In this document: positions 1 through 32,828 of the stretch, in pieces | Position numbering within the stretch: the stretch's first letter is position 1 | How the letters are laid out: each line of letters opens with the position of its first letter | Virus record (IMG/VR): IMGVR_UViG_3300042731_005698 | Location: 1-32,828 of that record | Length of the DNA: 32,828 bases | Source: a virus | Direction: 5' to 3' (one strand) | Made by a program: the position numbers and the translations under genes | Notes under the pieces: generated by a model | What the model was told of the DNA's origin: nothing | The model's input: the letters and a program-made list of their open reading frames with translations, nothing else | The model's database searches: none

Positions 1-637
1 GTTTGATTGCACGCCAAGCATCGATCCCGAACTCTTCCTGTCCTGGTTCATCCAACCATGCAGCCCTGGCGGTCGATGCTTCAAGTGCACTGACTGAGCT
101 TGCCGAACCTAGTAAGATCCGCCCGAACATCTTGTGACCTTCACGTGCTTTGCTTGCCAGAAAACCCTTTTCAGGGTGCGCTAACTCGATGGTCTGCGTA
201 AGCGCCCAGTATCGACCAATCCCCAGGATATCCTCGAAGACCCGTAGCATTTCCGGTAACATCTTCCGATCAAAGAGTGGATAACTGGAAGTCGCTGCAA
301 TGTAGTCACCTGCAAGAATAGGATTGCCCTCTTCATCATACGAGGTACATCGCCGGATCTCCCGTTCTAACCACCATGGTCCATAGGAAGTCTTCCCAGA
401 CTGGGTGCCTGCAGAAAGGCAAACATACCGAGTATCTGCAAAGTGTCCGAGGTTTTGCCCTAAGTGATAGGGTACAGGTTGACGCTCGGGTGAGGATATA
501 TGGAAGAGTGGCCAACCTGAAGGATAAGTGAGAAGTTTATGGATCTCTTCTTTCTCACCATCAGTCATAGTTGGATAAACCGACTCTAGCTCATCCAGTG
601 CGTGCCATCGGTCGTGCAATTGCTCAGTCGTGGTCAA
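1..637 (-). CDS. terL: terminase large subunit, N-terminal ATPase part (runs off left edge)
   Basis: This is the ATPase motor that packages phage DNA into the prohead. I translated it from the sequence; 212 codons are visible and the frame stays open to base 1. A Walker A motif, AGTQSGKTS, lies at residues 75-83 and a Walker B-like AAWLDEP at 191-197, with normal TerL spacing. The nuclease domain lies outside the window. I chose a TTG start at 637 because it overlaps the stop of the upstream gene and has GAGG seven bases before it. The first ATG, at 568, has no good ribosome site and would remove 23 residues. It is the last visible gene of a leftward packaging operon behind the small terminase. 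Confidence 0.9.
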   Translation of the reverse strand, partial: MTTTEQLHDRWHALDELESVYPTMTDGEKEEIHKLLTYPSGWPLFHISSPERQPVPYHLGQNLGHFADTRYVCLSAGTQSGKTSYGPWWLEREIRRCTSYDEEGNPILAGDYIAATSSYPLFDRKMLPEMLRVFEDILGIGRYWALTQTIELAHPEKGFLASKAREGHKMFGRILLGSASSVSALEASTARAAWLDEPGQEEFGIDAWRAIK

Positions 638-876
638 ACTCCGCCCTCATAAATGTGTTCCTCTTCCAGGATAAAGATCCCAGATCCCCACGGTTTGTAC
701 TTCAATACGACCAGGAAACCGCACCCAGGACAGATGTAAGAGGTTTCCCGAACGTCCAGGAAGTTCCACAAGGTACGCAAATAAGGTGGCAATACTGTAC
801 CAAGGACTCGATATTTTAGTTCTGGATAATCGATCCCGAGCTTACCAGGTTTGAATTTAGTCGTTTCCTTCCTCAC
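634..876 (-). CDS. 80-aa protein with one CxxC pair, between terminase genes
   Basis: I do not recognise this small protein. It has a single CPGC pair at residues 49-52 in a half-zinc-ribbon-like context, with a basic N-terminus and an acidic C-terminus. It overlaps the end of the small terminase gene by 20 bases and its stop overlaps the TTG start of the large terminase, so translation is probably coupled through all three. One CxxC pair alone cannot hold zinc, so metal binding would need a dimer or partner. Position suggests a packaging accessory role, but that is inference. Confidence 0.7.
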   Translation of the reverse strand: MRKETTKFKPGKLGIDYPELKYRVLGTVLPPYLRTLWNFLDVRETSYICPGCGFLVVLKYKPWGSGIFILEEEHIYEGGV

Positions 877-1555
877 GATGGTTTCCGCCTCGCATTCTAG
901 CTTGCCTCACGATCTCACTCACCCGCTCCAGTCGTTCCTCGTCAGTGAGCGATTCGTCCACTGCCACGTGACGTGCCTCCGAGATACTAGTCGCCATTTC
1001 AGAGGATAACCGCCCAACCTTCGAAGCTGTTTCCAGGAGTGCCGTGATATCGCGCAGCTTCCAATCTGCAGGTTCAATGATGGTCACATTGACAATCCTC
1101 CCACCTTGCTGTTCAGTCTGGGTCTCTTGTCGTGCAACCGGGAACATCAGCATTTCTTCAACCTTCTGAAAGAGTTGTTCAACCAATTCGTGCTCCCGCT
1201 CCCGTATTGCAGTCCTGCGCTCTTTCCAGGCGATCTCTTCCTGTTCAAGTATGTAACCGTCCCACGCCTGCGCTCTTTCCTCCCAACGATCTCGGTTGTA
1301 AGCGTTGTACCATGCCTGACCTGGCGTTTTTCCTGACCTCTTTTGACCCTTTGCTTCCCATTCATCGTTCTTGGTTCTTGAAACGGACCTACTTGGTCCC
1401 ATTAGTCTATAACGGGTAAAGCGCCTGTACCAGAGTGCAGACTCGCCGGGGAGTCGATCCCATGCCATGCCCTCTTCGCCTGCAGGCACAGTGTAACCAA
1501 AAAACTCATCATAGTCTTTAGGTTTAGGATACTTCGTCTTCACTTCCTCGGTCAT
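857..1555 (-). CDS. terS: terminase small subunit-like protein
   Basis: This is the probable DNA-recognition subunit of the terminase (232 aa). The N-terminal half carries the WYRRFTRYRLMGPSRSV region and a Trp-rich stretch (WEERAQAWD) seen in many proteins annotated as phage small terminases or their HTH relatives. The middle is a long charged helix (residues about 90-135), and residues 160-185 form a second helix (LRDITALLETASKVGRL) followed by an acidic tail. It sits two genes before the large terminase on the same strand, the usual order. It overlaps DUF4031 upstream by 32 bases. Assignment rests on family resemblance and synteny, not on a catalytic motif. Confidence 0.75.
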   Translation of the reverse strand: MTEEVKTKYPKPKDYDEFFGYTVPAGEEGMAWDRLPGESALWYRRFTRYRLMGPSRSVSRTKNDEWEAKGQKRSGKTPGQAWYNAYNRDRWEERAQAWDGYILEQEEIAWKERRTAIREREHELVEQLFQKVEEMLMFPVARQETQTEQQGGRIVNVTIIEPADWKLRDITALLETASKVGRLSSEMATSISEARHVAVDESLTDEERLERVSEIVRQARMRGGNHREEGND

Positions 1556-1763
1556 AGTAACACTTCCTCATTAGTTCTGGCGTACCGACGTAAATTGCTC
1601 CCTTAGATATAGCGTATTCGAAGATGCTCCGGTTGAGAACAATGTAGTGTGGAAAGCCTTGATCCTTGAAAAATTCTTGGTCAAGGTTGATCGACTCTGC
1701 GAATTTATGAAGGTCTTCGATATCGCCATCGGTAGCAATGTGATTACCATCAGTATATATCAT
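1524..1763 (-). CDS. DUF4031 family protein
   Basis: This 79-aa protein starts MIYTDGNHIATDGDIEDLH and continues with a helix rich in F, D and E, then PHYIVLNRS and a segment around AISKGAIYVGTPEL. This matches the DUF4031 pattern known from actinobacterial and phage proteins (short beta strand with Asp, then LHAFA-like helix, then PHY...R...A). Function of the family is unknown to me. The start ATG has GAGGGGG seven bases before it and overlaps the stop of a possible 34-codon frame upstream. It overlaps the small terminase gene downstream, so it belongs to the packaging operon. Confidence 0.7.
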   Translation of the reverse strand: MIYTDGNHIATDGDIEDLHKFAESINLDQEFFKDQGFPHYIVLNRSIFEYAISKGAIYVGTPELMRKCYYDRGSEDEVS

Positions 1764-1864
1764 TTGACAACCCCCTCAGGATATCGTATCATGTGATTAC
1801 ATGATGCTCCTTCAATTGGCGGTAAATCTCTTCTGGTAAAGCGACGTGCCCTCCCCCCAGGCAC
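1760..1864 (-). CDS. possible 34-codon frame, GTG start, ending ATGA into DUF4031
   Basis: From a GTG at 1864 this frame encodes 34 residues and ends in a TGA that overlaps the DUF4031 ATG, the coupled arrangement used throughout this genome. Against it: there is no strong ribosome site and its 5' end runs through one arm of a perfect 12-bp hairpin. It is also the same reading frame as the mini zinc-finger gene at 1871-1942, separated from it by one TGA only. It may be the remnant or second half of a 60-codon gene rather than a gene in its own right. Confidence 0.2.
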   Translation of the reverse strand: MPGGRARRFTRRDLPPIEGASCNHMIRYPEGVVK

Positions 1865-1871
1865 GTCGCTT
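1839..1871 (-). terminator. perfect 12-bp hairpin at the stop codon of the mini zinc-finger gene
   Basis: AAGCGACGTGCC at 1839-1850 pairs with 1860-1871 around a 9-base loop. The stem is perfect and GC-rich. There is no clear T-run on either strand, so it may be a factor-dependent terminator, an attenuator or an RNA processing site that lowers expression of the terminase genes downstream. Confidence 0.45.
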
Positions 1872-1942
1872 CATTTCATAGATGGTCCTGGACAAAGATG
1901 AGTTTGCCCCATGTAGGTCAACCCGCAGTCTGGACATTGCAT
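1871..1942 (-). CDS. 23-aa mini zinc-finger protein
   Basis: This is a very short frame with an ATG at 1942, six bases after the stop of the upstream membrane protein gene. GAGGTG lies eight bases before the ATG. The product is almost nothing but a zinc-binding knuckle: CPDCG, then THLCPG, giving a CxxC...HxC spacing. Such isolated knuckles occur in phage early regions as adaptors, but no function can be stated. Its TGA sits exactly at the foot of a 12-bp hairpin. Too short to be certain. Confidence 0.45.
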   Translation of the reverse strand: MQCPDCGLTYMGQTHLCPGPSMK

Positions 1943-1948
1943 TTCACA

Positions 1949-2164
1949 TCACCTCACTTTCGAAGATAGTCCCACCAGATGTGCATTGACCACGAGGCAC
2001 ACAAACCATACAGTAATGACACTGCCAATATGCGCCGATCTTGCCATCCGTCCGTAGACCAGAAGTGAGATAAGGTGATCAAGATCCAGTAGAACGCTAA
2101 GAAACCCAAAAAGCCCGAAGACAAAAAGTGCCCTAGCCAGTCTGTTATCCAGTATTGTGTCCAT
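1949..2164 (-). CDS. small membrane protein (71 aa)
   Basis: Two or three hydrophobic segments are visible: ALFVFGLFGFLSVLL near residues 12-26 and SVITVWFVCLVVNAHLV near 48-64, with the charged motif LDLDHL between them. Three ATGs lie within nine bases here. The one at 2164 has GAAGG eight bases upstream, whereas the ATG at 2172, which would open a different 72-aa frame (MNEWTQYW), has it with no spacer. I therefore prefer this frame, though the other is also hydrophobic and cannot be excluded. It follows another small membrane gene and precedes the mini zinc-finger. No family recognised. Confidence 0.5.
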   Translation of the reverse strand: MDTILDNRLARALFVFGLFGFLSVLLDLDHLISLLVYGRMARSAHIGSVITVWFVCLVVNAHLVGLSSKVR

Positions 2165-2175
2165 TCATTCATCCT

Positions 2176-2343
2176 TCAAGTTATCTCCCAACATAAGAAG
2201 ACTAACCCGACCGCACCACTCATGATAATCAAGACAATCTGAAAGATCATATCAAGAAAGCCATAGTGTTCGAGATTATCATACATATCCACTGAGGAGT
2301 AGAGTGAGAGTGCGATGAAAGCAGCGCCTAGTATCGTGATCAT
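2176..2343 (-). CDS. small membrane protein (55 aa)
   Basis: The ATG at 2343 is preceded by GGAAGGGGAG at ideal spacing and overlaps the stop of the gene before it (CAATGA). The product has two hydrophobic helices: ILGAAFIALSLY at residues 4-15 and a longer one at about 33-52 (FQIVLIIMSGAVGLVFL), separated by an acidic loop. Function unknown; holin-like topology is possible but the location outside the lysis cassette gives no support for that. Confidence 0.65.
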   Translation of the reverse strand: MITILGAAFIALSLYSSVDMYDNLEHYGFLDMIFQIVLIIMSGAVGLVFLCWEIT

Positions 2344-2489
2344 TGCTCCCCTTCCTGACCTAGCCAGTAGATAGCTCGGTTCAAATGATGCACTGCTAAT
2401 CGCAAATGATCATGTACCTTGTCACTCCAGGTGTTATCCCACCAGAGATCATACAGCCTGTTCCGTAGTCTCTTCAAAACCTTGATCAC
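2340..2489 (-). CDS. 49-aa Trp- and His-rich protein, GTG start
   Basis: The frame opens at a GTG that overlaps the TGA of the glycosyltransferase gene (GTGA) and closes in a TGA that overlaps the ATG of the next gene. This tight double coupling is the main evidence that it is real. The protein is a basic helix (RLRNRLYDLWWDN) followed by a His-rich helix (VHDHLRLAVHHLNRAIYWL). No family recognised. Confidence 0.55.
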   Translation of the reverse strand: MIKVLKRLRNRLYDLWWDNTWSDKVHDHLRLAVHHLNRAIYWLGQEGEQ

Positions 2490-3256
2490 TTCTTTAGTTC
2501 CGTCATCTTCTGTCTTCGCCGGACGTGGACACTGCAGGTGTATTGCCCTTTGCCCAGTCTGTACTCGAGGTGCTTACCCCACTTCTTGTGAAGGTAATCG
2601 ATCTCGAATTGATCACGCTCACTGGATCTCGTAACCGCTCCACCTCCAGGAGTTCCGATCCGATCCCGCATCATGAAAGAAAACCGCTGGTCCTGGAATG
2701 TGATCCTGTGGGTCTTGAGCGCCTGAAGACAGATATCAACATCGCCACGTAGATGCAGCTTGGGGTCGTAGCGCAGATCCCGACCGACAAAGCCTATGAT
2801 AGATCCTGTCCAGGACGTAAAGGAAAACGGATCGAATGCGCGAAACTTCCGAGGGTCCGCCCATACCTGGGTGAAGCCGAATATGGGTGCCCCTGTCCCA
2901 AAGGCAACGTTAGCTGCGTTCTGGATAATCTGCAGCACATCCAAGGGGTCATGGTACTCGATAGGTCGGATACCAATCAGCCCGATCACTTTGTAAATGT
3001 CATCGTCTACAATGCAAATTGCTTCGTCATCGAAGTTATCCAAGATCCATTGTTTTGTGGGAGATACCCCCACTACATCATCCGGGTGTGGCACGATCTC
3101 AGCTTCCGGGAAAGCCTGGGTGTAGTCATCCATTTCCTCTTCCGCCACTGTGATCGTAGCGTAAGGAAAGAAGTGAATGGAAGAGCGTTGAAGGATCTCG
3201 ATTCTACGCCTCGATGGTATCACTACTCTCAGTGATGGTACCAGTTCTTTTTTCAC
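2486..3256 (-). CDS. TAGT-like GT-A glycosyltransferase, probable DNA-base modification
   Basis: This 256-aa protein looks like a single-domain GT-A glycosyltransferase. The first strand carries VVIPSRRR (residues 11-18). A DDD triad at 84-86 (CIVDDDIY) matches the metal/nucleotide-sugar binding DxD, and GDVDIC at 171-176 matches the acidic acceptor-side motif. The whole resembles the TET-associated glycosyltransferases (TAGT) described in phages that sugar-modify oxidised or hydroxymethylated bases. It starts at GTG with GGAGG nine bases upstream and overlaps the ParB-like gene by 53 bases. No TET/JBP oxygenase or hydroxymethylase gene is visible in the window, so the acceptor base is unknown and could be made elsewhere in the genome. 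Confidence 0.7.
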   Translation of the reverse strand: MKKELVPSLRVVIPSRRRIEILQRSSIHFFPYATITVAEEEMDDYTQAFPEAEIVPHPDDVVGVSPTKQWILDNFDDEAICIVDDDIYKVIGLIGIRPIEYHDPLDVLQIIQNAANVAFGTGAPIFGFTQVWADPRKFRAFDPFSFTSWTGSIIGFVGRDLRYDPKLHLRGDVDICLQALKTHRITFQDQRFSFMMRDRIGTPGGGAVTRSSERDQFEIDYLHKKWGKHLEYRLGKGQYTCSVHVRRRQKMTELKK

Positions 3257-4046
3257 TGTTCACTTCCTCCGCAACCTTTTTCATATCCAACTTGGGTGGC
3301 ATGTCCGGCCAGTCTTCTTTTGCAAGATCTTCAATACTCTTCCCATCAAGATCAACAGTTTCCACTGGGTACGATCCTTCCAGGATCTCCAGTGCCCTTG
3401 CTCCGTCAACCACTCGCCCCAGTCCGACTTTTTTGAACACGCCTGGATCTCCGTAGGTCTTGAGGCTTTCCGCTGCATACCGGACCTTTCGTACTCCGAA
3501 GAGATCCACTGCCTTGTCGAAGTCCAAGCTGTTACGAAACATCAGCACAATGTAATCGTAATGCTCGAAGGGTAGGATCTCCATATCGGGTATGCCTTCC
3601 CGTTTTGCTTTCTCTTCCTTTTCCGCTGCAATCTCCGCCAATCGCCCGGCGTCAACCTGTCGCAGCAATTCTCTGATAGCAAGATTGTCAGTGTTGAAAG
3701 TTCGAGTGAGCTTTCGAAACCTCTCAACATCAACTTGTGCCAAGAGTGCCGAAGGATCTAACACCGACAATACGAAGTCCGCCTCAGCGTCATCGAGATC
3801 TGTGACCAAACACGGCCAGTCAAACTCTGGATCGATGTTCTTACGCAAATGTCCATCGATAACCGTGATCCCGCCCTGGCGCTCGGAGGTGTAGACCAGT
3901 AAAGCGCCTACAATCCCGACCTCTTCCATAATGCCGCGTACGGCGTCTTGCTGCAGCGCCGGGTGGATCCTCCAGTTTCCATCGTTGTCAAGAAGATCCT
4001 TGCCCTTGATCTTCCTGTATTCCGTAATCCGATCTCTGAATTCCAT
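3204..4046 (-). CDS. ParB/sulfiredoxin-fold protein
   Basis: A 280-aa protein with a ParB-type core near the N-terminus: HPALQQDAVRGIMEEVG (residues 28-44), GALLVYTSE (47-55), and the hallmark VIDGHLRK at 62-69, followed by an acidic strand-helix (TDLDDAEAD). Downstream are a helical region, a KEEKAKRE linker near 145, and a second alpha/beta part to about residue 225. Phage ParB-fold proteins act as nucleases, DNA-modification partners or regulators; the missing partner ParA argues against chromosome-style segregation. GGAGGAAGG precedes the ATG. Its fixed place before the glycosyltransferase, with overlapping frames, suggests joint work in DNA modification. Confidence 0.75.
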   Translation of the reverse strand: MEFRDRITEYRKIKGKDLLDNDGNWRIHPALQQDAVRGIMEEVGIVGALLVYTSERQGGITVIDGHLRKNIDPEFDWPCLVTDLDDAEADFVLSVLDPSALLAQVDVERFRKLTRTFNTDNLAIRELLRQVDAGRLAEIAAEKEEKAKREGIPDMEILPFEHYDYIVLMFRNSLDFDKAVDLFGVRKVRYAAESLKTYGDPGVFKKVGLGRVVDGARALEILEGSYPVETVDLDGKSIEDLAKEDWPDMPPKLDMKKVAEEVNSEKRTGTITESSDTIEA

Positions 4047-4215
4047 TCCCTTCCTCCGTCTTATGTAATAACCAGTAAATGATAGGTAATTTTAGAACTG
4101 GCATAGCAACCCAGAATGCAACCCCTGTAAAAGCGTAAATGATAAAGTTCAAAAAAGAACTAACGACCAGGATCTTCGCCCAGTATATCGGTGTTTCATC
4201 CAATATCAACTTCAT
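3988..4215 (-). CDS. small membrane protein heading the leftward operon (75 aa)
   Basis: I chose the ATG at 4215, which has GGAGGGAAG directly upstream; an in-frame TTG at 4239 lies in the divergent promoter and is unlikely. Two hydrophobic helices are seen: YWAKILVVSSFLNFIIYAF at about residues 11-29 and VAFWVAMPVLKLPIIYWLL at about 32-50, then a hydrophilic tail rich in Gln, Asp and Gly. The tail overlaps the ParB-like gene by 59 bases. It is divergent from the first early gene, with only 71 bases between starts. Function unknown. Confidence 0.6.
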   Translation of the reverse strand: MKLILDETPIYWAKILVVSSFLNFIIYAFTGVAFWVAMPVLKLPIIYWLLHKTEEGNGIQRSDYGIQEDQGQGSS

Positions 4216-4232
4216 CTTCCCTCCATTAGTAA

Positions 4233-4261
4233 TTGACAATTAGACCATACTGTGCGATAAT
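4233..4261 (+). promoter_or_regulatory. early promoter module, copy 1
   Basis: TTGACA at 4233-4238, a 17-bp spacer (ATTAGACCATACTGTGC), and GATAAT at 4256-4261. TGTG followed by one base before the -10 is an extended -10. The start codon of the RarA-like gene follows 25 bases after the -10, with GCAAAGGAG between. Copies 2-6 share this layout. Confidence 0.85.
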
Positions 4262-4286
4262 TTCAGAAAGGCAAAGGAGTTGTGAA

Positions 4287-4907
4287 ATGAAGACCAAAAA
4301 TGATCGAGATCCGTATGAGTTGATATCCGCCTTGCAAAAGGATATCCGGCGTGGTAATGAAGAGAGTGCAATGCACTGGGCACTGGAATTATGTCCGCAG
4401 TTTGAATACTGGATGTGGCAGCGATTGATCGTAATTGCTCATGAAGACATCGGCATTGCAAACCCGGAGGTAATGGGATTGATCCCCACCATGCGCGATT
4501 CTTACATGGAGTTCCGAAGAAAAGGAAGAGGATCTGCAAGATTAGTGTTAGCCAATGCAATCCTCTTACTTGCGCGATCACCGAAGTCCCGCCTGGCTGA
4601 CCACTTTCAATGTGCTGTCAATCAAGACCTTTTGCATGGCGTTCGCTTTCCGATCCCAGACTACGCCCTGGATAAACATACCCGCCGGGGTAAACAGAAG
4701 GGTCGCGGGTTCGATCACTTCATCAACGTCGGCACTCACCTAGAAAATAAATCCATCTTATCAGATCCCTACGAAGAGCGTGCAGCCGGATGGTGGCGTT
4801 CAAATGAATTCATCGATGATAAATGGAAAAAACTGTCCGGTAAGAAAGACTCCCAGGATAAAGCCGATAGCGAAGAAAACAGTCCAACCCAAACGACGCT
4901 TTTTTAG
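4287..4907 (+). CDS. stand-alone RarA/MgsA C-terminal domain protein
   Basis: RarA (MgsA/WRNIP1) is an AAA+ replication-fork ATPase; this 206-aa protein lacks the ATPase and keeps only the C-terminal part. Residues 7-35 (DPYELISALQKDIRRGNEE...WALEL) match the helix that in RarA reads SAFIKSIRGSDPDAALYWLA. HEDIGIAN at 52-59 matches the SEDIGLAD motif, and ARSPKSRLA near 98 matches LAPKSN. The end is a Lys/Asp-rich tail. The start at 4287 fits the conserved promoter-leader layout. It could poison or recruit the host RarA tetramer, or act as a clamp-loader-like adaptor; that is inference. It is a one-gene transcript, ending in the terminator at 4930. Confidence 0.75.
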   Translation: MKTKNDRDPYELISALQKDIRRGNEESAMHWALELCPQFEYWMWQRLIVIAHEDIGIANPEVMGLIPTMRDSYMEFRRKGRGSARLVLANAILLLARSPKSRLADHFQCAVNQDLLHGVRFPIPDYALDKHTRRGKQKGRGFDHFINVGTHLENKSILSDPYEERAAGWWRSNEFIDDKWKKLSGKKDSQDKADSEENSPTQTTLF

Positions 4908-4929
4908 ATCCCGATCAGTGTAGCGAATG

Positions 4930-4962
4930 AGACCTTCCCCTTCCAGGAAGGTCTTTTCTTTT
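4930..4962 (+). terminator. intrinsic terminator after RarA-like gene
   Basis: AGACCTTCC (4930-4938) pairs with GGAAGGTCT (4946-4954) over a 7-base loop and is followed by TTTTCTTTT. This is the clearest intrinsic terminator on the plus strand. Bases 4963-5021 hold nothing recognisable. Confidence 0.85.
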
Positions 4963-5021
4963 AACATGCTGACACTATAGCACAAGTGTATGTCAACGTC
5001 AATCTACTCTTATTTTGGTAC

Positions 5022-5050
5022 TTGACAATTATCCCATACTGTGCGAAAAT
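5022..5050 (+). promoter_or_regulatory. early promoter module, copy 2
   Basis: TTGACA at 5022-5027, spacer ATTATCCCATACTGTGC, GAAAAT at 5045-5050. The upstream TTGGTAC is also found before copies 3 and 4. The leader contains GCAAAGGAG and the ATG lies 24 bases after the -10. Confidence 0.85.
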
Positions 5051-5074
5051 AGTCATAGAGCAAAGGAGTTACAA

Positions 5075-5581
5075 ATGGAATGCACAAACATTTTTCTCGA
5101 AGACGACGGTTATTGCTGCAAATGCAGTCAGTATCATAACAAACCGACAAAGCGTCGAACACCTTCCAGGAAGAAAACCCAGGAAGAGATTCGACGTTCA
5201 ATCATGACAGATCCCACCAATCGATACATCGTTGATCTGTGTGAAGAGATCTCCGATTGCTATTCGATCCCAGTGCGTGTGATCTTTCGCAATCGCAAAG
5301 ACGCCTACCATACCCGCGAGAATGGTAACAGTCACTTGATTGTTTTCGGATATCAGTGTATCGACTGGGCACAAGAAAATTACACCGAATATAAATCGGT
5401 CCAGTGGATGATCTCAGGAATGGATCTCACTGGACTGGCAGGAGTTCACCAGTTAGTACTGCATGAAATGGCACACGCCATCGATACCGAGTTACATGGT
5501 CGAAAATACGGTGTCGCCCATGGGCACACCTGGAAAGCCCACTACCGCGAATTAATGGAGTTATACCCCTTCGAGGGATAG
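5075..5581 (+). CDS. SprT-like zinc metalloprotease
   Basis: A 168-aa protein with the zincin signature HEMAH at residues 130-134 and a downstream AHGHTW at 148-153, the order and spacing of SprT/Spartan family proteases (HExxH ... GHGxxW). Glu131 would be the catalytic base. The N-terminus has CCKC at 14-17 and a basic Lys/Arg-rich stretch at 23-41 that could bind DNA. SprT-type proteins degrade DNA-protein crosslinks in eukaryotes; the role of phage versions is unknown. The start at 5075 follows promoter copy 2 with the standard leader. It heads a three-gene operon with the two small genes behind it. Confidence 0.8.
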   Translation: MECTNIFLEDDGYCCKCSQYHNKPTKRRTPSRKKTQEEIRRSIMTDPTNRYIVDLCEEISDCYSIPVRVIFRNRKDAYHTRENGNSHLIVFGYQCIDWAQENYTEYKSVQWMISGMDLTGLAGVHQLVLHEMAHAIDTELHGRKYGVAHGHTWKAHYRELMELYPFEG

Positions 5582-5589
5582 GAGATCCA

Positions 5590-5844
5590 ATGAATGAAAA
5601 ACAAGAGTTCGTAATTATGCTAGAAGCTGCATTCGAAAAACTCAGTGACGGTCTCGAGGAATTGCAAGAAGCAGTTTCATTCGCTGACTCGGAGAACATC
5701 GACCTGGGTGACGATAGTGTAGCCAATTTACGGATGTATCTCATTGCCCACCTGGATAACCACATTCACGGTGTCAACCCTTACGACACTAACCTGTCCG
5801 AATTGATCACCCGTATGGAGGTCGCAGCCAATGACCCGCAATGA
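5590..5844 (+). CDS. 84-aa acidic helical protein
   Basis: Not recognised. It is acidic and predicted mostly helical, with FEKLSDGLEELQEAVSFAD suggesting an amphipathic or coiled-coil helix near residues 14-33, then a His/Asn-containing loop (HLDNHIHGVNPYD). TAGGAGATCCA precedes the ATG, and it starts eight bases after the metalloprotease, so it is cotranscribed. Its end overlaps the next gene by 14 bases. Confidence 0.7.
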   Translation: MNEKQEFVIMLEAAFEKLSDGLEELQEAVSFADSENIDLGDDSVANLRMYLIAHLDNHIHGVNPYDTNLSELITRMEVAANDPQ

Positions 5845-6052
5845 ATTCAAAAACATTGTCCGCTTTGTCATCAAGATGGATAAAGAATTCGATATGACCT
5901 GTGCGGGTGCCGACGAAAGAATCCCCCCGGATCTCTTTCGCGCCTGGCAGATGGTAATGTCGAATATCTACTCTTCAAAGCATTGTCGTCCCCCTCACCA
6001 TCCATCTTTGCAGGATCTCATGAGTGAGTTCTTTGACTATCCCGACCTCTAA
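5831..6052 (+). CDS. 73-aa hypothetical protein
   Basis: Not recognised. Soluble and mixed charge, with three Pro-rich turns (RIPPDLF, CRPPHHPS) and an acidic C-terminus. GGAGG nine bases before the ATG and the overlap with the preceding gene support the start. It is the last gene before promoter copy 3. Confidence 0.65.
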   Translation: MTRNEFKNIVRFVIKMDKEFDMTCAGADERIPPDLFRAWQMVMSNIYSSKHCRPPHHPSLQDLMSEFFDYPDL

Positions 6053-6061
6053 AATTGGTAC

Positions 6062-6090
6062 TTGACACTTATCCTATACTGTGCGATAAT
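6062..6090 (+). promoter_or_regulatory. early promoter module, copy 3
   Basis: TTGACA at 6062-6067, spacer CTTATCCTATACTGTGC, GATAAT at 6085-6090, preceded by TTGGTAC and followed by the GCAAAGGAG leader. The radC-like ATG is 25 bases after the -10. Confidence 0.85.
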
Positions 6091-6115
6091 TGTACTAGAG
6101 CAAAGGAGAAAAATC

Positions 6116-6778
6116 ATGAATATCAAAGACCTACCCCTAAAAGAACAACCCAGTTGGAGAGTGAATTATCAAGCTGAGCATTGCACCTTGGTTGAGGTGC
6201 TTGCTGCATTACTCGGAGGAAAGCGCAGCCTGGAAACCGCCCAGGCGTTAGTCGCTGAATTCCAAACCGCGGAGGCAATCGCCCAAGCATCACCGGAGGA
6301 AATCGCCCAGGTTAAAGGAATGACCACGACTCGAGCGTCCTCCCTTAAAGCTGCCATCGAATTTGCCAGGCGTGTGAGTGTCGATCCTAACATGAAGGTC
6401 ACAATCACAAGCCCAGATGACGCCTACCAGTTAGTGTCTCACATGGCAGACTATGACCAGGAACACCTAGTATTGTTGCTCCTGAATACCAGGAACACGG
6501 TCATCGGTGAACCAGTGACTCTTTATAAGCAAACTCTGAATTCAGCCCACGTCCGAATTGCTGAGGTCTTTCGTCCCGCGATCAAAGCGAATGCAGCATC
6601 CATGGTTATCGCACATAATCACCCCAGTGGAGATCCGGCACCATCACCCGAGGACATCAGTATGACCCGGACCTTAGTAGAAGCTGGTAAAATGATGGAC
6701 ATCGAGATCCTGGACCATATCATCGTCGGTAGGAATAGTTATATCTCCCTGAAATCCCAGAATCTCGGGTTCAATTAA
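6116..6778 (+). CDS. radC: RadC-family (JAMM/MPN) protein
   Basis: A 220-aa protein of normal RadC length. Residues 25-90 form the helix-hairpin region (LVEVLAALLGGKRSLETAQAL, then VKGMTTTRASSLKAA). The C-terminal MPN domain shows the zinc-site signature: AHNHPSGDPAPSPED, with His167, His169 and Asp180 as ligands. Despite its name, a DNA-repair role for RadC is unproven; phage and mobile-element copies are common and may protect or process DNA. The start at 6116 fits the conserved leader after promoter copy 3. It is transcribed alone, with a strong hairpin 34 bases after its stop. Confidence 0.92.
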   Translation: MNIKDLPLKEQPSWRVNYQAEHCTLVEVLAALLGGKRSLETAQALVAEFQTAEAIAQASPEEIAQVKGMTTTRASSLKAAIEFARRVSVDPNMKVTITSPDDAYQLVSHMADYDQEHLVLLLLNTRNTVIGEPVTLYKQTLNSAHVRIAEVFRPAIKANAASMVIAHNHPSGDPAPSPEDISMTRTLVEAGKMMDIEILDHIIVGRNSYISLKSQNLGFN

Positions 6779-6782
6779 ATCG

Positions 6783-6800
6783 GTTTCCTGCGAAGGAAAC
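6783..6800 (+). other. 7-bp stem-loop just after radC
   Basis: GTTTCCT (6783-6789) pairs with AGGAAAC (6794-6800) around GCGA. It lies five bases after the radC stop and could stabilise the 3' end or work with the larger hairpin that follows. Confidence 0.4.
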
Positions 6801-6811
6801 ACCTTTGCTTA

Positions 6812-6855
6812 GGAGTGCTCGGTCCCCTAAAAACCGAGCACTCCGCTCTTTTAAG
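6812..6855 (+). terminator. 12-bp hairpin terminator after radC
   Basis: GGAGTGCTCGGT (6812-6823) pairs perfectly with 6833-6844 around CCCCTAAAA, followed by GCTCTTTTAAG. The weak T-run is short but the stem is strong, so termination after radC is likely. Confidence 0.7.
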
Positions 6856-7035
6856 CCTAGTATGTCAAGCGCAGAAGTCCCTAGAATGTTCGAAACCCAG
6901 GAGTCCTTGCCACGATACCAGTCGAAAGAGAAAGGTACTGTAACGGTCTTCCTGGAAGTTCTACTAGGGAAAGCGAGATCTCCCCAAACCCCCAGATGTG
7001 GGGGTCAAAACATGCCCTACCCCTAGAATTGGTAC
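6845..7035 (+). other. non-coding spacer with a second hairpin
   Basis: I see no convincing gene in this spacer; the frame across it has no ribosome site and atypical composition. A perfect hairpin, ACCCCCA (6988-6994) with TGGGGGT (6999-7005) around GATG, stands 30 bases before promoter copy 4. TCCCTAG near 6880 and CTAGGGA near 6965 are also complementary over a long distance, so the region could be a small structured RNA, but nothing identifies one. Confidence 0.35.
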
Positions 7036-7064
7036 TTGACAATTAGCCCATACTGTGCGAAAAT
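7036..7064 (+). promoter_or_regulatory. early promoter module, copy 4
   Basis: TTGACA at 7036-7041, spacer ATTAGCCCATACTGTGC (the consensus), GAAAAT at 7059-7064, with TTGGTAC upstream and GGCAAAGGAG downstream. ATG 24 bases after the -10. Confidence 0.85.
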
Positions 7065-7088
7065 ATAGTCAGGCAAAGGAGAAAAAAA

Positions 7089-7277
7089 ATGAACAAGTCA
7101 CAGATGGACAGTCAGATCAAAACAGCACAAACTCTAATTGATCAGGGTACCACCTGGGTAGCTGAAGAATTGTTGCGAAAACTCCTCAAGCTGCAACCCA
7201 CGAACGCCCAGAAAATGAAGATCAACGAAATGTTGTCCGAGATCCAGGAAGATGATGACTTCGACTGGGAGTTCTAA
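7089..7277 (+). CDS. 62-aa small helical protein
   Basis: Not recognised as a family. It is predicted to be two or three helices, with a TPR-like look (AQTLIDQGTTWVAEELLRKLLKLQPTN split over residues 14-40) and a very acidic end (EDDDFDWEF). It is the first gene of a long operon from promoter copy 4, and the next ATG follows one base after its stop. Confidence 0.7.
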   Translation: MNKSQMDSQIKTAQTLIDQGTTWVAEELLRKLLKLQPTNAQKMKINEMLSEIQEDDDFDWEF

Positions 7278-7278
7278 A

Positions 7279-7707
7279 ATGAAATCAAATCAGATCCCCA
7301 ACACCCAGGCACGTCAGTCAGTTGTCGCCGGAAATGCGACACTGACCTTTCGCAATTCCGAAACCGGGAATCGCTTTACATTCAAGGTTGTAAAGCCGGA
7401 CCGGAAAGATCCGAATTGTCCCCACTTCGTGAAGGTTCTCACTGGGAGTGATAACGAAAATGACTTCACCTTTCTTGGTACGATCTTCACCGATGGGAAT
7501 TATCGCCACGGTCGTAAATCCAGGATCACCCGCGACGCCCAGAGCGCCAAGGTGTTCGAGTGGATCTGGCGAAACATTGATGATCTGCCCGAGATCCTGG
7601 AAGTTTGGCACGAGGGTCGGTGCCTCCGCTGCGGTCGAAAGCTGACAGTGCCGGAAAGCATCGAGAGCGGTTATGGACCTGAGTGCATCAAGTCAGTTCT
7701 GAATTGA
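7279..7707 (+). CDS. DUF6011-containing protein
   Basis: A 142-aa protein ending in a small zinc-binding motif: CLRCGRKL, then PESIESGYGPEC, which is the DUF6011 signature (CxxCGRxL ... S...GYGPxC). The two CxxC/C pairs are near residues 116-119 and 136. The N-terminal part (residues 20-100) contains TGNRFTFKVV and FTFLGTIF and looks like a beta-rich domain seen with DUF6011 in other phage proteins. I took the ATG at 7279, one base after the preceding stop; upstream codons in frame belong to the previous gene. Function unknown. Confidence 0.8.
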   Translation: MKSNQIPNTQARQSVVAGNATLTFRNSETGNRFTFKVVKPDRKDPNCPHFVKVLTGSDNENDFTFLGTIFTDGNYRHGRKSRITRDAQSAKVFEWIWRNIDDLPEILEVWHEGRCLRCGRKLTVPESIESGYGPECIKSVLN

Positions 7708-7719
7708 AAGGAAAATCCA

Positions 7720-8157
7720 ATGTCTTCATTCATAGTTGGAAGTGGAACGATCAATCAAGTCTTAGTCTATCTCCAAAGCAATGCAAGAGATCCAATGAGT
7801 AACCATGTATCAAAAGCCCTTGAGCAGTTCGGTTTCAATTACAACCTGGAAAGATCAGAGTCATTGAAAGCCCTGGGTGAAGCAATGATGGAATTGAATC
7901 TCAAAGGAGTTGAGGCTTGCTACAACAAACGCGCCGAGGAAATGTTCGAGGGTATAGCCTATGACTTCGATCTCGGATATCACCTACCCGACAAAATCCA
8001 GTCATTGAAAAGCCTTCGGTGCTTTCTCTATCAATGCACCGAAGGTGACATTCCGAAAACCTCAAAACTTTTCCAGGCACTACAAGAAGTATCTAATCGA
8101 CTGGCACACGATATTGTCCAAGATCTCCCCCAGTGGGAAGACGCCCGTTGGGGGTAA
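7720..8157 (+). CDS. conserved hypothetical protein (145 aa)
   Basis: The protein begins FIVGSGTINQVLVYLQ and has a signature region SLKSLRCFLYQCTEGDIPKTSKLFQAL (split, residues about 96-122). I have seen this LYQCxEGDxP pattern in conserved proteins of phages and plasmids, but the function is not known to me. AAAGGAAAATCCA precedes the ATG. It is part of the operon from copy 4, between DUF6011 and DUF2958. Confidence 0.75.
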   Translation: MSSFIVGSGTINQVLVYLQSNARDPMSNHVSKALEQFGFNYNLERSESLKALGEAMMELNLKGVEACYNKRAEEMFEGIAYDFDLGYHLPDKIQSLKSLRCFLYQCTEGDIPKTSKLFQALQEVSNRLAHDIVQDLPQWEDARWG

Positions 8158-8170
8158 AAGGAAAATCAAA

Positions 8171-8512
8171 ATGAAAATGTTGACAAAGCAGATCCGAAAG
8201 GATCTCCCCCCACTATACGCTAATGAAGACAGCGTGTTTGACCAATACAACACCCAAGTTGTAGTGAAGTACTTCACCCCCTGGTCTAATTGGACCTGGT
8301 ATGGGTGGGAGTTCGATGGCGAAGACATCTTTTTCGGACTGGTATGTGGGTTCGAGAAGGAAATGGGATACTTCAGCCTGTCCGAGCTTGAAAGCATCAA
8401 TGGACCGTTTGGGTTGAAAATCGAGCGAGATCTTCACTGGAATCCCATCACGGTCAAGGAATTGTTGGTGAAGGAAGGACTCGCCAACTTGATCCCGGAA
8501 AGAGTTCGCTAG
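8171..8512 (+). CDS. DUF2958 family protein
   Basis: A 113-aa protein with the DUF2958 pattern: MKMLTKQIRKDLPPLYANE at the N-terminus, then VVVKYFTPWSNWTWYGWEFD, FFGLVCGFEKEMGYFSLSEL. Members occur on plasmids, integrative elements and phages; function is unknown. I placed the start at 8171 because the family begins exactly here and AAAGGAAAA lies before it; a longer in-frame extension overlaps the previous gene and does not match. The stop overlaps the GTG of the next gene. Confidence 0.88.
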   Translation: MKMLTKQIRKDLPPLYANEDSVFDQYNTQVVVKYFTPWSNWTWYGWEFDGEDIFFGLVCGFEKEMGYFSLSELESINGPFGLKIERDLHWNPITVKELLVKEGLANLIPERVR

Positions 8513-8757
8513 TGGACTGGTATGAAAAACCCGAGCCTCGCGACCGGGACGTGCTGCCTCGAAAATTCTACGAGAGCAAGCACGTTCCACGTGAGGACGG
8601 TTTGCCTACCATGTTACCTTACACCCGCAAGCGCCTGTTTGTCTTACTGGTGGAGAAAGCAACCTGGCGATTGCTGTGGATCCTCCCAGGTGGAAAGATC
8701 CCCTCAGCAATTGCACTGTGGCTGTACACAAATTCACCATGGGAGGAATATAAATAG
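8512..8757 (+). CDS. 81-aa hypothetical protein, GTG start
   Basis: Not recognised. The GTG at 8512 overlaps the TAG of the DUF2958 gene. The N-terminal half is charged; residues 44-72 (FVLLVEKATWRLLWILPGG...AIALWLY) are moderately hydrophobic and could be a membrane-contacting or buried beta-helix segment. Ends right at the next ATG. Confidence 0.55.
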   Translation: MDWYEKPEPRDRDVLPRKFYESKHVPREDGLPTMLPYTRKRLFVLLVEKATWRLLWILPGGKIPSAIALWLYTNSPWEEYK

Positions 8758-8940
8758 ATGGAAGATATCGCGAAGGTCAAGCGTGTGCTGAGAGCCTACT
8801 TTGCAGCCGAGTATGTTTGTAACTCTGGCATTCAAGGCAATCTGCGTCGTAAGAGATCCCAACAGAAGATCAAATTCAAACGCTGGTTGGTACGTTGGGC
8901 AAAGAGTGGATCTAATGGAGGTGAAGGAGTTGAACAGTGA
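8758..8940 (+). CDS. 60-aa basic protein
   Basis: Not recognised. Strongly basic (RRKRSQQKIKFKRWLVRW near residues 30-47), with two helices and a Gly/Glu tail; nucleic-acid binding is possible. GGAGGAA six bases upstream of the ATG supports the start. TGA overlaps the GTG of the LuxR-type gene. Confidence 0.6.
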   Translation: MEDIAKVKRVLRAYFAAEYVCNSGIQGNLRRKRSQQKIKFKRWLVRWAKSGSNGGEGVEQ

Positions 8941-9170
8941 GCAGGTACGAATTGACGAGACAAGAGCAAGCAATACTTGGGTTGCTATCGAGAGGGTTCC
9001 AGAATGCTCAGATCCAGGAAAGCCTGTGTATCAGCCGGAACACCTTGAAAACCCACATGCGTAATATCTTCGGTAAGCTGAACGTGGGTGATAGAACGCA
9101 AGCTGCATTATGGGGTGTGAAGCATAACTATGGTCAAACTGCCGAGCTTTCGCCCTACTGGGAGAGGTAG
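8937..9170 (+). CDS. stand-alone LuxR/GerE-type helix-turn-helix protein
   Basis: This 77-aa protein is nearly only a GerE domain: LTRQEQAILGLLSRG at residues 6-20, QIQESLCISRNTLKTHM at 25-41 with the recognition helix, and NIFGKLNVGDRTQAAL at 43-58. There is no receiver or ligand-binding domain, as in GerE itself. It is a good candidate for a middle-gene switch acting on phage or host promoters. GTG start overlapping the previous stop, with GGTGAAGGAG upstream. It is the only classical HTH regulator seen in the window. Confidence 0.88.
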   Translation: MSRYELTRQEQAILGLLSRGFQNAQIQESLCISRNTLKTHMRNIFGKLNVGDRTQAALWGVKHNYGQTAELSPYWER

Positions 9171-9174
9171 TCTA

Positions 9175-9462
9175 ATGGAAGAGAAAGAACCTACAATCAC
9201 GATGGTGTCACCAGATCCAGAAAACCGAAAGATCCTTGTTGTATATCGATACAACATCCCGGACGAATTAGTTACACCTACTGTCTCGGTAAAGCTATTC
9301 ATTGAAGATCACAACGCTGGAGTCGATCAAGAGTGGGTGATCACAAATAAAGAGCGGGTGCGCGATGAAATGGAAAGACCCGACGGTTATTATGTGACTT
9401 ACGAACCCCCTGGATCGAGTAGCGTAGAAGAAGAAGAAGAAGAAGAAGGGGAGCTTAATTAA
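9175..9462 (+). CDS. 95-aa acidic-tailed protein
   Basis: Not recognised. Predicted beta-rich core (ILVVYRYNIPDELV, SVKLFIEDH) followed by a tail with seven consecutive Glu residues encoded by seven GAA codons. That GAA run is also the left arm of an inverted repeat. I use the ATG at 9175 with GGGAGAGG before it. The poly-Glu tail may have been created by expansion of the repeat rather than selected for function. Confidence 0.65.
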   Translation: MEEKEPTITMVSPDPENRKILVVYRYNIPDELVTPTVSVKLFIEDHNAGVDQEWVITNKERVRDEMERPDGYYVTYEPPGSSSVEEEEEEEGELN

Positions 9463-9464
9463 GC
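9427..9464. repeat. inverted repeat, left arm (GAA x7 plus PacI-like palindrome)
   Basis: GAA repeated seven times (9427-9447), then GCTTAATTAAGC (9453-9464), itself a palindrome. The arrangement is repeated in reverse at 9808-9845. Confidence 0.75.
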
Positions 9465-9499
9465 CTATACGCATTGTTCCCTAGAGAGGAGTAGGAAAA

Positions 9500-9805
9500 A
9501 TGACCCCTGAGAAGAGTCGCGATATCAGTTTCGCGCACGCCCAGATGATAGCAAGATCCGAGCCGAACCGAGTGTTAGTCAGCTTTGATGGCACTGCCGT
9601 TCCAATGAAGAGAGCACTGGAATTGAACGTAGTTACCGACTATATATTCGTTCGCAAGGATGGTTGGAGCCTCGGTTGCCCTGGACACCTGGAAAGGCAA
9701 GCGCATAACCTGTGGCGTGGTGATTGGATCCTCGTCTACCAGGTTGTGAGTGACCTGGATCTCGCATATCCACTTTACCTGGCGCGAAGTGACGAAAGAG
9801 GTTAA
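9500..9805 (+). CDS. 101-aa ORF bracketed by inverted repeats
   Basis: Not recognised. It contains a short FDGTAVPMKRALELNV stretch and GWSLGCPGHLERQAHNLWRGDW; the composition is soluble and mixed. GAGAGGAG lies well placed before the ATG. The gene is enclosed by two arms of an imperfect inverted repeat (TTAATTAA plus GAA/TTC runs), as if inserted as a cassette. It lies at the 3' end of the operon from promoter copy 4, or is transcribed on its own from an unseen site. No transposase or recombinase features. Confidence 0.6.
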   Translation: MTPEKSRDISFAHAQMIARSEPNRVLVSFDGTAVPMKRALELNVVTDYIFVRKDGWSLGCPGHLERQAHNLWRGDWILVYQVVSDLDLAYPLYLARSDERG

Positions 9806-9807
9806 GT

Positions 9808-9845
9808 ACTTAATTAAGCGACTCTACTTCTTCTTCTTCTTCTTC
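9808..9845. repeat. inverted repeat, right arm (palindrome plus TTC x6)
   Basis: ACTTAATTAAGC (9808-9819), a short spacer, then TTC repeated six times (9828-9845). In reverse complement it mirrors the left arm, with a slightly different spacer between palindrome and triplet run. Confidence 0.75.
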
Positions 9846-9851
9846 CTACCA

Positions 9852-9880
9852 GTAGGGGTGAGGGTGTTAGACACCCCTAC
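9852..9880 (+). terminator. 9-bp hairpin before promoter copy 5
   Basis: GTAGGGGTG (9852-9860) pairs with CACCCCTAC (9872-9880) over an 11-base loop; an alternative GGGTG/CACCC pairing exists inside. No T-run follows, so it may be a weak or factor-dependent terminator insulating promoter copy 5, or an operator. Confidence 0.45.
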
Positions 9881-9889
9881 CTATGGCGC

Positions 9890-9918
9890 TTGACAATTCG
9901 CCCAGACTGTGCGAAAAT
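9890..9918 (+). promoter_or_regulatory. early promoter module, copy 5 (divergent leader)
   Basis: TTGACA at 9890-9895, spacer ATTCGCCCAGACTGTGC, GAAAAT at 9913-9918. Unlike the other copies, the next real gene starts 90 bases later; at the normal place there is only a six-codon GTG frame. Confidence 0.8.
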
Positions 9919-9940
9919 GGTTGTACCCCATTAGAAAGGA

Positions 9941-9961
9941 GTGACGCCTGAAGAGGGTTAG
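9941..9961 (+). other. possible six-codon leader peptide
   Basis: AAAGGA then GTG ACG CCT GAA GAG GGT TAG sits where the other promoter copies have their first gene. It could be a leader peptide or the remains of a deleted gene. The main gene then has its own AGGAGG site. Confidence 0.3.
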
Positions 9962-10008
9962 GCACCCCAAAGATCCGTCCATTGATATCAAAATAGGAGG
10001 TAATTCTA

Positions 10009-10722
10009 ATGTCAGATTTTTATGACATCCTGGAAGAGTACGAGCAGCAAGAGAGCATGGGTGGTGGGATAGTTGGCAAAATCCTTGTGCAGTTAGGATG
10101 GAAATCTTTTATCCCGGGTATGGGAAATGAAGAGACCTTCTTTCACTATACGCCCGGTGATGAAGCATCCAAGAAAGCAGCAAAGGAACAGTGTCAGAAT
10201 CTTATCACCCAGTCTGGTGTCCCTAATCGCCCTCAAAATTGCATCCAGTTCCAGGTGTACCGAGACAGCGTATTAGGAAGAGATGTTACTTGGCAAGGTG
10301 ATCGATTCTTTGTTCACCCACTATGGACCGACGGTTACAAACAGATTGTCAAACCTGCAATGAAAGCAGCCGGGATGACTACCGTTGGTGAATACTGGGG
10401 TAGGATAGCTTTCGCAGATGATCCATCTGGTCGAATGGAAGAGGATCGAGAAGGAAACCCCCGCGTTGCTCAGATCCCGCATCTAGTCGAGATCTACCCC
10501 TCAAAGGAAGCTGCACAAAAGGCAGTCGAAGGTGGTGCAGCTGCAAGTCCTGAAGGTGGGGAAACCGTTGATACTGGAGTTCCACCTGGATGGACTAAAG
10601 ACGCGTGGGATTCCGTGAAGTCCGATATCCAAAAAGCCAAAGATGATGGTCAGGCACCCCCGACAATCGCCTCAGATTACGGTGTAGAAGTCAAATACAT
10701 CGTTCAAGCCCTGAGTGGCTGA
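10009..10722 (+). CDS. 237-aa protein of the recombination module, possible ssDNA-binding partner
   Basis: No family recognised with certainty. N-terminus MSDFYDILEEYEQQE, then a mixed alpha/beta region to about residue 170 (FFHYTPGDEASKKAA, WQGDRFFVHPLW, GEYWGRIAF), a Gly/Ala/Pro linker at 175-195, and a C-terminal segment APPTIASDYGVEVKYIV that looks like half of a helix-turn-helix. A very similar tail ends the RecA-like ATPase two genes on. Single-strand annealing/Sak4-type ATPases usually have an SSB gene nearby, and this gene is the best placed candidate, but that is inference from position. AGGAGG seven bases upstream of the ATG. Confidence 0.75.
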   Translation: MSDFYDILEEYEQQESMGGGIVGKILVQLGWKSFIPGMGNEETFFHYTPGDEASKKAAKEQCQNLITQSGVPNRPQNCIQFQVYRDSVLGRDVTWQGDRFFVHPLWTDGYKQIVKPAMKAAGMTTVGEYWGRIAFADDPSGRMEEDREGNPRVAQIPHLVEIYPSKEAAQKAVEGGAAASPEGGETVDTGVPPGWTKDAWDSVKSDIQKAKDDGQAPPTIASDYGVEVKYIVQALSG

Positions 10723-10833
10723 GTGGAGATCCTTGCTGACCTATTCGTTACTGATGCAACCGTACAGAGGATGGCAGCGTTAGGACGGTAGGTTGGCAAG
10801 ACTCCGGGAGATCCCAATGTGTGAGGAGTCGTA

Positions 10834-11664
10834 ATGATCATCGTTGATAACAGCGAAACCCGCGAAGGATCAAGATTGCCTAATATTGAAGGTGCAGTTG
10901 TGAGTGAGATCCTGGAAACTGTGACTGGTGCAGATATCATGATCAGTGCAATGGAGATCCCGCCCAGTACTCCGGTCCTAATCCAAAAACATATTGATAA
11001 TGGGGCACTGTTAGTCCAGAGGAAAAGCGGTGAAGATCTCGCAAGCAGCTTGGGTGCCAGGTTGAATGAGTCGCTTGCCAAGATGCGTGAAACTGGAGCA
11101 AGGCAAGCCCAGTGCGTTCTACTGTTCACTGGGATTCTAGAATGGCACAAAGGAAATCTAGCCACGATCAACGGAGTCAAATCCAGGAGTTCTTACTTTG
11201 CAATACTAGGCGGTCTAAGCAAATGGCACGATAGAGGGGGAGTTGTTGAATTCCTGGCGAATGATGACTTGATCCCTAAGTGGGTGGATCTGAAGCATAA
11301 GCACGTCAAGGAATATCAGGAGGTAAAGGAAAAGAAATTTCATCCAAAGAAGATAGACGTGGTTGAGGTTGATCCCGGAGATCCGTTGCAAGAATTGATC
11401 AAGGTCGAGGACTGGCGTGCAGTTGTGGCTAACATGCCCGGCGTTGGACCTAAGCGTGCTACTGCCCTTCGAGACACCATGTTGGAAGAGGGTGCAGCCG
11501 ATAACTTCATCACTGCGCTGGTGTGGTTAACCGAATTCGAATTGACTGAGAAAGTGCCGGGTATTGGAAGGAAGACCTGCGAAAACATAAGAGAGTTCTG
11601 TGGACTGGAAAATATTTATCATTTGTATGTGTCATTGAAAAATTTCCATGACCCGAAGGAGTAA
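10834..11664 (+). CDS. ERCC4 (XPF/MUS81-type) nuclease-fold protein with two HhH motifs, Glu-to-Gln at the active site
   Basis: 276 aa. An ERCC4 nuclease fold at residues 1-145: VDNSETREG at 4-12 matches the DxRExR start, and VQRKSGEDLASSL at 61-73 matches the signature (V/I)ERKxxxD. In this copy the Glu of ERK is Gln62, which in XPF-family enzymes is a metal-binding catalytic residue. A Lys-rich linker leads to tandem helix-hairpin-helix motifs at 201-209 (MPGVGPKRA) and 241-249 (VPGIGRKTC), the usual DNA-binding tail of this family. It would act on branched DNA in recombination, or only bind it if inactive. The GAGGAG before the ATG is good. The 111 bases upstream hold only a doubtful 22-codon frame (GTG at 10723). 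Confidence 0.85.
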   Translation: MIIVDNSETREGSRLPNIEGAVVSEILETVTGADIMISAMEIPPSTPVLIQKHIDNGALLVQRKSGEDLASSLGARLNESLAKMRETGARQAQCVLLFTGILEWHKGNLATINGVKSRSSYFAILGGLSKWHDRGGVVEFLANDDLIPKWVDLKHKHVKEYQEVKEKKFHPKKIDVVEVDPGDPLQELIKVEDWRAVVANMPGVGPKRATALRDTMLEEGAADNFITALVWLTEFELTEKVPGIGRKTCENIREFCGLENIYHLYVSLKNFHDPKE

Positions 11665-11670
11665 ATTTAC

Positions 11671-12705
11671 ATGAGTGAAAAAAGAGTGCCTGTCATTTCC
11701 GGGTTGATCCATGTAACGGGTGAGCCTGACACTGGGAAGACAACCTTCACCCTTGCCACTGGTGTCGAGCCTGAAAAGATCTGTTTCTTCGATAATGACT
11801 TGAAAACCCAGGCGGTCGCAGATGACCTAGCAGAAAGCGGTCACCCGTTTGGTTACTATGTCAACCTGGTGCGAGGCTTTGCACAATACAAGTATGCAAG
11901 CCCAATTGCGTTCCACGATTATGTAGTGGAATTACTAGACGCGATCCTGGCACAGAAAAAAGGCAATGTGTATCCGTTCCAGGTGTTCGTCTTTGATAAC
12001 TGGTCCAGAATGGAAGATGGGATTCGAGCGTATTCGTTGAAGGTCATGCCTCAGATCTCTTCCTTGACACCTGGTCAAATCCGCAATATGAGCCAGTTGA
12101 CGTGGCCGTACACCTATGCTTACTATGCTGAATTCCTGGACAAGCTGTTATCCATTGCCCCGACTGTATTCTTAGTAACTCACATCCGAGCTAAATACAT
12201 CGGTAGCAAAAAGACAGATCAAATCGAAGCACGTGGTCAAAGACCTTTGATTGAAAAATCAACCATGCGTGTTTGGATGCGTCACAATCCAGATAGTCCC
12301 GCGCCTATTGGTTTGATCCTAAAGCGCCCTCAGAAAATGGTGTTCGAAGGAGGTGCCCTGCTACCAGTGAGCATTCTCCCCAGACGAGTAAAACCTTGCA
12401 CCTGGGAGAAAATCGAGGAGTATTGGAGATCCCCTATCGGAAACACCACGCCAAGTCCCGAGGAAGTTCCAGACGAGTTTGAATTATCGATACTCGATGG
12501 AACACTCACAGAGGATCAGAAAGTGTCTCTGAGGTTAGCTCTGGTGTCTGCAGAACAGGAAGACGCGGAGGAAGCTGCGTTGCTACAAGCAATGGGTGAA
12601 GAGCTAAAAGAGCGTGTCCAAGCAATGCGCGCCGAAGGAATGTCGCCCCCAGTTATCGCGAAAGAATTAGATATTACAGTTGCGGAAGTAGGAGAGTATT
12701 CATGA
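11671..12705 (+). CDS. RecA-like P-loop ATPase (Sak4-type)
   Basis: 344 aa. Walker A GEPDTGKTT at residues 17-25; a FFDNDLKTQ segment at 39-47; Walker B-like FVFDNW at 106-111; FLVTHIRAKY around 167-176 corresponds to the sensor strand. This is the single-domain RecA/Sak4 pattern found in phage recombination modules, where the protein helps strand annealing. The C-terminal 100 residues are acidic and end in an HTH-like tail, SPPVIAKELDITVAEV, like that of the 10009 gene. AAGGAG upstream; the stop overlaps the next start (ATGA). Confidence 0.8.
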   Translation: MSEKRVPVISGLIHVTGEPDTGKTTFTLATGVEPEKICFFDNDLKTQAVADDLAESGHPFGYYVNLVRGFAQYKYASPIAFHDYVVELLDAILAQKKGNVYPFQVFVFDNWSRMEDGIRAYSLKVMPQISSLTPGQIRNMSQLTWPYTYAYYAEFLDKLLSIAPTVFLVTHIRAKYIGSKKTDQIEARGQRPLIEKSTMRVWMRHNPDSPAPIGLILKRPQKMVFEGGALLPVSILPRRVKPCTWEKIEEYWRSPIGNTTPSPEEVPDEFELSILDGTLTEDQKVSLRLALVSAEQEDAEEAALLQAMGEELKERVQAMRAEGMSPPVIAKELDITVAEVGEYS

Positions 12706-13085
12706 TAAAAGATGCAGATCTAATCCCCGAGCCGTTGCGTGAGGCGCTGCGTAATTATGCTGCAGTGCAAATGCAAATAGCCGAAGATCCCAAGGTCCGT
12801 GAAGCCCAGTTCCAATTGCACAAAGTAATGGAACACTACCAGGATCGTCTAAATGACCTGGCAAAATATATCAAAGCCCATGTGCTTGAGTTGGAAAACA
12901 GTGTATCCGTTTATGGTGTGACTGTCTCGCATCGAAGCGAGTATGATCGAGTCATGTGGAGTTCCGAGGATCTAAACGCCTTATATGAAATCGAAGAGAA
13001 CCAGGCGTTGCTAGATCCCGCTCGTAGCGTGAAAACCTACAAGCCTTCTGTAACTCTCAAGTACAAGCCAGTGGAGGAAACATGA
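12702..13085 (+). CDS. 127-aa hypothetical protein in recombination/actin operon
   Basis: Not recognised. The first 70 residues are a long helix with coiled-coil character (KVMEHYQDRLNDLAKYIKAH); the rest is beta-rich (VYGVTVSHRSEYDRVMW, TYKPSVTLKYKP). Both ends overlap neighbours by ATGA, so it is translated together with the RecA-like ATPase before it and the actin-like protein after it. A role as accessory to either is possible. Confidence 0.75.
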   Translation: MIKDADLIPEPLREALRNYAAVQMQIAEDPKVREAQFQLHKVMEHYQDRLNDLAKYIKAHVLELENSVSVYGVTVSHRSEYDRVMWSSEDLNALYEIEENQALLDPARSVKTYKPSVTLKYKPVEET

Positions 13086-14062
13086 AAGTAGGAATTGACA
13101 TCGGATATAGTGCAGTCAAGGTGCGAAGCAACATCATAAGATCTACTTTCCCAAGTGTTGTTGGCACCCCGGAAAGAGCACGTTTCAGCGTGCATGGTTC
13201 GAGCAGTGCAATGATCCTGGACATTCCCGACACTGGAAAATACCTGGTTGGATCTGGTGCAGTTGAGCAATCGCGAATGATCAAGCGCCGGGAAGATCGT
13301 CAGTGGATCTACAGTCAGGAATACTACACCCTCATGATTGCAGCAATGGTGACACTATCCGAGCAGTTGACTCCGAAGCTGAGTGTAGTCACTGGGTTAC
13401 CTGTAGCTTTCTACAGCGACCGTGAGGAGCTTCGCAGACGATTCCAAGCAGGTGAACACCGAGTAACCATGGATGGAAGGAGTACGCAATCCTTCGAGAT
13501 CCTGGAATGCCGAGTTGTCCCGCAGCCCTTTGGTGCATTGCTAAATGAAGTCCTAGACGATGAGGGTAACATTGCTGACGCAGCCCTGGCAGAGGGTAAG
13601 GTCGGTGTTATCGACTGTGGAGGGAAGACCACAAACCTACTCAGTGTTCATCGCCTGGCAGAGAGGGTGCGCGAAACTGCCAGTGTCAACATGGGTGGAT
13701 GGGATATTGTTCGAGCAATCCGAATGGTCCTGCAGGAAGAGGTACCCGAGTTGGACCTTCGAGATCATGAAATTATCAATGCTGTGATCAATGGTCATGT
13801 TGAGTATTATGGTAAAACCCATGACCTTGAAAAACAAATCGACGCGATTGTAGTTCCCATGGCAGAGCAAGTCATCGCAGAGGCAAGTCAGATGTGGAAT
13901 GGTGGAGCAAACCTATCACAGATCCTCATAACAGGCGGTAGCGCCTTGTTGCTTGGTAAGTTCCTGTTGAAGCATTTCCAACACGCCTACATTGTGGAAG
14001 ATCCTGTGTTCGGCAATGTCAACGGGTTCTATAAATTCGCACAAAGGTTAAGCAATGACTGA
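13082..14062 (+). CDS. actin-like protein of the ParM/Alp family
   Basis: 326 aa, normal length for ParM. All three actin-fold nucleotide motifs are visible: phosphate 1 IDIGYSAVKV (5-14), phosphate 2 VIDCGGKTTN (176-185) and the adenosine motif ILITGGSALLL (281-291). The sequence PSVVG near 24-28 and YLVGSGAVEQS near 54-64 are typical of ParM/StbA and phage/plasmid Alp proteins. Such proteins form dynamic filaments that push apart or position DNA molecules, with an adaptor protein bound to a centromere-like site. The genes behind it encode small DNA-binding proteins, at least one RHH, in the normal parM-parR order. No parC-like repeat array lies next to it. Confidence 0.9.
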   Translation: MKVGIDIGYSAVKVRSNIIRSTFPSVVGTPERARFSVHGSSSAMILDIPDTGKYLVGSGAVEQSRMIKRREDRQWIYSQEYYTLMIAAMVTLSEQLTPKLSVVTGLPVAFYSDREELRRRFQAGEHRVTMDGRSTQSFEILECRVVPQPFGALLNEVLDDEGNIADAALAEGKVGVIDCGGKTTNLLSVHRLAERVRETASVNMGGWDIVRAIRMVLQEEVPELDLRDHEIINAVINGHVEYYGKTHDLEKQIDAIVVPMAEQVIAEASQMWNGGANLSQILITGGSALLLGKFLLKHFQHAYIVEDPVFGNVNGFYKFAQRLSND

Positions 14063-14393
14063 AAAACAATTATCAATCCACTTGACACTGTTTGAGACCT
14101 TACACAAAGCTGTCAAAGCAAGAGCTTTCAAAGATAGACTTAGTATTGTTGGTCTAACGCGTAGAGCACTTCGTCAATACTTGGCAATGCAAAAAGATTA
14201 CGATCCTCTTGTGCCGGAAGGTTTCTACCCCATCGAGGCGTATATGAATGATAAGGGTAAGGTCGTTCTACTGGGAGATCCTAAACATGACTATCCACAC
14301 AGTTGTGACGAACGTGGTTGTTCATCAATCGGAGGTCATGTATTAGTCCAAACAACTATAGAAAATATCAGAGAGGCGTCCCAGTCGCAATGA
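14055..14393 (+). CDS. small probable DNA-binding protein behind the actin-like gene
   Basis: 112 aa. Residues 1-50 (KQLSIHLTLFETLHKAV, then LSIVGLTRRALRQYLA) fit a ribbon-helix-helix: one strand, a helix, a turn, a second helix ending in an Arg-rich stretch. The C-terminal half has CDERGC and no recognised fold. It overlaps the actin-like gene by 8 bases and the next RHH gene by ATGA. It may be the ParR-type adaptor or a regulator; the RHH call is from pattern alone. Confidence 0.65.
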   Translation: MTEKQLSIHLTLFETLHKAVKARAFKDRLSIVGLTRRALRQYLAMQKDYDPLVPEGFYPIEAYMNDKGKVVLLGDPKHDYPHSCDERGCSSIGGHVLVQTTIENIREASQSQ

Positions 14394-14683
14394 GAGTGCA
14401 AATGAGGTTTTCACTGGATCACAATAACGACGCGGACATCCTGGAATACCTGGATGGTCTTCCAACACATCAGCGGAGTGTTGTGATCCGTGATGCCTTA
14501 CGATCCTACATCCATCACGATGGTGTCACCCTGGGTGATATCTGGGAGGATCTGCAAGCGTTGAAAGCAATGAACATCAATCTGCAAGGTAGAGGTATTT
14601 CATTGAAGGAAAAAGAAAAGAAAGATCCAAGTGAGATCAGCGAAGACATCCTGTCAAACCTGGATCAGTTAGGAGTTAACTAA
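14390..14683 (+). CDS. ParR-like ribbon-helix-helix protein
   Basis: 97 aa. Residues 1-45 (RVQMRFSLDHNNDADILEYL, DGLPTHQRSVVIRDALRSY) are a clear RHH: a beta strand with RVQMRFSL, then a helix, a turn, and the second helix QRSVVIRDALRSYI. This is the usual ParR or MetJ/Arc layout. The rest is a charged helix-rich tail that could contact the filament. The ATG at 14390 overlaps the previous TGA; a longer in-frame version would overlap the upstream gene and is less likely. Best candidate for the adaptor between DNA and the actin-like filament. Confidence 0.75.
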   Translation: MRVQMRFSLDHNNDADILEYLDGLPTHQRSVVIRDALRSYIHHDGVTLGDIWEDLQALKAMNINLQGRGISLKEKEKKDPSEISEDILSNLDQLGVN

Positions 14684-15079
14684 ATGGAAAACGAACAATT
14701 ATTCTCGGTCTCAGAATTACGTAGGTTGCCTTTCACCAGGCGATCTCCGATCAAGCGTGAGCAAGTCCGAATGACACTAAATCCCCAGACGCTTAGTTGG
14801 CTGAAAGATTATGTCTACGTTGGTCCGGGTAGTGGGTATGGATCTATCGTGATGGAGTTAGGTCTTCGCCTTTTACTTTCCCTTTTGACTGCAGATTCGT
14901 TATCGATGATACAAATGTGTAAGGATCTAAAGCAAGCCTTGACCGAAGAGGGTTTTAGGAAACTAATTGATAACACCTGGATCTTAGTGTCATGCCTAGT
15001 AGGGGAAGATTCAAAGGATCTCAATGAGGAAGATATCACAAAGGCACTCGCGTCCGTACTTGCATCCGGGAAACTGTAA
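14684..15079 (+). CDS. third small DNA-binding-like protein of the actin operon
   Basis: 131 aa. After an N-terminal linker, residues 27-66 (VRMTLNPQTLSWLKDYVYVG...SIVMELGLRLLLSLL) fit an RHH with a longer loop containing GPGSGYGS. The C-terminal half is helical (MIQMCKDLKQALTEEGFRKL; ITKALASVLASGKL). The gene starts directly after the preceding stop. If it binds DNA like its neighbours, the operon carries three such proteins in a row. The operon ends at the hairpin at 15095. Confidence 0.6.
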   Translation: MENEQLFSVSELRRLPFTRRSPIKREQVRMTLNPQTLSWLKDYVYVGPGSGYGSIVMELGLRLLLSLLTADSLSMIQMCKDLKQALTEEGFRKLIDNTWILVSCLVGEDSKDLNEEDITKALASVLASGKL

Positions 15080-15094
15080 TCCCCTTAAAGGAAA

Positions 15095-15125
15095 TGACAC
15101 CCCGAGTGCCTGCAGAGGGGTGTCA
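15095..15125 (+). terminator. 9-bp hairpin closing the actin/RHH operon
   Basis: TGACACCCC (15095-15103) pairs with GGGGTGTCA (15117-15125) over a 13-base loop. No T-run follows; it may be a weak terminator. The GTG/CACCCC theme is shared with the hairpin at 9852, both standing before a copy of the promoter module. Confidence 0.5.
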
Positions 15126-15212
15126 ATCCTGACCCACAAAAAATCTTCTCACTCCAAAGATCGTCCTGTTTACATTTGATACCACGTTAGAGAAAAAAAG
15201 TCAACTTGGTGC

Positions 15213-15241
15213 TTGACAATTAGCCTATACTGTGCGAAAAT
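15213..15241 (+). promoter_or_regulatory. early promoter module, copy 6
   Basis: TTGACA at 15213-15218, spacer ATTAGCCTATACTGTGC, GAAAAT at 15236-15241, then GCAAAGGAG and an ATG 25 bases after the -10. TTGGTGC instead of TTGGTAC upstream. Confidence 0.85.
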
Positions 15242-15266
15242 AAGACATAGCAAAGGAGTAAAGAAA

Positions 15267-15734
15267 ATGGCTAACCCAAGATACCAAAAGGCAAGAAGAA
15301 TTTTCGAAAACAACCAGGTCGGTGTTGCATCCCGAGACCGCGACGGAAAGATCAAAACAGCGTATGTCCCCGGATCTAATGGCAAGCGATATCACGTCAT
15401 TCTTCGTAGGAATGGCGTTGTTTCTTCCGAATGCCGACTCGATACTGCAGCCGGGTTTCAGGAATGCAAAGGAAATCACATGACAGTCTGTTACCACAGT
15501 CTAGCGGTGATGCTACAAGCTGCAGCTGAGCAAGGGTTGGAAATCGCACTGTGCGACTCTGAGGAAGATGCAGCCCGACGGTCCCACATTTCCGGCAAAG
15601 CAACCTTTGTTACTTCCCACCAGGCACCCGGAAAGAAGGTCTGGATGGTGGTGGTTGGAGAATCAAAGGAAGAGACAATCGAGATCCCTAACAATTCAAA
15701 ATTCGAAGAGGCAGTTGAGACCCTGTTCGGATAA
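15267..15734 (+). CDS. SWIM-like zinc-finger protein
   Basis: 155 aa. Middle section has Cys/His residues in the order ECRLD...ECKGN...VCYHSLAVML, at about residues 52-82. VCYHSLAV resembles the second half of the SWIM finger (CxH followed by an Ala/Val helix), but the first CxC pair is split. SWIM fingers bind DNA or protein. The rest is a beta-rich charged protein. It is the first gene after promoter copy 6, immediately before the UvrD-like helicase, and is probably cotranscribed with the replication genes. Confidence 0.6.
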   Translation: MANPRYQKARRIFENNQVGVASRDRDGKIKTAYVPGSNGKRYHVILRRNGVVSSECRLDTAAGFQECKGNHMTVCYHSLAVMLQAAAEQGLEIALCDSEEDAARRSHISGKATFVTSHQAPGKKVWMVVVGESKEETIEIPNNSKFEEAVETLFG

Positions 15735-15770
15735 AAGCCAAACGGCAAATAGACTCTGAAGGAGTGCCCC

Positions 15771-18473
15771 ATGACTACAGAACGGTTTTCCCTGAAAGAC
15801 TTCGAACAAGCCCTAGAACCTCACCCCTGGACCTACGAGGGGTTAGTTTCTGGTGAGCATGTGTATCGGATTGTCCTGGACAATTCCGACCTCGCCCAGA
15901 TCCAGGTCCGCTCTTCAATTGATAGCAGCGGTGTTGCTGCAAGCACTGGCGAGGATTCAATCCGAGCTTGGTTAGTCGAAACCAAAACCGGGAAACCCAT
16001 TGGTAGCAAGGTTAGCAAGTGGGTGACGCGAGTTCCAGGTTGGCAAGATCGGTTGAATGAAACCATCGAGATCCTAAAGGAATGGTGGTCACTTTCGGGT
16101 GCTTGCCCCGATTGTGGAAAACCTAAAGGAATCTTCAAGGTTAAGAAGGAAGGCAAAAACAAAGGTCGAGTGTTCTCTAAATGCCAGTTTCATAATCATT
16201 TCCAGTGGCTTGATGAAACCCCGAAACCGAAAGCCCCAGTTGATCTCATGGATAACCTGGAGATCTTGGAAGAGGAAGAGACCCGCGCACAAGCTAAGAT
16301 CTCACCCCCACAAAATACTAGGCGTGACTTCCGATCCAGCGGTTCGATCTCACTGAATGAATACCAGCAAGCGATTGTTGACGCCCTCGCAAACGGTCCC
16401 CAGGTAATCGAGGCTTGCCCCGGATCTGGTAAAACCCGGACACTTGAAAATTTAATCGCCGCGCTCATTGACAACGGTGTTTCACCTTCAAGAATCGGTG
16501 CCTTCACTTTCAGTCGGAAAGCTGCAGAGGAAATGCGGTGGAGAATCGCCCGGACACTGTGGCCCGATTGCAGCGAAGATGAATTGCAATTCTTCGCAAA
16601 TCCCTACAATGAAGAGGTCATTGGTAAGTTTGATCAAAACTGGATCAATGCAGATCCCGCCCGGAAATTCCTAATTGACTGGGTGTGCACAATCCATGCC
16701 CTCGCCTATCGAATGCTTAAAGCTCGAGGTGAAAAACTCCGGGTGTTGAGTGGTCGCCAAGAACGCGAGGTCAATGATCTCATTCGCGATACGATCAAGG
16801 AGTTGGACTGGTCAGAAGGTGTCAAGCCAGTTCGCAAGTGGATTGCTACTGCAATCCGAAACCTGGTCGAGCCTTCCAAAGCATACGAGTTTTACGCCCA
16901 GGCACTTGCACAAGCCCATGGACCAGTCTGGTGTGCCGAGTATTTGACAACCTGCTACCAGCGATACATGCAGTTCATGAAATCGAAAAACCTGGTGGAC
17001 TTCGATATGATGCAAGCGAGAGTGGTGTATCGCCTTCGCAATGAACCCGCTTTCAAAAAATGGGCACAAGCCCAGTTCGATTACATCCTGGTTGACGAGG
17101 CACAGGACACCAGTTACCAACAAGCTGAGATCCTGTGGACCTTGGCAGAACGGACCGGGAATATCGTCTTCTGTGGCGATGTTGATCAAAGCATGTACGC
17201 CTTTCGCGGTGCTCACCCGGATGTTCTTCGAGGCAGTTTTGAGAGCAAATGGAAATTGGATCAGGGGTTTGAGATCCAGCAGTTCAATCTCCCTATCAAT
17301 TATCGATCAACACAGGCAATTGTCAAACAGTCTGCAGCGTTGATCAAGAATAACTACCTGGTGGATGAAACCTACCTGAAACCTTTCCAGTGGAAACCAG
17401 ACGCCCCAGGCGGTACAGATATTGAGATCAATCGCCACTTCCAGTTTGAAAGTCTCGCAACAGACATTGCCAACGAGATCCTAAACAGTGAAAAACCCGG
17501 TGACTGGTATGTGCTCAGTCGCACCCGCGCCGAATGCTCAGCAATCCATACTGCATTAGTCGCAGCCGGAGTTCCAGCAATCAATAAGAGCGGTGGAATG
17601 CTCTTTGGTGCCCCTCACATTCGCAAGGTTCTAGCATACGCTCAGTTGGCAGCAAACTACCAAGGTGCCCGCGATAACCTGGAGATCCTGAAGGAAATCG
17701 CCAACGTTGCAACCTCCGGTTTCACAGCACCCATGACCAGGCGTAGACACCTGGAAGGATGCTACAACGATAAACCCTGGGTCAATTGTGGTTGCCCCAT
17801 TGTTTATGAAAAAGATGTCGATTACTCACACGCCCGTTTCTACGGACAAAAGGCAATCGACGCCGCGGGTAACTGGGCAGGTGTGGTCGGACAAATGAGT
17901 GAAAGGAATCGAGGTGGTTTCCCAACCGTGAGATCCAACGGTGCCCATGATCTAGTCACTTTCGTTCGACGCCTAGAACAATACACTGAAGACGCCCGGA
18001 TGGTCCTGAATACAATCATTCACGATTGTGTACTCCCTTGGCTAATGGCTGAGGAAGGAATTGTAGCTGATGAAGATCTAGCAGAAAACGGCAAGGCTGA
18101 GGAGTTCGATCTGTTACTAGGAATGGTTGAGCCTGGAATGTCAACAGAGCAGTTCCTTGAAAAAATCGATATGCTTTCACAAGGTAGCACTCACGGTGAT
18201 GAAAGCGAGAGTGTTCTACTTGGCACTTGCCACTGGAGTAAAGGCAGTGAGCGCCCCAGAGTGATCGTCAACGCAACCCGAATGCCCATTGTTCCCCCAC
18301 AACCAAAGGAAGGTCAATTGCCAACAGGTCGCCCTCCAACAATCGAAGAGGAAAGACGCCTTCTGTTTGTTGCAATCACTCGCGCTCAGATTGAATGCCA
18401 AGTATTTGTATCCGAAGAGTGGAACGGTCAGATGTTACCAGTTTCACCATTCTTGATGGAGTTGAAACCATGA
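15771..18473 (+). CDS. UvrD/PcrA-type SF1 helicase with N-terminal GRF zinc finger
   Basis: 900 aa. Residues 1-105 form an N-terminal beta-rich domain (EHVYRIVLDNSD, GEDSIRAWLVET) followed by a GRF-type zinc finger at 112-146: CPDCG, GKNKGRVFSKC, then HNHFQW. The SF1 core follows: Walker A ACPGSGKT 215-222, GAFTFSRKAAEEM at 244-256, Walker B VDEAQD 442-447, GDVDQSMYAFRG near 469-480, INYRS near 505, and VAITRA near 868. Domain 2 carries an unusual Cys cluster near residues 663-677 (CYNDKPWVNCGCP), perhaps a second metal site. It unwinds DNA 3'-5' and may restart replication or remove RecA. GGAG upstream of the ATG. Confidence 0.93.
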   Translation: MTTERFSLKDFEQALEPHPWTYEGLVSGEHVYRIVLDNSDLAQIQVRSSIDSSGVAASTGEDSIRAWLVETKTGKPIGSKVSKWVTRVPGWQDRLNETIEILKEWWSLSGACPDCGKPKGIFKVKKEGKNKGRVFSKCQFHNHFQWLDETPKPKAPVDLMDNLEILEEEETRAQAKISPPQNTRRDFRSSGSISLNEYQQAIVDALANGPQVIEACPGSGKTRTLENLIAALIDNGVSPSRIGAFTFSRKAAEEMRWRIARTLWPDCSEDELQFFANPYNEEVIGKFDQNWINADPARKFLIDWVCTIHALAYRMLKARGEKLRVLSGRQEREVNDLIRDTIKELDWSEGVKPVRKWIATAIRNLVEPSKAYEFYAQALAQAHGPVWCAEYLTTCYQRYMQFMKSKNLVDFDMMQARVVYRLRNEPAFKKWAQAQFDYILVDEAQDTSYQQAEILWTLAERTGNIVFCGDVDQSMYAFRGAHPDVLRGSFESKWKLDQGFEIQQFNLPINYRSTQAIVKQSAALIKNNYLVDETYLKPFQWKPDAPGGTDIEINRHFQFESLATDIANEILNSEKPGDWYVLSRTRAECSAIHTALVAAGVPAINKSGGMLFGAPHIRKVLAYAQLAANYQGARDNLEILKEIANVATSGFTAPMTRRRHLEGCYNDKPWVNCGCPIVYEKDVDYSHARFYGQKAIDAAGNWAGVVGQMSERNRGGFPTVRSNGAHDLVTFVRRLEQYTEDARMVLNTIIHDCVLPWLMAEEGIVADEDLAENGKAEEFDLLLGMVEPGMSTEQFLEKIDMLSQGSTHGDESESVLLGTCHWSKGSERPRVIVNATRMPIVPPQPKEGQLPTGRPPTIEEERRLLFVAITRAQIECQVFVSEEWNGQMLPVSPFLMELKP

Positions 18474-18673
18474 GCGAAGAGATCCAGTTTGAAAGAATGT
18501 TCAAGGATAAAGATGCTGAATGGGAAGATGTATCAACTGAAGAAGTCATGAGGATCTTTGAGGATAGTTTCAAAGATCCTCAGCTTACCATCGATGAAAT
18601 GATCAAGTACGGTATCAACGCAAGCACTGACTTCTCTCTATACCGAATAAAGGAGTGGAAAAAAGATGAATGA
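18470..18673 (+). CDS. 67-aa acidic protein, coupled to the helicase
   Basis: Not recognised. It is very acidic with two helices (EEVMRIFEDSFKD, IDEMIKYGINAS). ATG overlaps the TGA of the helicase gene and GATGGAG lies upstream. It overlaps the clamp-like gene by eight bases. Probably a helicase or clamp partner by position only. Confidence 0.65.
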   Translation: MSEEIQFERMFKDKDAEWEDVSTEEVMRIFEDSFKDPQLTIDEMIKYGINASTDFSLYRIKEWKKDE

Positions 18674-19211
18674 ACTTATTGTCCGAGGCAAAGCCGATGA
18701 AAGCAAAGCCCTACGTTGGTTGCTAAAAGCAGTGAGTAATGATAGCAACCGTAAAGCCCTAAACCATCTAATCATCACCGACGATTTTACAGCCGGGATT
18801 GATGGTTTCCGAGTTCACGCCATTCAAACCCCGGAATGTCTCAAGTTGCATAACATACCAGGCGAGACAATGCTATTGTCCGGCAAGATCCCGGCAGGTG
18901 ACTTCACTGCAGTGATGGATGTGTGCGATGAAGAGGTCACGCCTCCACCCCTAGATACCGTTATACCAGGCGGTGAGCCTGTCTTCGAAATCGCGATCAA
19001 CCCGCAGTTTCTAATCGAGGCAATGCAAGGGTTAGAAAAAGGTAAGCCTGCATACTTCAGGTTCTATACAACAGAGGGTCCATTCGAGGTCGGACAACCC
19101 GAAACAAACCGTTATGCTATGATCATGCCAATGTGGAAACGCCATAAAAGTGAGAGTTTCTGGCGACCAGTTGAGCCAACAGAAGAGGGGGAAGAAGGTG
19201 AACAAGAGTGA
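18666..19211 (+). CDS. short sliding-clamp-like protein
   Basis: 181 aa, about half a bacterial beta clamp. Motifs match pieces of DnaN: FTAGIDGFRVHAI at 41-53 (compare lvATDGhRLh), INPQFLIEAMQGL at 111-123 (compare iNpkyLldaLk), and RYAMIMPMW at 149-157, which matches the conserved C-terminal end of clamps (vIMPmr). An acidic tail follows. It appears to be a shortened or one-domain clamp that would need to multimerise to encircle DNA, or an inhibitor that competes for clamp partners. Not enough to exclude a distant clamp-fold paralogue of another function. Located between helicase and primase genes. Confidence 0.6.
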   Translation: MNELIVRGKADESKALRWLLKAVSNDSNRKALNHLIITDDFTAGIDGFRVHAIQTPECLKLHNIPGETMLLSGKIPAGDFTAVMDVCDEEVTPPPLDTVIPGGEPVFEIAINPQFLIEAMQGLEKGKPAYFRFYTTEGPFEVGQPETNRYAMIMPMWKRHKSESFWRPVEPTEEGEEGEQE

Positions 19212-19320
19212 AGATCCCCTGGCAGCACCCAGGGGTTGCATAAGAGCATGTTTGATCAGTGCGATACTTTACTGGGGTTGCATCGTTGTGTCATTGATTG
19301 CGTTCGCTCTTCTAACATAA
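19198..19320 (+). CDS. 40-aa single-pass membrane protein, GTG start
   Basis: The frame opens at a GTG at 19198 inside the end of the clamp-like gene, with GAGGGGG before it. The product has a hydrophilic N-terminus (NKSEDPLAAPRG) then a Cys-containing hydrophobic helix from residue 14 to the end (CIRACLISAILYWGCIV...LIAFALL). This is a common small phage membrane protein look, with RGC before the TM segment. Its 3' part contains the first of three ACTGG...TGTCAT repeats. Confidence 0.55.
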   Translation: MNKSEDPLAAPRGCIRACLISAILYWGCIVVSLIAFALLT

Positions 19321-19384
19321 CCCATAACACTGGGGTCTATCGTCTGTCATACCCCTATAACTGGCGATAGACTTCATGTGTCAT
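19271..19384. repeat. three spaced ACTGG...TGTCAT repeats, operator- or iteron-like
   Basis: Copies at 19271-19294, 19329-19350 and 19360-19384 each start ACTGG and end TGTCAT with 11-14 bases between. The first two also share GGGGT and TCGT. GTCTATCG (19335-19342) and CGATAGAC (19365-19372) form an 8-bp inverted repeat across copies 2 and 3. They lie just before, and over, the promoter for the RHH protein at 19446. Confidence 0.5.
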
Positions 19385-19396
19385 CTTTGCTAGAAT
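19368..19396 (+). promoter_or_regulatory. weak promoter for the RHH/winged-helix gene
   Basis: TAGACT (19368-19373), 17-bp spacer, TAGAAT (19391-19396). The -35 region falls inside repeat copy 3, so a protein bound there would block RNA polymerase. Unlike the six-copy module in sequence. Confidence 0.45.
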
Positions 19397-19445
19397 AGAA
19401 GGTACTGACCCGCAGCAATTTCATATCTAGTTCAAGGAGTGCCGA

Positions 19446-20093
19446 GTGCCTGCAGATCCCTCAGAACGCACGAAGTGGATATATGCTCAGGTAGATGAAG
19501 ATACACACCGAGCATTGTGTAGAAGAGCAACCGAGACAGGGTTGCACCCCTCAGAATTGATCGAACGTTATGTCACCCTCGGGTTGATCAAAGAAGCTGA
19601 AGAGTTGAAAAAAACTGGAAGCGAATTGAGTGTAGACCTGAGGGTTTTCAATGCCTTGCAAAACCTCCGTCGCAATGAACGGATCAAGGTTCAACTGCAG
19701 CAAATAGCTTTCCAACATCTACAAAGTCCAAGTGAAGAAACCGCAGATCTGCTAAACACCTTGTGTGAAGAGGCTAACATGACTGTTGAGGAAGTCTTAG
19801 CTGAAGCCCGAGACGCGACCGAAGTCCCATTGACTTACGATGATGGTCGAGGCGTCGCCAGTGCAATGGGATGGTTGAAAGGATACCTGACACCTGAAGA
19901 GGAATTCGCGGTCCGCGCCGTTGAGGTTGTCGCTGAAATGCAAGGTTTCAGTAAGGCAGTATTGAAAGAGGCAAAGCGAAGACTAGGAGTAATATCCAAG
20001 CGAAAAGCCCACAATTGGGTGTGGGTGTTACCAGAGGAAGATGCCGAGTATGAATTCAGCGATACCGATAACGAATCACATTACACCGAGTGA
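19446..20093 (+). CDS. RHH N-terminal and winged-helix-like C-terminal DNA-binding protein
   Basis: 215 aa. Residues 10-48 (KWIYAQVDEDTHRALCRRA, GLHPSELIERYVTLGLI) form an RHH of the CopG/Arc type. A long helical middle follows, and the C-terminal part (residues 160-203, GFSKAVLKEAKRRLGVISK, then WVWVLPEE) is a winged-helix-like segment resembling the tail found in some plasmid/phage replication or AAA proteins. GTG start at 19446 with AAGGAG eight bases before. Having a promoter overlapped by repeats directly upstream, it is probably autoregulated or binds there as replication initiator. It overlaps the DinG-like helicase gene by 53 bases. Confidence 0.75.
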   Translation: MPADPSERTKWIYAQVDEDTHRALCRRATETGLHPSELIERYVTLGLIKEAEELKKTGSELSVDLRVFNALQNLRRNERIKVQLQQIAFQHLQSPSEETADLLNTLCEEANMTVEEVLAEARDATEVPLTYDDGRGVASAMGWLKGYLTPEEEFAVRAVEVVAEMQGFSKAVLKEAKRRLGVISKRKAHNWVWVLPEEDAEYEFSDTDNESHYTE

Positions 20094-21723
20094 GGTAGGT
20101 CTCCCACATACTGAATGGCGTGATAACCAGTTGAAAGCCTACCTGGAAGCAAAGAAAATCCATGATGACCACAATACTAGGCATGTTTTCCTAGAATTGG
20201 GTACAGGTTCCGGGAAGAGTGGAATTGCAACCGCCCTTGGTCATGATGAAAAGGTTTTAGTTGTCGTTCAAACTCTGAGCCTGCTAGAACAATATCGAAA
20301 CATCTATGGTTTCAGCATTGTCAAAGGAAGACAAGAATACCAATGCGTTCATCCTAACAAAGTTGAAAAATGGAAGAGTAAATACAACCGATCCCCCCGA
20401 GCTAACGAGTGTCACTATGAAAAGATGTGGAAGTGTCCGCAAGCCTCCATGTGCCCGTATCTACTTGCAAAGCATCAAGCCCTTGGCGCTAACCGCTCAG
20501 GTTGTACCTATAAATACCTGGCGCTCAGTAAATCAATGCAGGAACGCGGTGGGATTGTAATTTTCGATGAGGGTCATGCTGCAGCCGAAGAGATCCTGCA
20601 GTTCGCTGAGATCCAGATGTCTGAACGCACCCGGCGTAAATTCAACTTTCCAGCTTTCCCTTTCGCAGCCGAAGGGTACGGTGAAAATAGCCAAGGTGAC
20701 ATTCTTACCCCAGAGGCAAAACAAACCCTAGTCCAATGGATCGTAGACTCGAAGAGTGCAATGGATAACCTGTCTGGAATTGACTTGCTGTCTGTTGAAG
20801 GTTCAGCCTATAAACAAATGAAGCGTCGGTTGGATGGATACCTGGATCTTATTGGTCGCGAAGAGAATTGGTTCCTGAAGGTTGGTTATCCTGGAGATCC
20901 TAAACCATGGGATTATAGTAGTATGTTCACTTCGCCGGATAAACTTTCTCTTTCACTTCGTCCGTTATCAGCAAAGCATATCGCACCGCGACTATGGTGG
21001 GCAAAGGATCTGACCATCTTTATGTCTGCCACTATCGGAAACCCAGATGCGTTAGCAACCGAGTTGGATCTAAAAGGGTACAAGAGTTTTTCTTACCCTC
21101 ACCCAATCCCACCTGAATATCGTCCGGTAGATAATCTGAGAGCCGTTAGAATGACCCGCGAAAACCTGGTAAAAAACCCAGGATTGTACGAGACCCAGGC
21201 GGTATTGATATGGCGTTGGATCTCCGATCTCCCCCCAGAGTGGCGAGGTATCATCCTGACAACCAGTTATAAGAAGATCCAGGAATTAAAAAAGCACCTG
21301 AGTAAACGTTTGAACGGTCGGATCTATGAAGCACCTAAGAAAGCACGCGGTGTGACTGAAAGAGTACGCGCATTCATGGAGGATCCGCGTGAAGGAATTA
21401 TCGCCATCGATACAATCCAGGGTTGGGGTCATGGACTGGACTTCTATGGAGATCTCGCCCGTTTTGCAATTGTCGCCGGGGTACCTCATTCTAACCCCTC
21501 AGATCCCTATGAAAGAGCAAGAGTGAGTAGACCTGGCGGTAGAAAGTATGCTTGGTGGACTGCATATAACGCGATCCCCCAGGCAATAGGTCGTGTTAGT
21601 CGTGGGGAAACCATGGAAGATGGAACGTACTTACTAAACCGGGGTGCACTTGCTGACGGTTCAGCAGTGACACCTACAGCAATGCGTTACTTTTCCGACT
21701 GGTTCAAAGAGGCTATAAGATGA
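20041..21723 (+). CDS. DinG/XPD-type SF2 helicase with four-Cys (Fe-S) insert
   Basis: 560 aa. Walker A GTGSGKSG at 54-61; motif II IFDEGHAA at 174-181 (DEGH, compare DEAH); SATIG in domain 2; motif VI QAIGRVSRG near 521-529. Between Walker A and motif II are four cysteines at 102, 124, 132 and 138 in the place where XPD/DinG/Rad3 carry the Fe-S cluster. The enzyme would be a 5'-3' DNA helicase acting in replication or R-loop removal. ATG at 20041 has AGAGGAAG directly upstream; a start at 20050 is possible. Long overlap with the preceding gene. Length is normal for compact phage members of the family. Confidence 0.88.
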   Translation: MPSMNSAIPITNHITPSEVGLPHTEWRDNQLKAYLEAKKIHDDHNTRHVFLELGTGSGKSGIATALGHDEKVLVVVQTLSLLEQYRNIYGFSIVKGRQEYQCVHPNKVEKWKSKYNRSPRANECHYEKMWKCPQASMCPYLLAKHQALGANRSGCTYKYLALSKSMQERGGIVIFDEGHAAAEEILQFAEIQMSERTRRKFNFPAFPFAAEGYGENSQGDILTPEAKQTLVQWIVDSKSAMDNLSGIDLLSVEGSAYKQMKRRLDGYLDLIGREENWFLKVGYPGDPKPWDYSSMFTSPDKLSLSLRPLSAKHIAPRLWWAKDLTIFMSATIGNPDALATELDLKGYKSFSYPHPIPPEYRPVDNLRAVRMTRENLVKNPGLYETQAVLIWRWISDLPPEWRGIILTTSYKKIQELKKHLSKRLNGRIYEAPKKARGVTERVRAFMEDPREGIIAIDTIQGWGHGLDFYGDLARFAIVAGVPHSNPSDPYERARVSRPGGRKYAWWTAYNAIPQAIGRVSRGETMEDGTYLLNRGALADGSAVTPTAMRYFSDWFKEAIR

Positions 21724-21917
21724 TCACCTATAATGTTGGACCTTCATGTTGCAGAGATTGTAAACACTTCGGTATTGAAACTGGAGAGTTCGGAACATTC
21801 TTAGGTATGTTCTGCTATATGAATGTATTCCTTCCAACCAAAAAAGGATCATGTAAAAGGAAACAGAAGAGAGTGCCCAATGTCCAAGATCCTGGAAGCT
21901 GCGTTAGAGTGGCTTGA
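21720..21917 (+). CDS. 65-aa Cys-rich zinc-binding-like protein
   Basis: Starts at an ATG that overlaps the helicase TGA. The sequence has CCRDCKHFG, then MFCYMN and SCKRKQK, giving a CxxC-C-C arrangement over residues 10-45, likely a single zinc site of the DUF-type CKHF phage proteins. The C-terminal end is encoded in sequence overlapping the primase gene by 38 bases. No function known. Confidence 0.6.
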   Translation: MITYNVGPSCCRDCKHFGIETGEFGTFLGMFCYMNVFLPTKKGSCKRKQKRVPNVQDPGSCVRVA

Positions 21918-22785
21918 TCGAGGCGTCGCCCCAGTACCTATAATCCCAGGAACAAAAAAACCTTCAATAAAATGGCGTCGTTACCAAGACGAGTTGCCAG
22001 ATTCCAGACTAGTTAGGTTATGGTTCCAAAAAGATTCAGGTCTTGCTTTGATATGTGGAGGAAAAACAAACCTAACTATTCTGGACTTCGATAGACTGTC
22101 CATGTTCTATGACTGGAAGGCAAAGAACATCCGGCGTGGAGGGATTGCACAAGCAGTCGCGCAAACTGGCTATAAGGTTCGCACCCCTCGCGGTATGCAC
22201 GTTTATGTCTTCCTGAAAAATCCAATCCGCACCCAATTACAGGTAAATGGTAAAGTGGATATCAAAGCTGAAGGAGGTTACGTCCTTGCTCCGCCTACCA
22301 TTCATCCCTCAGGTTCCCCATATGTTCCCTACAGTTTGGGACCAATAATCAGGATACCTAGCCTCAGTAGTGTACTAACCGCAGCTTACCAAGCGACTCC
22401 GAAGTTTCTAGGTGGATCCTCGAATGAACTTCTTAAGGAAATTGAAAGGTCAAGTGGACTTAGATCCACCATATACTATGGGATAATCCAGGATCTTAAG
22501 ACTGTGCTCCCTGTATTAACGTTTGTGCAACGATATACGATAATGGGTCAGTCAAGTGGATGCGGTCGCTGGTGGATGGGAAGATGCCCTCACCCAAACC
22601 ACGAAGATCGTAATCCTTCTTTCAGAGTTGACTCCTATCGTAATAAAGCCCATTGCCTAACACCTAGTTGCAGGTTGCACGAACCGCGAGGACTGGATAT
22701 CATCGATCTGTATGCTCGGTTGCATAACACTTCACAGAAAATTGCCATGATGCAGTTGGGTATCGAAGTAGGACTAATCAGATAA
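21880..22785 (+). CDS. prim-pol primase (AEP family) with CHC2-like zinc finger
   Basis: 301 aa. Residues 7-33 (ALEWLDRGVAPVPIIPGTKKP) match the start of the bifunctional primase/polymerase N-terminal family. ILDFDR at 67-72 gives the metal-binding Asp pair (69 and 71), His107 in MHVYV the third catalytic residue, and VDIKAEGGYVLAPPT at 126-140 the strand near the nucleotide site. A CHC2-type finger follows: RCPHPNHEDRNPSF at 235-248, then CLTPSC at 259-264. It makes primers and perhaps short DNA. I chose the ATG at 21880, where the family begins; the upstream extension overlaps the Cys-rich gene. No replicative polymerase was found in the window, so host polymerase or a gene outside must do elongation. 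Confidence 0.88.
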   Translation: MSKILEAALEWLDRGVAPVPIIPGTKKPSIKWRRYQDELPDSRLVRLWFQKDSGLALICGGKTNLTILDFDRLSMFYDWKAKNIRRGGIAQAVAQTGYKVRTPRGMHVYVFLKNPIRTQLQVNGKVDIKAEGGYVLAPPTIHPSGSPYVPYSLGPIIRIPSLSSVLTAAYQATPKFLGGSSNELLKEIERSSGLRSTIYYGIIQDLKTVLPVLTFVQRYTIMGQSSGCGRWWMGRCPHPNHEDRNPSFRVDSYRNKAHCLTPSCRLHEPRGLDIIDLYARLHNTSQKIAMMQLGIEVGLIR

Positions 22786-22796
22786 GGAGTAAATCA

Positions 22797-23357
22797 ATGA
22801 AAACATTTTTAAGCCTAATATCAGTTGTCATATTCGGCATTCTCACAGCATTCGCGTTGGCACCTTCACAAGCCTACCAATGTATCACAGATAGTCCGAA
22901 TTCCTGGAAGAATGAAAGCGGTGGTAGTTATACTGCACCCGCCGGGAAGGTTATCGAGTCAGTGTGGGTGAAAGCAGGTCAAGGTTGTTTCGAACTTCCA
23001 TACGCCTGCTATGAGATCACAAGCGGTGGAGTTGGCTATAGCTTCGTTGAGGTTGTGAATACTGGCGAAGAAGGTTGTCAGGATCTATCACACTTGGAAG
23101 GCACGTTTAGGGGTGAAGATCCAACCGACACGCCAACACCTGAAGATCCAACCAACACCCCGACTCCCGAAGATCCAACACCCACGGACACTGTAACACC
23201 TGAAGATCCTACACCCACGGATACTGTGACGCCCGAGGTTCCCACGGAAACCCCAACACCTGAGGTTCCAACGGACACCCCGACGCCTAACGCCACTTTC
23301 ACTCCGTATCACAACAACGGATGTACTAATCCTGATGGGTGTGGTGGAAAGGGGTAA
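22797..23357 (+). CDS. secreted Thr/Pro-repeat protein
   Basis: 186 aa. Clear signal peptide: MKTFLSL, then a hydrophobic core VVIFGILTAFALA and cleavage around PSQA-YQ near residue 26. The mature N-terminal half (27-105) has six cysteines and may be a small beta-rich disulfide domain (YTAPAGKVIESVWVKAG). The rest is a proline-threonine-rich tail (EDPTDTPTPEDPT-like units) ending in CTNPDGCGGKG. The tail resembles wall-spanning linkers of Anaerolineae-type proteins. It sits among replication genes with AAGGAG upstream, so it is expressed early, not as a lysis gene. Host-surface alteration or superinfection exclusion is possible. Confidence 0.75.
   Translation: MKTFLSLISVVIFGILTAFALAPSQAYQCITDSPNSWKNESGGSYTAPAGKVIESVWVKAGQGCFELPYACYEITSGGVGYSFVEVVNTGEEGCQDLSHLEGTFRGEDPTDTPTPEDPTNTPTPEDPTPTDTVTPEDPTPTDTVTPEVPTETPTPEVPTDTPTPNATFTPYHNNGCTNPDGCGGKG
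23115..23288 (+). repeat. six tandem repeats of 27 or 33 bp
   Basis: Units begin GAAGATCC or GAGGTTCC at 23115, 23142, 23169, 23202, 23235 and 23262, encoding E(D/V)PTxTPTP units; units 3 and 4 are 33 bp. Prone to copy-number change by recombination or slippage. Confidence 0.9.
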
Positions 23358-23359
23358 CT

Positions 23360-23779
23360 ATGAAAAGAACTTCGGTCCAGGATCTCCCGTATCCAGTTGA
23401 AGTCGCTGTAAATTCCATGATTGCTAATATGGCAGAGGAATCACTAAGAGCCTTTACATTCGGTGACTGTCGAGTATTGGTGGGGTTTGATCAATCGATA
23501 GGCTTTCATCTGTCCATATCGTGTAAAGATCGATATCCAACATGGGATGAAGTTGCACATGCTCGGTATCACTTGATCCCCAATGAAGCAACCATGGCGT
23601 TTGTCCTTCCACCTATGGAAGAGTATGTGAATATCCACGATTACACTTTCCATCTATGGCAGGTTGTTCGGAAATCGACACCAGTGATCGATAAACAGGG
23701 TAGGGTATTGGGAAGAGAGTTGAATAAAGATCCTGGCATACTACGTGCCGGGAAGTACGAGATCAAGGATAAAAAATGA
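23360..23779 (+). CDS. DUF7694-like conserved phage protein
   Basis: 139 aa. The stretch MAEESLRAFTFGDCRVLVGF, FHLSISCKDRYPTWDEVAHARY, LPPMEEYVNIHDYTFHLW is a conserved pattern of a widespread phage family that I know from memory as DUF7694; function unknown. GAAAGGGGT precedes the ATG at 23360 and a longer in-frame start overlaps the end of the secreted protein. Stop overlaps the next start. Confidence 0.75.
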   Translation: MKRTSVQDLPYPVEVAVNSMIANMAEESLRAFTFGDCRVLVGFDQSIGFHLSISCKDRYPTWDEVAHARYHLIPNEATMAFVLPPMEEYVNIHDYTFHLWQVVRKSTPVIDKQGRVLGRELNKDPGILRAGKYEIKDKK

Positions 23780-24282
23780 ATCTAACACCTTGTGAATGGT
23801 TCGACCTTGGCAAGATTGCAGCAGTAGTCTTAGCTGCAATCTTGCTCCCTTTCGCAGTGTATCTATGGACTGACCTAGATAAGAAGAGGAAATCAATGAG
23901 AATAATGAGTTTTCGTAAGACAGTTGAGCAGATCCGCAATCGATCTAAGGATGTCACCCGCCGAGTCGGTTGGGTGTTCCTACAGCCTAGCGAAAAACTG
24001 AGAGCAGTTGACAAAAGCCCCAGGTTAGGTGAAGGGTATGAAACCCTCGCGATCATCCGAGTTGTCAAGATCCATTCTGAAAACCTAGAACGGATCACCC
24101 AGGAAGATGTTGTACGAGAAGGTTTCCCGGAAATGACCCGCGAAGAATTTATAGAAATGTTTTGTGAAACTGCAAATTGTGAACGTAACCAGGTTGTGCA
24201 AAGGATCGAGTTTGAATACCTGGAAGAGGAGTTCGAGCAATATGGCAATAAAAAAGAGTACAGCCTGGAAGCTGGCGTTTGA
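23776..24282 (+). CDS. ASCH-domain protein with optional N-terminal TM segment
   Basis: 168 aa from the first ATG, which overlaps the previous TGA. Residues 41-160 are an ASCH-type domain: MSFRKTVEQIRN, KDVTRRVGWVFLQPSEKLRAV, LERITQEDVVREGFPEMTREEF, QVVQRIEFEYLE. ASCH folds bind RNA or nucleotide-like ligands. In front of it residues 12-32 (GKIAAVVLAAILLPFAVYLW) are a TM helix, unusual for this family. An internal ATG at 23896 (MRIMSFRK) has AAGAGG six bases before it and starts at the natural beginning of the ASCH domain, so a soluble 128-aa form is probably also or mainly made. Confidence 0.8.
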   Translation: MNLTPCEWFDLGKIAAVVLAAILLPFAVYLWTDLDKKRKSMRIMSFRKTVEQIRNRSKDVTRRVGWVFLQPSEKLRAVDKSPRLGEGYETLAIIRVVKIHSENLERITQEDVVREGFPEMTREEFIEMFCETANCERNQVVQRIEFEYLEEEFEQYGNKKEYSLEAGV

Positions 24283-24442
24283 GTGTATCGATAAAGAGAT
24301 CCAGCGGATAGTGTTCAATGCCAACTTGTACGATAAACTTTTAGTCAATAATCCCATGTGTCGCAATGCTTCCAGGCGTAAAAAGCGCCTGGAAGAGGCA
24401 AAGGAAATACTAGGTGAGTATCAACGATCCGCTGGTCATTGA
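24242..24442 (+). CDS. 66-aa basic helical protein
   Basis: Not recognised. Mostly helical and basic (MAIKKSTAWKLAFECIDKEIQR split, then RNASRRKKRLEEAKEILGEY). GAGGAG lies ten bases before the ATG. It overlaps the ASCH gene by 41 bases and the next gene by 29. Nucleic-acid binding is possible. Confidence 0.6.
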   Translation: MAIKKSTAWKLAFECIDKEIQRIVFNANLYDKLLVNNPMCRNASRRKKRLEEAKEILGEYQRSAGH

Positions 24443-24626
24443 GTACCTGGATAACAGAAAGACCTTCATTGTTACGCGCGGTCGCGAAACTTTCTATGAT
24501 GAAGATCGTTGCATGAGAGAGTGGGATACCATGGATGAAGCCGAGGAATGGTGCCTGGAGGAGTTCGGTGTAAAGCCGCGAAGACCTGGAGGGACGTTCC
24601 AGCTAAATCTACTAGAGGGAGGATAA
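24414..24626 (+). CDS. 70-aa acidic protein, GTG start
   Basis: Not recognised. Residues 9-50 (EYLDNRKTFIVTRGRETFY, then MDEAEEWCLEEFGVKP) suggest a small alpha/beta domain. AAAGGAAATACTAG precedes the GTG. One base separates its stop from the GTG of the DUF5131 gene, so they are translated together. Confidence 0.6.
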   Translation: MSINDPLVIEYLDNRKTFIVTRGRETFYDEDRCMREWDTMDEAEEWCLEEFGVKPRRPGGTFQLNLLEGG

Positions 24627-24627
24627 T

Positions 24628-25524
24628 GTGGGAAAGAATAGTGCGATTGAATGGACCGATCATACCTTCAACCCATGGTGGGGTTGTATGAAAGTAAGTG
24701 CTGGTTGCGCGAATTGCTATGCTGAGGAAGTTTCAAGAAGGTATGGTTTTCATAAGATCTGGGGTGACAATACTCGGCGTCATTTCAGTTCTGGACATTG
24801 GCGAAAACCTATATTGTGGGATGCTGCAGCCGGGAAGAAAAGGATCATCCAAACTGTGTTCTGCGGTTCCATGTGCGATGTCTTTGAAATCCATCCACGT
24901 GATAAAAAAGCAATGGATCATAGTCGCCTCAAGTTGTGGTCTATGATCGAAACGACCCCTTGCTTGCTATGGTTGTTGCTAACAAAGCGCCCTGAAAATA
25001 TTATCGATCTAGTTCCGTGGAGTAAGGTCGAGGAGTGGCCTTACAATGTGGCAGTTGGAGTGAGTGTTGAAGACCAAGTATCCGCAAATCAACGTATCCC
25101 GGAATTGTTGAAGATCCCGGCAAGAGTGAGGTTCCTTAGCATCGAGCCTTTACTAGCTCCAGTGGACCTTGAGAGTGACATTAACTGGTTGTGGGAATTC
25201 AATGACTCATGGGAATATGGTCATAATCCCAAACCCCGAGATCCTGGAATTGACTGGGTGATCGTGGGAGGTGAAAGTGGATCGAAAGCACGATACTTAA
25301 ACCTGGACTGGATTCGAGATCTCCGTGATCAATGTTTCAACGCGAAGATCCCCTTTTTCGTAAAGCAGCTTGGTACAGCATGGGCACGTGAGAATTCCTA
25401 TGGATCTGCCAAAAAGGGTGAGGCATGGGAGTTGTGGCCTGAGGATCTTCAAATTCGCCAAAAACCATTGATCATGGCGACGAAAGACCTGTTTCCTGCC
25501 ACACAGAAGTCACTAGAAAGTTGA
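24628..25524 (+). CDS. DUF5131 (phage Gp37/Gp68-type) protein
   Basis: 298 aa. N-terminal WTDHTFNPWWGCMKVSAGC, NCYAE is the typical start of this family, with Cys20, Cys27 and Cys30 in a radical-SAM-like arrangement. Later motifs LLTKRPEN, NVAVGVSVEDQ, VRFLSIEPLL and WVIVGGESGSKAR are all standard for the family. The proteins are widespread in phages and mobile elements. A radical-SAM or related iron-sulfur chemistry on a nucleic-acid or metabolite substrate is suspected but unproven. GTG start with AGGGAGG upstream. Confidence 0.92.
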   Translation: MGKNSAIEWTDHTFNPWWGCMKVSAGCANCYAEEVSRRYGFHKIWGDNTRRHFSSGHWRKPILWDAAAGKKRIIQTVFCGSMCDVFEIHPRDKKAMDHSRLKLWSMIETTPCLLWLLLTKRPENIIDLVPWSKVEEWPYNVAVGVSVEDQVSANQRIPELLKIPARVRFLSIEPLLAPVDLESDINWLWEFNDSWEYGHNPKPRDPGIDWVIVGGESGSKARYLNLDWIRDLRDQCFNAKIPFFVKQLGTAWARENSYGSAKKGEAWELWPEDLQIRQKPLIMATKDLFPATQKSLES

Positions 25525-25529
25525 TTTAT

Positions 25530-26027
25530 ATGTTAGATGACACAGAATACCCTAAAGTCGGAGAATTTTCGCCCTACGCTTTCCTGAGCGATCTATTGAC
25601 GCCACTCCTAAGTTTACCGTCAAGAAGGTGCAATCAGGAAATAGCACGACTAGGAAAGATCCTGGCACAGAAAGTCAACCGAAAGCGTGGTGACTTTTCA
25701 GTGAGTTATTTGAAAGGTTGCTATGCTGGTGACTTTGAAATTGGCAAACCATTGAAGGAAGCATTGTTGGTACATAGCATCGGGATTGCGAATGGATGTC
25801 CAGTAAAACCGATCCTGGAAGAGGTAACTGTATTAGCCTATCCCGGATACCTGGAGAAAGGATCTATCATCAAGACTGAAAGCCGAAGGTGCCGGAATTG
25901 TGGAGATCCATTCGTCCCAGTTGTATGGAACGATGAACATTGTTGCAAGATCTGTGCGAATAGAGGAAGGCGAAAGAAGCAAAGCCGAACCTTCGTTGGA
26001 TTAGTGAAAGCACTGTTTGGAGGTTGA
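25530..26027 (+). CDS. 165-aa protein with C-terminal zinc ribbon
   Basis: Not recognised as a family. Residues about 120-145 hold CRNCGDPF, then CCKICANRGRRKK, a four- or five-Cys zinc ribbon followed by a basic run, likely for nucleic-acid binding. The N-terminal 100 residues are helical (LSDLLTPLLSL; FSVSYLKGCYAGDFEIGKPL). I chose the ATG at 25530; an in-frame TTG at 25521 adds three residues and overlaps the previous stop. Second to last plus-strand gene. Confidence 0.65.
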   Translation: MLDDTEYPKVGEFSPYAFLSDLLTPLLSLPSRRCNQEIARLGKILAQKVNRKRGDFSVSYLKGCYAGDFEIGKPLKEALLVHSIGIANGCPVKPILEEVTVLAYPGYLEKGSIIKTESRRCRNCGDPFVPVVWNDEHCCKICANRGRRKKQSRTFVGLVKALFGG

Positions 26028-26028
26028 A

Positions 26029-26142
26029 ATGTCAGGTCAAATGGTAGAGGCACTTTTCTGGACCGTGATCATAACAGGCGTGATCGTAATCGCGATTATC
26101 ATAGGACTTCTTGTTTGGCACTTTCGCAGAACAAAAAAATGA
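26029..26142 (+). CDS. 37-aa single-pass membrane protein
   Basis: GGAGG lies five bases before the ATG. Residues 8-31 are a hydrophobic helix (ALFWTVIITGVIVIAIIIGL plus LLVW), followed by a positive tail HFRRTKK. Its TGA lies at the foot of the terminator hairpin. This is the end of the rightward block. Small single-pass phage membrane protein of unknown function. Confidence 0.65.
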   Translation: MSGQMVEALFWTVIITGVIVIAIIIGLLVWHFRRTKK

Positions 26143-26172
26143 CCGCTGGTAGGAGAATGAGACCAGCGGTCA
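26133..26172 (-). terminator. intrinsic terminator for the leftward late operon
   Basis: TGACCGCTGGT (26140-26150) pairs with ACCAGCGGTCA (26162-26172) over an 11-base loop. Read on the minus strand the stem is followed by seven T (26139-26133), so it ends the leftward late transcripts. On the plus strand no T-run follows, but it may still slow polymerase. Confidence 0.85.
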
Positions 26173-26206
26173 AACGAGTGGAAACTACGGCAAGCGAGGT
26201 TGCTTA

Positions 26207-26632
26207 TTACGCTCTCTTCCCGCGTAACCCCAAAGTTTTGAGATTGTTGTATTCTTGCTGAGATCCCAACCAAGCTACAATAATTGTTACGATATGTTTA
26301 TAAACTGGTTGGACCGTCGCCAGTACCTCCGTTTGCTTCAGTAGATACTGAGCGCCAAAGGAAAGCCCGGCACCTAGCAGTACAACAATCCATGGTCGTA
26401 AAGACTCTGGCACATAGGTTCCCCAACCTGGAAGTTTTTCCAAGAAAATTGCCATCGCCCGACCTGCAACGTAGACAGCACCCGGACCTAGTGCAAGCCA
26501 AGTAAGGACTTCAATTAGGTCAGTAGGGTCTTCGACCTGGAACGCTGATAAGACAAGAATAGTGAGTACAGCGATCAATATCATTCCTAACAGGTTCGGT
26601 CTGAAAATAATGTGATCCTTCATTGCGCGCAT
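26207..26632 (-). CDS. multi-TM holin-like protein, last gene of late operon
   Basis: 141 aa with four hydrophobic segments: MILIAVLTILVLSAF (about 17-31), LTWLALGPGAVYVAGRAMAIF (about 42-62), WIVVLLGAGLSFGAQYLL (about 81-98) and HIVTIIVAWLG (about 112-122). A short basic tail ends LGLRGKR. Placed after the transglycosylase, it is a likely holin, but holins are too diverse to be sure. AGGAGGGA is before the ATG at 26632; a second ATG at 26623 has better spacing. The 5' end lies 113 bases inside the transglycosylase gene. Confidence 0.65.
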   Translation of the reverse strand: MRAMKDHIIFRPNLLGMILIAVLTILVLSAFQVEDPTDLIEVLTWLALGPGAVYVAGRAMAIFLEKLPGWGTYVPESLRPWIVVLLGAGLSFGAQYLLKQTEVLATVQPVYKHIVTIIVAWLGSQQEYNNLKTLGLRGKRA

Positions 26633-27356
26633 TCCCTCCTACATCAAATAAAGCAAGCCACTCCTCCGTACTTGCTATGTCGGATTCGTTCCAAGAGTAC
26701 ACCTTTTTCCAGGTTCCGTCAAATATACTTTGCCGGAAATGTGGCGTCCAAATTCTCAGGATTCGATCTGCATAAGCGTATCCACCTTTGGTCCCACATC
26801 GATCCTGGCTAAGATACTCGGTTCCACAGTTGTAAAGTGCCAATGCAGTTCGCAGGCTGTAATCATTCTCAACGTTGAATGGGAGCTCGTAAGCGTCAAG
26901 CAAAACACCTATACCAACCTTTACATTTGTCCATGGGTTTAGTAATTGTTCCTTGGTATAACCCCTCCATTTGAAAGGTGCCACCGCCATTAGTCCAACA
27001 GATCCAACCCGATCATAGGGTAGGTCGAGAGTTTTGTGTGGATCTACTAGACCAAAACTTTCTTGCGCGATAATACCAAGTATGACACTGGGGTGAATGT
27101 TATGGACCAGCATCATATCTGTATAGTTGTAGGTCTCTGATACCATCGAGACCAATGGCAGCCAACGCAGCACCCGTTTCACAGTATAGTATTCGGACGG
27201 CTGTAAAGTAGGGAGTGGCGTGGGGGTTGGAGCAACGAAACCCCCGCCTCCCCCAGGATCTAGTTCCCTGGATTCTCCCAATGCCGTAGGCACTAAGAAG
27301 AAAGCTACTAGAAGGAGTAATACGGTTAGTATTACTCCAAGATCTCTTCCGTCCAT
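26520..27356 (-). CDS. SLT-type lytic transglycosylase
   Basis: 278 aa. N-terminal membrane segment (VILTVLLLLVAFFLVPTALG, 8-27) may be a signal anchor, followed by a Gly run and a PTPTPLPT linker. The SLT fold has ES at 99-100 in IIAQESFGL (catalytic Glu99), GLMAVAPF at 121-128 (compare GLMQ) and ALYNCG at 173-178 (compare AYNAG). It cleaves peptidoglycan glycan strands. Residues beyond about 240 overlap the holin-like gene in another frame and do not look domain-like. Start at 27356 overlaps the end of the LCP gene; no good ribosome site is seen, so it is probably coupled to it. Confidence 0.85.
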   Translation of the reverse strand: MDGRDLGVILTVLLLLVAFFLVPTALGESRELDPGGGGGFVAPTPTPLPTLQPSEYYTVKRVLRWLPLVSMVSETYNYTDMMLVHNIHPSVILGIIAQESFGLVDPHKTLDLPYDRVGSVGLMAVAPFKWRGYTKEQLLNPWTNVKVGIGVLLDAYELPFNVENDYSLRTALALYNCGTEYLSQDRCGTKGGYAYADRILRIWTPHFRQSIFDGTWKKVYSWNESDIASTEEWLALFDVGGNARNEGSHYFQTEPVRNDIDRCTHYSCLISVPGRRPY

Positions 27357-28312
27357 TGTCTGAGGTCTACGAGAGGTCGAATAGTGCTTGCTCCAGTTTC
27401 CGTAGTGTAAAATTCAACCTCTTCGCCTAACTCGAAAGTCTCTGGGAAGTACGCAGCGCCTTTTATTTTTGTTACAAGACCTAGAAGACCTACAATCTCT
27501 TCCAGTTCAATAGAGGTTTTCACAGAAGTTTTGAAGTTCTCCAGGATTGCTGGACCATGACCCTCAGCAATCGCCGGGAGTAACCCATTGCGAAAGCCAA
27601 GTATTGAATCATGGAAGCGTTTGATCCGATCTTCAAAACCGAAGCCCCGGTGCCGAACATAGCAAAGCGCCTGGACACCGTTGAGCTTGTAATCCTGGTC
27701 AGAATCGAGATCCAGGATAAACTTGAAATCCCGGTCGTAATACGGACAAACCTGATTGAAATCCTGGTAAGGTCTTATAATTAAGTTCATCTGGTCCACA
27801 ATATCCATGTAGCCCAAAGGATCTACAACCGCGACCCCTGCGTTGACATCCAGTCCAAAAGTCCGCGCAACAGTCATCCTAACCCCATCGAAACCGCCAA
27901 CGTGGTAAGCTGCATTGATCCGGTCCTGGTAGTATCCCTCCATGTTTGGATCATACACCTGGACCAAGAGATCCCGAGGCACGTAAATCATGTGGATCCT
28001 CGCCGGATTCTCTATTCGATCCTCATAAACAATCGCGGTGATGATAATGAAAGCGTCAGTTCGAGCACCCCAACCAAAACTATCCCGGTCTACGCCCATC
28101 AAAACAGCAGTGTAACGTTTACCTGGATCTGGAGTTGGAACAGAAGTAGGAGTATTGGTTGCAGGCAAAAAAGGAGTCGGCGTGACCGTCACTTCCTTAG
28201 TTGGTAAAACGATGGGTGTTGAGGTGACTGTTGGTTCGACAACTTCCTGAGTTTCTACCACCGATTGACAACCTGACAACAAAATTGCAAGTGCTAGTAT
28301 TACTCGTCGCAT
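27332..28312 (-). CDS. LytR-CpsA-Psr (LCP) family lipoprotein
   Basis: 326 aa. GGAGG five bases before the ATG at 28312 fixes the start; the upstream in-frame ATG at 28324 contains that ribosome site. Signal peptide with lipobox LLSGC, Cys15. A long TP-rich linker spans residues 27-63. The LCP domain shows the family landmarks: LMGVDRDS (71-78), ARTDAFIIIT (83-92), YVPRDLLVQV (110-119), RINAAYHVGG (131-140), and YVRHRGFGFEDRIKRF later. LCP enzymes attach polymers to peptidoglycan from undecaprenyl carriers. A phage copy could disturb wall-polymer attachment or modify the host surface. Flanked by lysis genes. Confidence 0.9.
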   Translation of the reverse strand: MRRVILALAILLSGCQSVVETQEVVEPTVTSTPIVLPTKEVTVTPTPFLPATNTPTSVPTPDPGKRYTAVLMGVDRDSFGWGARTDAFIIITAIVYEDRIENPARIHMIYVPRDLLVQVYDPNMEGYYQDRINAAYHVGGFDGVRMTVARTFGLDVNAGVAVVDPLGYMDIVDQMNLIIRPYQDFNQVCPYYDRDFKFILDLDSDQDYKLNGVQALCYVRHRGFGFEDRIKRFHDSILGFRNGLLPAIAEGHGPAILENFKTSVKTSIELEEIVGLLGLVTKIKGAAYFPETFELGEEVEFYTTETGASTIRPLVDLRQWTEEILE

Positions 28313-28433
28313 ACAAGCCTCCATAAGATTAGATTAGAAAGTGGGAGGGGAGTCGGCGTCCGGTGTGGCGCCTAACGTGAAAATACTACAGTTTCAGAGA
28401 AAACTGCAGCAGTACCATAGTGCTATAGGATCA

Positions 28434-28718
28434 TCAAGCAGTACCTTGATTCGTCTTGCCATTGATCTCGTCAAAAGCAGCGACGATAGCTGTTTGTATC
28501 GATCTGCTTTGACCTTCGTTGAGTTCTTTCACTAGTTCCTGAGCAAGCAACTTGGTTTGATTGTCGGCGTGCTTTTTTAGCTCATCGACATAACCTTTGG
28601 GTACTATCTGTCCTTTGATAAAAGCCCAAAGCCCTGCTAGTAACACGGTGATAATTCCTCCATCTTTGATCAATTCAACAACGCTCGTAGCAGTGTTGAT
28701 GTCAGAACAATCTGTCAT
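28434..28718 (-). CDS. small single-TM holin-like protein next to lysin
   Basis: 94 aa. One hydrophobic stretch (GGIITVLLAGLWAFIKG, 20-36), then a charged helix of coiled-coil type (VDELKKHADNQTKLLAQELVK). This layout, directly behind the lysin gene, is common among phage holin-like proteins. Starts three bases after the lysin stop. Bases 28313-28433 hold a small hairpin-like sequence (CAGTTT/AAACTG) but no gene or clear promoter. Confidence 0.65.
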   Translation of the reverse strand: MTDCSDINTATSVVELIKDGGIITVLLAGLWAFIKGQIVPKGYVDELKKHADNQTKLLAQELVKELNEGQSRSIQTAIVAAFDEINGKTNQGTA

Positions 28719-30512
28719 TCATTCAACCCTCTCAGACCAATTTTCGTGGATCGATGACCAGGTTGTGCGTGAGATATCATGAGCACCCCATGGCCACTCA
28801 CCACCAGTGTCTTCGTAAACCGAAAAGATTGTGCCATTCACCATCGCAAACCGGACAATTGTACCCTCCGTCCCGATAGCATTCCTGGCATTCAACCCAC
28901 CAGCAGTGACTCTCCGACGCTGCAGTAATTGTACTGAAAGGTTCTCACCTGAAACTAAATGCCCTAACCACAACCAAGGGTTCATAAAGTCCCCGTTCAG
29001 GAAGGTTTCACCCCTTCCTTTTGCTCCCTGGCATATCACGCCAAAGTGCAAGTGTGGTCCAGTGCTATAACCACTTCTACTACCAACACCACCGCTCAGT
29101 CCAATAATTTGTCCAGTCTCAACAACGTCACCGACATCAACCAATAACTGACTCAAATGTGCATAGATCGTCGTGTAAACTCGAAGTGTTTCATTGTGAT
29201 CACGTGCTTCCAATTCAATCCTAACATGATCACCATACGGATCATAGTCCGGTCGATCCGGTCTGTATCCCGAGACTGTCACCCTCCCTTTGTGTGACGC
29301 TATAATCGGCGTTCCAACTTCAATTGCCCAGTCTAATCCGTCATGACCCCCAACACCTTGATAGTTGTGGATATTCTTGTTGAAATCCTGGCTGAGTCGA
29401 TATTGCGATAGTGGCGGTGTCAGTGGAGATCCCAAAGAAAAGCCGGGTATCTGAGGGGGTGGAGTGGGAGATCCCTCTTCCAGAGCAGTTATGCGTTCAT
29501 CGTGATAGTCCAGGCGTTGATTGTCGATCTGTAGACTCTGGAAGATAAGAGCCTGTTGTCCTTCCAAAGATGACACCCTTTCCTGGAGTAGCTGGATCTC
29601 AACAGAGTTCTGTTCGACCTGTTGTTCCAAGTCACTTGGTTCTTCACCATTGCCGGGTTCTTCCTCGATGCCCCAGTTTTTCTTGAACAATGCCGGATCT
29701 GACTGCCAACGGTTTCCGTCGATTGCCTTGCTAGTTGCTCCGAAGAGACCACCTTTTAAGAAGCTAGTTGTCTGATGTTCCATAACTTGATCCTCAGTCA
29801 CTCCATTCGGACGTGCAGGCGGTCCGGGATGCTCCCTGCCAACTTCCTTCGAGTACCAGTGTGCTAACCACCATTTTACATAGGTGAACCAGCCCTGGAA
29901 TTCCATGTAGTTATTGACAAACCAGGCACCACTGTAAACCCAACACTCCTTGTTGGAATGAGTTTGAACGTAATCGATGAAATCCCAGGCAAGTAGAGAA
30001 AGTTCCCTCGGTGTAGCACCATCCCTGCGCTCGATGTCAATAACGAATGGTCCCTCTCCCCAGTCATCTTGTACTCGGTGGAAGGACTGCAGGAAAGCCC
30101 TACCTTGTGCGATCCCGCTTTGATCTCCCCGGAGGTACCAGTAAGCCGAGCGTGGCTTTCCAACTCGTTTCGCTTGCGTCCAGTTGAAAACGAAGCGACT
30201 GTCCAGGTGTTCCGTACCTCCTCCAGAACGGATGTGCACAGCCTGGACAGTCGGATCTCCGAAAGCTGCCAGGATATCCCAGTCAATTTCCCCCTGGTGT
30301 GAAGATAGATCCAGGATCAAGATCCTTGGATCTACCGGGTCAGGTGGGAATGGTTGGGGTTCCGCTGCAGCAGCAGCCACTCGCCCAAGAATCGGAACAC
30401 CGAAGAGGCGTTCCGCCAACGAAGGTGGCTGATAAATTCCGGCGTTGAGTGGGATAAATAAACCTTCTGTTACCCTCTCAACAGTCAGTCGAGGATCAGG
30501 TCGATAGATCAT
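28719..30512 (-). CDS. dual-enzyme endolysin: GH25 muramidase plus M23 metallopeptidase
   Basis: 597 aa. A GH25 domain at about residues 62-280: ILDLSSHQGEIDWD (66-79) with Asp68, and VIDIE at 157-161 with the acidic pair Asp159/Glu161. A Glu-rich coiled coil follows at about 290-345, then a PTPPP linker. The M23 peptidase has H390 and D394 in GHDGLDW, YAH at 450-452 and GPHLHF at 485-490, all zinc ligands. The last 80 residues (LNARNAIGTEGTIVRF) look like an SH3b-type wall-binding domain. It would cut both glycan and peptide bonds of peptidoglycan, either as released lysin or tail-associated. Start overlaps the previous gene by ATGA. Confidence 0.93.
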   Translation of the reverse strand: MIYRPDPRLTVERVTEGLFIPLNAGIYQPPSLAERLFGVPILGRVAAAAAEPQPFPPDPVDPRILILDLSSHQGEIDWDILAAFGDPTVQAVHIRSGGGTEHLDSRFVFNWTQAKRVGKPRSAYWYLRGDQSGIAQGRAFLQSFHRVQDDWGEGPFVIDIERRDGATPRELSLLAWDFIDYVQTHSNKECWVYSGAWFVNNYMEFQGWFTYVKWWLAHWYSKEVGREHPGPPARPNGVTEDQVMEHQTTSFLKGGLFGATSKAIDGNRWQSDPALFKKNWGIEEEPGNGEEPSDLEQQVEQNSVEIQLLQERVSSLEGQQALIFQSLQIDNQRLDYHDERITALEEGSPTPPPQIPGFSLGSPLTPPLSQYRLSQDFNKNIHNYQGVGGHDGLDWAIEVGTPIIASHKGRVTVSGYRPDRPDYDPYGDHVRIELEARDHNETLRVYTTIYAHLSQLLVDVGDVVETGQIIGLSGGVGSRSGYSTGPHLHFGVICQGAKGRGETFLNGDFMNPWLWLGHLVSGENLSVQLLQRRRVTAGGLNARNAIGTEGTIVRFAMVNGTIFSVYEDTGGEWPWGAHDISRTTWSSIHENWSERVE

Positions 30513-31129
30513 GGAATTGCAGCCCTATACGAGATCTGTGCCCGGAATTTAGTTCCGGTTGGCCATACCCTCGGATAGTCTTCGCTGATAGGATAGATCA
30601 ATTGGTCGAGGTTGAATAAGATCCCATCGATTCCAGATCCGACGTTCTTGCTCCATTTGCAAGCACCAGTTCTATCTATGTGATTGTCGTTGATCCATAT
30701 CGATAAAATACCAGGCGTTTGCAGGGTTTTCGGATCTGTGAAGTCAGGCTTGATGCTTTCATCGTCCGGGGTGAAGTACCAACCTTTCCCATCTGGTCCT
30801 ACGCCAAGTTCCGTATTTGATCCGATTGTGATCGTGAAATCAAGCGTGATCATTTCACCATGCCGAATATAGGTTGCTACGAATTCACCATCCCCGATAG
30901 CAGGATGTTTGTGTGCTGGATTTGTCGCTGGATTCGCACCCTGGCGCTTCCAGGTCAGAGTTGTTTCAACGTATGCTTCATTCCCTCCGCCATTACTTCC
31001 CCCGTTGGAGGGAGGGGGTACCACAGATCCGCCGGGTTCAATAACCATTTCAGCCCCAAACTTCCCGACCAGGTGTAAGTTTCCATCAGCATCAAAATAG
31101 CCTGATACAAGTTCCTGTTTTTCCATCAT
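30509..31129 (-). CDS. minor structural/tail protein (206 aa)
   Basis: Not assigned to a family. The N-terminus (SGYFDADGNLHLVGKFG) and the Gly/Asn linker (NGGSNGGGN) are typical of phage adhesion or tail proteins; the rest is beta-rich (TLTWKRQGANPATNPAHKH, WYFTPDDESI). It lies between tail and lysin genes with GAAGGAGG before two adjacent ATGs. A receptor-binding or tail tip function is possible but not shown. Confidence 0.6.
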   Translation of the reverse strand: MMEKQELVSGYFDADGNLHLVGKFGAEMVIEPGGSVVPPPSNGGSNGGGNEAYVETTLTWKRQGANPATNPAHKHPAIGDGEFVATYIRHGEMITLDFTITIGSNTELGVGPDGKGWYFTPDDESIKPDFTDPKTLQTPGILSIWINDNHIDRTGACKWSKNVGSGIDGILFNLDQLIYPISEDYPRVWPTGTKFRAQISYRAAIP

Positions 31130-31617
31130 TCCTCCTTCACTTCTTGTGGATCCTCTTCCTCATGTTCAGGTTCAAGTTCCGGGAAGTATCGATTCGTTGC
31201 TTCCTGGAAATCTAACAGGAATTCAATAAAGGGTAGTGTAAGTGCTCCGACTCTGTATTCCTTCAAGTTGATCCGTTCCCAGATTAGCTCGATGTCCTTG
31301 TTGCTTAGTACAATCTCGCCCTCTTCCTCATCGTCAATGTCATTGATTTTTTGAGCAAGTTTGATCCATCGGACCTGTTCGGTAAGAGGTAATCCCTTTT
31401 GTCTTCCCTGTTCATCCAATGGCACCCAGTTGATAATTTGTGTTAGAAAGATCTTGTCATGGATGAAAAGTTCAGTGTCACTAATGTTCTTGAAAAAACT
31501 CCAAAGCCTTTCTTTTGCCTCCAGTTCTCCACGATCAACCATGTTGTGTATCAATCTCATCGACACGGTTAGATCATCGCCTTGCTCTCTCTTCTTAAGT
31601 ACAAGTGTCGTAGCCAT
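31126..31617 (-). CDS. 163-aa acidic protein of tail region
   Basis: Not recognised. Helical and acidic, with an unusually charged C-terminus (ELEPEHEEEDPQEVKEE) and a second acidic block DDEEEGEIV near 95. Size and place between tail proteins suggest a chaperone or assembly factor, only by position. CAGGAGTT precedes the ATG. The 63 bases upstream include TTGACC and TATATAAC on the minus strand at a poor spacing, perhaps a weak promoter. Confidence 0.65.
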   Translation of the reverse strand: MATTLVLKKREQGDDLTVSMRLIHNMVDRGELEAKERLWSFFKNISDTELFIHDKIFLTQIINWVPLDEQGRQKGLPLTEQVRWIKLAQKINDIDDEEEGEIVLSNKDIELIWERINLKEYRVGALTLPFIEFLLDFQEATNRYFPELEPEHEEEDPQEVKEE

Positions 31618-31680
31618 TTTTAACTCCTGGATTTTTTAGTTATATACAGACTACACGATTTTTGTAGAAGGTCAAGATCC

Positions 31681-31971
31681 TTACGGTTCCTCAGGCGGTG
31701 GGGGGATGTAAAGAGTTTTGCCAGTTTGGGTAAGCAGATCATCCGTGATTGCCGTTGCGACATTCTGAAGATAAGTCTTATTTGCAGCGGTGACTGTCGG
31801 TAAGTCTGAAAGTGGTATGCTCTTTCTAAGATTGTCCTGACCATTCGAATCGCAGATCGTGACTCTGAGTTGTCCACCTATCAATGCCTCAGTTTCTTTG
31901 TCGAATGAAAGGATTATCTTATAACCCTTCTGAACGTAATCTCTATTGCCAAAGTGATCAAGTAGTGCCAT
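31681..31971 (-). CDS. 96-aa hypothetical protein of tail region
   Basis: Not recognised. Starts MALLDHFGNRDYVQKGYKII and has a beta-rich middle (LIGGQLRVTICDSNG), with a helix near residues 60-80 and a Pro-rich end (YIPPPPEEP). TAGGAGGGAATC before the ATG. Probably a small virion or assembly protein by position. Confidence 0.65.
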   Translation of the reverse strand: MALLDHFGNRDYVQKGYKIILSFDKETEALIGGQLRVTICDSNGQDNLRKSIPLSDLPTVTAANKTYLQNVATAITDDLLTQTGKTLYIPPPPEEP

Positions 31972-31980
31972 GATTCCCTC

Positions 31981-32828
31981 CTATGGATTAATGATTCCTT
32001 CGAGCACTCGTATGCGCTCTTCCAATTCGAGCACATAAAGCATAATACTTTCCTGTCCTACTAGTAACATATCAAATCTGCCAAATGCTCCGCTTGGACC
32101 TCGATCAACCCAAGGTAAGTGAAGGTTTGCATCCATGAATTCTCTGGTAACGTCCAGAGGCATTAGTCCTTGATATTCTCGCGCTCCCGGACTGTTGATA
32201 AACTCCGCCACTGTCCCTCGATAGTAATGTTCAAGCACGTAATCAGGATTAGTGTAAGCTGAGTTATTCTTGTAAATGTCAGTTGCAACGTTGAGTGTTC
32301 CAGATCCTTTATCCCCACCAGTGGGAGATCCCAATTGCAAACCTGGACCAAGGGTCATCACGTTGCCAGCATTGTAATTCCATGCGAATTGAGCAGCTTC
32401 CGTAGTTTCAAAATAAAAGTTTCCAGTCCCTCGATGAAGCAGCCCTGTTGTCGCATTCGCTCCTGTATTACTTCGAAGGATTCGGAAAGCATAATCTGTA
32501 TAGGTATCGTCGCCGTGGAAATCAATGTATGCGTAGCGATTGCCAGTTCCAGAATAATTCAATTCGATAGAAGTCGTATTGATAGCGTGTGTGAGAAATT
32601 GTCCAGTATCCGCACTAGCATCTATATAAAGAGCGCCTGTATAATTGGCTGATTCCACACGGAAGTCAACGTTTGATGATCCATCTTCATTGACAACAAA
32701 TTCGTCACCATAAACCCAGGCGACACCATGACGTGATGTTTCTGTCGGTGTGGTCGCAACAAATCGCATGTAAGATCCCTCAGCCGACGCCCCGAAGTTC
32801 TCCTCAGCGAATGTTTCAATACCTACTG
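31981..32828 (-). CDS. tail fibre-like protein, C-terminal part (5' end outside window)
   Basis: The frame is open to the right edge, so the gene continues outside. An ATG at 32769 exists but the upstream codons (GIETFAEENFGASAEGSY) read on in a typical tail-fibre style. The visible 282 residues are beta-rich, with SNVDFRVESAN, ALYIDASADTGQ and TGANATTGLLHRGTGNF, the pattern of repeated collar/fibre domains. The C-terminus has a helix (YVLELEERIRVLEG) that could trimerise. Likely receptor-binding or baseplate fibre. No chaperone domain seen. Confidence 0.75.
   Translation of the reverse strand, partial: VGIETFAEENFGASAEGSYMRFVATTPTETSRHGVAWVYGDEFVVNEDGSSNVDFRVESANYTGALYIDASADTGQFLTHAINTTSIELNYSGTGNRYAYIDFHGDDTYTDYAFRILRSNTGANATTGLLHRGTGNFYFETTEAAQFAWNYNAGNVMTLGPGLQLGSPTGGDKGSGTLNVATDIYKNNSAYTNPDYVLEHYYRGTVAEFINSPGAREYQGLMPLDVTREFMDANLHLPWVDRGPSGAFGRFDMLLVGQESIMLYVLELEERIRVLEGIINP

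Follow-up and report, generated by a model that had tools for sequence, protein, structure and literature searches.

The window, as the whole analysed stretch of viral DNA is called here, comprises 32,828 nucleotides of IMG/VR record IMGVR_UViG_3300042731_005698. Its nearest relative was contig IMGVR_UViG_3300037518_000230 (60,209 bp), designated G001, which encodes terminase, portal, tape-measure and virion proteins. The ends of G001 overlap by 127 bp and the contig was therefore read as complete circular or terminally redundant, a status not marked in the search output. The window carries an operon whose apparent limits are the promoter-like repeat at 9884 and a hairpin after its last gene, p3. 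The features of the operon and of the DNA preceding it are:

9426..9475, plus strand: site A, with a GAA tract, CTTAATTAAG and CTATACGCATT; a DNA match between the window and G001
9804..9845, plus strand: site B, an inverted copy, CTTAATTAAG then a TTC tract, approximately 45 bp before the operon promoter
9884..9918, plus strand: operon promoter-like repeat, TTGACA-17-GAAAAT, one of six near-identical copies
10009..10722, plus strand: first operon gene, a conserved phage protein, function not assigned; 51% identical in G001
10834..11664, plus strand: ERCC4/HhH nuclease-like protein (Pfam HHH 1.6e-5, ERCC4 6e-4)
11671..12705, plus strand: AAA_24 ATPase with a C-terminal HTH-like stretch (Pfam AAA_24 2.4e-7); syntenic in G001
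12702..13085, plus strand: 127-aa protein overlapping the parM start, described from sequence and coordinates only
13082..14062, plus strand: parM, a ParM-type actin-like filament protein of 326 aa (Pfam, PHROG and PDB matches; relatives 45-58% identical)
14055..14393, plus strand: p1, 112 aa, overlapping the parM stop and the parR start; window-specific
14390..14683, plus strand: parR, a 97-aa adaptor with an N-terminal RHH and a C-terminal LDQLG tail (homologues, NCBIfam ParR, PDB profile)
14684..15079, plus strand: p3, an undescribed 131-aa protein, possibly RHH, that follows parR in related phages
15095..15125, plus strand: hairpin just after p3 (9-bp perfect inverted repeat; fold z = -3.66)

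The reading frames of 12702 and parM, parM and p1, and p1 and parR overlap at their starts and stops, while parR and p3 abut. An earlier note on this DNA had placed the small genes directly after parM, and both the gene order and the tight coupling were borne out by the junction sequences, ATGACTGA at parM/p1, ATGA at p1/parR and TAAATG at parR/p3. The hairpin, which has no clear T-run, is the probable end of the operon. Rfam and tRNA searches gave no matches. The order in G001 was the 10009 homologue, ERCC4, AAA_24, parM, parR, p3, the 15260 homologue, UvrD, the 18666 homologue, the 19446 homologue, DinG and primase, with no counterpart of 12702 between AAA_24 and parM. The ERCC4-like gene has a homologue upstream of parM in G001 and in contigs L030, L031 and L032.

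The product of parM had been described as an actin-like protein with three nucleotide motifs, a description confirmed by family matches and invariant residues. The protein matched Pfam ALP_N (4e-25), an MreB-like (actin-like) C-terminal domain (1.9e-12), PHROG 691 'partition protein' (1.7e-54) and NCBIfam ParM PRK13917 (5.5e-28, under the curated cut-off of that model). A profile built from the protein and eight close relatives matched the solved ParMs 6ixw (pCBH, 1e-27), 3js6 (1.6e-20) and 1mwk (R1, 2.5e-5). Its solved relatives include pCBH and pSK41 ParM. The conserved residues in the three motif stretches, D6, G8 and K13, D178, G180 and T183, and G285 and G286, were, together with Q148, invariant across the close relatives. 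Five of them (Q148, G180, T183, G285 and G286) were also invariant in distant phage and plasmid ParMs. The motif observation consequently holds, and the nucleotide-binding residues, when checked in the alignment, were retained. By these matches the protein is a real ParM-type protein and is a predicted ATPase and filament former.

Relatives of ParM were found by scanning viral contigs with an alignment of the conserved motifs; scans of the viral contigs with the single ParM, ParR, UvrD and DinG proteins returned no relatives, and a nine-row alignment was too divergent for scanning. The conserved-motif scan gave eight IMG/VR contigs with ParMs 45-58% identical, and further contigs were found afterwards. 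A scan of genomes gave MAGs of Anaerolineae, Thermoflexales and other Chloroflexota, two Aminicenantes MAGs and distant Geobacter-type loci, and many ParM relatives lie in Chloroflexota-linked contigs. The Chloroflexota-centred ParM clade had a support of 97/96, with the window and G001 as sisters (99/96). Since the clade is centred on Chloroflexota, the window phage probably infects a member of this group, a reasonable but indirect assignment; binning errors are possible in MAG contigs.

Of the three small proteins, which the earlier note had taken as successive adaptors, only the product of 14390 is identified as a ParR by its homology. Its profile matched NCBIfam ParR (4.3e-4) and PDB 2q2k (1.6e-4), which we take to be pSK41 ParR. 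A homologue adjoins parM in G001 and in most relatives, where the neighbouring proteins align with that of 14390; p1 intervenes in the window, while parR directly follows parM in G001. The C-terminus ends in an LDxLG-type tail in most relatives, and in characterised ParRs the C-terminal tail binds ParM (PMC5016525). These ParR models, the adjacency to parM and the conserved tail agree with the prior assignment of a ParR-like RHH protein. The strand of the putative RHH reads M-R-[VI]-Q-[ML]-R-F-S-L, and the predicted DNA-facing residues Q, R and S, assigned by the alternation expected of RHH proteins, are the same in the window and G001. By sequence, then, the 13082 and 14390 proteins belong to the ParM and ParR families.

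The protein between them, p1, had been considered a probable RHH protein, an assignment that was not upheld. It had no Pfam, PHROG or PDB match, and its AlphaFold model was of low confidence (pLDDT 51) and lacked an RHH. No homologue was found in eight related contigs or in GenBank phage records, and p1 is absent between parM and parR of G001, the nearest syntenic relative, in which parM overlaps parR directly. It is probably an inserted accessory gene peculiar to the window. Unrelated small genes also lie between parM and parR in L014, L015, L030 and a Moorella phage, so the gap between the two genes is a recurrent spot of insertion.

The third protein, p3, belongs to a family with five members, all on phage contigs, that recovered one another in leave-one-out HMM searches with E values of 7e-6 to 6e-13, computed at a search space of 1000. 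It lies directly behind parR in four of the five contigs (the window, G001, L030 and L031). In the fifth, L029 (4553-4903), p3 is near ParM and no ParR was found. A further contig, L032 (6908-7629), has a ParM with no detectable ParR; a small protein and an HTH_17 protein are present instead. Of the 20 other related contigs or genomes that were searched, 17 gave no p3, nor did any of 396 host-class genomes, and the final scan of viral contigs gave no p3 relatives beyond G001. The earlier description of p3 as RHH-like was left half standing: the register against ParR is plausible by hhalign (P = 0.099), while there was no Pfam match, the AlphaFold model (a strand then helices) had a pLDDT of 57 and a Foldseek search with this model gave no match at E <= 0.001 and nothing usable. 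An RHH fold is thus suggested by the register only. The family is a separate, new, small one, and p3 is a predicted companion of ParR. The three adaptors were in this way replaced by ParM, ParR and a conserved companion, p3, with p1 inserted.

The cluster resembles the type II ParMRC systems of R1, pSK41 and pCBH in that the nucleotide residues of ParM are kept and an RHH-type ParR with a conserved tail lies close behind. It differs in several respects, 1) it is phage-borne and lies within a replication/recombination operon, 2) it has an additional conserved gene, p3, 3) p1 is inserted between parM and parR and 4) no tandem parC iterons were found. The search for parC-like repeats, which had been proposed as a check, gave no tandem array in the window or G001. 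What lies upstream in both is a non-canonical, paired GAA/TTC element. As no parC of the canonical kind was detected, full membership of the ParMRC class is not established.

The element was the only match outside conserved genes in a whole-genome blastn comparison of the window and G001, the two genomes in which its conservation was compared (82% over 50 columns, E 6e-6). The left part of site A overlaps the end of ORF 9172-9462, while the corresponding stretch of G001 overlaps none of the ORFs found in that genome. CTTAATTAAG occurs twice in the window, at sites A and B only, and CTATACGCA-type motifs accompany the GAA/TTC tracts. The longest triplet tracts were the GAA/TTC tracts, of 23 and 19 nt in the window (at most 12 nt in shuffled sequence) and 23 and 22 nt in G001 (at most 14), and in both genomes they form inverted pairs just upstream of the operon. 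The tract is missing from 12 other related contigs. A shared site would be expected of a centromere, as the DNA-facing residues of ParR are the same in both phages, and the GAA/TTC-CTTAATTAAG element is put forward as a candidate ParR binding site or centromere. The alternative that the element serves as a replication origin is taken just as seriously. The GC-skew minima, at 7.5 kb in the window and at 48 kb in G001, lie away from the element.

The six 35-bp promoter-like repeats (TTGACAATTAGCCCATACTGTGCGAAAAT) lie at 4227, 5016, 6056, 7030, 9884 and 15207. They scored 49-56 bits in a PWM scan, in which the next best site scored 14.6 and the shuffled maximum was 13.4. Their spacer is conserved within the window, with the dyad GCNCA-N3-TGNGC, while the equivalent promoters of G001 have AAATGGACATTT in a completely different spacer. 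A search for the repeated promoter in viral contigs gave none. The possibility that the six repeats constitute a dispersed parC was set aside, since the G001 spacer differs though the DNA-facing strand of ParR is the same. The change of spacer points instead to a phage-wide regulator with altered specificity and argues against a ParR site. A small LuxR-type (GerE) DNA-binding protein encoded at 8937-9170 of the window is a candidate regulator of the repeats. The RHH-like protein at 19446-20093 is 50% identical to its G001 counterpart; its putative DNA-reading strand, YAQV in the window and SASL in G001, could match the changed spacers. A stand-alone MgsA/RarA C-terminal domain protein (4288-4907; Pfam MgsA_C 4e-13) follows one of the repeats.

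The repeats also bear on the role of p3, which could be a regulator of the operon or of transcription throughout the phage that shares the transcript and has nothing to do with the filament. The six near-identical repeats indicate that a regulatory scheme exists, and L029 keeps p3 where ParR was not found. Against this, p3 of L030 still follows parR immediately even though parM lies 2 kb upstream, and the window and G001 have a similar putative p3 strand but completely different promoter spacers. A role in regulation alone is rated as possible, at well under an even chance. Most likely, p3 would be a second DNA-binding protein that acts at the same site as ParR or in control of the operon.

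Downstream of the operon are genes for UvrD, a clamp-like protein, the RHH-like 19446 protein, a DinG-type helicase and a Prim-Pol primase. For the clamp-like protein, the match of 18666 was only sub-threshold. The interpretation that we favour, with somewhat better than even confidence, is that the genes make up a type II (ParM–ParR) DNA-moving module of a tailed phage, probably one of Chloroflexota. In the proposed mechanism, 1) ParR would use its N-terminal RHH to bind the phage DNA at a specific site, for which the upstream GAA/TTC–CTTAATTAAG element is the candidate, 2) its C-terminal LDxLG tail would recruit and cap ParM filaments, 3) the filaments, we infer, would push or position copies of the phage DNA and 4) p1 would be an accessory insertion. 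The module would act during extrachromosomal replication of the genome because it is made with a nuclease, an AAA ATPase, helicases and a primase. A more elaborate version, in which ParR and p3 cooperate with ParM on a centromere of paired inverted GAA/TTC–CTTAATTAAG elements as a replication-coupled, three-protein variant of type II partition, is considered unlikely.

The DNA-moving module could serve either of two lifestyles. No tyrosine (PF00589) or serine (PF00239) recombinase was found in six phage contigs (the window, G001 and L029-L032), in accord with the earlier observation that an integrase is lacking, and this absence fits both a plasmid prophage and the positioning of DNA during lytic growth. 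The phage-plasmid lifestyle suggested previously was left as one of the two candidates: the failure to find a recombinase agrees with it, while no plasmid replication initiator and no tandem parC were found and the module lies in a replication/recombination operon. Only a 33-kb fragment of the genome is present in the window, and the remainder could hold an initiator, integrase or centromere. Partition proteins alone are no proof of a plasmid prophage (PMC8026635). Partition of a plasmid-like prophage was given about an even chance.

The plasmid prophages IEBH and B83 of Bacillus are precedents for tailed phages in which a small RHH protein accompanies a ParM-like one (PMC8026635, PMC6669507). 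IEBH has no recombinase, and none was found in the window phage. In B83, parM is preceded by iterons and a plasmid-like replication initiator is encoded; neither feature was seen here. Such reported recombinase-free plasmid prophages with ParM plus RHH count against the other reading, that the filaments transport or cluster phage DNA as it replicates in infected cells and have no role in inheritance. So do the Chloroflexota parM–parR loci of MAGs and IMG/VR (L011-L017 and L044-L053), which share the ParM clade and, where it is present, the ParR tail: these close relatives lie in MAG contigs and mobile elements, several have FtsK-like genes beside ParR, three carry a tyrosine recombinase, none has p3, and partition is the simpler role there. 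Positioning in the lytic phase is in turn favoured by the coupling of the module to replication/recombination genes, the lack of an integrase match in the syntenic phage, the absence of both p3 and the 10009 protein from the 396 host-class genomes and the finding that SPO1, phage G and a Bastille-type phage each have a ParM homologue followed by a small gene. Its analogues are the ParM genes of large virulent Bacillus phages and AlpAC of the Corynebacterium prophage CGP3, an induced-phage precedent for an actin-like protein acting on phage DNA, with a supporting deletion phenotype (PMC4446434). AlpAC–alpS resembles the window cluster in having a phage actin-like protein, a DNA-binding adaptor, a link to phage DNA replication and a site upstream of the operon (here a candidate). 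CGP3 differs in that it is integrated and excises via an attachment site, while no integrase was found in the window phage, and the third conserved gene after the adaptor is a feature of the window phage. Positioning during lytic growth was judged to have a little less than an even chance.

A third use of the module, interference of the phage ParM–ParR with resident plasmids that use a related pair, would draw on the approximately 55% identical ParMs of Chloroflexota genomes and mobile elements. The N-terminal sequences of ParR and the probable sites differ between the branches, and such exclusion is regarded as very improbable.

To our knowledge, phage actin-like genes are common and few have a studied role; no studied phage filament of a Chloroflexota-linked phage was found in the literature searched. 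The ParM–ParR pair itself is a known kind of machine, and the new leads are its partner p3 and the conserved upstream DNA element, a third component and a candidate cis site. If p3 joins ParR, type II partition gains a second adaptor; if it is not a partner, the cluster is still a case of ParM–ParR wired to phage replication.

Elsewhere in the window, a GH25 plus M23 enzyme, an SLT transglycosylase and a LytR-CpsA-Psr protein, all in one phage, are encoded at 26520-30512, and a DUF5131 protein (Pfam 1.1e-67, phrog_2045) at 24628-25524.
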